From: Burkholderiales bacterium
GTDB taxonomy: Bacteria > Pseudomonadota > Gammaproteobacteria > Burkholderiales > WYBJ01
Assembly (NCBI GenBank): GCA_022841915.1
Contig: JALHQN010000007.1
Span: 124,001 to 188,000, forward strand
DNA length: 64,000 nt
Reading direction: 5' to 3'
The notes under the pieces were generated by a model. It did not search any database and was not told the origin of the DNA. It was given only the letters and a program-made list of their open reading frames with translations. Shown here one piece after another: positions 1 to 64,000 of this stretch; position 1 is the stretch's first letter, and each line of letters opens with the position of its first letter. Both the position numbers and the translations under genes were made by a program.

Positions 1-108
1 CGGCCGATCGCCGGTTACGGCCTGCCGCAGCATCTGCGCGTGACCATCGGCATGCCGACGGAAAACGAGCGTCTGCTGCGGGCGCTGGAGGATTCTCTCC
101 ATGAATAG
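1..108 (+). CDS. hisC: Histidinol-phosphate aminotransferase, C-terminal end (partial)
   Basis: Only the last 35 codons are in the window, in frame from base 1 to the TAG at 106-108. The tail reads RPIAGYGLPQHLRVTIGMPT and then [15 protein letters not shown], which matches the C-terminal signature of PLP-dependent histidinol-phosphate/aromatic aminotransferases (the conserved arginine of the 'LRVTIG' strand binds the substrate carboxylate). The tyrA start codon lies inside it, an 8-base overlap, so the two are translationally coupled. The context (hisC-tyrA-aroA) is the conserved aromatic supraoperon, in which this enzyme often also serves as phenylpyruvate/imidazole-acetol aminotransferase. 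The 5' part is outside the window. Confidence 0.85.
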   Translation, partial: RPIAGYGLPQHLRVTIGMPTENERLLRALEDSLHE

Positions 109-1006
109 CGTTCAGCCTGCTTCGCCCGTGAACGGTACGCCGCTGATCGGAAAGCTCGCGGTGTATGGTGTCGGTCTCATCGGCGGCTCCTTCGCGCTCG
201 CGCTGAAGGCGGCGGGTGCGGTCTCCCAAGTCGTCGGCGTGGGGCGTAGCCGCGCCAATCTGGATGCGGCCATTGCGGCCGGGGTGATCGATGCTGTGGC
301 TGTCGATGATGAACACGCAGTCGCCGACGCCGATTTGGTTTTGCTCGCGATGCCGGTCGGTCAGATGGGCGAAGTGATGGCGCGGATCGCGCCTCACCTG
401 GGCAAGAGCACGGTCGTCAGCGATGCCGGCAGCACCAAGCGCGACGTGGTGGAACTCGCGCGTCGACATCTCTCTGCCTCGCTGTCGCGCTTCGTCCCGG
501 CACACCCGATCGCAGGGGCCGAGCGCAGCGGGGCCACCGCCGCACGCGCAGACTTGTTCCGCGGACGCCATCTTCTGATCACACCGCAAGCCGAATGCGA
601 GCCTCGCGCCTTGTCTCTGGTCCGGGCTGCCTGGGAGCTCTGCGGGATGCGGGTGAGCACCATGGATGCGGAGACGCATGACCGGGTGCTCGCTTCGGTA
701 AGCCATCTGCCGCATGTTCTGTCCTACGCTCTGGTGCATGAATTGGCTGGGCGTGCGAACGGCGAACAACTCTTCTCGCTCGCAGCGGGCGGGTTTCGCG
801 ACTTCACCCGCATCGCTGGCAGCTCGCCCGAAATGTGGCGGGATATCTGCTTGTCGAACCGCGATGTGATCGTGGACGAACTCAATCGATACCGTGCCGA
901 ACTCGCTCGCATCGAGGCCTTACTGAACGCCGGCGACGGCGAGGGCCTGGAGCGCGTGTTTGCGCAGGCACGGGATGCGCGCAACCGCTGGCTCAGCATT
1001 CGCTGA
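101..1006 (+). CDS. tyrA: Prephenate/arogenate dehydrogenase
   Basis: A 301-residue cytosolic enzyme that oxidatively decarboxylates prephenate (to 4-hydroxyphenylpyruvate) or arogenate (to tyrosine) with NAD(P)+. The N-terminal Rossmann fold has a GVGLIGG nucleotide loop at residues 23-29. The conserved AHPIAGAE motif places the catalytic histidine near residue 135. An all-helical dimerisation domain follows. It is a stand-alone TyrA with no fused chorismate mutase or ACT domain, unlike E. coli TyrA, so feedback control by tyrosine must be intrinsic or absent. The start ATG overlaps the end of hisC, and aroA follows after 37 bases. Whether prephenate or arogenate is preferred cannot be read from the sequence. 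Confidence 0.93.
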
Positions 1007-1043
1007 TCCGGCCGACCTTTCTGTCTTGCTTGGACGGCGAACG

Positions 1044-2357
1044 ATGGATCATCTCGACTTGGCGCCGGTGTCCACTGTCGGGGGCAGCGTACAGCTCCCG
1101 GGTTCGAAGAGCATCTCGAATCGAACACTTCTGCTCGCGGCTCTCTCCGAAGGGGAGACGCAGATCGAGGCGTTGCTCGATTCGGACGATACGCGCGTCA
1201 TGGTGGCTGCCTTGGAGCGGCTGGGCGTTTCGTGCCGGCGCGATGTCGAGGCCCGGCGGGCAGTCGTGCAAGGTTGCGGTGGGCGGTTTCAGGTCGGTGA
1301 TGCGGATTTGTTCATGGGCAATGCCGGCACCGCGATCCGCCCGTTGACGGCCGCATTGGCGCTGCGGGGCGGGGACTATCGACTGTCCGGTGTGCCTCGC
1401 ATGCACGAGCGTCCGATCCGCGATCTGGTCGATGCGCTCAGGCAGGTCGGCGCGCGGGTCGAGTATCTCGCGGCGGAGGGCTATCCTCCCTTGCGCATTT
1501 TGCCGGGGCGTATCGCGTTGCCCGAAGCCGTGCGCGTTCGCGGCGATGTTTCGAGCCAATTCCTTACCGCGCTTCTCATGGCACTGCCTTTGGTGGGCGC
1601 GCGCGCCCGCATCGAAGTGATCGGTGAACTGATCTCCAAGCCCTACGTGGAGATCACGCTCAACCTGCTGCAGCGCTTCGGCATCGAGGTGCAGCGCGAG
1701 GGTTGGTCCGCGTTCACCATCGCCGCGGGCAGTCGCTACTGCAGCCCGGGGCGCATCTTCGTCGAAGGAGATGCCTCGTCGGCTTCGTACTTTCTCGCGG
1801 CCGGTGCGATCGGCGGCATCGCCGGCGGGCAGCCCGTGCGGGTGGAGGGGATAGGCAAGGACAGCATCCAGGGCGATGTGCGTTTCGTCGAAGTGCTCGA
1901 GCGCATGGGGGCCACGGTGAGCATGGGCGACAACTGGATCGAGGCGGGGAGTGCCGGACGTACCGCGCCGACGCGCTTGTCGCCGATCGATGCGGATCTC
2001 AACCATATCCCGGACGCTGCGATGACCGTGGCCATACTGGCTTGTTTCGCGTCGGGCACGAGTGTGCTGCGCAACATCGGCAGCTGGCGAGTAAAGGAAA
2101 CCGATCGCATTGCGGCCATGGCGGCCGAATTGGTCAAGATAGGCGCGACCATCGATTCAGGAAGCGATTACCTGAAGATCACGCCGCCCGAGCGCTTCCT
2201 GCCGGCATCCATCGCGACCTACGACGATCACCGGATGGCCATGTGCTTCTCCCTGATCGCCTTGGGTGGGGTGGCGACCCGCATTCAAGATCCCGGATGT
2301 GTCGCGAAAACGTTCCCCGACTACTTCGAGGCCTTTGCCTCGATCTGCAGGCACTGA
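1044..2357 (+). CDS. aroA: 3-phosphoshikimate 1-carboxyvinyltransferase (EPSP synthase)
   Basis: 437 residues. Transfers the enolpyruvyl group of PEP to shikimate-3-phosphate in the shikimate pathway. The PGSKSISNR motif at residues 19-27 carries the phosphate-binding lysine (K22), and the NAGTA motif follows near residue 94, both typical of EPSP synthase. Later signatures include [11 protein letters not shown] and the C-terminal YDDHRMAM. The open frame extends upstream to 960, but those codons overlap tyrA and lack family similarity, so the ATG at 1044 (protein beginning MDHLDL) is chosen. Its ribosome-binding site is weak (GGA at 1032-1034). It belongs to the tyrA-aroA-cmk-rpsA supraoperon. 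A class I-type glyphosate-sensitive enzyme would be expected from the NAGTA motif, but that is inference. Confidence 0.95.
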
Positions 2358-2400
2358 TTCCGTGGCCCTCGATACGACCGAAGCTGGCGACAGCCTGGAG

Positions 2401-3063
2401 ATGGCTGCCTCGATTGCAGTAATTGCCATCGACGGGCCGGCGGCATCGGGCAAGGGGACAGTCGCCGCCCGGGTCGCGCAGGCGCTGGGCTTCGTCTACC
2501 TGGACAGCGGAGCGCTTTATCGCCTGGTGGCTCTGCAAGCACAGCGAAAGGGCGTGAGTTTCGACGACGAGCCCGCGCTGGCAGAGCTCGCCCGCACGCT
2601 CGATGCGCGCTTCGACGCGGCGGAAATCTGGCTGGACACCGGTCGGGTGACCGATGCGATTCGCACCGAGGCGATCTCATCGGGGGCATCCCAGGTGGCG
2701 GCTCATGTCGAGGTGCGCCAGGCGTTGCTTGAGCGTCAGCGCGCGTTTCTGCGGGCGCCGGGGTTGGTCGCGGAGGGCAGGGACATGGGGACCGTGGTGT
2801 TTCCCCAGGCTGCGCTCAAGGTCTTTCTCACCGCGAGCGCCGAGGTGCGTGCGGAACGACGCTATAAACAGTTGATGGACAAAGGATTGAGTGCTAACAT
2901 TCACACCCTTTTGCAGGAGATTCGGCAACGCGACGAGCGCGACAGCGCACGTGCTGCCGCTCCCCTGAAGCCTGCAGCCGATGCGGTAACGCTCGATACG
3001 ACGGCGCTGAACATAGAGCAAGCAGTCGACCGAGTTCTGCATCTTTGGCAACACAGGCAGTAG
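2401..3063 (+). CDS. cmk: Cytidylate kinase
   Basis: 220 residues. Phosphorylates CMP and dCMP to the diphosphates for nucleotide recycling. The P-loop [10 protein letters not shown] lies at residues 11-20. The YLDSGALYR motif for CMP binding and the lid-region stretch [15 protein letters not shown] are all present. The ATG at 2401 gives the length usual for the family. A GTG at 2362, only 4 bases after the aroA stop, is in frame and would add 13 residues. The GGAG directly abutting the ATG is too close to serve as its ribosome-binding site, so the GTG start remains possible. In this supraoperon cmk sits just before rpsA, as in most beta- and gammaproteobacteria. Confidence 0.93.
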
Positions 3064-3150
3064 GACCCTAGCGCCATCGGCCGCCCGGCTCGATGGCATT
3101 CGCAATCAGCCCCGTCATTCCCGACGGGTACATCAGGTGGTTCAGTACAT

Positions 3151-4872
3151 ATGAGCACGGTTTCCAGTCCAGAAGTTGGCAACGAGAGTTTCGCTGCATT
3201 ATTCGAGGAAAGCCTATTGCGCAAAGAGATGCGCATAGGGGAAGTGATCACCGCTGAAGTCGTGCGGATGGACAGCAACTTCGTTGTCGTCAATGCTGGA
3301 TTGAAATCGGAGAGCCTGATCCCGCTCGACGAGTTCCGCAACGACCGGGGCGAGATGGACGTCAAGCCCGGCGATTTCGTCAGCGTCGCGATCGATGCAC
3401 TCGAAGACGGTTACGGCGAGACCCGCCTCTCACGCGACAAGGCCAAGCGTCTCGCGGCTTGGCTGGATCTGGAAAAGGCGCTCGAGGAAGCGTCGCTGGT
3501 GCAAGGCGTGATCAGCGGCAAGGTCAAGGGCGGTCTGACCGTCATGATCAACGGCATCCGCGCCTTTCTGCCTGGTTCGCTGGTCGATATCCGCCCGGTG
3601 AAAGACACCACGCCGTACGAAGGCAAGCAATTCGACTTCAAGGTCATCAAGCTCGATCGCAAGCGCAACAACGTGGTGGTATCGCGTCGCGCCGTGCTCG
3701 AAGCGAACCTGGGCGCCGAGCGCCAGGCGCTGCTCTCGAGCCTGCAGGAAGGCGTAGTGGTCAAAGGCATCGTCAAGAACATCACAGACTATGGCGCGTT
3801 CGTCGATTTGGGCGGCATCGACGGCTTGCTGCACATCACCGATCTGGCATGGCGGCGCGTGCGTCACCCCTCGGAAGTGCTCAACGTGGGTGACGAGGTC
3901 ACGGCCAAGGTCCTCAAGTTCGACCAGGAAAAGAACCGTGTGTCCCTCGGCCTCAAGCAGCTGGGCGAGGATCCGTGGGTCGGCCTGTCGCGTCGCTATC
4001 CCTCCGGCACGCGTCTGTTCGGCAAAGTGAGCAACCTCACAGACTACGGCGCGTTCGTGGAGATCGAGGCCGGCATCGAAGGCCTGGTTCACGTCTCCGA
4101 AATGGATTGGACGAACAAGAACGTTCATCCCTCGAAGGTCGTGCAGTTGGGCGACGAAGTCGAAGTCATGGTTCTCGAAATCGACGAAGACCGCCGCCGC
4201 ATCTCCCTCGGCATGAAGCAGTGCATGGCCAATCCGTGGGAAGAGTTCGCCATGAACTACAAGAAGGGCGACAAGGTTCGCGGGCAGATCAAGTCCATTA
4301 CCGACTTCGGCGTCTTCATCGGCTTGCCCGGTGGCATCGACGGCTTGGTGCATCTGTCCGACCTGTCTTGGTCGTTGACGGGTGAAGAAGCGGTTCGCCG
4401 GTACAAGAAGGGCGAGGAAGTCGAGGCGGGTGTCCTCTCCATCGACGTCGAGCGTGAGCGCATCTCGCTTGGCATCAAGCAGCTCGAAGGCGATCCGTTT
4501 AACTCCTACGTGGCGATGAACGACAAGAACAGCATCGTGAGCGGGACGGTGAAAGCCATCGACGCCAAGGGTGCCGTGATCGCTCTGACCGACGATATCG
4601 AAGGCTATCTGCGCGCGTCGGAGGTCTCGAGGGATCGTGTCGAGGACATCCGCTCCAAGCTCAAGGAGGGCGACAGCGTGACGACGATGATCATCAACGT
4701 CGACCGCAAGAACCGCACGATCAATCTGTCCGTCAAGGCCAAGGACTTGGCCGACGAGAACGAGGCGCTGACGCGCATGCAGTCGGAGCGTCCGACCAGC
4801 GCGGGCACGACCAACCTCGGGGCGCTGCTCAAAGCCAAGCTCGACACCGCAAACAGCTCCTCGGAGCAATAA
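3151..4872 (+). CDS. rpsA: 30S ribosomal protein S1
   Basis: 573 residues, the normal length for a six-repeat proteobacterial S1. It binds mRNA leaders on the 30S subunit and unfolds them for initiation. Six S1 (OB-fold) repeats start at about residues 28, 115, 200, 286, 373 and 460. Repeats 3-5 show the classic NITDYGAFV-type core followed by a GLLHITDL- or GLVHVSEM-type strand. An ATG at 3151 preceded by AGGTGG gives a start matching the family, beginning MSTVSSPEV. It lies 87 bases after cmk and 12 before ihfB, the conserved order. The longest reading frame on the opposite strand here is a codon-bias shadow. Confidence 0.98.
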
Positions 4873-4884
4873 ACGGGGTGGCCC

Positions 4885-5238
4885 ATGACCAAGTCGGAGC
4901 TGATCGCGCGGCTCGCAGCGCGCTACCCTCAGCTTGTGGCGAAGGACGCCGAGCTCGCGGTTAAGATGATCCTGGATGCGATGACACGAAGCCTCACGCA
5001 AGGTCAGCGCATCGAGATCCGCGGGTTCGGCAGTTTCGGACTGAACTATCGGCCGCCCCGAGTGGGGCGTAACCCGAAATCCGGCGAGAAGGTCAAGGTC
5101 CCGGCCAAGCATGTCCCGCACTTCAAGGCCGGGAAGGAATTGCGCGAGCGGGTCGACGCGCGTCGGCCCGAACCGATGATCGTGCGAGCTCTCGAGGCCA
5201 TGCAAGCTCGTGGCGGCGAGCCGGAAGCGAAGGCCTGA
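4885..5238 (+). CDS. ihfB: Integration host factor subunit beta
   Basis: 117 residues. A DNA-bending HU/IHF-family protein that pairs with IHF-alpha (not in the window) in the nucleoid. It has the N-terminal dimerising helices ([11 protein letters not shown]) and the signature [19 protein letters not shown], the flexible beta-arm with the intercalating proline. The E. coli protein is 94 residues; here about 20 extra residues follow the last helix and end in a charged, alanine-rich tail (RGGEPEAKA). The start lies 12 bases after the rpsA stop, with GGGGTGG as ribosome-binding site. The rpsA-ihfB pairing is conserved in beta- and gammaproteobacteria. Confidence 0.96.
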
Positions 5239-5321
5239 GCGCGCTGCCGTCCGAGCCTTCGCTCACCAGAATGGGTTTTGAACTCGACATCGGCCGGCGT
5301 TGCTGCTGCTCTGGATAGCCC

Positions 5322-5615
5322 ATGCGCTACGTCCTTTGGCTTCTGCGTATCGTCCTGTTTCTGCTGCTGCTTGGCTTTGCCGTGAAGAACAGCGATCCGG
5401 TCACGGTGCACTACTATTTCGGGGCCGAGTGGCGTGCGCCGCTGGTATTCGTGCTGCTGCTTAGCTTGTGTGCCGGCGCGGGGCTGGGAATTCTGGCCGT
5501 TCTGGGCAAGGTCTTCAGTCAGCGTCGGCAGCTTGCCGAGCTCAAGCGCGAATTGCGGGTGCAGCAAGGGCGATCCGCCGCCCAAGCCGTCGCTCCTCCC
5601 ACCGATTCAATCTGA
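5322..5615 (+). CDS. lapA: LapA family inner-membrane protein (DUF1049)
   Basis: 97 residues with two hydrophobic segments (about residues 3-22 and 43-64) separated by the conserved loop KNSDPVTVHYYFG, followed by a cytosolic coiled-coil tail (LAELKRELR). This is the LapA/DUF1049 pattern. LapA is associated with LapB in assembly of lipopolysaccharide and control of LpxC turnover. The lapB gene starts 9 bases downstream and the pair is almost always adjacent, which supports the call. It is 83 bases after ihfB. The exact role of LapA is less settled than that of LapB. Confidence 0.85.
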   Translation: MRYVLWLLRIVLFLLLLGFAVKNSDPVTVHYYFGAEWRAPLVFVLLLSLCAGAGLGILAVLGKVFSQRRQLAELKRELRVQQGRSAAQAVAPPTDSI

Positions 5616-5624
5616 GCGAGCCGC

Positions 5625-6800
5625 ATGGAGTTCGAGTATTGGTGGCTGCTCACCTTCCCCTTGTTCTTCGGCCTGGGCTGGATGGCCGCACGCATCGATA
5701 TCAAGCAGCTGGTGTCGGAGTCTCGCACGCTGCCGATCTCGTATTTCAAGGGCCTCAATTTTCTTCTCAACGAGCAGCCCGACAAGGCCATCGAGGCCTT
5801 TATCGAGGTGGTAAAGGTCGATCCTCAAACGATCGAACTTCATTTCGCGCTGGGTAGCTTGTTTCGGCGCCGTGGCGAGGTCGAGCGCGCCATCAGAATG
5901 CACCAGAATCTGGCCGAACGCCCGGATCTGGATCCCGAACAACGAACGCTGGCCGTGTACGAACTGGCTCAGGACTATTTCAAGGCGGGCTTGCTGGACC
6001 GCGCCGAGGAATATTTCAAGCAATTGGAAGGCACTCGCCTGGAGGAACAGGCGTTCGGCTTCCTGCTCGACATCTACGAGCAGGAAAAGGAGTGGGACAA
6101 GGCGGTCGCCACGGCCGAGCGGCTGGAGGCGAAGTCGGGCCAGTCGCGACAGAAGGAGATTGCCAATTTCTATTGCGAGATGGCTACTCGCGACATCATG
6201 CAATCACGATTCGACGCCGCGCGCCCGCATCTGGCACAAGCACTGACGCATCATCGCCTGTGTGTGCGAGCGAACATGCTGCTCGGCGATGTCGAACGTG
6301 CTGCGGAGAACGACGAAGCCGCGATCGAGGCATGGAAGCGCATCGAATCCCAGAATCCTGAATTCTTGCCTCTGGTGGCCGAGCGTCTCATGGACGCTTA
6401 TCGCCGCTTGGGGCGGGCGCAGGAAGGCCTGACATTATTGAAGGGATATCTGGCGCGCTACGCTTCGATCGATCTGTTGAACGTTGCATTTCAGGCCGAA
6501 CTCGAGACGACCGACACGCATTCGGCATACCAGCTCGTGCGAGAGGAACTGCGGCGCAATCCCACCCTGCTTGGCCTCGACAAGCTTCTTGAAGCACAGC
6601 TCATCGAAGCGCCTCCTGAGCGGCGTCGCGATCTTGAGTTGGTGAAGAATCTCGTTCATCAGCACACGCGCAGTCTCGACATGTATCGATGCGATACGTG
6701 CGGATTCCGGGCGCGGCAATTTTACTGGCGCTGTCCAGCCTGCAATGGCTGGGAGACGTATTCGCCGCGCCGCACGGAAGAGAAAGGGCTCGCAAAGTGA
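5625..6800 (+). CDS. lapB: Lipopolysaccharide assembly protein LapB
   Basis: 391 residues. One N-terminal membrane helix (about residues 4-22) anchors a cytosolic array of TPR helical repeats (about 40-340). A C-terminal rubredoxin-like zinc or iron knuckle has CDTC at residues 356-359 and CPAC at 370-373. This order is diagnostic for LapB (formerly YciM), which regulates degradation of LpxC by FtsH and thereby balances LPS and phospholipid synthesis. The stop codon overlaps the GTG of pyrF by 4 bases. Together with hldA and hldD downstream this makes an envelope/LPS sub-block inside the housekeeping operon. Confidence 0.95.
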
Positions 6801-7504
6801 ACACAAGCCGCATCATCGTAGCGCTGGATGTGCCGTCTCCGGAGCAGGCGTGGGCGATTGCGTCGAAACTCGAGCCGAAGTCCTGCCGGGTCAAGGTCGG
6901 CAAGGAGATGTTCGTCGCAGCCGGACCGGGCCTCGTCGAACGGCTGACAGCCGCAGGATTCGAGGTTTTTCTGGACTTGAAGTTTCACGACATTCCGAAC
7001 ACCGTTGCCTCGGCGTGCCGCGCCGCCGCCCGGTTGGGTGTGTGGATGCTCGATGTGCATGCGTTCGGTGGGCGAGAGATGATGCAGGCGGCGCGTGAGG
7101 GGATCGAAGGCGCGTCGCACAAGCCGCTGCTTGTCGGTGTGACGGTACTCACCAGCATGAGCGAATCGCAGTTGCGGGAAATCGGTGTCGGTGCGACCCC
7201 GATGGATGCCGTGGCGAATCTTTCGGAACTCGCGGCGCAAAGCGGGCTCGACGGCGTCGTCTGCTCGGCCCAGGAGGCCGCGATGTTGCGGGCCCGATTC
7301 GATGCACCGTTCAAGCTCGTGACCCCCGGCATCCGGCCTGCGGGGACATCGGCCGACGATCAGCATCGCATTACCACCCCTGCGCAGGCCATTGTCTCCG
7401 GGGTCGATTATCTGGTCATCGGCCGGCCGATCACGCGCGCGGCGGATCCTCAGGCGGCGCTGGAGGCCATCAACGCCGAGATCGACGGCGTCTCGAGGGT
7501 TTGA
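6797..7504 (+). CDS. pyrF: Orotidine 5'-phosphate decarboxylase
   Basis: 235 residues, a compact type 1 OMP decarboxylase (TIM barrel) making UMP from OMP. The catalytic charge network is in [11 protein letters not shown], with D60, K62 and D65. The C-terminal phosphate loop TPGIRPAG and the VIGRPIT strand are present. The frame is open further upstream to 6689, but that is the lapB overlap. The GTG at 6797 (protein [11 protein letters not shown]) shares four bases with the lapB stop and gives the family's normal N-terminus, so it is preferred. The stop precedes the hldA ATG by 5 bases. Confidence 0.95.
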
Positions 7505-7509
7505 GCACG

Positions 7510-8547
7510 ATGACCAAAAAAGCCGGGCGCACTGCAGCCTCGCGCCCCGGGCAGCTTCCGGCCAAGAGCGCGGTGGGGGCAGTGATCGCACCGCATGCAC
7601 GTCGCGCGCAGAAGGGCAGGCGTGCGCCCCGAGTCTTGGTTGTGGGCGATGTGATGCTGGATCGATACTGGTTCGGCCAAGTCAACCGGATTTCTCCGGA
7701 GTCGCCGGTGCCCGTCGTCTTGGTCGAGCGCATCGAGGAGCGCCTGGGGGGGGCTGCGAACGTGGCGCGCAATGCGGCTGCCTTGGGCGCCGAAGTCGAG
7801 TTGCTTTCCGTGATCGGACAAGACGAGGCAGGTGACTGCTTGTCAGCGTTGACTGTCACCGACGGCATTCGGGCGCGCTTTCACCGCGATGCATCGGTTC
7901 CGACGACCGTGAAGCTGCGCGTCATCGGTCGGCAGCAACAGTTGCTGCGCATCGACTTCGAGACCTCTCCCAGCAACGAGGTGCTCGCGGCAAAGCTGCA
8001 GGATTTCGAACGCAGCGTCGTCGACAACGATCTGGTGATCCTGTCGGACTATGCCAAGGGCACGCTCGTTCATGTGGAGCGCATGATCCGCATCGCGCGC
8101 CGGCTCGGCAAACCCGTATTGGTGGATCCGAAGGGCGACGACTATCGCCGGTATCGCGGGGCTACGCTGTTGACCCCGAACAAATCGGAGTTTCGGCAGG
8201 TCGCGGGCGCCTGGTCGACGCATCCCGAGATGATCGCCAAGGCGCAGCGATTGCGCAACGCGCTCGGGTTGGAGGCGCTCTTGATCACGCGCAGCGAAGA
8301 GGGCATGACCTTGTTCCGCAAGTCGAGCGTGCTCAACATGCCGGCGCAGGCGCGGGAGGTTTACGATGTCAGCGGTGCGGGCGATACGGTGATCGCGACA
8401 CTGGGTGTGAAGCTCGCTGGCCGGGCGAGTTGGCGCGAGGCGGTGCGAGCGGCTAACCTGGCGGCGGGCATCGTGGTCGGCAAGCTGGGGACCGCGGTGG
8501 TCCATCCCGAAGAACTCGCTGCCGCAGAAGCGGCACAGCCCCGCTAG
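7510..8547 (+). CDS. hldA: D-glycero-beta-D-manno-heptose-7-phosphate kinase (RfaE/HldE domain I only)
   Basis: 345 residues, a ribokinase/PfkB-fold kinase that phosphorylates heptose-7-phosphate at C1 in ADP-heptose synthesis for the LPS inner core. Seen: the early motif [12 protein letters not shown], the substrate loop [15 protein letters not shown] and the catalytic DVSGAGDT. The cytidylyltransferase-like second domain of bifunctional HldE is missing, so a separate HldC is expected elsewhere; split genes are usual in betaproteobacteria. The first 35 or so residues are a basic, alanine-rich extension. ATG 7510 has GAGGG ten bases upstream. An in-frame TTG at 7501 that overlaps the pyrF stop is a weaker alternative. 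Confidence 0.92.
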
Positions 8548-8563
8548 GAGGCTCGAAGCAGTC

Positions 8564-9562
8564 ATGCATATCGTTGTTACCGGCGCGGCAGGGTTCATCG
8601 GCTCGAATATCGTCAAGGCGCTCAACGAACGCGGCATCACCCGCATCGTCGCAGTGGATGATCTGCAGCAGGGCGACAAGTTCGCGAATCTGGCCGACTG
8701 CGAGATCGCCGACTATTGGGACAAGGACGAGTTTGTGCGCGCGCTCGAGAGCGGCAAGTTCAACGGCGCCATCAAGGCAGTGCTCCATCAGGGTGCCTGC
8801 TCGGACACCACCGAGCGCGACGGCCGCTACATGATGGACATCAACTATCGCTACACGGTGCGCATGCTCGATTTTTGTCGCAGCGCGTGCGTTCCCCTCA
8901 TCTATGCGTCGTCGGCGGCGGTGTACGGCGCCCAGGCGCATTGCCGCGAGTCGGGCGAGTCCGAAGGACCGTTGAACGTCTACGGCTACTCCAAGGTATT
9001 GTTCGATCGCTACCTGCGCAGCCGTTGGGAGGAGCAGACAGCCCAAGTCGTCGGGCTGCGGTATTTCAACGTCTACGGGCCGCGCGAGCAGCACAAGGGC
9101 CGCATGGCTTCTGTGGCCTGGCATTTCTACAATCAGTACACCACGAGCGGCCGCGTTCGACTATTCGAGGGGAGCCACGGTTATCCAGACGGCGAGCAGC
9201 GTCGAGACTTCGTTTCGGTCGAAGACTGCGTGAAGGTGAACCTATATTTTCTCGATCACCCCGAGCGCAGCGGCATATTCAACGTCGGAACCGGCCGCGC
9301 GCAGACCTTCAATGACGTCGCCGCTGCGGTCATCAACAGCGTCGAGGCAGCAAACGGAAATGCGCCTCGGACAATCGGCGAACTGGTCAACGCGGGCTGT
9401 GTCGAGTACATTGCGTTCCCGCCGGATCTCATGGGCAAGTATCAGGCGTTCACGCAAGCCGATCTCACTGCCTTGCGCGCGGCGGGTTATTCCGACGCGT
9501 TTCTCAGCGTGGAGCAGGGCGTGCAGCGTTATTGCGAACGATTGCAGCAACGCGGCGTTTAG
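8564..9562 (+). CDS. hldD: ADP-L-glycero-D-manno-heptose 6-epimerase
   Basis: 332 residues, an extended short-chain dehydrogenase that epimerises ADP-D-glycero-manno-heptose for the LPS inner core. The N-terminal TGAAGFIGS binds NADP. The catalytic YGYSK (Tyr-x-x-x-Lys) is near residue 140, and the SSAAVYG serine motif precedes it. A good ribosome-binding site (TAGGAGG, 8545-8551) precedes the ATG and overlaps the end of hldA. Its pairing with hldA just upstream makes the pathway assignment firm. Confidence 0.95.
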
Positions 9563-9580
9563 AACTTCGGCCCGCGCCGG

Positions 9581-9598
9581 CCGCATGCATGCATGCGG
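9581..9598. repeat. 18-bp perfect palindrome between hldD and cysM
   Basis: The sequence CCGCATGCATGCATGCGG equals its own reverse complement. It lies 19 bases after the hldD stop and 36 before the cysM start, in an otherwise short gap. No T-run follows, so it is not a classical terminator. It could be an operator or simply a hairpin in the message. Function unknown. Confidence 0.6.
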
Positions 9599-9633
9599 GC
9601 CTGCGGTATCATGCCCGCCTTAGGAGGCGCCTC

Positions 9634-10521
9634 ATGGACAAGTACCTCGAAGACTACGTCGGAAACACCCCGTTGGTGCGCCTGAAGCGCATGAATGCGG
9701 GTGAAGGCAATGTGATTCTGGCCAAGCTGGAGGGCAATAACCCGGCGGGCTCGGTGAAGGATCGTCCCGCGCTCTCGATGATCCGGCGTGCGCAGGAGCG
9801 CGGGGACATCAAGCCCGGCGATACGCTCATCGAACCGACCAGCGGCAATACCGGGATCGCGCTGGCGATGGCGGCGACCATGATGGGCTATCGCATGATT
9901 CTCATCATGCCCGAGCATCTGAGCATCGAGCGTCGTCAGACCATGCGCGCCTATGGCGCCGAACTCATCCTGACGCCGAAGAGCGGCGGCATGGAAATGG
10001 CACGGGACGTTGCCGAGCGCATGCGCGACGAAGGCAAGGGCATCATCCTCGACCAGTTCGCGAATCCGGACAATCCGCTGGCGCATTACGAGGGAACGGG
10101 CCCCGAGATATGGCGCGATACGCAGGGGCGCGTCACTCACTTCATCAGCAGCATGGGCACCACCGGCACGATCATGGGCGTGTCGCGCTACCTCAAGGAG
10201 CGCAACAGCGCCATTCGCATCGTCGGCGCCCAGCCTTCGGAGGGATCCAACATTCCCGGGATTCGCAAATGGCCCGAGGCCTATCTGCCCAAGATCTATG
10301 CGCGGCCGCGCGTCGACGAACTGGTGGAAGTGAGCCAGGCCGATGCGGAAGAGATGACTCGGCGTCTCGCGCGCGAAGAGGGCATTTTTGCCGGGATATC
10401 CTCGGGAGGCGCCCTGTGGGTCGCCTTGCAGGTTGCCGCTCGCAGCAAGAACGCGGTGATCGTGACGATCGTATGCGACCGCGGTGACCGCTACCTGTCA
10501 ACGGGCGTGTTTCCCGATTGA
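9634..10521 (+). CDS. cysM: Cysteine synthase B (O-acetylserine sulfhydrylase B)
   Basis: 295 residues, a fold-type II PLP enzyme that makes cysteine from O-acetylserine and sulfide or thiosulfate. NNPAGSVKDRP carries the PLP lysine (K42), PTSGNTGIALA binds the substrate, and SSMGTTGTIMG is the phosphate-binding loop. The short form and KYLEDYVGNTPLV start match CysM rather than CysK. The open frame reaches back to 9532, but ATG 9634 is preceded by AGGAGG (9622-9627) and starts at the family position. The exonuclease gene follows 4 bases after the stop. Confidence 0.93.
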   Translation: MDKYLEDYVGNTPLVRLKRMNAGEGNVILAKLEGNNPAGSVKDRPALSMIRRAQERGDIKPGDTLIEPTSGNTGIALAMAATMMGYRMILIMPEHLSIERRQTMRAYGAELILTPKSGGMEMARDVAERMRDEGKGIILDQFANPDNPLAHYEGTGPEIWRDTQGRVTHFISSMGTTGTIMGVSRYLKERNSAIRIVGAQPSEGSNIPGIRKWPEAYLPKIYARPRVDELVEVSQADAEEMTRRLAREEGIFAGISSGGALWVALQVAARSKNAVIVTIVCDRGDRYLSTGVFPD

Positions 10522-10525
10522 ACCC

Positions 10526-11296
10526 ATGACGCCGGTGCTCGCTTTCGACATCGAGACAGTGCCGGATACCGCCGGACTGCGCCGACTCCACGCCCTGTCG
10601 GCGGCTATTCCAGATGTCGAGGTGGCTGACATGGCCTACCAGCGCCGAAGGCAGGCCGTCGGGCACGATTTTCTGCCTCTGCACCAGCATCGCGTGGTCG
10701 CCATCTCCTGCGTATTGAGAGAAGGCGATGGGCTGCGCATCTGGTCGCTCGGAGATGTCGACGAAGGCGAAGGCGGGCTCATTCAGCGTTTCTTCGACGG
10801 GATCGAGAAGTTCACGCCTCAACTCGTATCGTGGAACGGCGGTGGCTTCGATCTGCCGGTGCTGCATTATCGCGCCATGATCCATCGAGTCCGAGCGTCC
10901 CGCTACTGGGAACTGGGCGAAGACGACCGCGAGTTCCGCTACAACAACTACATCGGCCGCTATCACACGCGTCATCTGGACCTCATGGATCTCATGGGCA
11001 TGTACCAAAGCCGGGTTCCCCTCGACGAGTTCGCGCAACTGCTCGGTTTCCCGGGCAAAGTCGGGATGCACGGTTCGAAGGTTTGGCAGGCTTTCCAGGC
11101 AGGCGAAGTGGAGGCGATTCGCAGCTACTGTGAGGCGGATGTGGCCAATACCTACCTCGTCTATCTTCGCTTTCAGATGATGCGCGGGTGCATCACGGAC
11201 CAGGCTTACGCCAGCGAGTGTGCCTTGGCCAGAAGCACCATCGAAGGCCTGCCCGGGGAACACTGGAGAACGTTCTTGGATGGATGGAGCGGGTGA
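10526..11296 (+). CDS. 3'-5' exonuclease, PolB exonuclease-domain family
   Basis: 256 residues resembling the stand-alone DEDDy 3'-5' exonuclease related to the proofreading domain of family-B DNA polymerases. Motif I, FDIETVPD, supplies D8 and E10. Motif II is in the region of VSWNGGGFDLPVL. Motif III, with YCEADV plus a tyrosine and aspartate, is near residue 215. Two metal ions would be held by these acids. ATG 10526 lies 4 bases after cysM. The gene overlaps rlmD at its 3' end, so it is probably cotranscribed. The physiological substrate is not known; a role in DNA or RNA end trimming is inferred from the fold. Confidence 0.85.
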   Translation: MTPVLAFDIETVPDTAGLRRLHALSAAIPDVEVADMAYQRRRQAVGHDFLPLHQHRVVAISCVLREGDGLRIWSLGDVDEGEGGLIQRFFDGIEKFTPQLVSWNGGGFDLPVLHYRAMIHRVRASRYWELGEDDREFRYNNYIGRYHTRHLDLMDLMGMYQSRVPLDEFAQLLGFPGKVGMHGSKVWQAFQAGEVEAIRSYCEADVANTYLVYLRFQMMRGCITDQAYASECALARSTIEGLPGEHWRTFLDGWSG

Positions 11297-12612
11297 ACCC
11301 ACAGACCATCGAAGCCCGCGTCATCGACATCGATTCGCTGGAACAGGAAGGACGCGGCGTCGGCCGCTGGCAGGGCAAGGCAATCTTCGTGGATGGCGCC
11401 CTGCCTGGCGAAAGAGTGGAGTTCTCGCCCTATCGGCGCAAGCCCGCCTACGAGTTCGCCAAGCCAGCCAAGCTTCTGCGCGAGAGCGCCCAGCGCGTGC
11501 AGCCGCGCTGTCCTCACTTCGGCATGTGCGGTGGCTGCAACTTGCAGCATTTCGAGCCGCGTGCCCAAGTGGCAGCGAAGCAAAGAATCCTCGAAGATGC
11601 GTTGTGGCATATCGGACGCGTCCGGCCCGAGCACATCCTCCCGGCCATACATGGCCCTGCCTGGGCCTACAGGACGCGGGCCAGGCTGACTGTACGCAAC
11701 GTGGTCAAGAAGGGCGGCGTACTGGTCGGCTTTCACGAGCGAGGCAGCAGCTACGTGGCGGACATGACGTCCTGCCAGGTACTGCCCGCACGCATCTCTG
11801 CACTGCTGCCGCTGCTGCGACATCTCGTGTCGGGGCTCAGTGTGCGCGATCGATTGCCTCAAATCGAGTTGGCATGCGGCGACAACATCGATGCGCTGGT
11901 TCTTCGAATTCTGCAGCCGCTCGAGCCGCGGGACGAAACGGTGTTGCGCGCTTTTGCCGATGAACATCGGCTCGCGTTGTACCTGCAGACCGGTGGCCCG
12001 GAAACCGCTCGATTGTTTCATCCGGCCGACGCGCCGGAATTGCTCTATCGAATGCCGGAGTTCGATCTCGATATGGCGTTCGGACCGACCGAGTTCACTC
12101 AGGTCAATCCGGAGGTCAACCGCGTGCTGGTGAGCAGAGCGGTGCGTTGGCTTGCGCCCCAAGCGGGGGATCGGGTGGCGGACATGTTCTGCGGCCTGGG
12201 CAATTTTTCGCTTGCGATCGCGCGGTCGGGGGCGCAAGTGATCGGCTTCGAGGGCGCCGCCTCGCTGGTGGGGCGTGCTGCCAGCAATGCCGAACGCAAT
12301 GGTTTGAGTTCGCTTTGTCGTTTCGCGCAAGCGGATTTGTTCAAGCAAGCGGAGCAGGTTTTGCGAGCCGAAGGGCCGTTTGACCGCCTGTTGATCGATC
12401 CGCCGCGGGACGGCGCGATGGAGTTGGTCAAGGCACTTCACGACCCTCTGCCGATGCGCATCGTCTATGTTTCCTGTAATCCGGCGACGCTTGCGCGCGA
12501 TTCGGAGGTGCTCGTGCATGTGCACGGGTATCGGATGGTCGCCGCCGGCATCGTGAACATGTTCCCGCACACGGCCCACGTGGAGTCCCTGGCGGTATTC
12601 GAGCGCGGGTGA
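11284..12612 (+). CDS. rlmD: 23S rRNA (uracil(1939)-C5)-methyltransferase
   Basis: 442 residues. An N-terminal TRAM/OB domain (residues about 5-65) is followed by an iron-sulfur cluster motif (CPHFGMCGGCNLQHF). Then comes a SAM-dependent Rossmann domain with FCGLGNFSLAIA, and the catalytic cysteine in YVSCNPATLARD. This order is that of RlmD (RumA), which methylates U1939 of 23S rRNA. The start overlaps the exonuclease gene; ATG 11284 is used, and an in-frame GTG at 11293 (GTGA overlap) is an alternative. It is the last gene of the long plus-strand block before the terminator. Confidence 0.93.
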   Translation: MERVNPQTIEARVIDIDSLEQEGRGVGRWQGKAIFVDGALPGERVEFSPYRRKPAYEFAKPAKLLRESAQRVQPRCPHFGMCGGCNLQHFEPRAQVAAKQRILEDALWHIGRVRPEHILPAIHGPAWAYRTRARLTVRNVVKKGGVLVGFHERGSSYVADMTSCQVLPARISALLPLLRHLVSGLSVRDRLPQIELACGDNIDALVLRILQPLEPRDETVLRAFADEHRLALYLQTGGPETARLFHPADAPELLYRMPEFDLDMAFGPTEFTQVNPEVNRVLVSRAVRWLAPQAGDRVADMFCGLGNFSLAIARSGAQVIGFEGAASLVGRAASNAERNGLSSLCRFAQADLFKQAEQVLRAEGPFDRLLIDPPRDGAMELVKALHDPLPMRIVYVSCNPATLARDSEVLVHVHGYRMVAAGIVNMFPHTAHVESLAVFERG

Positions 12613-12626
12613 GCTGCGCGCCGCTC

Positions 12627-12636
12627 GGGGGGGGGG
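12627..12636 (+). repeat. Run of ten G
   Basis: A homopolymer of ten guanines lies 15 bases after the rlmD stop and just before the terminator hairpin. Such tracts slip in replication and in sequencing, so its length may be unreliable. It is outside coding sequence. Confidence 0.7.
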
Positions 12637-12647
12637 CGCTGGTACGG

Positions 12648-12685
12648 AAAAAGGCTGGAAGGACGAGAGACCTTCCAGCCTTTTT
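12648..12685. terminator. Bidirectional rho-independent terminator
   Basis: A perfect 15-bp stem (12648-12662 pairing with 12671-12685) has an 8-base loop. The arms begin with five A and end with five T, so a U-tract is made on either strand. It sits between the stop of rlmD (+, 12612) and the stop of the YccA-like gene (-, 12712). It should therefore end both convergent transcripts. Confidence 0.95.
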
Positions 12686-12711
12686 ATTGACGCGTGCGAC
12701 GAGCCAGTTCG

Positions 12712-13425
12712 CTAGTCGCGCTGGCCGGTAAGCGCCATGAGTATTTGGAGCAGGCTGGCGAACAGGTTGTATACGCTCATATAGAGCGTAAGCGTTGCGG
12801 ATACGTAGTTCGTTTCGCCACCCTGAACAATCTGGTTGACCTGGAACAGTATGATCATGGACGACAGCAGAACGAACACGCCACAGACGGTCAGATGCAA
12901 CGCCGGGCTGGAGAAGAAGATATTCGCCACGACGGCGAGCATGGCGACGATGCAGCCGATCACCAAAAAATTGCCGATGAAGCTCAAATTGCGTCGGGTG
13001 GTTGCACCAATGCCCGCCATCGTGAAGAACACGATTGCCGTGCCTGCGGCGGCCAGCGCAACCAGTTGACCGCCATTGCGCAATCCGAGTGCCGTCTGCA
13101 GCAGGGGGGCCAGCATGACGCCGAGGAACAAGGTCAACCCGAGCAGTAAAGCGACGCCTACCCCGCTGTCCCGGTTCTTTTCGATGGCGTAGAACATGCC
13201 ATATACGATCGCGAGGAAGGCGAGCGAGCCCAGGATGGGGTTGGATCGCAGGATTCCGAAATTCAAGTTCATGCCGATGAGCGCGCCGATCCCGGTGGGG
13301 ATGAACGACAACGCGAGCAGGAGGTAGGTATTGCGCAGTACTCTCTGCCGAGCCGAGGCTTGACTCTGGCTGGTTCTCAGCGATTGACGAAAGCCGTCGG
13401 CGCCTGGTTGCGTCTTCGGTTGCAT
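12712..13425 (-). CDS. Bax inhibitor-1 family (YccA/YbhL-like) integral membrane protein
   Basis: 237 residues with about seven hydrophobic segments after a soluble N-terminal stretch of about 35 residues (MQPKTQPGADGFRQSL). This length and topology, with the conserved LFASLLQILMALTG end, match the BI-1/UPF0005 family that includes E. coli YccA, a modulator of the FtsH protease, and YbhL. ATG at 13425 has a GAGGGAAT site immediately upstream. The open frame extends 13 codons further but without a ribosome-binding site. It is monocistronic and faces the shared terminator. Whether it binds FtsH here is unknown. Confidence 0.88.
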   Translation of the reverse strand: MQPKTQPGADGFRQSLRTSQSQASARQRVLRNTYLLLALSFIPTGIGALIGMNLNFGILRSNPILGSLAFLAIVYGMFYAIEKNRDSGVGVALLLGLTLFLGVMLAPLLQTALGLRNGGQLVALAAAGTAIVFFTMAGIGATTRRNLSFIGNFLVIGCIVAMLAVVANIFFSSPALHLTVCGVFVLLSSMIILFQVNQIVQGGETNYVSATLTLYMSVYNLFASLLQILMALTGQRD

Positions 13426-13822
13426 ATTCCCTCTCGTTCTTTCAACCGACCGAATTGGCCGCATCTCAGGCTAGCAAGGCTATCGCGAAGTTGCAAGAAT
13501 CTGGTCCCGGCATCGCAACCGCGCTAAAATCCGCCGCTTCGCCGATACGTCTCGGGCATCCGGGGCTCTTGGATCGTCGTAGGGCGAGCCGAGCGGGCCC
13601 CGCAGACTCGTCGAACGGGCAGCCCGCCTCGGTGATGTGGCAGATGACCGAACTGCGCCTCGATACAGGTGCTCCGCACTGTGGGGGAGAGGGCGGGTCG
13701 GTAGAATGCCAGCGGCCTTTGCGGATGTGACAGCCGCTGCTGGCGTGGGCTGGTTGCGGGCATCCCAGGATGATGGCGCAGCTAAACCGGTTGAGTTCCA
13801 AAGATCGGTGCTCGTCAGTGTA
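13426..13822. other. Intergenic region between the YccA-like gene and tRNA-Ser
   Basis: No supportable gene in about 400 bases. The short open frames here lack a ribosome-binding site and any recognisable domain. A TAGAAT hexamer at 13702-13707 could be the -10 box of the tRNA promoter, but I see no convincing -35 partner and the distance to the tRNA is long (about 115 bases). Confidence 0.5.
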
Positions 13823-13912
13823 GGAGAGATGGCAGAGCGGTTGAATGCACCGGTCTTGAAAACCGGCAGGAGTGCAAGCTCCTCGTGGGTTCGAATCCCA
13901 CTCTCTCCGCCA
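13823..13912 (+). tRNA. tRNA-Ser (anticodon UGA)
   Basis: A 90-base class II tRNA with encoded CCA. The acceptor arm GGAGAGA pairs with TCTCTCC before GCCA. The anticodon stem encloses a loop with TGA at 13857-13859. A long variable arm (AGGAG...CTCCT) follows, as expected for serine. The T-arm is GTGGGTTCGAATCCCAC. It reads UCA and, by wobble, other UCN codons. Confidence 0.97.
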
Positions 13913-14411
13913 AAGAAGGATCCGCCGGAGATGCTTTGGATGGTGAGTCGAAAGCGGCCCCCTCGGGTGTGCGCGCCCCCAAACCATAGCCCTTGAGTTG
14001 GCGAACACCGATTGGATCAAATTCGATGCATCGGCCAACGCTGCGCAATTCATGTGAGCACGTCAGGGATGCAGGAGCAAACGGCTGTTCGATGGCCACG
14101 CGTGATTGGAATGGAAGGGAAAATGCTCGTCTGGTTAGCGATCCGAGTCGGGCTCGTATCAGGCTGGACGGGCAGCATCGAAGGTAGCGGTAGAGGGTGC
14201 TGGGAGCGAGGCGTGACCTCTCGTTAACGAGGGCCGGATTTGCTCCCGCAACTTACCCGTTCGATTTGTGGACAGGGAACTCGTAGACCAGACGGTGCCA
14301 GCAAATCTCAGGCCCGGGAATGACAACGGTCTCTAGGGGTATTCGAAGGCTTGCCTCAGGAATTCCCTGGGCACGGTGTCGCTAGGATGCGACACCGCGC
14401 AGTGTCGTTCT
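13913..14411. other. Gene-poor region downstream of tRNA-Ser(UGA)
   Basis: About 500 bases without a gene I can support. No integrase remnant or copy of the tRNA 3' end was seen. The only structure noted is the inverted repeat at 14374-14397, listed separately. The small open frames overlap each other in different frames and look random. Confidence 0.5.
14374..14397. repeat. Inverted repeat next to the HTH gene
   Basis: Two 9-base arms (CGGTGTCGC and GCGACACCG) are separated by TAGGAT. A further GTGTCG half-site lies at 14402-14407. The repeat is 15 bases beyond the stop of the HTH gene on the minus strand and has no T-run on either side. It may be a regulator binding site or a message-stabilising hairpin. 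Confidence 0.5.
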
Positions 14412-14735
14412 TTACTTCGCCCTTCCACCGGCCTTGCGCTGTGCGGCGCCGCCGTTGTTTCGCACCGTGGTGCGAATCTTGTCGTAAAGCTTGGCATTGC
14501 TGCGTTTGAGCTGCTCCGCGATCGCGAAGTCTTCGCCTTTGGCGCGCGTAAGGTCGATCCCTTCGATGTGCACCAGACGGAGGAGCTCGCGAACCGGACG
14601 CGGCATATTGCGTCCGCTCTCATAGCGAGAACCGCCGCTTTGGGTTACGCCGATCTTGCCCCAGAACTCGCTCTGGTTCAGGCCGAGTTTGCGTCGAATG
14701 TCGCCGGGATTGGCAGTGCGTGTAGCTTTTTGCAT
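14412..14735 (-). CDS. XRE-like helix-turn-helix protein
   Basis: 107 residues. The N-terminal half (NPGDIRRKLGLNQSEFWGKI, then GVTQSGGSRYESGRN) has the spacing of a Cro/C1-type helix-turn-helix: helix 2 in LNQSEFWGKIG and recognition helix 3 around TQSGGSRYESG. The C-terminal half is basic and ends KAGGRAK. ATG 14735 has AGGA ten bases upstream. It is alone and divergent from lysC, about 160 bases away. It could be an autoregulator or an antitoxin-like orphan, but no toxin partner is visible. Function unknown. Confidence 0.75.
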   Translation of the reverse strand: MQKATRTANPGDIRRKLGLNQSEFWGKIGVTQSGGSRYESGRNMPRPVRELLRLVHIEGIDLTRAKGEDFAIAEQLKRSNAKLYDKIRTTVRNNGGAAQRKAGGRAK

Positions 14736-14894
14736 GAGGGTTTCCTATAGGGTGGATCACAACGGCATAGCTGATTGACCTAAGAACCCGGCGTGGGTTC
14801 CGGTGTCGGTGCAGGTTTTTATAACGAATTCGATCTCGTAGGGATGACGCGGTTCCGGTAAAATTACAATCTTTCCCAATCTTATAGCAATAGC

Positions 14895-16124
14895 ATGGCG
14901 CTCATCGTACAGAAATACGGCGGAACTTCGGTCGGTAGTCCCGAGCGCATCAAGCATGTGGCGCAGCGGGTCGCGCGTTTCGTGGCCGAGGGCCATAAGG
15001 TAGTCGTGGTGGTGTCTGCGATGTCCGGCGAGACCAATCGACTACTGGCCTTGGCCAGGGAAGTGGCGCCCAGCCCCGATCCACGTGAACTTGATGTGAT
15101 GGTATCTACCGGGGAGCAGGTGACCATCGCTCTCGTGTCGATGGCATTAATGCAACTTGGGGTGAAGGCACGCAGTTATACGGGAGGGCAGGTACGCATC
15201 CTCACGGATAGCGCTTTCACCAAGGCGCGCATAACCAATATCGACGATGCCAATATTCGTGGGGATCTCGATGCCGGTTTCGTGGTGGTGGTTGCGGGAT
15301 TCCAGGGTGTCGACGAACAAGGCAACATCACGACCCTGGGTAGAGGCGGGTCCGATACCACGGGCGTGGCGCTTGCGGCAGCGCTGGCGGCTGACGAATG
15401 TCAGATCTATACCGATGTCGATGGCGTTTACACGACCGACCCGCGGATCGTTCCCGAGGCGAGGCGCCTGAGAACGGTCACGTTTGAAGAAATGTTGGAG
15501 ATGGCGAGTCTGGGTTCCAAGGTTCTCCAAATCCGCTCCGTCGAGTTCGCCGGCAAATACAAGGTAAGGCTGCGGGTGCTTTCCAGCTTCGAGGAAGGTG
15601 GGGAGGGCACGCTGATCACGTTCGAGGAAGACGCAAACATGGAGAAGGCCGTCATATCGGGTATCGCGTTCAACCGCGACGAGGCCAAGATCACGCTGCT
15701 CGGCGTTCCGGATCGTCCCGGGATTGCCTATCAAATTCTTGGCCCGATCGGCGATGCCAATATCGATGTAGACATGATCGTGCAGAACGTGAGCCACGAC
15801 GGTCTGACCGACTTTTCTTTCACCGTGCACCGTAACGACTATCAGAAGGCGATGCAGATTCTGAAATCGGTGGACGCGCACATCAAGTCTCGAGGCGTGG
15901 TCGGCGACGACAAGATCGCGAAGGTGTCGGTGGTGGGTGTTGGCATGCGGTCCCATGCGGGGATTGCAAGCACAGCCTTCCGGACGCTGGCCGAGGAAGG
16001 CATCAACATCCAGATGATCTCGACGTCCGAGATCAAGATTTCCATCGTGATCGACGAGAAGTATATGGAGCTCGCCGTCCGGGTGCTGCATAGGTCCTTC
16101 CAACTGGACCAACCGTCCGCCTGA
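14895..16124 (+). CDS. lysC: Aspartate kinase
   Basis: 409 residues. Phosphorylates aspartate, the first step to lysine, threonine and methionine. It begins with the KYGGTSVGS signature (residues 7-15) of the amino-acid-kinase domain. The GRGGSDTTGVALAAAL motif follows, then two C-terminal ACT domains (about 265-405) that usually bind lysine and threonine for feedback inhibition. The length matches the alpha subunit of betaproteobacterial lysC. The start has no clear Shine-Dalgarno sequence. Overlapping -10-like hexamers (TAAAAT/TACAAT, 14859-14870) sit shortly upstream, so the leader may be very short. A tRNA-Ser gene follows, as in many Burkholderiales. Confidence 0.96.
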   Translation: MALIVQKYGGTSVGSPERIKHVAQRVARFVAEGHKVVVVVSAMSGETNRLLALAREVAPSPDPRELDVMVSTGEQVTIALVSMALMQLGVKARSYTGGQVRILTDSAFTKARITNIDDANIRGDLDAGFVVVVAGFQGVDEQGNITTLGRGGSDTTGVALAAALAADECQIYTDVDGVYTTDPRIVPEARRLRTVTFEEMLEMASLGSKVLQIRSVEFAGKYKVRLRVLSSFEEGGEGTLITFEEDANMEKAVISGIAFNRDEAKITLLGVPDRPGIAYQILGPIGDANIDVDMIVQNVSHDGLTDFSFTVHRNDYQKAMQILKSVDAHIKSRGVVGDDKIAKVSVVGVGMRSHAGIASTAFRTLAEEGINIQMISTSEIKISIVIDEKYMELAVRVLHRSFQLDQPSA

Positions 16125-16193
16125 GCCGGGTGCTGGGTCGCAAACTTTCGAACTTTCGCGATGGAACGGCTGGAGGGCTCGGCTCTGCTGAGC

Positions 16194-16199
16194 TATACT
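16194..16199 (+). promoter_or_regulatory. Probable -10 box of tRNA-Ser(GCU)
   Basis: TATACT, one base from the sigma-70 consensus, ends 9 bases before the mature tRNA, which is a normal distance. The -35 region at 17-bp spacing is poor. The call rests on the hexamer and its position. Confidence 0.5.
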
Positions 16200-16208
16200 C
16201 CTGGCGTC

Positions 16209-16302
16209 GGAGAGGTGGCCGAGAGGTCGAAGGCGCTCCCCTGCTAAGGGAGTATACGGGCTAAAACCTGTATCGAGGGTTCGAATCCCTCTCTCTCCGC
16301 CA
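16209..16302 (+). tRNA. tRNA-Ser (anticodon GCU)
   Basis: A 94-base class II tRNA with encoded CCA. The acceptor arm GGAGAGG is matched by CTCTCC at the 3' end. The anticodon loop CTGCTAA carries GCT at 16233-16235. There is a long variable arm (TATACGGG...CCTGTAT), then GAGGGTTCGAATCCCTC as T-arm. It decodes AGC and AGU. Confidence 0.97.
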
Positions 16303-16820
16303 GATCATCTGCCCGATTCGTCCGGCCCTAGCACCGTATCGACGATCCTTCCCGAGACCGCTTTCCATTGCGTGGCAGCGCGGTCTCCTTGCCTTGTTCG
16401 TCCTGCTCTGGTTGAGCGCCTATCAGACCCGATGGGGCGTCTCTGCCTGGGTCGCCTGGACCGATCCTCGACTGCCAGCCTCGTGTACAACGAGCCTGTC
16501 TCAGGCGGGGGCGGTCGAGACTGGCTACCCAGGTGCATACCCAACTCCGCGCACGGCATCAACCGTTCCGCGTCATTCCATCGTGCGCGGTTCGGGCGGG
16601 TGTGTGCTTGCGCGAACCACGATCCTGAGGTTTAGACGCTGATCCAGCGTCGCAGCAGCCCTTGGTTCGACGTGCGAGTATCGGGGAGCAGGGAGCGGGG
16701 ACCAAGGCGCCACGGCGCTATTCTTGCTGCTCGGGAATCACTAAGCTTGCATCTGGGCCCGGTTGAAGTTCCGGCCGGTCGGCGCGGAGGCGCACGCACA
16801 CACGTCAAGCAGGGAAGCCG
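16303..16820. other. Gene-poor region downstream of tRNA-Ser(GCU)
   Basis: About 520 bases without a gene I can support on either strand. An inverted repeat (GAGACCGC at 16354-16361 and GCGGTCTC at 16380-16387) lies 52 bases past the tRNA. With no T-run it is only a weak terminator candidate. No integrase or attachment-site duplication was found, although tRNA 3' ends are common insertion sites. Confidence 0.5.
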
Positions 16821-18464
16821 ATGACCGAACCTCTACATTCACTAACTATCGCGCAAGCCTCGTCGCTCCTGGAAGCGCGCGAAGTTTCGCCGGTGGAGCT
16901 CACCGAGGCCTGCCTCGCGCGGATCAGGTCGCTCGACGAGCAACTGGACGCCTTCGTCACCGTCACGGCCGAGCATGCGCTCGGGCGTGCAAGGATCGCC
17001 GAAGCCCAGATTATGCGGGGCGAATGGCGGGGGCCGCTGCACGGCATGCCGTTCGGCCTCAAGGACGTCTTCGAGACCGCCGGCATCCGTACGACGGCCC
17101 ATTCGAAGATTCTCATCGACCATGTGCCGACCCGCAGCGCCACGGCTGCTCGCAAGCTGGAAGACGCGGGTGCGGTGCTGCTGGGCAAGCTGGCCACACA
17201 CGAGTTCGCCAGCGGGGGGCCCTCTCTCGATCTGCCTTGGCCGCCGGCGCGCAATCCTTGGGATACGGCTTGTTTCACTGGCGGCTCCAGTTCCGGAGCA
17301 GGTGCAGCGGTCGCGGCGGGATTCATACCTTTTGCATTGGGCACCGATACGGGCGGATCGATTCGGATACCTGCCGCTTTATGCGGGCTGGCCGGCATCA
17401 AGCCGACCTATGGACGCGTCAGCCGCTACGGTGTCATTCCGAACTCGTACACCTTCGATCATTGCGGGCCGCTCGCCTGGACGGTCGAGGATTGCGCCAT
17501 CGTGCTGCAGGCGATCTCAGGCCACGATCCGCTGGATCCGGCGAGTGCGCGTCGTCCAGTCCCGGATTTTCGCGCTGCGTTGACGGGCGACATCCGCGGC
17601 CTGCGGATCGGTCTGCCTGCCGAATGGTGGGAGCGCGAGGCGCCTGCAGCGGCTGTCACCATGAAGGCGATGGAGGCTGCGATCGAGGTGTTTCGCGGTC
17701 TCGGGGCCCAGATCGGCGTTGTGCGCCTGCGTTCGCGCCAGCAGTACAACGACGTACGCTCGGTCATCTCCCGCAGCGAGCTGCTCAACATCTACGATGC
17801 GGATTTGCGGCAGCGTCCTAACGATTTCAGCGCCGATTTCATCGGGCGCAACCTCGCCGCCTGCATGTTCACGGCCGCGGACATCGTGCGCGCGCAGCGC
17901 GAGCGGCGTCGCATGCTCGACGAACTCAAGCCGCTCTACGAGCAGTTCGACGTTCTGCTGACCCCGGCCGGTACCCCGGCTCCGAGGCTCGATTCCCTGC
18001 TGGGCGGCGGATTCGCCGACAAATGGGAGAATCCCAACTTTTATGCCACCTTCAATCTGACGGGCGCTCCCGCCATGGTGGTCTGCAACGGTTACACGGA
18101 CACAGGCCTGCCGCTGGCGATGCAGATCGCCGGCCGGCCGTTCGACGAGGCGACCGTGCTCAGGGCCGGTCACGCGTACGAACAGGCCACGTCATGGCGC
18201 TCGCGTCGTCCTGTGCTGCTGCCGGGCGGGCACAAGTCGGCCCTTCTTCAGGCATCCCCCTTTGCGGCTGCGGGCAAAATCGAGCCCGCTGTCCAACAGT
18301 TGCTCGAGGCTTCACTCCAGCGGGCGGGATATCGGCTCACCGAAGCCCAGCTGCGCATGGTCGAGCGCGTGGCCCCGTTCGTACTCGCGGCCGCGCAGCG
18401 TCTTCCTCGCGATCAGCAGCGAGGCGATGAGCCGGCAGCGGTATTCCGGTTTCCAGATGACTGA
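16821..18464 (+). CDS. Amidase-signature hydrolase, AtzE-like, with AtzG-like C-terminal tail
   Basis: 547 residues. The amidase-signature domain (about 1-480) has the Ser-cisSer-Lys triad visible: K81 (GLKDVFE), S157 in GGSSSG and nucleophile S180 in DTGGS. The fold hydrolyses carboxylic amides. Residues 486-547 form an extra segment that ends in GDEPAAVFRFPDD. It resembles the small AtzG-type partner subunit (DUF4089) of the biuret/allophanate-related amidase AtzE, here apparently fused to the enzyme. The ATG is preceded by CAGGGAA. It heads a group with Bug receptors, MmgE/PrpD and a hydantoinase, which suggests catabolism of an amide or ureide. The fusion idea rests on my memory of the family pattern. 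Confidence 0.85.
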   Translation: MTEPLHSLTIAQASSLLEAREVSPVELTEACLARIRSLDEQLDAFVTVTAEHALGRARIAEAQIMRGEWRGPLHGMPFGLKDVFETAGIRTTAHSKILIDHVPTRSATAARKLEDAGAVLLGKLATHEFASGGPSLDLPWPPARNPWDTACFTGGSSSGAGAAVAAGFIPFALGTDTGGSIRIPAALCGLAGIKPTYGRVSRYGVIPNSYTFDHCGPLAWTVEDCAIVLQAISGHDPLDPASARRPVPDFRAALTGDIRGLRIGLPAEWWEREAPAAAVTMKAMEAAIEVFRGLGAQIGVVRLRSRQQYNDVRSVISRSELLNIYDADLRQRPNDFSADFIGRNLAACMFTAADIVRAQRERRRMLDELKPLYEQFDVLLTPAGTPAPRLDSLLGGGFADKWENPNFYATFNLTGAPAMVVCNGYTDTGLPLAMQIAGRPFDEATVLRAGHAYEQATSWRSRRPVLLPGGHKSALLQASPFAAAGKIEPAVQQLLEASLQRAGYRLTEAQLRMVERVAPFVLAAAQRLPRDQQRGDEPAAVFRFPDD

Positions 18465-18845
18465 CGACGTCCAGCATTCACGCGTGGGCCGCCTGCATCG
18501 ACCGGGGCGGGCGGGCTGCGAACCGGCTCGACGGCCGACATCTATGCCGAAATTTTCAGGTGACACGGCAGAGCCCGCTTCTAGGCGCGTTAGGTCCTCC
18601 ACCGGCGAGTCGACCTTGCGGGGCGGTGTCTGTGCGCAGTGCATGGCGTGACTTTTGCTCGACAGTAGCGCACGACATGCCCGGAAGGTGGAATCGAGCA
18701 AGTCCAGGATCCTGGGAGGTGCTCGGTGTGCGATCGATGGGGTTCCTTCGTCGTGCAGGTTTCGGGGCTGCCGGGGTCGCTGCGGATGTCTCGCAGCGCA
18801 TGCAAGAAAACCGTTTTCCATAATCGAGAGTGCCAGGGCCAAGCC
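18465..18845. other. Intergenic region between amidase and first Bug receptor
   Basis: About 380 bases with no gene I can support. The open frame running into the receptor from 18726 begins with residues unlike a signal peptide and has no ribosome-binding site, so it is treated as untranslated leader. The region probably contains the receptor's promoter, but no clear hexamer pair was found. Confidence 0.45.
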
Positions 18846-19865
18846 ATGAAGACGATACTGCAAAAGACATTGCATCGATTTGCGTGCGCATCACCTAGCG
18901 TGTCGCTGTACGGGATGGCGTTGATCGGCTTGCTCGGCGGATCGGCATCGGCTGCGGAGTGGAAACCTAGCCGCCCGATCGAGATCATCTCCGGCGTGGC
19001 GGCGGGCGGATCACTCGATCTTGCCGCGCGCGCCGCGCAACGCATCTTGCAGGAGAAGCGCAATATCGGTCAGCCCATTACGGTGATCAATCGTCCTGGC
19101 AGTGGCAGCGCGATCGCGTGGACCTATCTCAATACCCATCCGGGCAACGGGCATTATCTTTCGATGACGACCAATTCGCTCGTGATCAATCCCATCATCG
19201 GCAGCAGCTCGATTTCGTACACGGAAGTCACACCGATCGTGCATCTTTCGCGCGAGGACATCGTCTTCACGGTGCGCGCGGATTCGGCCATCAAGAGCGC
19301 GCAGGATCTCGTCGATCGGCTGAAGAAGGATCCGAGCAGTCTCTCGTTCGGCATCGCCACGAGTCTGGGCAATCCGGCGCATATTGCGATCGCCCAGGTC
19401 GCGCGTGCCGCTGGGGTCGATCTGCGCAGGGTCAAGGCGGTGGTGTTCAATGCCTCGACCCAGGCCATGGCCACCGTGCTGGGGGGCAATGTGGATGTGC
19501 TGGTCTCCAGCCCGGCCAACCCGATGCCGCACGTACAGGCGGGCAAGTTGAGAGCCCTCGCTGTGGCTTCGAACACTCGACTGCCGGGTGCCTATGCTTC
19601 CACGCCGACATGGAAGGAAGTCGGTGTGAATTCCGTATCCAGGTTTTGGCGCGGGGTGATCGGGCCCAAGGGCATGACGCCGGAGCAAGTCGCCTTCTGG
19701 GAAGCGGAGTTCGCAGCCCTCGCAGCGACCGATGAGTGGAAGAAGTATCTGGCAGACAACCTGCTGATTCCGGACTTCATGAATGCGCGCGATGCGGTCC
19801 GGTTTCTGCAGTCGGAGACGGCAGAGTATCGGACGATACTGACGGAACTCGGTCTTGCGAAGTAG
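18846..19865 (+). CDS. Bug/TctC-family periplasmic solute-binding protein (1)
   Basis: 339 residues. A signal peptide (about residues 1-34, ending SASAAE) leads to a two-lobed periplasmic receptor. The PIEIISGVAAGGSLDLAAR stretch corresponds to the family's ligand loop (usually PGGxxDxxAR), here diverged, and INRPGSGSAIAW matches the VDNRPGAGG turn. Bug receptors capture small carboxylates and similar compounds and may work with TctAB-type carriers. No transporter is encoded next to it. ATG 18846 starts a good signal peptide; upstream in-frame codons do not. This copy differs clearly from the next one, so it is probably not a recent tandem duplicate. Confidence 0.88.
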   Translation: MKTILQKTLHRFACASPSVSLYGMALIGLLGGSASAAEWKPSRPIEIISGVAAGGSLDLAARAAQRILQEKRNIGQPITVINRPGSGSAIAWTYLNTHPGNGHYLSMTTNSLVINPIIGSSSISYTEVTPIVHLSREDIVFTVRADSAIKSAQDLVDRLKKDPSSLSFGIATSLGNPAHIAIAQVARAAGVDLRRVKAVVFNASTQAMATVLGGNVDVLVSSPANPMPHVQAGKLRALAVASNTRLPGAYASTPTWKEVGVNSVSRFWRGVIGPKGMTPEQVAFWEAEFAALAATDEWKKYLADNLLIPDFMNARDAVRFLQSETAEYRTILTELGLAK

Positions 19866-20031
19866 TGCAGCATGAGCGAGCCATGGAAAGCCGCTCGGGG
19901 CGAAAAGTGACGGCCCTGCGAGGCATCCCTCAGAGTACGCGGAGGAGTTCGATTTCCTCGCCAACGAAGTACACTGTCGTGCATCGGTCGAGTGCGCGGC
20001 CATCCATTCACGGACGATATGGGGACGAGCG

Positions 20032-21033
20032 ATGATGAAGCAGGCACAGGCGGGTGGGCGCAGTTGGAAGCAACGGCTGCTGATTCTGGGGCTCACGCTC
20101 GGTGCTTGGCCGCTTCAATCCGGTGCGCAGTCTGCGAAGTGGCCTGAGAAACCTGTGCGCATCGTGACGCCGTTCGGGCCAGGCGGCGGGACGGATATCT
20201 TCGCCCGGTTGTTGGCGCAGCAGTTGACCGAAGCCTACGGGCAGCAATTCCTGGTCGAGAACCGGCCGGGAGCGGGATCGACGATAGGTACCGAGCATGT
20301 CGCGAAGTCGACGCCCGACGGCTATACGTGGCTGATGACTTCGGCGTCGTTCGCCTTCGTGCCCGGGCTGTATCCGAAGCTCAGGTACGACCCCATCAAG
20401 GATTTGATTCGTGTAAGCCAAGTCGTCACGGTGCCTCACGTCATCGCCGTCCTGCCCTCGTTCCCCGCAAAGACCCTCCAGGATTTCGTCAAACTGGCAC
20501 GCGAGCGCCCGGGCCAAGTACTCTACGCATCGGCTGGTGCTGGATCGGCGATGCACTTGGCGGGGGCGTTGTTCGGGTTGGTCACGCAGAGCAATCTCAC
20601 GCACGTGCCCTACAAGGGCGGTGGCGCGACCACGACGGCCGTGATGAGCGGCGAAGCCACGACCGCCTTCTACACCATCGAGACGGCGTTGGCGTTGATC
20701 CAGGCCAAGCGCCTGCGCGCGTTGGCTGTTTCCACGCGCGAGCGCAGTCCGGCGTTGCCCGATGTTCCGACGGCGATCGAGGCGGGGTTCAAGGATTACG
20801 ATGTCGTCGGCTGGTTCGGGCTGATGGCGCCTGCTGGAACACCGGAGGCGATCGTGAACCAACTCAGTACGGGCACAGCCAAGGCGCTCGCAAACCCGTC
20901 GGTCCGGGAGTTTTCGGCCAAACAGGGGGCAGTGCCTGTCGGCAATCGGCCGGCAGAGTTCGAGCGCTTCGTGCGCGATGAAATTCCGCGCTGGACGAAG
21001 ATCATCCAGCAGGCCGGGGTCAAGCTGGAATAG
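20032..21033 (+). CDS. Bug/TctC-family periplasmic solute-binding protein (2)
   Basis: 333 residues. A signal peptide (about 1-27, ending GAQS) is followed by WPEKPVRIVTPFGPGGGTD, the classic Bug ligand loop, and VENRPGAGSTIG. HVPYKGGGATTTAV and RERSPALPDVPTAIE are further family blocks. The start has two ATG codons in tandem (20032, 20035) after GGGGACGAG. It is 11 bases upstream of the MmgE/PrpD gene, so it is likely cotranscribed with that enzyme and may deliver its substrate. The ligand cannot be predicted from the sequence. Confidence 0.92.
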   Translation: MMKQAQAGGRSWKQRLLILGLTLGAWPLQSGAQSAKWPEKPVRIVTPFGPGGGTDIFARLLAQQLTEAYGQQFLVENRPGAGSTIGTEHVAKSTPDGYTWLMTSASFAFVPGLYPKLRYDPIKDLIRVSQVVTVPHVIAVLPSFPAKTLQDFVKLARERPGQVLYASAGAGSAMHLAGALFGLVTQSNLTHVPYKGGGATTTAVMSGEATTAFYTIETALALIQAKRLRALAVSTRERSPALPDVPTAIEAGFKDYDVVGWFGLMAPAGTPEAIVNQLSTGTAKALANPSVREFSAKQGAVPVGNRPAEFERFVRDEIPRWTKIIQQAGVKLE

Positions 21034-21044
21034 GGGGCGACATC

Positions 21045-22400
21045 ATGGGGCAGGCGATCGATCGGTTGGCCGACTTCGTCGCGTCGGCGCGATGGGAGGA
21101 CGTCCCGGATGCCGTGCGGGATCATGCGAGGCTCGTCCTGCTCGATACCGTCGGTGTCATGCTGGCGGGCAGCGAGCGTCCGGAAGTGGCGTCCCTGCGC
21201 AGGCAACTCGGTTCAACGGGTACGGGCGCTACATTGCTCGCGCGTGGCTGGGGTTCTCAGGACCCCCGAACGGCCGCCTTGCTCAACGGCATTGCCGGCC
21301 GGGCGATCGAACTGTGCGAAGGGCTGCGCCTGGTGTCCGGGCAAGCTGCGATTCAGGTGTTGCCGGGGATACTCGCCATCGCGCAAGCCAGGCACGCCTG
21401 CGGGCGCGACGTGCTCGGTGCTTTCATCGTCGGGTACGAAACGGCGGGGCGGTTATGCGCGGCATTCACGCCCCGGCCCCTTGCGCACCAGAACGGCCAG
21501 GCGTCTCTGCTCGCCGCAGCGGCGGCCGGTGCGCGCATGGCGGGCCTCGACGGGGAGGGCGTGAGTCGTGCGATGCGGATATCGACCACGCTGCTTCTGA
21601 CGCCGAGCTACACCAATGTAGTCGCAGGGGCGACCACGCTGAACGTCGCCGGTGGCATGAGCGGTTTCGTGGGCGCTCTGGCGCCGGAGCTGGCTCAGGC
21701 AGGATTCACCGCGCAACCGGGGGCCATCGAGGAAGCCCTGGGGCAGATGGTGGGCACGGGGTTCGATGCCGGGCATCTGGTCGATGATCTGGGGTCGAGT
21801 TGGGCCATCATGCGCAACTATTTCCGTCTCTATGCCTGTTGCAATCCGATCCATCCGGCGCTGGACGCTCTGCATGTGGCGCTGGCGCAGCTGCGCCCGC
21901 AGCCCGATCAGATCGAGCGCATCGACATCGCGACTTACCGCTTCGCTGCGGTGATGAAAAATCCCGAGCCGCCGAACTTCTTCGCCTCCAAGTACTCCTT
22001 GCCGCATGCCGCCGCCGTGCTCGTCGTGCGAGGCAGGCTGGGTCATGCCGGTCTGGACGACAGCGCTTTGGCCGATCCGCAAGTGGCGATGCTGCGCAGG
22101 CGCGTGCACATCGAGGAAGATCCCGCCATGAGCGAGCGTGCGCCGACATGGCGGCCGGCGCGCGTGACCGTCGTGCTCAAGGACGGCCGCAGCGCAACGC
22201 ACGCGGTCGAGAGCCATCGCGGCGACTTCAACCAGCCCTTCGAGCGCTCGGAGATCTTGGCCAAGTTTCGCGAACTCGCGGGCCATGTGCTGACTGCCGA
22301 GGGCGTGCAGCAGGCCGAGTCGATGCTGCTCGCTCTGGATACGATCGGCGATTTCGATCAGGCGATCGGCTCATTGCGGCACCATGTACTGTCCGCCTGA
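21045..22400 (+). CDS. MmgE/PrpD family protein
   Basis: 451 residues. The MmgE/PrpD fold includes 2-methylcitrate dehydratase, cis-aconitate decarboxylase and iminodisuccinate epimerase. Seen: the N-terminal helical domain with HARLVLLDTVGVMLAGS (residues about 26-42), the GRAIELCEGLRL segment where many members have a DDT motif, and the C-terminal lid domain with YACCNPIHPALDAL. Members in catabolic islands often act as lyases or epimerases on dicarboxylates. It lies between a Bug receptor and a hydantoinase, whose start is 55 bases after this stop, so an organic-acid or imide substrate is plausible. The reaction is not assignable. Confidence 0.88.
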   Translation: MGQAIDRLADFVASARWEDVPDAVRDHARLVLLDTVGVMLAGSERPEVASLRRQLGSTGTGATLLARGWGSQDPRTAALLNGIAGRAIELCEGLRLVSGQAAIQVLPGILAIAQARHACGRDVLGAFIVGYETAGRLCAAFTPRPLAHQNGQASLLAAAAAGARMAGLDGEGVSRAMRISTTLLLTPSYTNVVAGATTLNVAGGMSGFVGALAPELAQAGFTAQPGAIEEALGQMVGTGFDAGHLVDDLGSSWAIMRNYFRLYACCNPIHPALDALHVALAQLRPQPDQIERIDIATYRFAAVMKNPEPPNFFASKYSLPHAAAVLVVRGRLGHAGLDDSALADPQVAMLRRRVHIEEDPAMSERAPTWRPARVTVVLKDGRSATHAVESHRGDFNQPFERSEILAKFRELAGHVLTAEGVQQAESMLLALDTIGDFDQAIGSLRHHVLSA

Positions 22401-22443
22401 GGCGGACTTGAAAACCGTCGGTGAAACGAGCGTTGAACGCATG

Positions 22444-22452
22444 AAGGAGGGG
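22444..22452 (+). promoter_or_regulatory. Strong ribosome-binding site deciding the hydantoinase start
   Basis: AAGGAGGGG ends 3 bases before ATG 22456, the start consistent with the family. It argues against the upstream in-frame ATG codons at 22384 and 22441. Confidence 0.7.
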
Positions 22453-22455
22453 ACG

Positions 22456-23886
22456 ATGTTCGATTTGGTGATTCGGGGCGATCGGGTCGTGACACCCAAC
22501 GGCGCTGGGGCATACGACGTAGCTATCCAGGCCGACAATATTGCGGCCGTGGCCGCTGCCGGAACGTTCACCGAGCAGCATGCGGCCCGAATCATCGATG
22601 CGACGGGCAAGATCGTGATGCCGGGCGGCATCGATCCGCACGTGCATTGCAAATGGTATTCGCCGCAGCCCGATGGCTCGGTGATCTACACCGATCCGCC
22701 GTCGGTCGTCAGCCGGGCTGCGCTCTATGGCGGGACGACGACGCTGATCGACTTCGCTCGCTGGACGCATGGCAGCACGATCCAGGAGGCCATCGACAAG
22801 CGACACGAAGACTGGCGCGGCCAGTGCTATTGCGACTACAGCTATCACGTCATGGTCGAAGGCGCATTGCCCACGGAGATCTTCGAGCAACTGGGCCAGG
22901 CGGTCCGCGATGGCTATCCGACGGTCAAGATCTTCACCACCGACATCACACCCAGTCGGCGCGGGCGCATGGTGGACTTCGGGGACATCTGGGAGGTGTT
23001 CCAGGTGGTCGCGCGCGAACGCGGCCTGTGCGTGATGCACGGCGAGGATAACGACATCGTGATGCACATGTACGAGAAGCTGATTCGCGAAGGTCGGGTC
23101 GGCTTCGAGCACATGGCCGAGGTGCACAACGCGATGTCCGAGGACATGTCTTTTCGGCGCGTTCTGGCGCTGGCGCAGAACGTTCCCGGCATCGCGTTGT
23201 ATTTCATGCATGTGAGCGCGGCCAACGGGGTGCAGGCGGTGCGCGAGGCTCGAGAACGCGGGCTTCCGGTCTACGCCGAGACGCTGCATCAGTACCTGAT
23301 GTACACCGCCGAGGACTACAAGCGGCCCAACGGCCAGATGTATCACACCTATCCGTCGCTCAAATCCCAGGCCGACCAGAACGAACTGTGGGCCGGGACG
23401 CTCGACGGCACCGTCCATACCGTGGCGACCGACGAGGTCTGCTGCTCGCTCAACGTCAAGACCATCGGCAAGCGGATCGACGACACGACGGGCGGCAACG
23501 TCGGCGTCGAGCCGCGTCTCGCCATCATGTATACGGAGATGGTGGGGCGGCGCGGCTACTCGCTCGAGAAGTTCGTCGACCTCGTCTCGAGCAATGCGGC
23601 AAAGATCATGGGACTCTATCCTCGCAAGGGCGCCCTGGTGCCGGGCGCGGACGCAGATATCGCGGTGCTCGATCCCGCCAAGCGCACCATCGTGCGCAAG
23701 GAGATGCTGCACGAACAGGATTATTCGCCCTGGGAAGGCCACGAGGTGTACGTGTGGCCGTCGCTCACCGTGCTGCGCGGAAAGGTGGTGATGGAAGAGG
23801 GCGTGCTGCATGCGACGCCCAGCGACGGCACGTACCTGTTGCGCCGGATCTCCGACGAGATCCTGGCCGGCGCCTGTCGCCTCTAG
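22456..23886 (+). CDS. Hydantoinase/dihydropyrimidinase-family cyclic amidohydrolase
   Basis: 476 residues, a TIM-barrel amidohydrolase that opens cyclic amides such as hydantoins, dihydropyrimidines or related imides. Metal ligands: HVHCKW early (the HxH), the lysine of YPTVKIFTTD (expected to be carboxylated), the histidine of CVMHGED and the histidine of YFMHVSAAN. The usual late motif TDHCPF is replaced by ATDEVCCSLN: the aspartate stays, but the next residues are unlike classical enzymes, so specificity is probably different. A small unknown gene follows after 8 bases and then cobW. A CobW metallochaperone nearby is in keeping with a metal-dependent hydrolase. Confidence 0.9.
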   Translation: MFDLVIRGDRVVTPNGAGAYDVAIQADNIAAVAAAGTFTEQHAARIIDATGKIVMPGGIDPHVHCKWYSPQPDGSVIYTDPPSVVSRAALYGGTTTLIDFARWTHGSTIQEAIDKRHEDWRGQCYCDYSYHVMVEGALPTEIFEQLGQAVRDGYPTVKIFTTDITPSRRGRMVDFGDIWEVFQVVARERGLCVMHGEDNDIVMHMYEKLIREGRVGFEHMAEVHNAMSEDMSFRRVLALAQNVPGIALYFMHVSAANGVQAVREARERGLPVYAETLHQYLMYTAEDYKRPNGQMYHTYPSLKSQADQNELWAGTLDGTVHTVATDEVCCSLNVKTIGKRIDDTTGGNVGVEPRLAIMYTEMVGRRGYSLEKFVDLVSSNAAKIMGLYPRKGALVPGADADIAVLDPAKRTIVRKEMLHEQDYSPWEGHEVYVWPSLTVLRGKVVMEEGVLHATPSDGTYLLRRISDEILAGACRL

Positions 23887-23894
23887 CATTCTCG

Positions 23895-24245
23895 ATGATC
23901 GTCTCCGGATACCCGATGGCGGACACCGGGCCCAAAGAGGATCGGCTGCGAGCGTTCTTCGTGCAAACGCTCGCGCTGTGGCAGGTCGAGGCGACGGTCG
24001 AGGCGGCCGAGTTCCCGCAGATCGCGGTCATTCGCAGATCCGACGGCACGCGTATCACCATCGGGCAGGCAGCGAACGATACGCCGTTTCGCTGGGAGGT
24101 CGCGACCGTGCGGTCATCGGACGGCGTGGCCGCTGCGCCGCGCGTGCTGCCGTGCGGGTCGCTGGTCGGCGTGCTCGGGGCGCTGCGCCGCTCGTTCGGT
24201 GTCGAGCGGGGACGACCGATTCGAGTGGTATCGGCGCCCTCGTGA
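23895..24245 (+). CDS. Small conserved-looking protein of unknown function
   Basis: 116 residues beginning MIVSGYPMADTG (an alternative start is M8 at 23916). No signal peptide and no membrane segment. It is a compact alpha/beta-looking protein with VEAAEFPQIAVIRRSDGTRI in the middle, whose strands suggest a small substrate- or cofactor-binding fold. It starts 8 bases after the hydantoinase stop, and its own stop overlaps the GTG of cobW by four bases. It is therefore very likely translated as part of this operon. I do not recognise the family. A role as an accessory subunit of the hydantoinase is only a guess from position. Confidence 0.65.
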   Translation: MIVSGYPMADTGPKEDRLRAFFVQTLALWQVEATVEAAEFPQIAVIRRSDGTRITIGQAANDTPFRWEVATVRSSDGVAAAPRVLPCGSLVGVLGALRRSFGVERGRPIRVVSAPS

Positions 24246-25267
24246 TTCCCGTCAACGTGCTCACGGGTTTTCTCGGCAGCGGCAAGACCACGCTGCTCAA
24301 CGCGCTGCTGCGGCATCCGCAGATGCGGCGCACCGCCGTGATCGTCAACGAGTTCGGCGAAATCGCCATCGATCACGATCTGATCGAAACGAGCGACGAG
24401 AGCTTCGTCCAGCTCTCCAACGGCTGTCTGTGCTGCCAGGTGCGCAGCGACCTGGTGCTCACGCTGAGCGAACTGGCCGCGGCGCGCGCGGCCGGCAGCC
24501 TGCCTGCATTCGAGCGGGTCGTCATCGAAACTTCGGGATTGGCCGATCCGGCGCCGATTCTCCACGCCTTGATGACCGACGCATCGGTTCGCGAGCGCTA
24601 CGTGCTGGCCGGTGTCGTCACCACGGTCGACGCGGTTGTGGGCATGCGTTCCTTGGCGAACTACGTGGAGTGTGCGAGGCAGATCGCGCTTGCCGATCGC
24701 GTCGTGCTGACCAAGACGGATGTGCCGGAGGCCTGCCCGGAATCGCTCGAGGCACGCCTGCGCGATATTCATGGCGACTGTCCCACGCTGCGCGCCGTAC
24801 GGGGGCAGATCGAGCCGGACGTCTTGTTCCCAGTCGATGTCGAGACCCGCATGCCGGCCTTCCTTGCGACTGCGGCGCCGCTGCGCGGGCTGGCGACGTA
24901 TCGCGTGGATGCCGCCTCCCACGCCCATAGCACCGGCATGACGAGCGTTTCGATTGTCCGCGACGAACCCGTGCATGCGGCTACACTTGCGCTGTTCGTG
25001 TCAGCGCTGGCGGAGAACTGCGGCGACGATCTGGTGCGGGTCAAGGGCATCGTGAGCGTCGTCGAGGATCCTGAACGCCCGGCGGTGATTCACGGTGTGC
25101 AGCACGTCTATGACGCCGCGCAGTGGATGGCGCGGTGGCCCTCGGCGGATCGGCGCACGCGCCTCGTGTTCATCGGTCGGCGCCTGAACGCTCAGTGGCT
25201 CGGAATGCTGCTCGACCTGCTCGACGAGGAAGTCGCCGACCAAGCGGCGAAGATCCGCCGGGCTTAG
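24242..25267 (+). CDS. CobW/COG0523-family GTPase (metallochaperone-like)
   Basis: 341 residues starting at GTG 24242 with VIPVNVLTGFLGSGKTT, so the Walker A loop is at residues 9-17. The metal-binding CLCC motif (NGCLCCQVRSDL) and ETSGLADPAP (switch region) are diagnostic of COG0523 G3E GTPases. The CobW C-terminal domain is at about residues 235-335. These proteins deliver zinc, cobalt or other metals to client enzymes using GTP. The GTGA overlap with the small gene and closeness to the hydantoinase suggest that enzyme as client; this is inference. It could equally serve another enzyme under metal limitation. Confidence 0.92.
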   Translation: MIPVNVLTGFLGSGKTTLLNALLRHPQMRRTAVIVNEFGEIAIDHDLIETSDESFVQLSNGCLCCQVRSDLVLTLSELAAARAAGSLPAFERVVIETSGLADPAPILHALMTDASVRERYVLAGVVTTVDAVVGMRSLANYVECARQIALADRVVLTKTDVPEACPESLEARLRDIHGDCPTLRAVRGQIEPDVLFPVDVETRMPAFLATAAPLRGLATYRVDAASHAHSTGMTSVSIVRDEPVHAATLALFVSALAENCGDDLVRVKGIVSVVEDPERPAVIHGVQHVYDAAQWMARWPSADRRTRLVFIGRRLNAQWLGMLLDLLDEEVADQAAKIRRA

Positions 25268-25319
25268 CACTGCAGACCTGCGCACGCTTCTTGCTGAAGT
25301 GCCTACAGGGAGTATCGAT

Positions 25320-26768
25320 ATGCACTTGGATCCGTCCACCTACCCGCGGGGAGCCGCTTTCGACGAGTTGATCGATGCATCCGGTGCGCCCAGGCCGGCT
25401 GCCCGAGAACTCTTCAATCATCTGTCCAAGCTCGACAAGGTCGCATTGCGCGAGCGTCGTGCGACGGTGGATGCGGCCATCATGACCATGGGCATCACCT
25501 TCACGATCTACAGCGAAGGCGAGAACATCGATCGCGCGTGGCCGTTCGACATCATTCCGCGCATCATGGCGCGCGACGAGTGGCGGCGCATCGAGGCGGG
25601 CCTCAAGCAGCGGTTGTCCGCGCTCAACTGCTTCATCAACGACATCTACAACGAACAGCGCATCGTCAAGGATGGTGTGTTTCCGCAGGAGGTGCTGGCC
25701 GGATCGCGCAACTTCCGAGTGCAGTGCGTGGGGCATGCGCCCCAGTTCGGGGTGTGGGCACACGTTTGCGGCACTGATTTGGTGCGAGATCGCGATGGAA
25801 CGGTCTACGTCCTGGAGGACAACCTGCGCGTGCCCTCCGGTGTCTCGTACATGCTGGAAAACAGGATGCTGATGAAGCGCCTGTTCCCGGAAATGTTCCA
25901 GGCTTGCGACATCCTGCCCGTCGACGACTACACGACGCGCCTCTACGAGACGCTTGCAGCCTTGTCGCCCCGCCCCTCGGAGCGCCCGGTAATCGCAGTC
26001 CTCACGCCGGGGATCTACAACTCGGCCTATTTCGAGCACAGCTACCTCGCCCAGCAGATGGGGGCCATCCTGGTGGAAGGCTCCGATCTCGTGGTCGGTG
26101 ACAACGATGTCGTGTACATGAAGACGATCGACGGTCTGCGGCGCGTCGATGTCATCTACCGCCGCATCGACGACGAGTTCATCGATCCGGAAGCCTTCCG
26201 TAAAGACTCCGTGCTGGGCGTGCCGGGTCTGATGAGAGCGTGGCGACGAGGCACCATCGGGATTGCGAATGCGCCCGGAGCCGGTGTGGCCGACGACAAG
26301 GTGGTCTACGCGTACGTGCCGCAATTCATCAAGTACTATCTCGCGGAAGAGGCCATCTTGCCCAATGTGCCGAGTTACTTGTGCATGCACGACGACGAAC
26401 GGGACTACGTGCTGGCCAATCTCGATAAGCTGGTGGTCAAGCCAGCCAACGAGTCGGGGGGCTACGGCATGATGATCGGGCCGCGCGCCACGGCGTCGGA
26501 ACGCGAGGAGTGCGCGAGCCGGATCAAGGCCGATCCGCGCAATTACATGGCCCAGCCCACGCTGCTGCTTTCGACCGCGCCGACCCTGATCGGCGATGAT
26601 CTTGCGCCTCGGCATCTGGACTTGCGCCCGTTCGTGCTGCAATCGGATAGCCTATATGCGACCACCGGCGGTCTGACGCGCGTGGCGATGCGCGAGAACT
26701 CGCTGGTCGTCAACTCCTCTCAGGGCGGCGGGAGCAAGGACACCTGGATCGTGGACGTGAGAAACTAG
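25320..26768 (+). CDS. Circularly permuted ATP-grasp protein (DUF404/DUF407 type)
   Basis: 482 residues. Recognised by [19 protein letters not shown] near the N-terminus and [19 protein letters not shown]. The strongly conserved block [20 protein letters not shown] follows, and a C-terminal stretch has [17 protein letters not shown] and QGGGSKDTW. This is the circularly permuted ATP-grasp of predicted peptide-ligase systems, thought to form amide bonds between an amino acid and an acceptor. ATG 25320 has AGGGAG upstream. The alpha-E gene starts 3 bases after its stop. The real substrate is unknown for the family. Confidence 0.93.
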
Positions 26769-26771
26769 AAA

Positions 26772-27740
26772 ATGCTGTCACGAGTCGCAGAGAACCTCTA
26801 CTGGTTGGGTCGCTACCTCGAGCGCGCGGAAAGCTCCGCTCGCCTGATCAATGCGACGACGCAGGTCTTGCTCGACCTGCCGAGAAACGCCTCCTTCGGC
26901 TGGGATGTCCTGATCAGCGTCGCCGGCCTCGACAACCTGTTCCGCCGCTCCGTGAGCGCAGCCGACGAAGCGGCCATCATGGGCTTCCTCATCACGGACG
27001 AAAAAAATCCCGGCTCCATCGTTTCGTCCATCCGCTCGGCACGCGAGAACTCGCGCACCCTGAGAGAGGTGTTGCCGCGCCTGGCCTGGGAGCGCATCAA
27101 CTCGCTCTATCTTTTCGTCAATCGCAGTTCGAGCACGGCGGTGGGGCGGGCGCAGCGCATCCAGGTGCTCGAGGAGTTGATCGAGCGCCGCCAGGCGGTG
27201 GCGGGATTGCTCGCCGACTGCATGAGCCACGACGTGGCGCATCACTTCATGGTGCTCGGACAGCATGTCGAACGCGCCGACATGACCACTCGCATCGTCG
27301 ACATCAATGCGGCGGTCCTGGTACCCCGCCAGCAGGTTCCCGAGGATCCGTCGATCGCTCTGCTCTGGATCGGCGTGCTCAAATGCCTGAGCGCCTATCA
27401 GATGTATCGGCGCCATGTATCGGTGCAGGTCCGCAGTGCCAGCGTCGTCGACTACCTGCTCAAAGACCCGCATTTCCCGCGCACGGTCCGCTACTGTCTC
27501 GATGAGCTCGAAAGCTGCCTGTCCGAACTGCCGCATCACGCCGGGCCGATCAAGGCAACCCGCGTCGCACAGCGCCGGCTCGCCGGGATGAAGCTCGACA
27601 ATGTTTCCCCGGCCGTGCGCCACGAGTACATGGATGCGATCCAGGCCGACCTCGCGCGCATCCATGAAGAAATCTCTTCCGAATATTTTTGCGGGTTCTG
27701 GACCAATCTCGAGCAAAACCAGGCGCAAGTGGCCGGCTGA
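26772..27740 (+). CDS. Alpha-E domain protein (DUF403)
   Basis: 322 residues, all helical, beginning [20 protein letters not shown], the hallmark of the alpha-E family. Further conserved acid/arginine-rich helices ([30 protein letters not shown]) follow. In genomes this domain is always found with the circularly permuted ATP-grasp, either as a neighbour (here) or fused (as in the gene at 31292). It presumably forms a complex or channel with the ligase. It is 3 bases after the ATP-grasp gene and 47 before the giant transglutaminase gene, so the three form one operon. Confidence 0.93.
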
Positions 27741-27787
27741 GCGCAGTGTCCAGAAGATCGCGGCACCCATCCATCTAAGGATTCACA

Positions 27788-30700
27788 ATGTCGGTGCACG
27801 TCGCACTCAATCACGTCACCCACTATCGCTACGATCGAGCGGTGAGCATCGGGCCGCAGGTCGTGCGCCTGCGTCCGGCGCCTCATTGCCGCACTCGCAT
27901 CCTCGCCTATTCCATGCGGATAGAGCCCGCGGAGCACTTCGTCAACTGGCAGCAGGATCCGCAATCGAACTATCTCGCGCGACTGGTGTTTCCAGAGAAG
28001 GCGCGTGAGTTGCGCATCGAAGTCGATCTGGTCGCGGAGATGTCCGTGCTCAATCCGTTCGACTTCTTCCTGGAGCCGCATGCGGAGCAGTTTCCCTTCG
28101 AGTACACCGAGGAGCAGCGCCGCGAGTTGCGTCCTTTCCTGGAGTGCCTACCGGCGACGGCGCGCTTCACGGACTATCTTGCCGGCATCCCGACGAAGCC
28201 CGCGCCCACGGCGTCGTTCCTGGTCGAACTCAATCAGCGCTTGCAAAACGACATCAAATACCTGATCCGGATGGAGCCGGGCGTGCAGACGCCCGAGCAG
28301 ACGCTTGCCTCCCGGGCCGGTTCCTGCCGCGACTCCGGCTGGCTGCTCGTGCAGTTGCTGCGTCACCTCGGATTGGCCGCTCGCTTCGTCTCCGGGTATC
28401 TGATTCAGCTCACACCCGACGTCAAGGCGCTCGACGGGCCCTCCGGCGCGACGGCCGACTTCACCGACCTGCACGCATGGTGCGAGGTGTATCTGCCGGG
28501 CGCGGGCTGGATCGGATTCGACCCGACATCCGGGCTGCTGGCCGGCGAGGGCCACATACCTTTGGCATGCTCCCCCGATCCCTCGTCGGCTGCGCCCATC
28601 AGCGGCGCTCTCGAGCCGTGCGAGGTGAACTTCGAGCACACCATGAAGGTTTCGCGCATCTACGAAACGCCGCGCGTCACCAAGCCTTATACGGATGAAC
28701 AGTGGGCGCGGATCGCAGCGCTCGGGTTGCGTATCGATCAGGATCTCGTGGCGCACGACGTTCGTCTGACACAAGGCGGCGAGCCGACGTTCGTTGCCAT
28801 CGACGACCGCGACGAGCCCGAGTGGAACACCGACGCGATGGGCCCGACCAAGCGGCAGAAGGCCGCGGATCTGCTGCAGCGCCTGAAGAACCACTACGCG
28901 CCGCGAGGCCTGCTGCATTACGGACAAGGCAAATGGTATCCGGGCGAACAGTTGCCCCGCTGGTCGCTGAACGCGTTCTGGCGCAAGGACGGCGAGCCTC
29001 TTTGGGCCGATCACGCCTTGTACGCCGACGAGCGCAAGAATTACGGCTTCGGGGATGTGCAGGCGCACGAGTTCCTGATCGACGTGGCAGAGCGCCTGGG
29101 CGTGGACTCGCGCTTCGTCTTTCCGGCGTACGAAGACGTCTTCTACTATCTGTGGCGCGAGCGGCGCCTGCCAGCCAACGTCGATCCTTTCGATTCGCGC
29201 CTCTCCGATGCGCTCGAACGCGAGCGCCTGCGCAAGGTCTTCACCCAAGGACTCGACAAAGTCGTCGGTCACGTGCTGCCCCTGGGACGATCGGTCGCGT
29301 CGGCTCGCTGGCAAACGGGGGCGTGGTTTCTGCGCGATGAGCGCTGCTACCTCGTTCCCGGCGATTCGCCGCTCGGCTATCGTCTGCCGCTCGATTCCCA
29401 GCCCTGGACGGCGAAAGGCGACTATCCCTGGGTCTATCCGCCGGATCTGTCGCAGGTATTCGGCGCCTTGGCCCCGCAGGCAAGGATTCGTCAGCAGGTG
29501 GGCGAGGGCAGTGACGGCGAGCAATGGATGGCCTTGACGACCGATCCTTACGCAGAGGACGTGCGAGGTTTAGCCGCCAAGAGCGCCGACGATGGGAGCG
29601 GCGGACCAAGTCGGGACAGCAACGCGCTACCCGATCGAGCGCCGCAGCCGTTCGAATCGGCAAGCTGGATCACGCGGACTGCATTGTGCGCGGAGCCGCG
29701 CGACGGGCGCATGTACATTTTCATGCCGCCGACAGCGCGGCTGGAGGATTATCTCGAGATCGTCGCCGCCGTGGAAGCGACGGCGCGCGCCCTCGGTATA
29801 CCGGTGATCCTAGAAGGCTACGAACCCCCGCGCGACCCGCGGCTCGTGCATTTGCGAGTTACGCCCGATCCAGGGGTCATCGAGGTGAACATCCAGCCTG
29901 CGGCGGACTGGGAGGAATTGGTCGAGCAGACCACGTTCTTGTACGACACCGCCCGCGAGACGCGCTTGTCGACCGAGAAGTTCATGCTCGACGGGCGCCA
30001 TACCGGCACCGGCGGAGGCAATCACTTCGTGATGGGCGGGGCGACGCCGGCGGATTCCCCCTTCCTGCGCCGTCCCGATCTGTTGGCGAGCCTGCTCGGC
30101 TATTGGCAGAACCATCCCTCCTTGTCGTATCTGTTTTCGGGCTTGTTCATCGGGCCGACCAGTCAGGCGCCGCGCGTCGACGAAGCGCGCGACGACTCGC
30201 TCTACGAGATCGAGGTGGCATTCCAGGAACTCGCGCGACTGCAAGCAGGTGCCGGCAGTCGTCCCTGGCAGGTGGACCGCATCCTGCGTAACCTGTTGAT
30301 CGACGTGACCGGCAACACCCACCGGGCGGAGTTCTGCATCGACAAGCTCTACTCGCCGGACAGTGCCACCGGTCGGCTGGGGCTGCTCGAGCTGCGCGCT
30401 TTCGAGATGCCGCCCCATGCCCGCATGAGTCTCGCGCAGCAGCTGCTGCTGCGCGGTTTGGTGGCGCGGTTCTGGCAGCATCCGTATCAGCCGCCCCGCT
30501 TGAAGCGTTGGGGGACGGAACTGCACGACCGTTTCATGCTGCCGCATTTCGTGTGGAGCGACTTCTGCGACGTCCTGGAGGAGATGACCGACTTCGGCTA
30601 CCCCATGCCGCACGAATGGTTCGCGCCGCACTTCGAGTTTCGCTTCCCGCGCATCGGCGACTTCACGGCCAAGGACGTGCATGTCGAGTTGAGGCTCGCA

Positions 30701-31183
30701 CTGGAACCGTGGCATGTGTTGGGCGAGGAGGGCACGAGCGGCGGGGCCGTGCGGTATGTCGATTCGTCGGTGGAGCGACTGCAAGTCAAGGCGACGGGGC
30801 TGATCGACGACAGGCATGTGCTCACCTGCAACGGCTGCCACGTGCCGCTGCACCCGACGGGCAACGTGGGCGAGTACGTCGCGGGGGTGCGCTACAAGGC
30901 CTGGTGGCCGGTGTCCAGCTTGCATCCGACGATACAGCCGCACGGACCACTCACGTTCGACCTCGTCGACACCTGGATGGATCGGTCCGTGGGTGGCTGC
31001 CAGTACCACGTCTCGCATCCGGGGGGGCGCAACTACGCCACGTTGCCGGTCAACGCCTACGAGGCGGAGGCAAGGCGCCTGGCTCGATTCTTCCGCATGG
31101 GGCATACGCCCGGCGAGCGGGCACCCGTCGTGCAGGCGAGAAATCCCGATTTTCCCTTCACGCTCGATCTGCGTCGGTCGTAA
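27788..31183 (+). CDS. Giant transglutaminase-like protein with DUF2126
   Basis: 1131 residues. An N-terminal bacterial transglutaminase-like domain begins with MSVHVALNHVTHYRYDR. The catalytic core (about 160-255) supplies C180 (AGSCRDSGW), H229 (DLHAWCEV) and D245 (GFDPT). A long DUF2126 region follows (about 300-1120), with conserved QGGEPTFVAIDD, TGGGNHFVMGG and VGGCQYHVSHPGGRNY. No signal peptide, so it should be cytosolic. Transglutaminase-fold proteins can be peptidases or amide-forming enzymes. In this context they are proposed to process or attach the product of the ATP-grasp ligase. It matches the size of the family and is intact. Function is unproven. Confidence 0.92.
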   Translation: MSVHVALNHVTHYRYDRAVSIGPQVVRLRPAPHCRTRILAYSMRIEPAEHFVNWQQDPQSNYLARLVFPEKARELRIEVDLVAEMSVLNPFDFFLEPHAEQFPFEYTEEQRRELRPFLECLPATARFTDYLAGIPTKPAPTASFLVELNQRLQNDIKYLIRMEPGVQTPEQTLASRAGSCRDSGWLLVQLLRHLGLAARFVSGYLIQLTPDVKALDGPSGATADFTDLHAWCEVYLPGAGWIGFDPTSGLLAGEGHIPLACSPDPSSAAPISGALEPCEVNFEHTMKVSRIYETPRVTKPYTDEQWARIAALGLRIDQDLVAHDVRLTQGGEPTFVAIDDRDEPEWNTDAMGPTKRQKAADLLQRLKNHYAPRGLLHYGQGKWYPGEQLPRWSLNAFWRKDGEPLWADHALYADERKNYGFGDVQAHEFLIDVAERLGVDSRFVFPAYEDVFYYLWRERRLPANVDPFDSRLSDALERERLRKVFTQGLDKVVGHVLPLGRSVASARWQTGAWFLRDERCYLVPGDSPLGYRLPLDSQPWTAKGDYPWVYPPDLSQVFGALAPQARIRQQVGEGSDGEQWMALTTDPYAEDVRGLAAKSADDGSGGPSRDSNALPDRAPQPFESASWITRTALCAEPRDGRMYIFMPPTARLEDYLEIVAAVEATARALGIPVILEGYEPPRDPRLVHLRVTPDPGVIEVNIQPAADWEELVEQTTFLYDTARETRLSTEKFMLDGRHTGTGGGNHFVMGGATPADSPFLRRPDLLASLLGYWQNHPSLSYLFSGLFIGPTSQAPRVDEARDDSLYEIEVAFQELARLQAGAGSRPWQVDRILRNLLIDVTGNTHRAEFCIDKLYSPDSATGRLGLLELRAFEMPPHARMSLAQQLLLRGLVARFWQHPYQPPRLKRWGTELHDRFMLPHFVWSDFCDVLEEMTDFGYPMPHEWFAPHFEFRFPRIGDFTAKDVHVELRLALEPWHVLGEEGTSGGAVRYVDSSVERLQVKATGLIDDRHVLTCNGCHVPLHPTGNVGEYVAGVRYKAWWPVSSLHPTIQPHGPLTFDLVDTWMDRSVGGCQYHVSHPGGRNYATLPVNAYEAEARRLARFFRMGHTPGERAPVVQARNPDFPFTLDLRRS

Positions 31184-31291
31184 CATGCATGGGAGCGCCC
31201 GCGTTCGTCCAGCGGTCTGAGGACATCGTCTGCCGGTGAAGGGGTGGCGCGCGTTGCTTCGCGAGGCGCCTTTGCGGCGATCGTTTTCACC

Positions 31292-33748
31292 ATGCCAGAG
31301 CACATGCTAGCCACCTATGCCTTCGAAGAGGGGCGCTTCGACGAACTGTTCGAGCGGCCCCATCAGCCGCGACCGCATTGGGCAGGATTGTTCCGCGAGC
31401 TGACGCGAAGCTCCGCGGTCGAACTGCGCGAGCGCCTGTCCTGGGCCGAGCGCCAGATCCGAGAAAGCGGCGTGACCTACAACGTTTACGCCGATCCCAA
31501 GGGCTTCGATCGTCCGTGGGATCTCGACGTCCTGCCGCTGGTGATCGCACCGGAAGAGTGGCGGGAGATCGAAGCGGGCATCATGCAGCGAGCGACGGTG
31601 TTCGACGCCATCCTGCGCGATCTGTATGGCGAGCAGGCGCTATTGAAATCAGGTGCGATTCCCGCCTCGCTGATCTTCAATCAAAGCGCTTTCCTGCGCC
31701 CGGCGCACGGGATCGTTCCTCCGGCGGGCATCCATCTGCACGTCTACGCGGCGGATCTCGCGCGCTCGCCGGACGGTCGCTGGTGGGTGATGGCCGATCG
31801 GACGCAAGCCCCCTCCGGCGCAGGGTACGCCCTCGAGAACCGCCTCATCGTTTCACGCACGTTCCCGGCGCTGTACAAGGATCTGCACGTGCAGCACCTC
31901 GCTCGCTTCTTCGCGAGCTTGCGCGAATCCTTCATGCATTTCGCGCCCAAGGGCGACGGCCCCACGCTGACCGTACTGCTGACGCCCGGGCCCTACAACG
32001 AGACCTACTTCGAGCACGCGCTGCTGGCTCGCTACCTGGGCTTTCCTCTGGTCGAGGGCGGCGATCTGACCGTGCGCGATGGCCGGGTCTGGCTCAAGAC
32101 CATCGGCGGGCTCAGGCGTGTCCACGCGATCCTGCGCCGTCAGGACGACGACTATTGCGACCCGCTGGAGTTGCGCACCGACTCGGCCCTGGGCGTGGCT
32201 GGCCTCGTCGACTGCGCGCGCCGCGGCTCGGTCCTGATCGGCAATGCGCTCGGATCGGGCGTGATCGAATCGGGCGCGCTGCTCGGCTTCCTGCCGCAGT
32301 TGACCGAGCAGCTGACCGGCGAACCGTTGCGCATGCCGTCGGTGGCAACCTGGTGGTGCGGAGAACGCGCGGCGCTGGAAGACGCTCTGGAGCACGCCGA
32401 ACGCCTCGTCTTCAAACCTGCCGATCGGGCCATGGGTTTCGATCCGATCTTCGGCGCGGATCTCGATGCGGCCGGCCTCGCCCAGCTCAGGGCGAAACTC
32501 AATGCGCATCCCGAGCACTTCGTGGCGCAGGAACTCATCCACGTCTCGCAGGCCCCGGTGCTCGGCAAGGGCGAGCAGCGACGACTGGCACCGCGCGGCG
32601 TGGGACTGCGCGTGTTCGCCGTCGCCACGCCGGCGGGGTACGTCGTCATGCCTGGGGGGTTGACGCGCGTGGCGAGCACGCGCAGTCAGCGCGTCGTCTC
32701 GATGCAGCGGGGCGGCCAGTCCAAGGATACCTGGGTGCTGTCCTCGGCGCCGGTGGACACGGCCTTCACCCTGCTGCGCAGCACGGTCACCGCCAAGGAC
32801 CTCGTGCGCCTGCGTGCGGGCATTCCCTCGCGACTGGCCGAGAACCTCTTCTGGTTCGGTCGCTACGAAGAGCGCTGCGATGATTGCGCGCGCCTGTTGC
32901 GGGTCGCACTGAACCTGTCTCTGCAGGAAACCGATGCCGAGGACAACGCCCGCGCGCCGGTGCTCGCGCTGGCGCAGGCGTTTCAGATCCTCAAGCCGGG
33001 CGAGGAGCACGAGGAACGCGCGCTGCTCTCGGCGGCCACGCGGGAATCGCATCGGTTCGGCCTGCCTGCCAATCTTCGGGCGCTGGAGGGCATCGCGTTC
33101 AATCTGCGCGACCGGATGTCGCTGGACAATTGGCGCACCATCAACGCACTGCTCAAGGATCCGGTGCTGGGACGGGAGACTTCGCTCGGCGATACGCTCG
33201 CCTGGCTGGATCGTACGGTCACCAGCATGATGACCTTGTCCGGCTTCGCGCTCGACGGCATGACGCGCGACGACGGGTGGCGGCTGCTTTCCATCGGCCG
33301 GCGGCTCGAACGCCTGGCCTTCCAGTGCCTTGCGCTGCGGGTCGCATTCCGGGAGGGGCTGCATTCCGGGCTGGGATGGTTGCTCGAACTGGCCGATTCG
33401 ACCGTGACGTACCGTTCGCGTTATCTGGCTCGCCCCGAGTGGCTGCCGGTCCTCGATCTGCTCGTCGCGGATCCCGACAATCCGCGTTCTGTCCTGTTCC
33501 AGGCCGACGGCATCCACGGCTATCTGGTCAAGCTCGAACGCGTCTATGGTCCTTGTGGCTGCGACGAGTTCGCACCCATGCTGCGCGCATTGACCTCCTT
33601 TGCGCCCGCCAAGCTCGATCCTGAGAACGCAGACCTGCGCGATGCCATCGACGGCCTGCGCATCGCGGCGTTCAATCTCAGCGATCGATTGGCGGAGCGG
33701 TTCTTCAATCATGCGCATGCGAGCACGGCCACGATGCTGGGCCTTTGA
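31292..33748 (+). CDS. Circularly permuted ATP-grasp / alpha-E fusion protein
   Basis: 818 residues. The first 490 or so repeat the ATP-grasp pattern (VTYNVYADPKGFDRPWDLD, TPGPYNETYFEHALLARYLG, RLVFKPADRAMGFDPI, and QRGGQSKDTW at the end). The last 300 or so are an alpha-E domain beginning PSRLAENLFWFGRYEER. It thus joins in one chain what the genes at 25320 and 26772 encode separately, but with clearly diverged sequence, so it is a second, older paralogue rather than a recent copy. The start is uncertain: ATG 31292 or 31304 by family fit, with GTG 31244 (just after AAGGG) as alternative. Confidence 0.9.
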   Translation: MPEHMLATYAFEEGRFDELFERPHQPRPHWAGLFRELTRSSAVELRERLSWAERQIRESGVTYNVYADPKGFDRPWDLDVLPLVIAPEEWREIEAGIMQRATVFDAILRDLYGEQALLKSGAIPASLIFNQSAFLRPAHGIVPPAGIHLHVYAADLARSPDGRWWVMADRTQAPSGAGYALENRLIVSRTFPALYKDLHVQHLARFFASLRESFMHFAPKGDGPTLTVLLTPGPYNETYFEHALLARYLGFPLVEGGDLTVRDGRVWLKTIGGLRRVHAILRRQDDDYCDPLELRTDSALGVAGLVDCARRGSVLIGNALGSGVIESGALLGFLPQLTEQLTGEPLRMPSVATWWCGERAALEDALEHAERLVFKPADRAMGFDPIFGADLDAAGLAQLRAKLNAHPEHFVAQELIHVSQAPVLGKGEQRRLAPRGVGLRVFAVATPAGYVVMPGGLTRVASTRSQRVVSMQRGGQSKDTWVLSSAPVDTAFTLLRSTVTAKDLVRLRAGIPSRLAENLFWFGRYEERCDDCARLLRVALNLSLQETDAEDNARAPVLALAQAFQILKPGEEHEERALLSAATRESHRFGLPANLRALEGIAFNLRDRMSLDNWRTINALLKDPVLGRETSLGDTLAWLDRTVTSMMTLSGFALDGMTRDDGWRLLSIGRRLERLAFQCLALRVAFREGLHSGLGWLLELADSTVTYRSRYLARPEWLPVLDLLVADPDNPRSVLFQADGIHGYLVKLERVYGPCGCDEFAPMLRALTSFAPAKLDPENADLRDAIDGLRIAAFNLSDRLAERFFNHAHASTATMLGL

Positions 33749-33756
33749 TCCGAGCC

Positions 33757-34638
33757 ATGTCGACGACCTTCCGCTATCGCGTCGTGCACGAAACGCGCTA
33801 TCGCTATTCCAGTACGGTGACCAGCTCGCGTCAGCTCGCGCATCTGAAGCCCCGGGTCACGCCCTGGCAGGAGGTTCATTCGCATAGCGTGACGGTGGCA
33901 CCGGCTGCGGTCGAATGCGCGGACGGCGAGGATTATTTCGGCAACGGCGTGTTGCGCTTCGCCGTCTACGATCCGCACGACGAACTGGTGGTCCGGGCGC
34001 AGTCCGAGGTGTCGGTGCGGGCTTGCATCGAGCCTGCGCAGATCCGGCCGATCCCATGGAAAACCGCTCAAGCCCACCAGGCGATCGGCGAGCCGGTCGA
34101 TCTGGGGGTCGAACAGTATCGTTGCGCGTCGCCGCTTGCGCCGGTGCTGGAAGCCGCTGCCGACTATGCGCGCCCGAGCTTCGAGTCCAAGCGACGTTGG
34201 GGCGATGCCATGCTCGATCTGACCGAGCGCATCCATCGGGATTTCGTCTACGACGCCACGGCAACGACCGTGACCACACGGGTGGCCGAAGTGCTCGCGC
34301 ATCGTCGCGGCGTCTGTCAGGACTTCGCTCATCTGATGATCAGCTGCCTGCGTTCGCTCGGGCTGCCGGCCCGGTATGTCAGCGGTTACGTGCTCACCCG
34401 GGAGCATCAGGGCAATCGGCGCCTGGTCGGCGCGGATGCGTCGCACGCCTGGGTGGCGAGTCATTGTCCGGGGATCGGCTGGGTTGCCTTCGATCCGACC
34501 AACGCAAAGTTGGCAGGCACCGAATTCGTCACGCTCGGCTGGGGTCGGGATTTCTCCGATGTGACGCCGTTGCGCGGTGTGGTGCTGGGGGCGGCCACAC
34601 AGATGCTTTCAGTCGCGGTCAGCGTTCAGCCGGTTTAG
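33757..34638 (+). CDS. Transglutaminase-like protein (small)
   Basis: 293 residues. An N-terminal beta domain (MSTTFRYRVVHETRYRYSS) is followed by a transglutaminase core with C187 (RRGVCQDFAH), H230 (DASHAWVA) and D246 (AFDPTN). No signal peptide. It starts 8 bases after the ATP-grasp/alpha-E fusion, so it is in the same transcript. It is the second transglutaminase of the locus and matches the short type that usually accompanies this cluster. It may act as a peptidase or transferase on ligase products. It ends just before a convergent gene. Confidence 0.92.
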   Translation: MSTTFRYRVVHETRYRYSSTVTSSRQLAHLKPRVTPWQEVHSHSVTVAPAAVECADGEDYFGNGVLRFAVYDPHDELVVRAQSEVSVRACIEPAQIRPIPWKTAQAHQAIGEPVDLGVEQYRCASPLAPVLEAAADYARPSFESKRRWGDAMLDLTERIHRDFVYDATATTVTTRVAEVLAHRRGVCQDFAHLMISCLRSLGLPARYVSGYVLTREHQGNRRLVGADASHAWVASHCPGIGWVAFDPTNAKLAGTEFVTLGWGRDFSDVTPLRGVVLGAATQMLSVAVSVQPV

Positions 34639-34644
34639 CATCCC

Positions 34645-34656
34645 GTCTCGCGAGAC
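34645..34656. repeat. Short perfect palindrome between convergent genes
   Basis: GTCTCGCGAGAC lies between the stop of the small transglutaminase and the stop of the unknown minus-strand gene. It could form a 6-bp stem but has no T-run, so it is a weak terminator candidate at best. Confidence 0.35.
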
Positions 34657-34681
34657 CGGGCTCGCTGCCGGCACAAGGCCG

Positions 34682-35152
34682 TCACGCCTGGCTGTGCTCG
34701 CCGTCGATGACGAAGCCGATGCTGCGCTTGGGTTGCTCCGGCGGCTTGATTTCTTCGGCGTAGCACAGGATCTGCACGGTCGCCTGATGCGCCAGCAGCA
34801 TGCAGGGAGCGCCGTTGATGTGGCCGTCGATGCGGATGCCGTGGAAGCTCTCCTGCGCGAGCGAAGTCACGGAGATCTGGACGCCGCCATGCGCCAAAGC
34901 CAGCAAGGCGGGCTGCACACCCTGCGGCAATTCCTTGCGCCACTGCGTGATCGTGCCCGCGAGACGGCGCATCAATTCACCGGCGCTCTGCTGCCCGTCG
35001 GCATCATGGGCGCTCGCACAACTGGCGGCGGCGGGCGTGCATTCGGGCAGTCTCAACTCGGGCAGGGCGAGCGGTCGGATCTGCGCCTTGAGCAGATCCT
35101 GGTCTTGTCGTTGACGCGCGACGTGAGCGGCGTAACGGTCGTTGTCGGCCAT
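34682..35152 (-). CDS. Unknown cytosolic protein
   Basis: 156 residues starting MADNDRYAAHVARQRQDQDL, with a good GGAAGG site 4 bases before the ATG at 35152. The frame is open to 35488, but the upstream codons look non-coding. No signal peptide or membrane segment. The middle has a helix-rich acidic stretch, and the second half reads as beta strands (VQISVTSLAQESFHGIRIDG, then APCMLLAHQATVQILCY). A KPPEQPKRSIGFVIDG end suggests a compact domain. I do not recognise the family. It is convergent with the transglutaminase operon and divergent from Bug receptor 3. Confidence 0.65.
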   Translation of the reverse strand: MADNDRYAAHVARQRQDQDLLKAQIRPLALPELRLPECTPAAASCASAHDADGQQSAGELMRRLAGTITQWRKELPQGVQPALLALAHGGVQISVTSLAQESFHGIRIDGHINGAPCMLLAHQATVQILCYAEEIKPPEQPKRSIGFVIDGEHSQA

Positions 35153-35491
35153 GGTCCTTCCAACGGCTATCGATGAGGGGTGCAATCGCATGCTGAGGCA
35201 AACGTCGTGCTCGGACGTCGCATGTCGGTCGATGATACCTCGGTGATCGCCGAATCCGTGCTCTCGGCATCCGGGGCTCTGGCGTAAAATCGGATCATGT
35301 CGCAGGCGCCGAGGGGGCCGCCGCAGTCTCTGCGGCGCCGTGCGTCCGGTCTTGGGTGCATACCAAACAGGTGCGCAAGGCCTTGCATGCGTCGGATGCG
35401 CGTTCTTCGTGTCCGAGCCCGCGATTTGCCCATGATGGGTCGCCTCGAGCATGAGTCGGCCCGAACAAACAACATCAGAGGGGAGCAATCG
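35153..35491. other. Divergent intergenic region before Bug receptor 3
   Basis: About 340 bases. It holds a -10-like TAAAAT at 35285-35290 with no obvious -35. A perfect 7-bp stem with a 3-base loop (35320-35336, GCCGCAG/CTGCGGC) lies in a GC-rich stretch about 155 bases before the receptor start. If transcription begins near 35297 this hairpin would lie in the leader. No gene is supported. Confidence 0.4.
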
Positions 35492-36484
35492 ATGATTGTC
35501 CGTACCTGTTCCATCCTAGTGGCTGGCGCCGTTGCGGCAGCGACAGCAGTGACGGTGCACTCGGCGCAGGCCGACATCGCCGGCGCCTATCCGACCAAGC
35601 CCATTCGCATCGTCGTCGCCTTCGCGCCGGGCGGCAACATCGACATCACGGCCCGGACGATCGCCCCGGGCCTGAGCGAAGTGCTGGGGCAGCCTGTCGT
35701 GGTCGACAATCGAGGGGGGGCCGGCGGTCGCATCGGTTCGACGCTGGTGGCCAAGGCGGCGCCGGACGGCTATACGGTGCTGCTCGGTGCGGCCGGTACG
35801 CTCGCGGTACAGCCTGCCTTCCACGATCAGATCGAGTACCAGCCGCTGCGAGATTTCGTTTTCACGTCGATGATTTCCCTCGTTCCCAGCGCCATCGTCG
35901 TGCATCCCGCCTTGCCCGTCCGCAACACCAAGGAGTTGATCGGGCTGGCCAAGTCGCGGCCCGCAGCGCTGTTGATGGCCTCGGCCGGCACGGGCTCCAA
36001 CGTGCATCTCATGGGGGAGCTCTTCCAATCCATGGCGCAGGTGAAGTTCACGCATGTTCCTTACAAGGGGGCGGGCGCGGCGCTGGTGGACATGATCGCA
36101 GGGCAGGTGCATCTGATGTTCGATCAAGTCAGCGCCTCGGGCCCGTTCATCAAGTCGGGAAGGCTGCGTGCCATCGCAGTGACGACCTCGCAACGTTCCA
36201 AGTTCCTGCCGGATGTTCCGACGATTCACGAGTCGGGGTTGCCGGGCTACGAGTCCTATACCTACACGACACTCGCGATTCCCGCAGCCACGCCCAAGGA
36301 TGCGGTGCAGAAGTTGCGCGATGCCGTCACGAGCGTCGTCGCCCAGCCGAAGATACGGGAATCCTTCGAGCGGCTCGGCGCCGAGGTGATGCCCGGCACG
36401 CCCGAGGATTTGGCTCGCCGAGTGAAACAGGATTACGACAAGTGGGTTCGCATACGCAAGGAAACGGGCATTCAGATCAACTAG
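35492..36484 (+). CDS. Bug/TctC-family periplasmic solute-binding protein (3)
   Basis: 330 residues. A signal peptide (about 1-26, ending SAQAD) leads to the receptor. AYPTKPIRIVVAFAPGGNID is the Bug ligand loop and VVDNRGGAGG the turn. FTHVPYKGAGAALVDMIAGQ and FLPDVPTIHESGLPGY are further conserved blocks. ATG 35492 follows AGAGGGGAG. It stands alone: the next gene, a sensor kinase, starts 192 bases downstream. Ligand unknown. Since the kinase has a membrane sensory region rather than a periplasmic domain, a functional link is uncertain. Confidence 0.92.
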   Translation: MIVRTCSILVAGAVAAATAVTVHSAQADIAGAYPTKPIRIVVAFAPGGNIDITARTIAPGLSEVLGQPVVVDNRGGAGGRIGSTLVAKAAPDGYTVLLGAAGTLAVQPAFHDQIEYQPLRDFVFTSMISLVPSAIVVHPALPVRNTKELIGLAKSRPAALLMASAGTGSNVHLMGELFQSMAQVKFTHVPYKGAGAALVDMIAGQVHLMFDQVSASGPFIKSGRLRAIAVTTSQRSKFLPDVPTIHESGLPGYESYTYTTLAIPAATPKDAVQKLRDAVTSVVAQPKIRESFERLGAEVMPGTPEDLARRVKQDYDKWVRIRKETGIQIN

Positions 36485-36676
36485 TGCGCTGCTGCCCCGA
36501 GGCCTTCTCGAAAGATGTCCGCAGACTGGAGCCTGCAATGCCAGGACGCACCGCAGCTTGGGCGCATGGTATGCGCCGGGCCTGAACTGGGCCCGGAGGG
36601 CGCCGTTCGAAGTTCGTTTACGCGACGATTCGCAGTTGCCGACTGCGAGGTCGGCGTGTTTCGTCATGAGATCTGA

Positions 36677-39600
36677 ATGCCCGTGCCTCTGACGTCCTCC
36701 ATGCCGAGCCGGCCGCTCGATCCTCCGGGCGATCCGTCGCACGCCCCAGAACAGGCATTGCCGCTGCTGGCGACGACTGCGCCCGGGGCGACGCAGTGGC
36801 GTGCGGTGGGTGCGGTTTTTCTGCTGTCGCTGCTCGTATTGGTCGTCGCAGCGCCCTTCGCGACGACGCCGTTGGCGCGAGTCGACGCTTTGGTGCCGAT
36901 GTATTTGAGCGCGCGCGTCGTGATCGAACTTTTGACCGCCGCGCTCCTGTTCGCGCAGTTTTGCAGCCTGGGCATGCGAGCGGTGCTGCTGCTGGCGGGG
37001 GGGTATCTGTTCAGTGCGGCGATGGCCATCCTTTACGGCCTGAGCTTCCCTGGCGTGTTCGCCCCTGCTGGATTGTTCGGCACGGCAAGTCAGACCACAG
37101 CTTGGCTCTACTTCGCCTGGCACGGGGGCTTCTCGCTGTTTCTACTAGGGTATGGGCTGATCGGCGTCGAGCGGTCGCCGGCATCCGCTCGCGGTTCCCT
37201 CAGGGAGGTGGGAGTCACGCTGATCCTCGTGCTGCTCCTCGCGGGTGGATTGGCTGCCTGGCTGGCGACGGGGCCGGCCTTGCTGCCGGAACTCATGCGC
37301 GGGGATGCCGACACGCCTCTGAAACGCTCGGTGGCGATGGCATCCTGGCTGATCACCCTGATCGCCTTGATCGTGGTCGGCTTGCGTCGTCCGCGTACAG
37401 TTCTCGATCTGTGGGTGATGCTGGTAGCAAGCATTTGGCTGGTCGACACCGCCTTGGCGGGGCTGCTCAACCAGGGACGCTTCGATCTGGGGTGGTATAC
37501 AGGCCGGCTCTATGGCTTGCTCGCTGCCGGTATCGTCTTGGGTCTGCTGCTGGTCGATTACGGCAAACTCTATCTGCAATCGATGCAGCATCATGCCGCC
37601 CTCGCCCAGAGAAGCGCGGCTCAGCTCCAGGTGGCCCTCGGTCGATTGTCCGCCGCGCAACATGCGGCGGGAGCTGGCTTCTGGGAATGGGATGTTTCCA
37701 CCGGCAGGATCGATTGGTCGGAGGGGCTCTATCGAATCTACGGGCTCGATTCTTCGGTAGTTCAACCGCGGCTCGCGGTGTGGCGCTCTATCGTGTACCC
37801 CGACGATCTGGCGGCTGCCGAAGCTCGCATCGCCGAGGCAGTGCGGAACCGAACGCCGTTGTCCAATCGTTACCGCATCGTGCTGCCCTCCGGCGAAGTG
37901 CGTTGGGTTCGTGCGCGCGGCGACATGGTCGCGGACGAGACCGGGCGCATCGTGCGCATGACGGGTTTGTGCGTTGACGTGACCGATCGCATGGCAGCCG
38001 AGGAAGCCTTGCTGGAGAGCGAAGGCAAGTTGCGCCTATTCATCGAGCATGCACCCGCAGCGTTGGCCATGTTCGACGAGAACATGCGCTATCTCGCGGC
38101 GAGCCGCCGTTGGCTCGCGGACTATTCGCTGTCCGGGCCGGTGGTGGGACGGTCGCACTACGAGGTCTTTCCCGACGTGCCGGAACGCTGGAAGGCCATA
38201 CACCGGCGCGCCTTGGCGGGCGAAATCCTGATCAGCGAGGACGACTGCTTTCAGCGCATGGACGGTACGGTCCTATGGTTGCGCTGGGAGGTCCGACCTT
38301 GGCATCGAGGCAACGGCGACGTCGGTGGCGTCGTCGCGATGAGCGAAGACATCAGCAAGCGCAAGCATGCGGAGGACGCTCTGAGAGCGAGCGAGGCGCG
38401 TTATCGCCTGCTGATGGAGCAGGCGCCCGACGGCATCTTCGTTCTGGATGCGAACGGGTGCTACATGACTGTCAACCAGGCAGGGGCCGCCATGCTGGGC
38501 TGTTCGCCGAAGGAACTCGTCGGCCAGTCCTTTGCTGCCACCCTGCTGCGGGAAGACGCCGCGAGCGATGTGCAGGCGGTCTGGTCGCATGCCGAGGGGG
38601 CCATCGTGACCTCCGAATGGCGCTTCCAGCGCAAGGATCGAACCGTGTTTCTGGGGGAGACCGTGGTGCGTCGACTTCCGGACGGTGGCCTGCAGGGAAT
38701 TCTGCGGGATATCACCGAACGGCGGCGTGCCGAGACGGCGCTCCGAGACAGCGAGTACTTTTATCGTCAGACCTTGGAATCCATCCCGGGCATGGTGTTC
38801 ACGACCTTGCCCGACGGTCATGTCGATTTCGTGAGTCAGCAATGGGTCGAGTACAGCGGCGTGCCGAGTTCCGAACACCAGGGCGAGGGCTGGTGCGATT
38901 TGCTCCACCCCGAGGACAGGCCGAGGGCGCTGGCGGCATGGCGCGCGGCCGTGGCGGGCTTGGGCACCTACGACCTGGAGTACCGCGTCCGACGCCGCGA
39001 CGGCGTGCACGAGTGGCTCAAGGTCATCGGCCGCCCGATACGCGACGCCCGCGGCGACATCGTGCGCTGGTTCGGCCTGGCAGTGAACATCGAGCAGCTC
39101 AAGCAGGCGGAGGAGGAACTGGCCCGGCGCAGCCGCGAGGTGGAGGCCATTCTCCATACGATGCCGGCCATGGTGTACGTCAAGGACGCGCAGCGCCAGT
39201 ACACGCGTGTGAATCCGGCGACTTGCGAGGCCTTCGGCGTCCCGGCGGAGAGCATGCTCGGCAAACGCGACGAACAGTGCATGCCTGCCGCACTGGCGCG
39301 CGCGGCGCACGACAGGGATCGCCGAGTGCTCGAATCCCGGACTGCGACCAAGGCGTTCGAGCAGTCATGGCGCGATGGCGAAGGGCGCGAGCGCTGGCTG
39401 TCCACCTCGACCTCTCCCTTCCACAACGCCGATGGCAGCGTGGCCGGGCTGGTCGGGGTGAGCGTGGACATCACCGAGCACAAGCATGCCGAATTGCGGC
39501 GGGTCGAAGCATTGGAGCGGCAACGCGATGTGCTCGTGCGCGAAGTCCATCACCGCATCAAGAATCACCTGCAAGGCGTGATCGGCTTGCTTCGCTACAA

Positions 39601-40105
39601 GACCACGGACCACCCCGAGGTCGTGGCTCGAATAGAGCTGGCCGTCGCCCAGATAGGCTCGATCGCGCAGGTCTACGGGCTGCAAAGTCGCAGCTACGAT
39701 ACGCAGGTTCGCCTACAGGAGTTGATCGAAAGTGCGATTCAGAGTGCGGCCGGCCCGGTTTCGTTCGAGACCGAACCGGCTTTGCCGCCCATCGTGTTGC
39801 CGCAGTCCGACGCCGTGCCGATGGCGTTGGTGATCAACGAACTGATCACCAACGCCCTCAAGCACCTTGCCTGCGCCGAGGCGCCGGCTGCAGTGCATGT
39901 TCGGCTGACGAAGAGCGCAGCCCAGGCTGTGGTGGAGATCCGCAGCGCGCCCGCCCGCCTGCCCGCGGGCTTCGACTATGCGCGACGCGAAGGCCTGGGC
40001 ACCGGACTGGAACTGGTGACCGTTCTGCTGCCGGAGCGCAGATCGACGCTAAGCTACGAACAGCAGGGCGACCAGGTGGTCACGCGGCTTCGGTTGATGA
40101 TCTGA
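36677..40105 (+). CDS. Membrane multi-PAS sensor histidine kinase, HisKA_2 type
   Basis: 1142 residues. Seven or eight hydrophobic segments (about 40-295) form a MASE-like membrane sensor. Five PAS/PAC modules follow (about 320-940), seen from repeated GxxRxVRWVRAR- and DITERRRAE-type ends. HisKA_2 with REVHHRIKNHLQGVIG holds the phospho-acceptor at H958 or H959. The ATP domain has the N-box (VINELITNALKHL) and GLGTGLELV, but the G1 position reads EIRSAPARLPAGFDY where related kinases have a DNGPGLP-type motif. The nucleotide-binding aspartate is therefore missing. No response regulator gene is adjacent. ATG 36677 is used; ATG 36701 is possible. Confidence 0.88.
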   Translation: MPVPLTSSMPSRPLDPPGDPSHAPEQALPLLATTAPGATQWRAVGAVFLLSLLVLVVAAPFATTPLARVDALVPMYLSARVVIELLTAALLFAQFCSLGMRAVLLLAGGYLFSAAMAILYGLSFPGVFAPAGLFGTASQTTAWLYFAWHGGFSLFLLGYGLIGVERSPASARGSLREVGVTLILVLLLAGGLAAWLATGPALLPELMRGDADTPLKRSVAMASWLITLIALIVVGLRRPRTVLDLWVMLVASIWLVDTALAGLLNQGRFDLGWYTGRLYGLLAAGIVLGLLLVDYGKLYLQSMQHHAALAQRSAAQLQVALGRLSAAQHAAGAGFWEWDVSTGRIDWSEGLYRIYGLDSSVVQPRLAVWRSIVYPDDLAAAEARIAEAVRNRTPLSNRYRIVLPSGEVRWVRARGDMVADETGRIVRMTGLCVDVTDRMAAEEALLESEGKLRLFIEHAPAALAMFDENMRYLAASRRWLADYSLSGPVVGRSHYEVFPDVPERWKAIHRRALAGEILISEDDCFQRMDGTVLWLRWEVRPWHRGNGDVGGVVAMSEDISKRKHAEDALRASEARYRLLMEQAPDGIFVLDANGCYMTVNQAGAAMLGCSPKELVGQSFAATLLREDAASDVQAVWSHAEGAIVTSEWRFQRKDRTVFLGETVVRRLPDGGLQGILRDITERRRAETALRDSEYFYRQTLESIPGMVFTTLPDGHVDFVSQQWVEYSGVPSSEHQGEGWCDLLHPEDRPRALAAWRAAVAGLGTYDLEYRVRRRDGVHEWLKVIGRPIRDARGDIVRWFGLAVNIEQLKQAEEELARRSREVEAILHTMPAMVYVKDAQRQYTRVNPATCEAFGVPAESMLGKRDEQCMPAALARAAHDRDRRVLESRTATKAFEQSWRDGEGRERWLSTSTSPFHNADGSVAGLVGVSVDITEHKHAELRRVEALERQRDVLVREVHHRIKNHLQGVIGLLRYKTTDHPEVVARIELAVAQIGSIAQVYGLQSRSYDTQVRLQELIESAIQSAAGPVSFETEPALPPIVLPQSDAVPMALVINELITNALKHLACAEAPAAVHVRLTKSAAQAVVEIRSAPARLPAGFDYARREGLGTGLELVTVLLPERRSTLSYEQQGDQVVTRLRLMI

Positions 40106-40115
40106 GCTGCGACGG

Positions 40116-40143
40116 ACAGTCGGCGATCTTCGGAGCTGACTGT
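40116..40143. terminator. Possible terminator between convergent genes (weak)
   Basis: ACAGTC (40116-40121) can pair with GACTGT (40138-40143), followed on the plus strand by TTTC. The stem is only 6 bp with a long loop. It lies between the PAS kinase (+) and Bug receptor 4 (-), where a terminator is expected. Confidence 0.3.
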
Positions 40144-40160
40144 TTTCGCATGCTTGGGCC

Positions 40161-41135
40161 TCAATCCAGTTTCGCCCCGGACAGCGCCACGGCTTTTTGC
40201 CACTTCGCATACTCGAGTTCGATGTACCTAGAGAACTCCTGTTGCGTAAGAGGGGCCGCCACGACACCGGCATCGAAGAACCGCTGTTTCAAGTCAGGCG
40301 AGGCGAGTGCTTTCATCATGGCGTCGTGGATCTTGGCCACATGCGCTTTGGAGGTGCCTTTGGGCACGGCGTAGCCCTGCCATACGGTGACCTCGAAATC
40401 AGGAATGCCCGACTCCATGATGGTGGGCACGTCGGGAACCTGCTCCGCGCGCTTGGCCGAAGTTACAGCCAATGCGCGCAACCGGCCGGCCTTTACGTGC
40501 GGCAGAGGGCCGGGCAGATTGAAGAAAAAGGCCTGGATTTCGCCGGATATGGTGTTGGCGTAGCCCTGCGAGGCCACCTTGTAAGGAACATGGATCAAAT
40601 CGACGCCAGCGACCGCCTTGAACAACTCCATCGTCAGGTGTGGCGAGGCGCCCACACCGGACGAGGCGTACTTGAACTTGCCGGGATGGGCCTTTGCCAG
40701 CTTGACGAAATCCGCCACGTTCTTCACCGGGAGCGAGTTCGTCACGCACAGGATGTTCGGCATGGTCGCGTAAAGCGAGATCGGGATGAAGTCGCGTCGC
40801 GGATCGTACGGCAATTTCTTGTAGAGATGCGGGGTGACCGTCTGATTGATGCCGTAGGTGAGGATCGTGTAGCCGTCGGGAACCGCTCGGGCGGCCATTT
40901 CGGTGCCGACGACGCCGCCAGCACCGGGCCGGTTGTCGACCACCAGGGTGTTGCCCCATGCCTCGCTGAACTTTTGGGCGAAGATCCGGCCGACGATATC
41001 GGTGGATGCGCCCGGGCCGAAGGGGAGGATCAGTCGGCCCGGCTTGGATGGATAAGCCTCGGCGGCGAGCGATGCCGTGGCGAACGAAGCCAGCAATACA
41101 GCGGAAAGGCGGGTAACCAGTCTTGCATAAGTCAT
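40161..41135 (-). CDS. Bug/TctC-family periplasmic solute-binding protein (4)
   Basis: 324 residues. The signal peptide (MTYARLVTRLSAVLLASFAT, ending ASLAAE) is followed by AYPSKPGRLILPFGPGASTD, a Bug ligand loop, and VVDNRPGAGGVVG. HVPYKVASQGYANTISGE and EQVPDVPTIMESGIPDFE are typical blocks. Start at 41135 has AAAGGAGGA upstream (41141-41149); a second ATG two codons earlier lies against that site. It is a single gene, convergent with the PAS kinase. Ligand unknown. Confidence 0.92.
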   Translation of the reverse strand: MTYARLVTRLSAVLLASFATASLAAEAYPSKPGRLILPFGPGASTDIVGRIFAQKFSEAWGNTLVVDNRPGAGGVVGTEMAARAVPDGYTILTYGINQTVTPHLYKKLPYDPRRDFIPISLYATMPNILCVTNSLPVKNVADFVKLAKAHPGKFKYASSGVGASPHLTMELFKAVAGVDLIHVPYKVASQGYANTISGEIQAFFFNLPGPLPHVKAGRLRALAVTSAKRAEQVPDVPTIMESGIPDFEVTVWQGYAVPKGTSKAHVAKIHDAMMKALASPDLKQRFFDAGVVAAPLTQQEFSRYIELEYAKWQKAVALSGAKLD

Positions 41136-41599
41136 GCACATCCTCCTTTGAAAGATCATGTCCACCGAAAAGTTCGTTGCGCCATCCCGTTCACGGCGAC
41201 GCGCGCTATCCGCTCTCCTATGTCGAATAGTTGCTCCCAAGTGCGTGCGGCGTCAATAACCAAAGCAACTGCGCTGGCGGGACGTACGTATGCTCGATGC
41301 TTCGCTGGGTGCGGTATCGCCGTGGAGTCTCGAATGCTGGGTCAGCGCTTTCGCTGTCTTGGAGAATGCCTCGAGTCGCACTGCGAGGTACGGGAGCATC
41401 GGCATCGGTGTCAGGCGCGAACCAGGCTGCCGCCCGCGCCGGGTTCCCGAGGATGCCGACGTCCCGAACCTCTTTCGAAGGGGTGACGGTAGGCGCTAGC
41501 GACGAGCGCAGCGCGGCGGGTCGCGCTCCAGTCATCGTCTGATTGTCGCCCTGGTGCGCCATACCTCGACGCGCCCCGGACCCGCACGCCTGATCTGGG
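41136..41599. other. Intergenic region between DUF922 gene and Bug receptor 4
   Basis: About 460 bases. Several short open frames overlap here, the longest coding 100-180 residues on either strand. None has a ribosome-binding site, a recognisable domain or the region's codon pattern. I see no gene. The Bug receptor's promoter should lie near 41150-41250. Confidence 0.4.
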
Positions 41600-42298
41600 C
41601 TAGGGACAAGCGCGCAGTCGCGCCGTGACTTCTCGATAGGAAGCTGGGGTGTCGATCTCCAGATTGGCCGCCATGGCCACCTTGGTGATCCTGGCCGCGA
41701 TCGGCATGACGACCTCGTGCGTGTGCCGACGCAGTTCCGCTTCCGCGGCTTCGGCATCCGACGCGTAGATCGGCAGAGTCAGCATCTTCTTGATGAGCGG
41801 CTCGGCCAAGCGAGCCCCCGCCCGGAAGTGGGTGCGGTAGATGCGCACATGTTCGGCCTCGTGCTCTTCGACGATCTGCCGCCTGCAAGGGTTGGTGAGC
41901 TCGGTGGCCAGGTAGACCCTCATTTCGGAGAAACTCAGCGTGAGCCTGACATCGCCCACGATGCAGGTCCATCCGTCGGGGTGGGTCAGGGAACGGTGTG
42001 ATACCTGAAGGTTTGCGGTCGGCTGCGCCTGCGTGAGGCCGAGCACGGTGTGATAGGGGTTGCTTTGCGCTGGACCCAACTTCTTGAGTTCCTCGGCGCT
42101 GCGTCGAGTGTCCCAGGTGACGGGGATGTCTTCGAAGGAGACCGAGACGGTGGCCGCCTGCGCCAGGCGCTCACAGCGTTGTTCGAAGTTGTCCGCCTGT
42201 GCCGCTAGCGCCGAGCTGGACGCAAGTAGACAAGCCCAAGCCGTCCAGCAGGCGAAATGCGTGGCGGCTGTGTGGCGGTTGGAAGGAGTCGATGGCAT
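41600..42298 (-). CDS. DUF922 family predicted secreted zinc protease
   Basis: 232 residues. A signal peptide (about 1-34, ending SALAAQADN) exports it to the periplasm. The motif EEHEAEHVRIY contains HEAEH, an HExxH zinc site, near the middle of the protein. DGWTCIVGDVRLTLSFSEMR is the conserved strand before it. This agrees with DUF922, proposed from sequence to be a minimal metalloprotease. Start 42298 is chosen for the signal peptide; an ATG at 42343 would add 15 residues. Neither has a good ribosome-binding site. It is downstream of the Tat oxidoreductase gene by 264 bases and may be separate. Confidence 0.75.
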   Translation of the reverse strand: MPSTPSNRHTAATHFACWTAWACLLASSSALAAQADNFEQRCERLAQAATVSVSFEDIPVTWDTRRSAEELKKLGPAQSNPYHTVLGLTQAQPTANLQVSHRSLTHPDGWTCIVGDVRLTLSFSEMRVYLATELTNPCRRQIVEEHEAEHVRIYRTHFRAGARLAEPLIKKMLTLPIYASDAEAAEAELRRHTHEVVMPIAARITKVAMAANLEIDTPASYREVTARLRACP

Positions 42299-42562
42299 CA
42301 ATGAACACGCGGCTCGGGATCGCTCGTGAAAGCAACTGAACATTCAACACTTATCGGTCGATGCAGGGAATGTCTGTACAGCGAAGCTCCTTACGCCTTA
42401 TGCGGGCGGGGAGCGCTCCTGGGAACTCACGTGTCGCGGCGAAGTCCGTGTGAACCGAGCGCCCGATGAAAGTGATCGTGGCGCACAGCGTCGCAGTCGG
42501 TGCTCAGGGTCGAGCCCGCGGCCAGCACGTCGGGCAGCCTCGCCTCGATACGCCGCACGCAG

Positions 42563-43336
42563 TCATCGCGGCCCTGGCGCGGGGGCATCGTGGCTCGCCC
42601 CGGACTCACTCAGCGTGGCTGCGACGCGTCTGATCTCGTCCGGCGTGCGCTCGCCGGCAAGCGGTGTCCCCGGCATCAGATGCTTGCCCAGGGCCAGACC
42701 GCCGATCAGGACAGGCTCGTAGCCGATGTCCCGGATCAGCCGCGACGCGACCGCGATGGCTTGCGCATCGTCGCCTGCGATGGGCATGCCGATGCGGCCG
42801 GGTTGTTCGTGCGCGATGGCCATCCGTGCATGGCCGATCGCGTTGAACGCACGCACGATGCGTGCGCCGGGCAGCAACTCTGCGGACGCGAGACCGGCGC
42901 CCCTCTCACGCGCCCAGGTGGCGATGTCGCCGTCGCGCGACACGAAGGGGTTGCAGGTGTCGATCACGGCCTTGCCCCGGATGAGATCGGCAAGCGATTT
43001 GCCCAACTCGGGCAGTGCGTGGTACGGCACCGAGATGAGTACGACATCGCCGAAGGCAGCGGCCTCCCGCGGCGTGCCTGCGCGGGCATTGGCGCCGAGC
43101 TTGGCTGCCAGAGCCTTGTCGTCCGCCAGGGTGCGAGAGGAGAGCATCAGCTCATGCCCCGCCTTGGCCCACACGGCGGCGAGCGTGCCGCCGACCCGGC
43201 CCGTGCCGACCACCCCGACTCGCATTGTCTGAACACCGGAGTCGGCCGCGCGAACACCCTGCACAAGAGGCGCGCTCGCCGCAGTCACGCCGACAGCGGC
43301 CGCGATCTTCAGGAACGAACGACGATCTTGGGACAT
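42563..43336 (-). CDS. NADP-dependent F420-reductase-like oxidoreductase with Tat signal
   Basis: 257 residues. The N-terminus MSQDRRSFLKIAAAVGVTAA fits a twin-arginine signal (RRSFLK), with the hydrophobic stretch ending near VQGVRAAD. The mature part starts with MRVGVVGTGRVGGTLA, a Rossmann nucleotide loop, and VRAFNAIGHARM as in NADP/F420-type dinucleotide-binding reductases (NPD family). ATG 43336 has AAGGAT upstream. It follows the aldo/keto reductase gene by 70 bases. A Tat signal on a dinucleotide-binding enzyme implies export folded with its cofactor. Substrate unknown. Confidence 0.82.
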   Translation of the reverse strand: MSQDRRSFLKIAAAVGVTAASAPLVQGVRAADSGVQTMRVGVVGTGRVGGTLAAVWAKAGHELMLSSRTLADDKALAAKLGANARAGTPREAAAFGDVVLISVPYHALPELGKSLADLIRGKAVIDTCNPFVSRDGDIATWARERGAGLASAELLPGARIVRAFNAIGHARMAIAHEQPGRIGMPIAGDDAQAIAVASRLIRDIGYEPVLIGGLALGKHLMPGTPLAGERTPDEIRRVAATLSESGASHDAPAPGPR

Positions 43337-43406
43337 GCGGATGATCCTTTCGTGAGGCAAGTGGAGTCGCGTGGGCTGCCGATGGTGGCGCTATGGCGCC
43401 GTGTCT

Positions 43407-44360
43407 TCAAGCCGCGGGCAGCGCGTCGACCAGATCGATCATGCGTTTGCGCATCGCCGCGTCGGGTAGCCGGCCTGTTGCGGCGCCCAGGTTGTCCGCC
43501 ATGTTCGCGGCGCGGCTGGTGGCCGGGGTGATGGAGGTGACTGCCGGATGGCTCGCGACGTACTTCAGGAAGAACTGCCCCCAGGTGCTTGCATCGAACT
43601 CCGCCGCCCATTCGGGCACTTTGCGCTCGCCCACGCGCCGCCACAAGCGGGTGCGGCCGAATGGGGCGTAGACAAGGACGGCGATGCCTTTTTCGCGCGC
43701 CAGCGGCAGGATGGTCTGCTCGGCGTCGCGGTTGTCGATGGCATAGTCGGTGCCGATGAAGTCGATGGGCTCGTCGCGCATCGCCTGAACGAGATCGGCG
43801 TACTGATGTTCGAAAGTCGTCGTCACGCCGATGTAGCGCACGCTGCCCTTCTCCTTGTGCTCGCGCAGAATGGGAAGCTGCGTGCGGATATCACCCATGT
43901 TGTGCACCTGGACCAGATCGATGACGGGCTTGCCGATGCGCTGGAAGGAAGTGGCCAGCTGCTTTCGCGCCGCCGCCGGATCCGCCGTGCCGTTGCGTGG
44001 CGCGACATTGAGCTTGGTGGCCCAGAAGAGCTGCTTCGCGATGCCCAGTTCTTGGGCAATCTTCCCGGCGACTTCTTCGGAGGCGCCGTACTGCGGGGCG
44101 GTGTCGAACACCTTGCCCCCGAGTTCGGTCATGCGAGCAAGAACGGCACGCAGCGCACTGGCATCCTCGCTGCGCGCTACCTGCGCGAAGGTGGCGGAAC
44201 TGCCCAGGCCGACGATGGGCAAGCGTTCCCCGCTCGAGGGGATGGCCCGCGTGATGAGGCCGGGTTTGTCGCTCTCGCCTGCAAAGACTCCTCGCGGATC
44301 GAGGGCCAGCATCCCGCCCGCAGCGAGAGTGCGCTGCAGCCAGTCACGACGCGTCATCAT
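43407..44360 (-). CDS. Aldo/keto reductase with Tat-like signal
   Basis: 317 residues. Starts MMTRRDWLQRTLAAGGMLAL, whose TRRDWLQ plus hydrophobic stretch is a twin-arginine-like signal, ending near GVFAGE. The TIM-barrel aldo/keto reductase follows with the catalytic set: D and Y in FDTAPQYG, K in WATKLNV and H in VQVHNMGD. The late YASHPAVTSITP-like segment (VASHPAVTSITPAT) is where NADPH binds. The start overlaps the MFS gene's stop by 4 bases, and AAGGAG lies upstream. Exported aldo/keto reductases with Tat signals are known in proteobacteria, but their physiological role is unclear. Confidence 0.87.
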   Translation of the reverse strand: MMTRRDWLQRTLAAGGMLALDPRGVFAGESDKPGLITRAIPSSGERLPIVGLGSSATFAQVARSEDASALRAVLARMTELGGKVFDTAPQYGASEEVAGKIAQELGIAKQLFWATKLNVAPRNGTADPAAARKQLATSFQRIGKPVIDLVQVHNMGDIRTQLPILREHKEKGSVRYIGVTTTFEHQYADLVQAMRDEPIDFIGTDYAIDNRDAEQTILPLAREKGIAVLVYAPFGRTRLWRRVGERKVPEWAAEFDASTWGQFFLKYVASHPAVTSITPATSRAANMADNLGAATGRLPDAAMRKRMIDLVDALPAA

Positions 44361-45676
44361 GGAGATACTCCTTGCGGTTGTTGAGCGCTCGGTGGTCGCT
44401 CGCGCTGGGCGTGACCCAGCCAGAGTCCGAGCGCCATCCAGATGACCGCCAGGGGCACGGCGAAGGCTGCGAGCGCGGCCAGTCCCATCCCCAGACGCCC
44501 CAGAAGGCCTTCGGTCTGCGCCCCGACGACATCGCCGGCCCGATAAACGAACGTGTCGATGAATGCCTTGGCCTTGTAGCGATCGGCTCGGGAGACGGTG
44601 GTGAAAAGCGTCTCGCGCGACGGACGCATGATGCCGCGCTGGACCGCCCGGAAGGCTGCCTCGAATGCGATCAGTGCGGCCAGAGAACCGACGACGGCGA
44701 GCCCGATGAAACCGAGCGCAGTCGTGATCGGCAACAAGGCAAGCGTCACCGCGACGCCCAGGCGTTTCATGAGATGGCCGGTCACGAGCGCCTGCAGCAC
44801 CAGCGTCGCCACCTGCGTGATCATGTCGATGCGGGCGAACGTGGCCGTGCGCATATCGAGATCGGTGCCCAGCGCCGCCACCATCTGCAGCCGGGTGAAG
44901 TAGATGAGTGTCGTCATCACCGCCAGGATCAGCACGTAGCCGCAGATCGCGAGAAGGTAGGGCGACCTGAAGACAGCCTGAAAGCCTTCCCAGGCGCTGC
45001 CGCCGATGACTGGGTGTTCGGCCGCAGCAGGCAACCGGCCGGGAGCGTCCGCTGCCGTTTCGTTGCGATCGGTGTGCAGTCGGTTGAGCCACCAGGCGGC
45101 CGCCAAGGCGAGCACCAGGAAACTGGCGGCGACCAGCAGCAGGCTGGGTGTTCCGAACGGCTTGGCGAGCAGGCTCGCGAGCCAGGGGCCGAAGATGGCG
45201 CCCAGCGTTCCGCCGACGGCAATGGCGCCGAACAGGCGCTTGCTTTGCTCCAGAGTGAAGCGGTCCGCCATCACGGCCCAGAACAGCATCGTGGCGAACA
45301 GGTTGAAGACGCTGAACCAGACGTAGAAGACTTGACCGGTCTGCGGGCCTACGCTGGCGGGAGCGAGCACCAGCAGGGCGTAGAAGCAGAGCAGGCCGAA
45401 GGCGAAGAAGAGATACGTCGCACTGACGAAGGCCATGCGGCGAAACCTGCTGACGAGCATGCCGAATAGCGGGTTGACGAGCAGCGTGACGACGACGGTG
45501 CCCATGAAGAGCCACCGAATCGCCTCGATGCCTCGCTGCATGCCCAAGGCTTCACGGGCCGGGCGCACCACCATCAGCGCCGTCAGCACGCAGAAGAAAA
45601 AGAGGCCCGCGACGAGTGTGGGCATCACCTCGTCGCGACGGATGTTGGTGAAGCGCTGCAGGGCGGCGTTTGTCAT
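44357..45676 (-). CDS. MFS protein of the nucleotide (NTP/NTP) exchanger-like group
   Basis: 439 residues with about 12 hydrophobic segments. The N-terminus (RDEVMPTLVAGLFFFCVLTA, then VVRPAREALG) and RADRYKAKAFIDTFVYRAGD are characteristic of the MFS branch related to ATP/ADP translocases (AAA family), found in many free-living proteobacteria. In those the substrate is not established and need not be a nucleotide. Its stop overlaps the aldo/keto reductase start by 4 bases, so the two are coupled. ATG 45676 begins MTNAALQRFTNIR. Confidence 0.85.
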   Translation of the reverse strand: MTNAALQRFTNIRRDEVMPTLVAGLFFFCVLTALMVVRPAREALGMQRGIEAIRWLFMGTVVVTLLVNPLFGMLVSRFRRMAFVSATYLFFAFGLLCFYALLVLAPASVGPQTGQVFYVWFSVFNLFATMLFWAVMADRFTLEQSKRLFGAIAVGGTLGAIFGPWLASLLAKPFGTPSLLLVAASFLVLALAAAWWLNRLHTDRNETAADAPGRLPAAAEHPVIGGSAWEGFQAVFRSPYLLAICGYVLILAVMTTLIYFTRLQMVAALGTDLDMRTATFARIDMITQVATLVLQALVTGHLMKRLGVAVTLALLPITTALGFIGLAVVGSLAALIAFEAAFRAVQRGIMRPSRETLFTTVSRADRYKAKAFIDTFVYRAGDVVGAQTEGLLGRLGMGLAALAAFAVPLAVIWMALGLWLGHAQRERPPSAQQPQGVSP

Positions 45677-45828
45677 TATCGTTCTGGGCCTTCCAAGCCG
45701 GACGCGATTTCACCGGAGCTGCGAGGCGGAAGCTCCCTGCCGGATCAGCGATCGCCTGGCGCGCCTCTGCGATTGCGCACGGCGCCGATGGCGGCGACAT
45801 TCCTGCAGCAGCGCTTCGACTGAGACGA

Positions 45829-48322
45829 CTAGCTGCCCGAACGCAGCAATTGTGCCGGAGAAATGCGTAGCTGGCGAAGAAGATATGCGGCGCCCAGTGC
45901 CAGACTGCAGGTGCTGACTGTCAGCGCCGTGGCGGCGCCCGTCCAGTAGAGGCCGGCGAGTTCGAGGTCGAGTCGTGTCTGCAGCAGGACGGCCGCTAGG
46001 ACGCTTCCCGCCGTGATGGCGAACAGCGAGGTGAGGAGCGCAAGGAGGGCGTACTCCAAGGCCAGGCTGCGGCGAATCACGGCGATGCGTGCCCCGAGTA
46101 CATTGAGCACGCTCGCCTGATAGACCTGTCGCGCGAGACTCGCTGCGATGACGCTCGCAAGCACGAGGAGACTGGCGATCAGCGTCACGCCGGCCACGAC
46201 CGCGAGCCCGGCGCCGGCACGCGCGAGTAGGGCGCGCGCCTCGTTCAGGAGAGCTTCGGTGCGCACCGTCACGACGCTCGGCGCCTGCGTGGCAATGCGA
46301 TCCTGGGCGCTCGCGGTGGTGCCCGGACGCATGTAGGCGGCACCGACGTAACGTGTGATGTAGGGATCGAGTGCGCCGTCGGAGAAGATCGCTTCCAGCC
46401 ACAGGCGCGACTGGAATCGGCGTTGACTGTAGATGGCGGCTACCTCGGCGTCGACGGCGTTGCCCAGAATGTCGAACTGGAGTCGATCGCCGATCTTGAC
46501 GCCGGCCTGATCGGCCTCGCGGTCTTCCATCGCGACCAGCGGCGGGCCGCGATAGTCGGCCGGCCACCACGCGCCGCGGGCGATCACCACGTCGTCGAAA
46601 TTGCCCTCGCGGTTGCTGAGCTTGTGCTCGTCGCGGGCTTCGAGCGCGAGGTTCGGATCGACGCTGTCGCGCAACGCTGATCCGTTGATCCGGGCGAGTC
46701 GGCCGAGCACTAGTGGAGCAAGCGCGAGCCGCTCCATGCCCGGGGACTGGGCAACCAGGCTGCGAAACGCCTCGACTTCGGCGGCCGGGACGTCGTAGAA
46801 CACGAGGGCCGGCGCATGCTCGGGCACGGTTTCGTCGATGGTCCGAAGCAGGGCGCTCACAACGAGCGTGGATGCCACGAGCAGCGTCAGCGCCGAGCCG
46901 AGCGAAAGCAGCGCCGTGCGCAGAGGCGATCCGGTCCGGTAAAGATTCGCCACCGCCAGGCGCAGTTCGAAGCGCTCGGCGAGTCGCGCGTGCTCGATCA
47001 GCCAGCGCGCGGCTAGGCGCAGCAGGCGCACGACCCCCTCCAGCAAGGCCAGGATCATCAGGACGACGAGGATAAAGCCGACGCCGAAGCGAGGATCGGG
47101 CATGGCCACCACCACGAGCGCAGCGGTCGTCGCGGCTGCCAGCGCCGTAAGCCACCACCAGCCCGAAGCGGTGCGTGTCGCCGCACCGTCGAGGCTGCGA
47201 AAAAGCGCGGCTGGGGAAACCGACAAGGCGCGTCCCAACGCGGGCAATGCGAACGTGATTGCGGTGAGCACGCCGAAGAGCCACGCCAGCGCCAGCGGGG
47301 CGACGAGCGCTTCCAGCGCGGGCGCGAGCGGAAGCGTTTCGGCGGCGACCCGTGTGCCTGCGAGCGCAAGCGCGCCGCCGGCCAGAATGCCGACTGCGCT
47401 CGCTGCACCAGCGAGCATCAACACCTGACAAATATAGATTGCCGCCAGCCGTCCATCGCGCAGTCCGACCGCACGCAGCGTCGCCAAGGTACCCAGCTTG
47501 CCTTGCAGATAGGCCTGAACGCTGTTGAATACGCCGAGTCCGCCGATGAACAAGGCGCTGAACCCGATCAGCAGCAAGCCGGAGCCGATCTGGCCGAGCA
47601 CTTCGGCCATGCGTTCGCTGCGTTCGCTATACGTGCGGACTTCCCAGTCGGCGCCCGGAAAAGCGCGCAGCACGGCAACGCGCCAGGTGGCTGGCGCTTC
47701 GCTGGTCTTGATGCGATAACGATAAGCGGCTCGACTGCCGGGTTGCAGCAGCTTCGATGCGGCGAGCGCGCCTTCAGCGATCAGCACCGGCGGTCCGCGC
47801 CAGTCGGCGCGCAGACTGCGATCGGGTTGACGCTGAACGATGGCGCGAACGGCGAGGCGCAGGTCGCCGATGGCGACATCATCCCCTACCTGGATGCCGA
47901 GGCGCCGAGCCAGCGCGCCGTCGATGGCCGCGCCCCATGCGCCCGCTTCGTTGCCGAGCGCCACGTCGAGGGTGCCCGGCGGACTGAGTTCGATGTTGCC
48001 GTACAAAGGATAGTTGGCGTCGGCGCTTTGCAGTTCGACGAGCTGCGTGCGTCCATCCGGGGTTCGAAGCATCGTGCGCAGTTCGACGAGCAGCGACACC
48101 TGAGCGCGGCGGTTCATCCAGGCAAGTTCTTCGGCAGCAAGCGGGCGGTCGTGCCTGACTTCGAGATCGCCGCCGAAGAGGGCGCGTGCATCCGTTTGAA
48201 GGTTCGCTCCGACCTGACGGAACAGCCCACCACCCGCGGCGACGAGCGCAACGCCGAGCGCGAGGCAAGCGCAGAACACCCAGAGGGCGCGTCCGCTTGC
48301 GCGCAGATCGCGCCAAGCGAAA

Positions 48323-48339
<17 letters not shown>
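45829..48339 (-). CDS. ABC transporter permease, YbbP/FtsX type
   Basis: 836 residues with the FtsX/MacB-like architecture: a first membrane helix (about 17-37), a large periplasmic domain, three helices around 245-370, further helices near 400-440 and a second periplasmic domain. The final three helices are at about 705-825. This duplicated layout matches YbbP-type permeases, which use ATP to move lipophilic or envelope components rather than small nutrients. It overlaps the ATPase gene by 17 bases. In E. coli the ybbA-ybbP pair lies beside tesA; no thioesterase is seen here. Confidence 0.9.
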
Positions 48340-49018
<679 letters not shown>

Positions 49019-49051
49019 CGAGCGAGCCGCCTCTTTTTTGGGGGAGCTTGG

Positions 49052-49068
49052 CGCACCGCGGCGGTGCG
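49052..49068. repeat. GC-rich inverted repeat upstream of the ABC operon
   Basis: CGCACCGC and GCGGTGCG flank a single G. It lies 34 bases before the ABC ATPase start and 230 bases after the amidase stop on the minus strand. There is no T-run in the relevant direction. It may affect translation of the ABC message; function unknown. Confidence 0.4.
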
Positions 49069-49297
49069 GTGCCGGCCGAAGTCACATTGTTGCCGATGCC
49101 GGGACGGTTGCCCAGAACGAATAGTTGATCCGACTCGAGACGCAGCGGCAAAGTTCACCGGTTTCTGCACGGCCCTGCGAAGCGGGTTCCCCAGAGTCGC
49201 GCCAGCGGGATCCCGGCAACACACCCTGCATCGGGTGCGCGTGTGATCTCGATTGCGTTGCGCGGGCCGCAGCAGCAGGGATGAATCGCCTTCGCGG

Positions 49298-50695
49298 CTA
49301 CCATGCCGGATCCACCGGCGCGGCTGGTACACCCCCGGCCTCGATCGCCTCGCCGGCGGCGAACAGCACGTCTTCCCGGTAGCGTCCGGCAAGGAGCTGG
49401 ACGCCCACCGGCACGCGACCGATGAGGCCCGTCGACACCACCAGGCCCGGCAGACCCATCAACGGCAGCCCCACCTGCGTGAGCTGCGCTCGAATGATGC
49501 GCCGGAAAGCCTCGGGGCTTTCGACATCTTCCTGGTCGCGAAACGGCAACTCGCCGGAGACCGGGGTGATTGCGACCGGGTACCGCTCGAAGAACTGCAT
49601 CCACTGGCGCACGAAGCTGCTGCGCTTCTGCAAGGCATCCATGAAGGTGTTCAAATCCGGCGTGGGGCACAGGGCTTCCATCTGCGCGTAGACGAAAAGC
49701 GCATCCGGGTCTGCTTCCTTGGCGAGCGCCACGTTGCCGCCACGCCGGAACTCGGCGAGCCACAGAATCGCCTGCAGGTCGGCCGGCTCGCGCAAGGGCG
49801 GCGATTGCGCCTCGTCCACCTGCCATCCCGCCGCTTCGAGCCTGCGTGCCGCGTCTCGCAGCGCGGCGAGGACTTCGGGCTGCACGTCCATGCCGTCGGG
49901 CTGCAGACAAAGTGCCGCGCGCTTGGGCACCGGCGGGCCATCCAGGGGCGCGCCGGTCCACCAGGGATCACGGATGTCGCGGGCGCTCATGGCGGTGAAA
50001 GCCAGGCGCAGATCGGCGAGGGTGCGCGCGATCGGTCCGCTGACCGCCATCAGTTGCCCGCCGACGTGGCGCTCCGGGCCGGACGCGTTCCAGGCGGGGA
50101 TGCGGCCCAGGGTCGGTCGCAGACCATGCACGCCGCAGGCGTAGGCCGGGTAACGGATCGAGCCGCCGATATCCGTGCCGTGTCCGATTGCGCCGATCCC
50201 TGCTGCGACACCCGCCGCCGCGCCGCCAGAGGAGCCGCCCGGCGTGATCGAGGGATCCCGGGGATTCTTCGTGTGCCCGTGCAAGGCGTTGCGCGTGAAC
50301 CATCGCAGCGAAAAAGCCGGGGTGTTGGTGCGCCCGAGCAGCACTGCCCCTGCCTTGCGCAGATTCGCGACCAGCGGACTGTCCGATTCGGCGATCAGTT
50401 CGCGCTGCAATCTCAGACCGTTGGTCGTGGCGTAGCCGGCCTGGTCGGTGTTGACCTTGATGGTGACGGGCACCCCGGCGAGCGGACCCGGATCATCGCC
50501 GCGGGCAAGCGCAGCATCGACGGCAGCTGCTTGGGCCAACACGTCCTGCGGGCGGTGCTCCACCACGGCGTTGATCTTCGGATTGACCGCGTCGAGTCTC
50601 GCGAGTGCGTCCTTGGCGACCTCGGTGGCGGAAACGTTCTTCGTGCGGATTCGGCGGGCCAGTTCGGTGGCGGGAAGGCGCCAAAGGTCGGTCAT
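49298..50695 (-). CDS. Amidase-signature family hydrolase (2)
   Basis: 465 residues. The catalytic triad is visible: K80 (PVTIKVN), S155 or S156 in PGGSSGG and S179 in DIGGS. MTDLWRLPATELARRIRTKN is a normal start; the frame continues upstream to 51130 without a ribosome-binding site. The usual amidase length is 450-500, so it is complete and has no AtzG-like tail, unlike the enzyme at 16821. It faces away from the TAXI-TRAP genes across a 650-base region. A substrate shared with that transporter is possible but unproven. Confidence 0.9.
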   Translation of the reverse strand: MTDLWRLPATELARRIRTKNVSATEVAKDALARLDAVNPKINAVVEHRPQDVLAQAAAVDAALARGDDPGPLAGVPVTIKVNTDQAGYATTNGLRLQRELIAESDSPLVANLRKAGAVLLGRTNTPAFSLRWFTRNALHGHTKNPRDPSITPGGSSGGAAAGVAAGIGAIGHGTDIGGSIRYPAYACGVHGLRPTLGRIPAWNASGPERHVGGQLMAVSGPIARTLADLRLAFTAMSARDIRDPWWTGAPLDGPPVPKRAALCLQPDGMDVQPEVLAALRDAARRLEAAGWQVDEAQSPPLREPADLQAILWLAEFRRGGNVALAKEADPDALFVYAQMEALCPTPDLNTFMDALQKRSSFVRQWMQFFERYPVAITPVSGELPFRDQEDVESPEAFRRIIRAQLTQVGLPLMGLPGLVVSTGLIGRVPVGVQLLAGRYREDVLFAAGEAIEAGGVPAAPVDPAW

Positions 50696-50755
50696 GGTGA
50701 GGGAGCTCCGTGGGTGTAATGCAGGGATACTCCGGTACGTCATGTGCCGGGTCAA

Positions 50756-50776
50756 GTCGATCGACAGTCGATCGAC
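50756..50776. promoter_or_regulatory. Tandem palindrome, candidate operator
   Basis: The self-complementary decamer GTCGATCGAC occurs twice, at 50756-50765 and 50767-50776, one base apart, 61 bases upstream of the amidase start. Two palindromes offset by 11 bp, one helical turn, is a typical layout for a dimeric repressor binding cooperatively. No regulator gene is adjacent. Confidence 0.45.
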
Positions 50777-51195
50777 GCCACGCGCTACCGCTGTCCGCGG
50801 AGTTTGATCGAGTATGGCGCGTCGGGCTCCGGAGACGCGCCATGCGCCGTCGTATCGGCGCCCGAAGCTTGCTTGCGGATGGAACCAAGCTTCGGACCTC
50901 GGTTGCGCGCGGGCCGCCGAACCTGCCTCTAGACGGGATGAATCCAGCCGGGCGGCATCGAATGAGGGATTGCTTGGTGGGGCGTGCATGCTCATGTCGT
51001 GAGGGCTGACGAACTCTCTTCCCGATGCTGGCTCCGACAGTTTAGTGCGCAACGGCATATCCGATGCTCTGATGTACGCTTTAAGGCACGAGAGCGCATA
51101 CCTAAAATAAATAGCGATGCGGGAGGCCACGAACTTCGAAGCCCGCGGTGCGCACTACGGATACGGCGGCAGATGAGAGGGTTGTGGCGGAGCAC

Positions 51196-51230
51196 ATTGT
51201 CGGCATGTGGCTATGGCATGTGGCGACAAT
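51196..51230. promoter_or_regulatory. Direct repeat nested in an inverted repeat, candidate operator
   Basis: GGCATGTGGC occurs at 51202-51211 and again at 51215-51224, a 13-bp period. ATTGTCG (51196-51202) and CGACAAT (51224-51230) flank the pair as an inverted repeat. It is about 120 bases before the TAXI receptor. The symmetry suggests a regulator site for the transporter operon. Confidence 0.45.
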
Positions 51231-51347
51231 GCTGAATGGATAATGGTCAGTGGTGATTGCGGCGCGCGTCTGTGTTAGCCTCTGACAGCGGGGTGTTAGT
51301 ACGCCACCGGGATGGACATACACACGAATACGTACGGAGGAGGTCCC

Positions 51348-52364
51348 ATGCTACGCATGTTGATGGTATTGCTTGCTTGCTGCTTCTCGACCTGGGGCGG
51401 GCTTGCTTCCGCGCAGGTCAAGGAAATTCCCTGGGGTACATCCGCGGTGGGTTCGTCGGGACATCGTGCCCTGGTTGCGCTGGCCGATGTGATCAATCGC
51501 GAGATGCCGAATTATCGCGTGACCGTTCAACCCACGCCCGGGGCGATCGTCTCGGTGAAGGGCTATGCGACCGGTCAGTTCGAGGGCTACTACGGCGCGG
51601 ATATCGCCTTCTACGAGTTGGCCAACGACACCGCCCGCTTCAAGGGTTTCAAGTCGAGCATGAAGCGGCAGCCGGTGCAATCGTTCTGGACGTTCACGGT
51701 CGAGGTCGGCACGGCGGTCAACGCCCGCCACCGCGCGAAGTTCAAGGGCTGGGCGGATCTCACCGGCAAACCCATCTTCACCGGTCCGCTGCCCTGGGAT
51801 GTGCGCGCGCACCTCGAACGAGCCTACACAGCGCTCGGGATCAAGCACCAGTATCGGCAAGTGGATCTGTCGGCAGCGGGGTCCATGCTGCAGTCCGGCA
51901 GCATCGACGGCTTCATCATCTACAGCAATGGCGAGTCCAACACGGCACCCTGGATTACCGAAGCTTCCTTGGCGGTCGACTGGGCGGCGCTCAACCCGAG
52001 CGCGGCCGAGATCGCAACACTCAAGAAGGCCGGTTTCAGCGTGATCGAGTTGAGCCCGAGCGTGTTCAAGAAGGATGTGCACGCCGAAAAGGTCGTTCTG
52101 CTGCCGTTTTACTACGGCTTCCACGTCGGGCTGGAAATCCCCGAGGCCGACGTCTATCGCATGCTGACGGTCATCGAGAAAAATGTCGCGCAACTGGCGA
52201 AGGTGGATGCTGCCTATGCGCAGCTCGCCAAGAACATGCCAGCGTTCCAGCGCAACGGGGTCGCTTCCTCGATCGACTTCGTGCCGGTGCATCCCGGGCT
52301 CGCGCGCTACATGCGCGAGAAGGGGGTGTGGGACGCCAAATGGGATGCGAGAATCGCCAAGTAG
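51348..52364 (+). CDS. TAXI-family TRAP transporter solute-binding protein
   Basis: 338 residues. The signal peptide MLRMLMVLLACCFSTWGGLA ends near SAQ. The mature receptor carries the TAXI-type start (IPWGTSAVGSSGHRALVALAD) and the PGAIVSVKGYATGQFEGYYG region. TRAP receptors of this class bind small organic acids or amino acids such as glutamate. ATG 51348 follows an excellent site (ACGGAGGAGG, 51335-51342); the frame extends 12 codons upstream. The permease gene starts 86 bases downstream. Confidence 0.9.
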   Translation: MLRMLMVLLACCFSTWGGLASAQVKEIPWGTSAVGSSGHRALVALADVINREMPNYRVTVQPTPGAIVSVKGYATGQFEGYYGADIAFYELANDTARFKGFKSSMKRQPVQSFWTFTVEVGTAVNARHRAKFKGWADLTGKPIFTGPLPWDVRAHLERAYTALGIKHQYRQVDLSAAGSMLQSGSIDGFIIYSNGESNTAPWITEASLAVDWAALNPSAAEIATLKKAGFSVIELSPSVFKKDVHAEKVVLLPFYYGFHVGLEIPEADVYRMLTVIEKNVAQLAKVDAAYAQLAKNMPAFQRNGVASSIDFVPVHPGLARYMREKGVWDAKWDARIAK

Positions 52365-52450
52365 TCAGGTCCGCGAGATGACTTCGACATCGGACCCGCG
52401 TCAGTCGCTCGTGCCCGGTGTGCCGCGATCCGAGGGAGGCTGAGAACATC

Positions 52451-54418
52451 ATGACGGTCACCGCACCGACCGGCAGCCGTGCGCTGGTGGTTGTTCAGTC
52501 GCTTTACTTCCTGATCGCCGTTTTCTTTTTCGCCTATCTGTTCGCGTACTACTGGACCAGCGAAGGCGGGCCGGTGCTGCTCGCCTTCGCGCTGGTGCCG
52601 GTGACTTTCGTCCTGTTCACGCTCGACGCCCTGCGGACCAATCAGTTCTATCCGAAGCTGCCGGCGCTGGCGAACTATCTCATTGCAGCGGTGTACATCG
52701 GCATCAGCGCCGCCGTGGCGGTCTACATGTTCACCGAGTACTTCGAGATCGGCACCGTCCGCGCCGGCATCTGGAACACCACCGATCTGGTGATGGGGGC
52801 GCTGATGGTCGTGCTCGTCATGGAGTACGCTCGCAAGCGCTACCTCGCGCTGTTCATCTTGAACATCTTGCTGATTCTCTACGCGGTGTATGGCAACGTG
52901 GTGCCGGGCATGTTTTTCCATCCCGGCCTCAGTTGGACCCGGGTCACCAGTGCGATGAGCGTGGAAGCGAGCACCGGCGTGTTCTCGAATCTGCCCCAGC
53001 TCGCGCTGACGCTGATCGGCTCGTTCATCCTGGTGCTCAGCGCGCTGCGGGCATTCGGCTGCGTCGACTCGATCCTCAAAGGTGCGAGCCGGATCGCCGT
53101 ACGTTCGCCCCATGCGCTCCCCCAGGCTGCGCTGCTCGGCTCGGTCGGTGTCGCCGCTGTGAGCGGCAGCGGCGCCGCCAATGCGATTACCACCGGCACA
53201 GCGACGATTCCCGCGATGATCGGAGCCGGCATGCCCAGGGTCACGGCGGCCTCGATCGAAACCGCGTCATCGCTGGGCGGTCAGTTGATGCCGCCGATCA
53301 TGGGCATTTCGGCCTTTCTGATGGCCGAGTTTCTCGGCCGCAGCTACTTCGACGTCGTGGCGCGCGGCTATGCACCGGCGATCGTCTATCTGGTGGGCGT
53401 TTCGGTTTCCGTTTATCTGTTGTCGACTCGCTACCGGTCGCGCCTGACCACCGTGGAAGCCGACGCGATGGTCTGGACCGACTGGACCAACATCGGTGCG
53501 TTCGTCGCCGTCGTCGGTGGCCTGATCGCCCTCATGGCGGTCCTTAACCTGCCGCCCATGTTCGCCGCGTTGTACGTGTTTTTCGCAGTCGGGGGGGCAC
53601 TGGCGCTGGCACACATCAGCGTCAGCGTGAAGGCGCCCAAGGGATGGCGGGCGTTCCTTGCGCCGTTCGGGCGGTTCGTCGACAGCTTCGCGGGCATGAC
53701 TGCCGACCTGACGCTGCTCCTTGCCACGCTCTCGATCATGACAGGTGCGTTCGTCATCACCGGCGTGCCGACCAAGATCGGCGCGCTCCTGCTCGACGCT
53801 GCCGGGGTCAATCTGGTGGCCATGGTGGTGGTGGCGTTCTTCTTCGGCGCACTCCTGGGCACAGGCCTGCCACCGGCGCCGACTTACATCATCACGGCGC
53901 TCGTCATCGCGCCGCCGATGATCAAGGTCGGGGTCGATCCTTGGGTCGTGCACTTCTTCGCCTTCTTCCTTGCGGTGTGGGGGGAGCTGACACCGCCGAC
54001 TTCACTGGTGGCCGCGGTGACCGCCAAGATTGCAGAGGCGTCATTCATGCGCACGCTGATGCATTCGATCATGCTGTGCGTGTCGCTGTTCGTTCTGATG
54101 GGCGGCGTCTTTTCCCGGCCCGAACTCGTGCTTGAACCGGGGGTCGCGCAGATCGGGGCCTTGCTGCTCATCCTCACCGCGACGATAGGCATCAGCTTCA
54201 GCATCCAGGCTCGATTCTCGTTGCTGCGGATGGTCGATGTGCCTGTCAGACTGGCGTTGGCGGTTATTGCACTGGTCGTCCTGTTTCACCCGAGTCGCGA
54301 AGTGGCTGCGCTGGCGTGCGTGGTGGTGGCGGCGTTCGTGGGTTACTGGATATGGCGCTGTCGCGATCTGATGCATGCGCCTGCGGCGAAGGGGGCCGCA
54401 ACCGCAAGCAAGTGTTGA
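52451..54418 (+). CDS. TRAP transporter permease, fused DctQM (4TM+12TM) type
   Basis: 655 residues with about 17-18 membrane helices. The first third corresponds to the small DctQ-like subunit. The rest is DctM-like, with SGSGAANAITTGTATIP, METASSLGGQLMPPIMG-like (IETASSLGGQLMPPIMG) and LGTGLPPAPTYIITAL, the conserved loops of the large subunit. Fused permeases go with TAXI receptors, as here. They use a sodium or proton gradient. ATG 52451 has GAGGGAGG about 11 bases upstream; the frame starts earlier at 52418 without support. The gene ends before a convergent sensor kinase. Confidence 0.93.
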   Translation: MTVTAPTGSRALVVVQSLYFLIAVFFFAYLFAYYWTSEGGPVLLAFALVPVTFVLFTLDALRTNQFYPKLPALANYLIAAVYIGISAAVAVYMFTEYFEIGTVRAGIWNTTDLVMGALMVVLVMEYARKRYLALFILNILLILYAVYGNVVPGMFFHPGLSWTRVTSAMSVEASTGVFSNLPQLALTLIGSFILVLSALRAFGCVDSILKGASRIAVRSPHALPQAALLGSVGVAAVSGSGAANAITTGTATIPAMIGAGMPRVTAASIETASSLGGQLMPPIMGISAFLMAEFLGRSYFDVVARGYAPAIVYLVGVSVSVYLLSTRYRSRLTTVEADAMVWTDWTNIGAFVAVVGGLIALMAVLNLPPMFAALYVFFAVGGALALAHISVSVKAPKGWRAFLAPFGRFVDSFAGMTADLTLLLATLSIMTGAFVITGVPTKIGALLLDAAGVNLVAMVVVAFFFGALLGTGLPPAPTYIITALVIAPPMIKVGVDPWVVHFFAFFLAVWGELTPPTSLVAAVTAKIAEASFMRTLMHSIMLCVSLFVLMGGVFSRPELVLEPGVAQIGALLLILTATIGISFSIQARFSLLRMVDVPVRLALAVIALVVLFHPSREVAALACVVVAAFVGYWIWRCRDLMHAPAAKGAATASKC

Positions 54419-54422
54419 GGCC

Positions 54423-54442
54423 GGGGAGCGGTTCCCTTTTTT
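54423..54442 (+). terminator. Possible terminator after the TRAP permease (weak)
   Basis: GGGGA and TTCCC can form a short imperfect stem immediately followed by six T (54437-54442). The stem is only 4-5 bp, so efficiency is doubtful, but the position between convergent genes fits. Confidence 0.35.
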
Positions 54443-54501
54443 GACCGTTGCGCAGGTCTGAGCGTCGAGGTGGATGCCAGCCCTGCGGGCGATCGGGCTC
54501 T

Positions 54502-55899
54502 TCAATGATCGGGATAGGCGTGCGATCTGCTCGCCCTTTCCTTGCCTTGGGGAAATTGCACGACGACGATCGTTCCCGTGCCGCTGAGCGGCGGTCGAAT
54601 GCTCACCTTGCCGTCATGAAGTTGAGCGATTTCCTGCACGATGGCGAGTCCGAGTCCGCAGCCGTCGCTGCCTTTGCCATCGAGACGGTAGAAGCGCTCG
54701 AAAACCAGTTCATGGGCGTGCTCGGGAATGCCGATACCGTCGTCTTCGATCTGCAGCACCGAGTGGTCTTTATCCGTCGCCGTCGATACGGTGACACGTC
54801 CGCCGCAGGGCGTATAGGTGAGGGCGTTATCCATCAGGTTGGAAAGCAATTCCCGAATGAGCAGGGGGTCGCCTCGAATCGGTGCGGGGCGCAGGATGAG
54901 TCCCAGATCGATCTTCTTGCGGATGGCAGTCGGCATCCAGTCGCCCGCCACGTCCGCAATCGCGCGACTAAGGTCCAGTTGCCGAGTCGACGTGGCAGGC
55001 AGGTGCCCGGCTTCTGCCCGTGCGAGCATCAAGAGCTGATTGGCAAGGTGCACGGCGCGTTCCGTGGAATGTCGAAGCGCGCCGAGCACGCGCACATGTT
55101 CCGACGGATCGCTCTGACTGAGTCCGTACTCGACCTGCGTGCGCAGGCCTGCGAGGGGGGTTCGCAGTTGGTGGGCGGCATTGGCCAGGAACTGCTGCTG
55201 AGCCTTCAGTGTCGTCCCCAGTCGCGCCAGCAGTTCGTTCAGGGCGGCAACGAGAGGCTGCACCTCGATCGGTGCATGCTCCGGCTCGATCGGCCGCAGA
55301 TCGCGGGGCGAGCGCGCCTTGAGTTCCTCGCGCAAGTGGTCGAGTGGCCTCAGCCCCTTGCCGATGGCAAACAGCACCATGATGACGATTGCCGCCACCA
55401 GGATCACTTCAACGGCAAGCATGACCGTGAGGATGTGCCTGGTCATTCGATTTCGCTTGTTGACCGTTTCCGCGACTTGAACGATGGCCTCCCGGCCTCG
55501 CAGATTGACCATCAAGGCCGCGACCCTGATTGGTTCGCCCGCAAGCATGCTGTCGTACAGGAAGTCGTCCGTTCGGAGGTCTTCGCGAGCGGGCAGCGTC
55601 AGTTGTTCGTCTCCGGCGAGCAGCCTGCCGTCGAGCCGATGCACGGAGTAATAGATGCGGTCGAAATCGTCGGTGCGCAACAAGACGTCGGCGTAGCCGG
55701 TGAGCACTTCGGTGGTGACATCGGTCCTGACGTTGATCAGGCGGGCCAGGGATTGGGCGGTGTCGAACAGCGACCAGTCATAGGCGGAACTGACTTGCCG
55801 GACAATGAAGCTGTAACCGAATAGGCTTGCGACGGTCAGCAGCAGGATCAACGGGAAGAGCAGCCAACGCAGCAGCAGAAGCCGTATGCTAGTGCTCAT
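54502..55899 (-). CDS. TctE-like sensor histidine kinase
   Basis: 465 residues. Membrane helix 1 (about 9-32), a periplasmic 2CSK_N-type sensor (about 33-155), helix 2 (about 156-178) and a HAMP-like linker come first. HisKA follows with H243 in AAHQLRTPLAG, then an HATPase with LMDNALTYTP (N-box), EDDGIGIP (G1) and GCGLGLAI (G2), all intact. The sensor segment (AYDWSLFDTAQSLARL, RIYYSVHRLDGRLLAGD) matches TctE, which senses tricarboxylates such as citrate. ATG 55899 overlaps the regulator gene by 11 bases. The ORF reading to 56007 lies inside the regulator and is discarded. Confidence 0.93.
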   Translation of the reverse strand: MSTSIRLLLLRWLLFPLILLLTVASLFGYSFIVRQVSSAYDWSLFDTAQSLARLINVRTDVTTEVLTGYADVLLRTDDFDRIYYSVHRLDGRLLAGDEQLTLPAREDLRTDDFLYDSMLAGEPIRVAALMVNLRGREAIVQVAETVNKRNRMTRHILTVMLAVEVILVAAIVIMVLFAIGKGLRPLDHLREELKARSPRDLRPIEPEHAPIEVQPLVAALNELLARLGTTLKAQQQFLANAAHQLRTPLAGLRTQVEYGLSQSDPSEHVRVLGALRHSTERAVHLANQLLMLARAEAGHLPATSTRQLDLSRAIADVAGDWMPTAIRKKIDLGLILRPAPIRGDPLLIRELLSNLMDNALTYTPCGGRVTVSTATDKDHSVLQIEDDGIGIPEHAHELVFERFYRLDGKGSDGCGLGLAIVQEIAQLHDGKVSIRPPLSGTGTIVVVQFPQGKERASRSHAYPDH

Positions 55900-56569
55900 C
55901 GTCTGCTGTCTTTTCCAGGTAGTAGCCGAATCCTCGGATAGAGTGAATCTTGACCCCGGACGGCGCGAGTTTCTGGCGCAGGCGTGAGATGTAGACCTCG
56001 ATGACATTCGGGTTCAATCCGGCGTCGAGGTCGGAGATGGCCGCGGCGATCTGATCCTTGCTGACCATCTTCCCCGCTCGCAGAACAAGACATTCCAACA
56101 CGCCCCATTCGCGTGAGGTCAAGCGTAGCGGGTTGTCGTCAACCCAGGCTCGGCGTGCGGCGATATCGACTTTGAGCTTCCCGTAGACGATATGCGTCTC
56201 GGCGGTTTTCTGGTTGCGCCGGAGCACCGTGCGTATCCGAGCCTCGAGTTCCGGCAACGAGAACGGCTTGACCAGATAGTCATCGGCTCCGAGATCGAGC
56301 CCGCGCACCTTGTCTTCGACCGCGTCGCGCGCGGTGAGCACGATGGTGGGCACGTAGCGGTCCCTGAGACGCGCTCTGCGCAACACTTCGAAGCCATCCA
56401 GCCCAGGCAGACCGATGTCGAGGATCAGAAAGTCGTACCATTCGTGAGTGAGCGCAAGATCCGCCTCGCGACCGTTGGTCACCAGGTCGACCTGGTGAGC
56501 TGCTTGGCGCAGGTAGCGGCTCAGACCATCGCCGAGCGTCTCGTCGTCTTCTACGATCAGTACGTGCAT
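55889..56569 (-). CDS. TctD-like OmpR-family response regulator
   Basis: 226 residues. The receiver domain has acidic pocket E7/D8/D9, phospho-acceptor D51 (LILDIGLPG) and K at about 101 (LVKPFS). The OmpR-type winged helix (about 125-220) has LTSREWGVLECLVLRAG and IEVYISRLRQKL. It pairs with the overlapping kinase, the TctDE arrangement that activates tricarboxylate uptake genes. Its own start is 242 bases from the end of tctA, and an imperfect inverted repeat lies just upstream, which suggests a separate, possibly autoregulated promoter. Confidence 0.94.
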   Translation of the reverse strand: MHVLIVEDDETLGDGLSRYLRQAAHQVDLVTNGREADLALTHEWYDFLILDIGLPGLDGFEVLRRARLRDRYVPTIVLTARDAVEDKVRGLDLGADDYLVKPFSLPELEARIRTVLRRNQKTAETHIVYGKLKVDIAARRAWVDDNPLRLTSREWGVLECLVLRAGKMVSKDQIAAAISDLDAGLNPNVIEVYISRLRQKLAPSGVKIHSIRGFGYYLEKTADDEH

Positions 56570-56606
56570 GGTCGATCAGTCCTGAATGCTCGCATGAAAC
56601 GCCCGG

Positions 56607-56642
56607 GTACCGGTGCACTCGTCACATTAGCACGGTACCGGA
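56607..56642. promoter_or_regulatory. Imperfect inverted repeat upstream of the response regulator
   Basis: GGTACCGGTGC (from 56607) and GCACGGTACC (to 56640) are inverted copies apart from one inserted base, about 13 bases apart. GGTACCGG itself recurs at 56635-56642. It lies 38-73 bases before the regulator start, where an autoregulatory site would be expected. Confidence 0.4.
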
Positions 56643-56811
56643 GGAACAGCCTCGGTCATGCTCGATGAACAATCCGGCGGGCGGACTTTCCCGCTGAGCA
56701 AGGGTGGTGGATAGATGGGTAAGTCAGTCCCCGCTGGCGCGGCGACTTTTTTGATGCGCATGGCAGGCTCGGTCGTCCGTTGCGTGGCGCGCCTCGGACG
56801 ACCGGCTCCCT

Positions 56812-58317
56812 TCAGATGGATACGGTCGCGGCACGAGGACGGCGCATCGTCACCCAGAGGGCCCAAACGAGCAGGAGCAACGTCAGGGTGATGAACACGG
56901 CGCTGATCGGGCGCTCGAGAAACACCATGAAGTCTCCTCGAGATATGAGCAGCGCGCGGCGAACGTTCTCCTCCATCAAGGGACCCAGCACGTAGCCCAG
57001 CAGCAGGGGCGCGGGCGAGCACTCGAGCAGCCGCAGAATGTAGCCGATGAAGCCGAACAATGCGACGATGAAGACGTCGAAGCTGCTGTTGTTGATGCTG
57101 AACACGCCGATACATACAAGCGCCATCACTGTTGGGTAGAGCATGTGATAAGGCACTGCCAGCAGGCGCACCCAGATCCCGATCATGGGGATGTTGATCA
57201 CCAGCAGCATCAGGTTTCCGATCCAGAAACTCATGATCAGTCCCCAGAAGATTTCAGGCTTCTCGGTCATGAACTGAGGGCCCGGGGTGATGCCGTGGAT
57301 CATCAGGGCGCCCAGCATCAAGGCCATGCTGACCGTGCCTGGGATGCCCAGGGTGAGGGTGGGTATGAATGCTGTGCCGTCGCAAGCGTTGTTCGACGCC
57401 TCGGGGCCCATGAGGCCCTCGATCGCACCCTTGCCGAACCGGCTCGGATCCTTCGCGATGCGCTTCTCCAGCGCGTAGGACATGAAGGTGGCGATGGTGC
57501 CACCGGTTCCCGGCAGGGCGCCGAAAAAGCAACCGATCACCGAGCCTCGACCCATGGGAAACCATGAGCGGCGCATTTCATCGCGTGTCGGCAGCATCGA
57601 GCGGAGGGTGATGCTTTTTCGATCGATGTGCCCGCGCTTTATCCGGTTCACGCTGTAAATGACTTCGGCGATGCCGAACAGGCCCATGGCGATGGCCACC
57701 AGGCCGACGCCATCGGTCAGTTCGGAGAAGCCGAACGAGAAGCGGGCCATGCCGCTGTTGACATCGGTGCCGATGATGCCGGCAAGCACGCCGAGCACCA
57801 CCATGGCGATGCCCTTGAGCGGCGCCCCTGTCGAGATGGTCGAGGCCGCCACCAGTCCCAACAGCATCATCGCGAAGTACTCCGCGGCGCCGAACTTCAG
57901 CGCCACTTCAGCAATGGCCGGTGCGAACAGCATCAACACGATGATGCCGATAGAGCCACCGACGAACGATGCAATCGTGGTCATGAACAACGCTACCCCG
58001 GCTCGGCCGCTCTGTGCCATCGGGTAACCGTCGAGGCAGGCGACTGCGGAAGAGGGCGTACCCGGCAGATTGAGCAGGATCGACGCTGTCGAGCCGCCGT
58101 AGGTCGACCCGTAGTAGACCCCTGCCAGCATGACAACGGCGTCAGTCGGGCTCAGGTGGAAGGTGACAGGCAGGAGCAGGGCGATCGTTGCCAACGCGCC
58201 GATACCAGGGAGTACGCCGACGAGCGTGCCCAGCAGGACACCGACAAAGCAATACCAGAGGGTCGACAGCGACAGCGCGGCCTGCAAGCCGATAACGATG
58301 TAGTCAAAGAAGTCCAT
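56812..58317 (-). CDS. tctA: Tripartite tricarboxylate transporter, large subunit TctA
   Basis: 501 residues with about 11-12 membrane helices. Begins MDFFDYIVIGLQAALSLSTL, typical for TctA. GVLPGIGALATIALLLP, STASILLNLPGTPSSAVA and GALPGTGGTIATFMSYALEK are the conserved glycine/proline-rich loops of the family. Moves a carboxylate handed over by a TctC/Bug receptor. The start shares one base with the tctB stop (TAATG). The frame open to 58395 lies in tctB and is discarded. No receptor gene is next to it. Confidence 0.95.
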   Translation of the reverse strand: MDFFDYIVIGLQAALSLSTLWYCFVGVLLGTLVGVLPGIGALATIALLLPVTFHLSPTDAVVMLAGVYYGSTYGGSTASILLNLPGTPSSAVACLDGYPMAQSGRAGVALFMTTIASFVGGSIGIIVLMLFAPAIAEVALKFGAAEYFAMMLLGLVAASTISTGAPLKGIAMVVLGVLAGIIGTDVNSGMARFSFGFSELTDGVGLVAIAMGLFGIAEVIYSVNRIKRGHIDRKSITLRSMLPTRDEMRRSWFPMGRGSVIGCFFGALPGTGGTIATFMSYALEKRIAKDPSRFGKGAIEGLMGPEASNNACDGTAFIPTLTLGIPGTVSMALMLGALMIHGITPGPQFMTEKPEIFWGLIMSFWIGNLMLLVINIPMIGIWVRLLAVPYHMLYPTVMALVCIGVFSINNSSFDVFIVALFGFIGYILRLLECSPAPLLLGYVLGPLMEENVRRALLISRGDFMVFLERPISAVFITLTLLLLVWALWVTMRRPRAATVSI

Positions 58318-58775
58318 TAGAAGGGCCACACGAAGGGGTAAATCGGAATGCCGAGACCGACCAGGAAGATCAGTACGGCGCCAGCGGAGATGCAAGAGGC
58401 GAGCACGAGCGTGCCGAGGATGCCGAGCTTGTTGTCACCCAGCACCGACAATCCGGTGAGCAGGAAGATTGCCGGCACCACGCCCAGACGTTCGACAGTC
58501 AGCCCGAAGACGATCGCCGCGAGCAGAACGAAGAAGAACGGTCGCGCTTCGAAGTGGGGCAACCCCCCTGAGCGGAAGAAGGCAGGCAGGGCGATCAGCA
58601 CGCCAATGATCGCGAGCAACCAACCGGCCGCCATCGGAAACATCCCTGGGCCCATACGCGCCACTGTCCCGATAGGGTAGTGGTTCGTGGCGTAGATCGC
58701 GCTGAATGAGCCAATGGCGATCATCAACAGGCCCGCAATGATGTCGCGGCCATCCTTTCGCTGCAGGAAATTCAT
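58317..58775 (-). CDS. tctB: Tripartite tricarboxylate transporter, small subunit TctB
   Basis: 152 residues with four membrane helices (about 13-30, 43-61, 78-100, 118-148), the usual TctB topology, beginning MNFLQRKDGRDIIAGLLM. GMFPMAAGWLLAIIGV contains the conserved FP-x3-G turn after helix 1. First gene of the operon on this strand. Starts directly from the divergent region that also serves the c-di-GMP gene. tctC is absent at this end too. Confidence 0.88.
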   Translation of the reverse strand: MNFLQRKDGRDIIAGLLMIAIGSFSAIYATNHYPIGTVARMGPGMFPMAAGWLLAIIGVLIALPAFFRSGGLPHFEARPFFFVLLAAIVFGLTVERLGVVPAIFLLTGLSVLGDNKLGILGTLVLASCISAGAVLIFLVGLGIPIYPFVWPF

Positions 58776-59207
58776 ACTCTCTCCTCTCGAATATAGTGGC
58801 GGCAGGTCGAGCGCCGGAGTCGCCGATCTGCAGGCATTCCCCGGCTAGGGTGGACGTCTTGACCGGGAGGGAAGCTACCCGAGAATCCATACTCGGGCCT
58901 GAACGTAGGCTTGCGCGAAGCTGAAAATGGCGTGGGCACTACGCGCCCTCGCGTAGTTGCCGTAAGTCCTTACACGTGGTCGCCTGTTTCGATCACTCAG
59001 CGGGCCGCCGATACACCTTGACACTGGCGGGATCGCGGCGCAGCCGAGAGGGATGCGCGCCGTTGCCGATTGGCCGCGGATCGTCGACTGTTCGCGTTGA
59101 TTCGGAAAGAAGTAAAGACTTTTGACCTCAAGACGTTAATCGAACGTGCCGGCACTTGGCTGGTATCCGTTCGAACTTCGACGCGCGATGGCGCCCGTGG
59201 AGAGGCA
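58776..59207. other. Divergent intergenic region between tctB and the GGDEF/EAL gene
   Basis: About 430 bases. The upstream open frame of the GGDEF/EAL gene (from 59070) is not a convincing coding extension because ATG 59208 has a far better ribosome-binding site. Two inverted repeats at 58938-58973 are listed separately. Promoters of both genes should be here. Confidence 0.45.
58938..58973. promoter_or_regulatory. Two adjacent inverted repeats in the tctB/GGDEF divergent region
   Basis: ACTACGCG and CGCGTAGT with a 4-base loop (58938-58957) are followed by GTAAGTCCTTAC, a 5-bp inverted repeat (58962-58973). They lie about 165 bases upstream of tctB on one side and 235 upstream of the GGDEF/EAL gene on the other. 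Candidate site for the TctD-like regulator or another factor. Confidence 0.4.
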
Positions 59208-61283
59208 ATGAGGCTGGGTCTGGGAGCGAAGTTCACGCTGATGGTGTCGACGATTTTGACGATCACCATGGCCGCGAACACGCTCTACTCGCTGCTCACA
59301 TCGAGCGCGTTCCATGAGAAGCAGCTGATCGATCGGGGGCAGGCGCTCGGCCGGTTGATCTCCCTCGTGAGTCCGGATGCGATCCTGGGATTCGACTTCC
59401 TGCTCTTGAACGACTACACACGCCAGGTGTCGTCCCAGCAGGACGTGGTTTATGGCGTCATCTTGAGCCCCAAGGGGGTAGCGCTCAGTGCGTACATCGA
59501 CGATGCCGACCCCGCGATCAAGCACCGCATCGAAGCGGCCGGCAAGGATAAAGACGTCTCCAGGCTTCTGCAGCAGATCGACGGGGAAGCGGAGTTGATC
59601 CGGCTGGAATTTCCCATCGTGCACGACGGCGTGCAATTGGGGCGTTTCCTCGTGGGCCTGAGCAAGCAATCCCTGGAGAGGGAGTTTCGACGCCAATTGA
59701 CCGTGCAGATTCTCGCTCTGGGACTCATGGTTCTATTTCTGAGCGCCGCGATCCATGTGGTGTTCCGCTTCAATGTGCTGTTCCCGATCCGGCAGCTGAT
59801 CGCGGCATCGCAGAAGCTCGGGCGAGGGCACTACACGCGTGTGGCGGTGCAGTCCTCGAAGGAGTTCGGACTGCTCGGTGAGGCTTTCGATGCGATGGCT
59901 CTCGAAGTCCAGCAAGAGCAGGCGAAGCTGCATCGGCAAGCCAATTTCGATACCTTGACGCAGTTGCCGAACCGCATGATGGCCCTGGACAGAGTCAATC
60001 AAGCGATCCATCGGGCCAAGCGTAGCGGCGAACGGTTCGCCCTGTTCTTCATCGATCTAGACAATTTCAAAAGCGTGAACGACTCCATGGGCCACGCCGT
60101 CGGCGACGAACTGCTGGTGGCTACCGGAGCCCGGGTGCGATCGATCCTGAGGGAGGTCGATACGGTCGCCAGGCTTGGGGGAGACGAGTTCCTGGTGCTG
60201 GCACCGGAGGTCGTGGACGACCGGCAAGTCGAGGCGATTGCCGAGCGCCTGATCACCGCCATCTCTCAGCCGCAGATCTTGAGCGGGCGCAAGGTCGTGG
60301 CACGCTGCAGCATCGGGATTGCGTTCTTCCCTGACAACGGCGACAGCGTCGAAGCGCTGATGGCGAACGCCGACAATGCCATGTATCAGGCCAAAGCGAT
60401 GGGGCAGGGGTCGGCCATCTTCTTCACCGACGAAATGAACACGCGGCTGCGCGAGCGCATGCAGATGGAGCAGGACCTCAACCTGGCGCTCGAATCGGGA
60501 CAGCTCGCGCTGCACTTCCAGCCCATCTTCGATGCGGTCAGCCAGCGTCACCGCGGGGCCGAGGTTCTCCTGCGCTGGAACCATCCGGAGAAGGGCTCCA
60601 TCAGCCCTGCTGTGTTCATTCCGCTCGCCGAGGCGAGCGGCCAGATCGTCGCAATCGGCGAATGGGTGCTCGAGCAGGCATGCAGGCACTGGATAGAGTG
60701 GCGCAATGCGGGGATTCATCCCGGCTTCCTGGCGATCAACATATCACGCGTGCAGTTCAGGAAGCGCTTCGCCGAGAAGCTGTCCCAGATGATGGCGGGC
60801 TACGGCATTCCGTCCGAGGCGCTCGAGTTGGAGATTACCGAGAGCGTCTTGCTCGATGATCATCATCACGTCGCCGAGGAGCTCAGCAGCTTGCGTGCGC
60901 TCGGTGTCACCTTGTCCCTGGATGATTTCGGCACCGGCTATTCGTCGCTGAGCTATTTGAAGCGGTTCCGCTTCGATGTGCTGAAGATCGATCGCAGTTT
61001 CGTGGCGGGCTTGCCGGAGAACGCTGAGGATGTCCTGCTGGTCAAGGCGATCCTCTCCATGGCCCAGGGATTGGATCTCAGAGTCGTTGCCGAGGGCGTC
61101 GAGACGCAGGAGCAACTGAATTTCCTCAAGGGCCAGGGCTGCGATCTCGCGCAAGGCTATCTGTTGGCCAAGCCCATGGATGTGCGCGCGTACTGGAGTC
61201 ACCTGAGCGATGTGCAAGCGAGCGTCGAACCCCTGCAATTGGCCGACGCCCGTATCAAGCGCAAACTGGCTGGCTCCAGTTGA
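59208..61283 (+). CDS. Membrane GGDEF/EAL c-di-GMP protein
   Basis: 691 residues. Membrane helix 1 (about 8-28), a periplasmic or extracytoplasmic sensor (about 29-170) and helix 2 (about 170-190) lead to a HAMP (LFPIRQLIAAS...). GGDEF with intact GGDEF at 324-328 follows, then EAL whose signature reads EVL (452-454), with NISRVQF, EITESVLL and DDFGTGYSSL conserved. The site is intact, so both synthesis and breakdown of c-di-GMP are possible. ATG 59208 has GGAGAGG upstream. The PhnD-like gene begins 44 bases downstream, so they are probably cotranscribed. Confidence 0.93.
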   Translation: MRLGLGAKFTLMVSTILTITMAANTLYSLLTSSAFHEKQLIDRGQALGRLISLVSPDAILGFDFLLLNDYTRQVSSQQDVVYGVILSPKGVALSAYIDDADPAIKHRIEAAGKDKDVSRLLQQIDGEAELIRLEFPIVHDGVQLGRFLVGLSKQSLEREFRRQLTVQILALGLMVLFLSAAIHVVFRFNVLFPIRQLIAASQKLGRGHYTRVAVQSSKEFGLLGEAFDAMALEVQQEQAKLHRQANFDTLTQLPNRMMALDRVNQAIHRAKRSGERFALFFIDLDNFKSVNDSMGHAVGDELLVATGARVRSILREVDTVARLGGDEFLVLAPEVVDDRQVEAIAERLITAISQPQILSGRKVVARCSIGIAFFPDNGDSVEALMANADNAMYQAKAMGQGSAIFFTDEMNTRLRERMQMEQDLNLALESGQLALHFQPIFDAVSQRHRGAEVLLRWNHPEKGSISPAVFIPLAEASGQIVAIGEWVLEQACRHWIEWRNAGIHPGFLAINISRVQFRKRFAEKLSQMMAGYGIPSEALELEITESVLLDDHHHVAEELSSLRALGVTLSLDDFGTGYSSLSYLKRFRFDVLKIDRSFVAGLPENAEDVLLVKAILSMAQGLDLRVVAEGVETQEQLNFLKGQGCDLAQGYLLAKPMDVRAYWSHLSDVQASVEPLQLADARIKRKLAGSS

Positions 61284-61327
61284 GGGGCGTGCCGGAGCGG
61301 TGTTGGCTGTTTATGAAGGGGGCTCGA

Positions 61328-62224
61328 ATGGACTGTCATGGCATCAGGGGCTGGAATCTGCGGTGGGCACGCATCGCGACCGTATTCGTGTTGATCGTGG
61401 CCGCGGTTCTCTCGCCTGCCGTTCCGGCGGCCGAGGATTCTTTGATCATGGGCGTATTTCCGCGTCGCAACGCGGCCGAGACGACTCGCATGTTCCAGCC
61501 CATGGCCGACCATCTGAGCGAGCAGCTCGGTCGCAAGGTCACGTTGGTGACGGCCAAGGATTTCGATTCGTTCTGGAAAGGCGTGGCAGAGCAACGTTAC
61601 GACATCGTCCACTACAACCAGTACCACTACATCCGGTCGGCCCAAAGTTACGAGGTGATCGCGCACATTGAGGAGTTCGGCAAGCGCACGATCGCCGGGG
61701 TGCTTTATGTGCGCAAGGACAGCGGCATTACGTCCGTCGCTCAGCTGCGCGGGCGTAGCGTGTTGTTCGGCGGCGGTGAGGATGCGATGGTCAGCTATAT
61801 CGCGAATCGCTATCTGTTGCTGCAGGCTGGCTTGAAGAAGGACGACTTCAAATCGCTGTTCGCGGTCAATCCGCCCAATTCGATTCTTGCGCTGAACAGT
61901 CGTCAGGCCGATGCGGCGGGCGCAGGCGACGGTGTCCTGGATCTGCCTCTGGTCAGGAAATCGGTCAGGAGCGAGGACATCGTGGTGCTGGCCGTCTCCG
62001 AGCCATTGCTGCAGCTGCCGATCGCCGTCAAGCGCACGCTGCCTGCCAATGTGCGCGCAGTCATCCAGTCGACATTGATCAACCTGAAGACTACCGAGGC
62101 GGGCACCCGCGCCTTGAAGGCGGCCGCCCTGACGGGCACCGGCAAGGCCGAGGATAAGGACTATAATCCGCACCGAGACATCGTGCGTGCGGTAATGGGG
62201 ACGGGAGAACCGGCGCCCCGTTAA
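61328..62224 (+). CDS. PhnD-like periplasmic phosphate/phosphonate-type binding protein
   Basis: 298 residues. A signal peptide (about 1-34, through VAAVLSPAVPAAED) leads to a type II periplasmic receptor. LIMGVFPRRNAAETTRMFQP, QRYDIVHYNQYHYIRS and the conserved RGRSVLFGGGEDAMVSY match the PhnD family, where the serine/aspartate loop binds phosphite, phosphate or phosphonate. Start 61328 follows GAAGGGGG. There is no ABC ATPase or permease, so it is likely a sensor or redox-linked receptor rather than part of a transporter. Cytochrome genes follow after 12 bases. Confidence 0.85.
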   Translation: MDCHGIRGWNLRWARIATVFVLIVAAVLSPAVPAAEDSLIMGVFPRRNAAETTRMFQPMADHLSEQLGRKVTLVTAKDFDSFWKGVAEQRYDIVHYNQYHYIRSAQSYEVIAHIEEFGKRTIAGVLYVRKDSGITSVAQLRGRSVLFGGGEDAMVSYIANRYLLLQAGLKKDDFKSLFAVNPPNSILALNSRQADAAGAGDGVLDLPLVRKSVRSEDIVVLAVSEPLLQLPIAVKRTLPANVRAVIQSTLINLKTTEAGTRALKAAALTGTGKAEDKDYNPHRDIVRAVMGTGEPAPR

Positions 62225-62236
62225 ACAGGGCGGTTC

Positions 62237-62803
62237 ATGGACAGAAGCAAGGCGCCGGAGAAATCCAAGCAGCGGCCCGGCATAGGGTGGGCGGTTTTCA
62301 GGCGGGTCAAGCCGTTCGGGGCCGTCGGGGCGATCCTCGCTTTCGTGCTCTGGGCGCATTTCGGTTCCGGTCTTCCGGTTTTTCATCCCAAGGTGGTGCC
62401 GGCGCCCGGTTGGCAGCAGTTTCGGGCGGAGTACGGCATGGACGCCTTCGGCGGGGACGGCTACTTCATCCGCGCGGCCCAGCACGGCTACAACCTCTTC
62501 TTCTTCACTCACGAGCATGGCAGCCGCTTCACCCGCAAGACGGAGCGTGACGAGGTGCGTTCCTGCTCCGGTTGCCACACGGTCGAGGATCTCGCCTACG
62601 GTTTCGTCAATGCCGATCGCTACGATGAGAGGCTAGGCAGGCGCGTGTCTTTCGAAGAGCGCGTGATGCGTTGCTACGCCGGACCCATGGACGGCTTCGT
62701 CCCCACGCTCTACGATCCCGCCGTGCGCGACCTTCGTATTCTCGCGCGCGGGGTGGCGCACCACCTGCAGTTGGGCGAAGGTGCGCGCAAGGGCGGGAGT
62801 TAG
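62237..62803 (+). CDS. Membrane-anchored monohaem c-type cytochrome-like protein
   Basis: 188 residues. One N-terminal membrane helix (about 28-45), then a periplasmic domain with a single CSGCH haem motif at 110-114. Later TLYDPAVRDLRILARG suggests a helical cytochrome core. The family is not recognised beyond the motif. It starts 12 bases after the PhnD-like gene and the next cytochrome begins 4 bases after its stop, so all three are probably made together. Confidence 0.75.
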   Translation: MDRSKAPEKSKQRPGIGWAVFRRVKPFGAVGAILAFVLWAHFGSGLPVFHPKVVPAPGWQQFRAEYGMDAFGGDGYFIRAAQHGYNLFFFTHEHGSRFTRKTERDEVRSCSGCHTVEDLAYGFVNADRYDERLGRRVSFEERVMRCYAGPMDGFVPTLYDPAVRDLRILARGVAHHLQLGEGARKGGS

Positions 62804-62807
62804 GCGG

Positions 62808-63893
62808 ATGGCGGTGGTGTGGGTCAAGTTGCTGAGGACTGCGGCGATCGTGGCTGTCCTGGGCCTGCTGTATCTGCTGGCGATCCAGAAGCACGCCGAG
62901 CGCGATTCGCAGCGCGAGGCTCCGGTCGAGCTCACTGCGGCATGCGCTGAAAAACTTCAGGCGTATGCGCTGAGCGCAAGCGAGGTTTATCGCTCGCCCT
63001 ACCTGCACAAGACGACAGGGCGAGTGAGCGAACTGAGCGGCTATAGCGAAGCGGATATCCGGGCGATCCAGCGTGGCTGCAACATCGTCGACGACACGCA
63101 GGGGCAGTTGGCCAAGCAGGGCGCTCGCGAGCGCTGGAATGCGACCCGCTTCAGCCGCAGCACGCATACCAGCTGCGATCACTGCCATCAAAGTCTCGGA
63201 GACAAGCAGGACAGCGCCGGCAACAGGATCGTCGGTTCGAACGGCCTCGGGGCCTCCTGGGTGATGGCCGACATGTACGATCGGTTCACCGGCCTGCTGT
63301 TGCCCTACGAGATGCGCCAGATGCAGTGCTTCATCAATTCGTCGAACGGCTTCAAGCCGAACGCGGCCGACGACCTGCTGCGAGACATCACCGCCTACAG
63401 CCGCTTCCTGTCTGCCGCGCTCGATTTGAAAATCGGCCATCGCTATCCCGAACAGGGCATGGAGGAGATCCCGGCGTCTGCGACGCTCAGGCGCGGAGAC
63501 GATTACGTTCGAGGCGCCCATCTGTACCGGGAGAAATGCGCGGCCTGTCATGGCGTACAAGGCTTCGGGACGGTCGTGGATGGCAAGGTGCTGTACCCGG
63601 CGCTGGCGGGGCCTGAGTCTTTCAGCCTGGACTCCCGGATGCATTTCGGGCGGGTGAACACCGTCATGGCGGGTTTCATCTGTCGCAACATGCCCCTCGG
63701 TCAGGAAGGCAGCCTGGCAAACCAGGATTGCCGGGACATCGCCTACTACATCAGCACACTGCCCCGGCCCGCCGGGGACAGGCAAGGGCCTTTGGTGGCC
63801 GCTTGGCAGCAGTTGATGATGGGCGTGATGCCGCCACTGACCCGGTATGCGGAGTCGCTCGGCCGCAGCGATACGCCTCACGCCATCCCGTAA
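62808..63893 (+). CDS. Membrane-anchored dihaem c-type cytochrome (TsdA/SoxA-like)
   Basis: 361 residues. One N-terminal helix (about 10-25). Two haem motifs: CDHCH at 123-127 and CAACH at 244-248. Two further cysteines (C91, C174 in QMQCFINSSNGF) lie where thiosulfate dehydrogenase (TsdA) and SoxA cytochromes have conserved residues, and GLGASWVMADMYDRF is like their first domain. It may therefore oxidise or sense a sulfur compound, but this needs alignment. The frame opens at 62781 inside the previous gene; ATG 62808 after GGAGTTAGGCGG is preferred. Confidence 0.8.
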   Translation: MAVVWVKLLRTAAIVAVLGLLYLLAIQKHAERDSQREAPVELTAACAEKLQAYALSASEVYRSPYLHKTTGRVSELSGYSEADIRAIQRGCNIVDDTQGQLAKQGARERWNATRFSRSTHTSCDHCHQSLGDKQDSAGNRIVGSNGLGASWVMADMYDRFTGLLLPYEMRQMQCFINSSNGFKPNAADDLLRDITAYSRFLSAALDLKIGHRYPEQGMEEIPASATLRRGDDYVRGAHLYREKCAACHGVQGFGTVVDGKVLYPALAGPESFSLDSRMHFGRVNTVMAGFICRNMPLGQEGSLANQDCRDIAYYISTLPRPAGDRQGPLVAAWQQLMMGVMPPLTRYAESLGRSDTPHAIP

Positions 63894-63902
63894 GGCCCGT
63901 CG

Positions 63903-64000
63903 ATGATCGCGATCCCCAGCGCGTTGCCGCGCCTATTGCACCCGCTACGCCGCAACCTGGTGATCGGCATGACGCTGGCGGTGGTGACGTTACCCCAAGC
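63903..64000 (+). CDS. Start of a membrane protein (partial)
   Basis: Begins MIAIPSALPRLLHPLRRN and continues LVIGMTLAVVTLPQ to the window edge. The basic stretch followed by a hydrophobic segment is typical of an N-terminal membrane anchor, as in sensor kinases or c-di-GMP proteins. It starts 9 bases after the dihaem cytochrome. The rest is outside the window, so no family is assigned. Confidence 0.5.
   Translation, partial: MIAIPSALPRLLHPLRRNLVIGMTLAVVTLPQ

Follow-up and report, generated by a model that had tools for sequence, protein, structure and literature searches.

Do the seven neighbouring genes at this Burkholderiales locus act together, and why would a G3E-family GTPase be encoded beside a hydantoinase-like enzyme? 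In the window, the whole 64,000-nucleotide stretch of DNA that was analysed, all seven lie on the + strand: an AtzE-like amidase-signature protein of 547 aa (16821..18464; PF01425, 337.8 bits), two Bug-type receptors, Bug1 (18846..19865; PF03401, 120.3 bits) and Bug2 (20032..21033; PF03401, 250.7 bits), both above the PF03401 cut-off, an MmgE/PrpD-family enzyme (21045..22400; PF03972 and PF19305) and three genes that make up the core discussed below. These encode a hydantoinase-like cyclic amidohydrolase of 476 aa (22456..23886; PF01979/PF07969; hereafter the enzyme), a small protein of 116 aa from an unnamed family (23895..24245; no Pfam or NCBIfam match) and a COG0523/CobW-type G3E GTPase (24242..25267; PF02492, 156 bits; PF07683, 71.5 bits; hereafter CobW). 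The coordinates bear out the preliminary description as regards the order and collinearity of the genes, the 11 bases between the Bug2 stop (21033) and the MmgE/PrpD ATG (21045), the 55 bases between the MmgE/PrpD stop (22400) and the enzyme ATG (22456), and the overlap of the last genes, where the small-protein stop (24245) and the CobW GTG (24242) share the four bases GTGA. The enzyme stop (23886) precedes the small-protein ATG (23895) by 8 bases. For Bug1, the longest open reading frame begins with GTG at 18726 and the ATG at 18846 is the likelier start; a mechanical reading frame at 23810 is a mere 5' extension of CobW. A longer reading frame of the enzyme begins at 22384, within the MmgE/PrpD gene, but 22456 is the likelier start because in 65 of 80 relatives the match begins at residue 19 or later of the longer frame, and a Shine-Dalgarno-like aaggagggg lies immediately 5' of this ATG.

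To define the conserved unit, we picked loci by the enzyme alone, taking the best 80 of 222 enzyme relatives, with genes in the relatives called by codon scoring. A small protein was counted as adjacent at ≥35 bits when it lay no further than 700 bases 3' or 1.7 kb 5' of the enzyme; for a CobW the limits were ≥100 bits and 1 kb 3' or 300 bases 5'. Small-protein matches of 12-16 bits 5' of CobW in L059, L060 and L063 were left uncounted. Among these best 80 loci, 70 have one partner or both beside the enzyme, in two gene orders: enzyme-small protein-CobW in 36 and small protein-CobW-enzyme in 4, with the enzyme and small protein lacking an adjacent CobW in 25, CobW and enzyme paired in 5, and neither partner adjacent in 10, two of which are at contig ends. 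The small protein thus adjoins the enzyme or the enzyme's CobW in 65/80 loci, and a CobW is near the enzyme in 45/80; no CobW lies within the set distance in 28 of the 73 evaluable loci, and no small protein in 13 of 78. Overlaps, most of them of 4 bases, occur in 24 of 43 called enzyme-small protein pairs and in 14 of 27 called small protein-CobW pairs, and in a single genome (L054) the small protein and CobW are fused into one gene. All 17 locus genomes chosen for a genome-wide search contain both small protein and CobW at E≤1e-50, the non-adjacent partner being found elsewhere in 11 of the 11 in which one was to be located, and two Caldovatus genomes have the small protein beside CobW, apart from the enzyme. 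The enzyme, the small protein and the GTPase therefore constitute a conserved core at 22456-25267. An ATP-grasp gene further downstream (25299-26768) was considered as a member and rejected, having no counterpart after CobW in the 16 loci inspected.

The genes upstream of the core recur less often. An MmgE gene is the immediate 5' neighbour of the enzyme in 18 of the best 80 of 222 loci, and in 17 of these a Bug gene, 64-74% identical to Bug2, stands before both; the 17 are all titled beta-proteobacterial. Judging from this synteny, Bug2 and MmgE/PrpD are accessory to the module in beta-proteobacteria. The MmgE/PrpD protein exceeds the cut-offs of 32.1 bits for both PF03972 (126.9 bits) and PF19305 (122.8 bits), misses those for 2-methylcitrate dehydratase PrpD (NF042438/NF006943/TIGR02330, ≤32.6 bits), and has IRG1/cis-aconitate decarboxylase and IDS epimerase as its nearest solved structures by sequence. 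The enzyme itself is 83-84% identical in same-genus genomes. The best tblastn matches of Bug1 in relatives reach about 23-30%. In three same-genus genomes the amidase finds its best matches, at 51-56% identity, on contigs other than the enzyme's; the enzyme's contig itself carries copies of 46-47% identity at a distance of about 8.5 kb in G003 and 25 kb in G001, and the window's own genome holds 15 amidases like this one at E≤1e-60. By synteny and paralogue search, amidase and Bug1 are not kept at this place even within the genus, and we rejected both as members of the unit. The earlier view of one catabolic island with the amidase as a pathway member is accordingly not upheld, the same-genus amidase counterparts being diverged and at other loci; the expectation of a gene order shared with relatives holds from Bug2 through MmgE/PrpD, enzyme and small protein to CobW, and fails for amidase and Bug1. 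Since these five genes recur in one order, a shared function is likely.

The same data bear on the rival reading of a catabolic operon, in which a hydantoin, imide or ureide would be broken down by the joint action of the amidase, the Bug receptors, MmgE/PrpD and the hydantoinase, and CobW would be a mere bystander. Such an operon would account for the collinear genes and for the Bug-MmgE-enzyme order kept in those 17 loci, and within the best 80 of 222 loci there are 12 amidase-cluster genes over 1.22 Mb, spread over 11 loci (the own-genome density of 15 per 6.2 Mb would predict about 3, with cut-offs that differ between the two counts), and asparaginase genes in 9 loci. Other lineages have amidase or asparaginase genes close to the enzyme, so a subsequent deamidation step is generally plausible. 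However, in same-genus genomes neither the amidase nor Bug1 has a counterpart at this place, and the substrate motifs of hydantoinases are replaced in the enzyme (see below). CobW is hardly a bystander either, since the small protein and CobW are found near the enzyme more often than MmgE is. We consider a purely catabolic operon unlikely.

The partnership is also visible across genomes. Of 150 genomes sampled from one family, 37 have the small protein, 44 the enzyme and 36 both (Fisher p about 1e-25, with descent ignored). A CobW scoring ≥400 bits against the module profile, a cut-off picked after the scores were seen, occurs in 29 of the 37 small-protein genomes and in 0 of the 113 others. 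The association has exceptions: 8 of the 37 lack a CobW at ≥400 bits; G838, G873 and G892 have the small protein and no CobW at E≤1e-100, a level reached by a CobW in 35 genomes of the sample without the small protein; and 8 of the 44 enzyme genomes give no small-protein match, three of these (G770, G840 and G902) with an enzyme at 60-67% identity. For this sample we used 37 of 38 small-protein rows (omitting a second, partial row of G798), 47 of 47 enzyme rows and 36 CobW rows, namely those at ≥392 bits plus six near an enzyme, with up to 14 CobW candidates scored per genome. Cultured environmental carriers of the enzyme include Roseomonas populi CN29, Agaricicola taiwanensis, Caldovatus aquaticus and Bradyrhizobium sp. 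LHD-71. Farther afield, one of 369 class genomes, the window's own, has the enzyme at E≤1e-115, and two of 398 phylum genomes give a small-protein match: the own genome and, weakly, G165. The match in G165 was dismissed as chance; it covers only the C-terminal part, at E 7.5e-4, and the 3.1 kb examined contain no CobW. Among plasmids, 31 records contain a relative of the enzyme at E≤1e-60; identity stays under 60% throughout and under 46% for the 20 listed. The small protein has no match on the plasmids searched, and one of the enzyme relatives, on an Arthrobacter plasmid (45%), has no small protein or CobW nearby. Patchiness of this kind, in both the class and the phylum samples, could mean that the three genes are a horizontally transferred block lacking any functional coupling, but the gene overlaps, the two gene orders and the split loci that retain all parts make this most improbable. 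That the trio travels together in many bacteria points to a dedicated system for assembling a type of enzyme that is not known to require such help.

What kind of enzyme is the putative client? The labels hydantoinase and AtzE in the preliminary description stand at superfamily level and not beyond, as the enzyme misses the curated cut-offs of TIGR02033 (320 of 393 bits) and NF009941 (346 of 647 bits), and the amidase those of the AtzE models TIGR02715 (300.7 of 425.75 bits) and NF006631 (307 of 461 bits). All 82 aligned members of the family keep the six metal ligands (four His, one Lys and one Asp), which are shared with D-hydantoinase/dihydropyrimidinase (PDB 1yny, 4kir), a member of the same superfamily; annotated hydA-type plasmid proteins are about 33-36% identical to the enzyme. 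By contrast, in an alignment with four hydantoinase-type plasmid proteins (three annotated hydA, one unannotated) and E. coli HyuA, the Tyr after the lysine and the SPP and PNG motifs of hydantoinases are replaced in the enzyme by D, YPSLK and GGN, positions that we take from hydantoinase structures to be substrate-binding, and TDExCC stands where hydantoinases have SDHCPF. With the metal ligands kept and the substrate motifs replaced, the enzyme represents a separate subfamily; the family is split from six outgroups with a support of 1.0, a value taken from an unrooted split. Its substrate is probably not a hydantoin or dihydropyrimidine, and a cyclic amide or imide is still the best guess for its class. 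As Bug and MmgE/PrpD genes are attached in the beta-proteobacterial lineage, a carboxylic acid is probably either the form in which the substrate enters the cell or what it is converted to. Counting against the maturation role proposed below, six hydantoinase or allantoinase loci taken as yardsticks (L112-L115, each with flanks of 3 kb, and the E. coli stretches of HyuA and AllB) show no CobW or small-protein match, and the enzyme fold therefore generally needs no such partner.

The GTPase shares the G domain, the CobW_C domain and the GCxCC motif with the COG0523 proteins YjiA (PDB 1nij, 4ixm), CobW, ZigA/ZagA and Nha3. Both of its Pfam domains score above cut-off, and the motif reads GCLCC in 46 of 48 module CobWs. 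It misses the NCBIfam equivalogs of CobW proper (147.7 of 332.1 bits) and ZigA (120 of 600 bits), as well as the YjiA-type model PRK11537 (202.8 of 361 bits). We built a tree from 42 of the 48 module CobWs (>280 aa) and 25 others (≥250 aligned residues, E≤1e-20), leaving out E. coli YeiR (L119) and the stretch L124, which had no row. The 42 module CobWs and 12 from split loci form one clade (support 0.918), apart from 13 other COG0523 proteins, four of them from the window's own genome; CobWs beside a sister enzyme (L108, L109) fall outside it. At the level of phylogeny, the module GTPase is thus a distinct COG0523 subfamily, separate from YjiA and from its paralogues in the genome; unlike the proteins named above, it is associated with a small partner protein and a putative client of hydantoinase type. 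Zinc homeostasis is a known role of COG0523 members, as described in passages of PMC2770081 and PMC9164220, so the GTPase might belong to a metal-sparing or general zinc response and be co-regulated with a zinc enzyme without maturing it, the small protein being a subunit or regulator. The small protein does adjoin the enzyme without CobW in those 25 of the best 80 of 222 loci, but the separate clade of the module CobW, the changes in gene order and the small protein-CobW fusion favour direct partnership, and we regard a mere zinc response as improbable.

The small protein falls into no named family: none of 47 members matches Pfam or NCBIfam at E≤0.01, and a PDB sequence search returned nothing below E 1. 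Residues W29, R66-W67, S89, L94 and R98 are conserved. Its AF2 model (mean pLDDT 88.1) has no Foldseek match at E≤0.001, and structural alignments are middling, with CyaY (frataxin; Z 6.1-6.2, rmsd 3.6-4.3, 79-83 aligned) standing among unrelated rows that reach Z 8.5. In the AF2 model of the L054 fusion, the small domain is too weak to show docking. The small protein is probably an adaptor between client and GTPase.

Taken together, we propose, with a probability of roughly 0.58, that the three genes encode a cyclic amide or imide hydrolase, its dedicated G3E-GTPase maturation factor and a small adaptor. The enzyme would have a hydantoinase-type site with two metal ions bridged by a carbamylated lysine; the dedicated G3E-family GTPase would load the metal and perhaps aid lysine carbamylation; the small adaptor would connect client and GTPase; and the mature enzyme would open a cyclic amide or imide ring. 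Maturation by the GTPase, the adaptor role, the metal and the substrate are all what we infer. Urease, a member of the amidohydrolases, offers a close parallel. It likewise has a lysine-bridged two-metal site, predicted for the module enzyme, and a maturation system in which a G3E GTPase works with non-GTPase accessory proteins (UreG with UreD/UreF/UreE); the activation of its two Ni on a carbamylated lysine involves GTP hydrolysis and UreG (PMC6332059). The module differs in its single-chain hydantoinase-like client, in a GTPase that is COG0523 rather than UreG, and in having one accessory protein only. Nha3, a COG0523 GTPase whose gene accompanies that of the one enzyme it matures (PMC9164220, PMC2770081), resembles the module GTPase in this respect, but the client of Nha3 is the iron-type nitrile hydratase and not an amidohydrolase. 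It is tentatively conceivable that, after urease and independently of it, the module is a second instance in which the assembly of a two-metal amidohydrolase with a carbamylated lysine depends on a G3E GTPase; here the COG0523 GTPase would pass the metal, and perhaps CO2 for the lysine, to a new hydantoinase-like subfamily by way of a new adaptor family, in a module found across beta- and alphaproteobacteria.

The trio is not described in the papers searched on hydantoinase or dihydropyrimidinase together with CobW or MmgE/PrpD, though an earlier mention is possible, for example in the supplement of PMC2770081 with its ten subfamilies; one co-mention of hydantoinase and CobW concerns, in the passage available, unrelated genes of one fosmid. 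Clients of many COG0523 GTPases are unknown, according to a passage in PMC9164220, and the conserved trio names a concrete candidate client and a new accessory protein family. It also raises the question of why a hydantoinase-type enzyme would use GTP-driven assembly when the examined loci of its relatives are without such partners. General models would label these proteins hydantoinases or dihydropyrimidinases, but they probably act on other substrates.

Seven collinear genes on the + strand of the window (16821-25267) encode an amidase-signature protein (16821-18464), two Bug/TctC receptors (18846-19865 and 20032-21033), an MmgE/PrpD protein (21045-22400), a hydantoinase-like amidohydrolase (the enzyme; 22456-23886), a 116-aa small protein (23895-24245) and a COG0523/CobW-type GTPase (24242-25267). 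The preliminary description had read them as one catabolic island for a cyclic amide or ureide. Its spacings are right, with 11 bases before MmgE/PrpD and 55 before the ATG of the enzyme at 22456, as is the overlap at the end, where the small protein and CobW genes share four bases (GTGA) at the CobW start, 24242. Its gene names fit more loosely: the hydantoinase and AtzE models matched, but with scores under curated cut-offs, so the labels are loose at named-family level. The small protein matched no domain or family model.

The recurrence of this order in related genomes extends to MmgE/PrpD, enzyme, small protein and CobW, which lie together in three same-genus genomes, but not to the amidase and first Bug gene, which have no counterpart there and are not supported as island members. 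At E<=1e-60 the window's own genome encodes 15 similar amidases; in the other three genomes the closest matches (51-56% identity) sit on contigs other than that of the enzyme. The amidase C-terminus extends about 80 residues past the amidase domain (window 18230-18464, residues about 470-547), lacks a Pfam match there, and presumably resembles an AtzG-like small subunit. Two tRNA-Ser genes (gct and tga) lie at 16209-16302 and 13823-13912; the former, about 520 bases from the amidase start, could mark where the non-conserved amidase and first Bug gene were inserted. A circularly permuted ATP-grasp gene (25299-26768), close behind CobW on the same strand, was not seen after CobW in the 16 related loci whose neighbourhoods were inspected, and seems to open a different cluster.

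A species-level genome collection was scanned with the enzyme as sole query, yielding 222 relatives, and the best 80 loci were compared by gene calling and clustering, then profile searches. The enzyme is present in all four genomes of the genus examined (other copies 83-84% identical), two of the other three carrying a second copy at 57%, and, at E<=1e-115, in a single genome, the window's own, among 369 sampled across the class; it is rare outside the genus. By record title, the best 80 loci comprise beta-proteobacteria (84 to about 68% identity to the window enzyme), alphaproteobacteria (72 to 63%; Acetobacteraceae, Rhodospirillales and some Hyphomicrobiales) and a few others; many of the 80 are metagenome bins. 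Region 13801-18848 of L007 has a second hydantoinase-like gene, at 57% identity, preceded by genes for an asparaginase and an NMT1-type ABC transporter; neither the small protein nor CobW is its direct neighbour.

Among these best 80 of 222, within set distances, 36 show the order enzyme-small protein-CobW and four small protein-CobW-enzyme, while 25 have enzyme and small protein without CobW, five a CobW-enzyme pair and ten neither partner. Two of the ten stop at a contig end (L017, L032), one has the small protein 3.7 kb and CobW 7.5 kb further on (L050), and two (L044 and L086, Caldovatus) have both partners side by side elsewhere in the genome; at L020, L038, L042, L043 and L049 they were not found within the stretch examined. 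In L096 (Caldovatus), small protein and CobW are followed by an asparaginase-like gene, and in L097 by a short frame with a similar beginning, then masked sequence. MmgE/PrpD lies directly upstream of the enzyme at 18 of the 80 loci, all beta-proteobacterial by title, with a Bug gene before it in 17.

Called enzyme-small protein pairs overlap in 24 of 43 cases and small protein-CobW pairs in 14 of 27, mostly by 4 bases, and a single 467-aa frame of Roseomonas populi CN29 (L054) encodes a CobW protein whose N-terminal part is the small protein. In a 150-genome sample of that family, 37 carry the small protein, 44 the enzyme (one at only 38% identity) and 36 both (Fisher p about 1e-25, shared descent ignored); in G888, the lone genome with the small protein but without the enzyme, it lies 442 bases from a contig end. 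The small protein is at most 200 bases from the enzyme, on the same contig and strand, in 33 of the 37; in one more the distance is 893 bases. CobWs scoring 400 bits or more against the module CobW profile, a cut-off picked once scores had been seen, occur in 29/37 small-protein genomes versus 0/113 others; a cut-off of E<=1e-100 gives a smaller contrast (34/37 versus 35/113). Eight genomes have the enzyme without the small protein: in four, a CobW lies 41-88 bases from a sister enzyme of 55-56% identity (G792, G793, G875, G900), one has only a 38% relative (G845), and three, with 60-67% enzymes, are exceptions to the pairing (G770, G840, G902). In each of 17 locus genomes of our own selection the small protein matched just once, and one or more CobWs were present at E<=1e-50; in 11 of the 17, a partner is located away from the enzyme.

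The metal-ligand positions of the enzyme (H86, H88, K182, H219, H276 and D350, 500-aa ORF numbering) correspond in the alignment to those of cyclic amidohydrolases, and the same residues stand there in 82/82 aligned family sequences. The substrate-contact motifs of hydantoinases and dihydropyrimidinases, which we take to be a Tyr after the Lys, SPP and PNGxPGVExR, differ: Asp replaces the Tyr after the metal-site lysine in 79/82, YPSLK stands instead of SPP and GGNxGVEPR instead of PNGxPGVExR, and an invariant Cys follows the metal Asp (TDExCC). The family and its sisters also split with support 1.0 from six outgroups: HyuA and AllB of E. coli plus four hydantoinase-type proteins encoded on plasmids, of which three are annotated as hydA and one carries no annotation. 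We therefore do not retain the name hydantoinase originally given to the enzyme.

Near the enzyme in other lineages, among the best 80 of 222 relatives, lie asparaginase-family genes (9/80), AtzE-like amidases (11/80, about fourfold over own-genome density, a rough yardstick from one genome), FAD-dependent DAO-family oxidoreductases (10/80) and ornithine cyclodeaminase-like genes (5/80), with MmgE/PrpD and Bug as neighbours in the window's lineage. These fit a ring opening that yields an amide or carboxylate, and our best guess at the substrate is a cyclic imide or amide, as a class rather than a single nameable compound. In Skermanella rosea (L114, 2992-7142) an annotated hydA occurs together with SDR, asparaginase and polysaccharide-deacetylase genes; the module at L039 is likewise flanked by asparaginase and deacetylase genes.

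Among 47 small-protein members, W67 is invariant, W29, R66, S89, L94 and R98 are kept in at least 90%, and no Pfam or NCBIfam model matched. An AlphaFold2 model is confident (mean pLDDT 88.1), with a helix-five strands-helix arrangement, and structure comparison found no clear relative among solved structures; frataxins have their elements in the same order, with Z about 6, but unrelated proteins reach 8.5. With about one Cys and one His per protein on average, this composition makes a metal-carrying role look unlikely, and an adaptor or subunit is the more likely reading.

COG0523 proteins are G3E GTPases tied to metal handling, related to UreG and HypB, the best-characterised member being the nitrile hydratase activator Nha3 (PMC2770081; PMC9164220); almost all cyclic amidohydrolases combine a carbamylated Lys with four His and one Asp (PMC9863593). 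In urease, such a lysine holds two nickel ions, and activation uses CO2, GTP hydrolysis, UreD, UreF, UreG and UreE (PMC6332059). The module matches these ingredients with an amidohydrolase of this kind, a G3E GTPase and a further protein, and by this analogy we infer that the enzyme would be loaded with metal through GTP hydrolysis by the module GTPase. The literature searched, incomplete in coverage, contained no description of the trio, which is no proof of novelty.

In a tree of 67 CobW-type proteins, one clade (0.918) unites 42 CobWs of the module with 12 that lie apart from the enzyme in genomes with split partners, while the 13 others, including four own-genome paralogues and E. coli YjiA, fall outside. 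CobWs beside the sister enzyme (L108, L109) also lie outside, so the enzyme-CobW link either predates the small protein or arose more than once. At L108 (3268-8720), two amidase genes flank the sister enzyme and CobW, and the small protein is absent. Stand-alone module-clade CobWs lie near two polysaccharide-deacetylase-like genes at L101 (6146-9394) and L102 (5366-8703), and this type of GTPase may thus have further clients.
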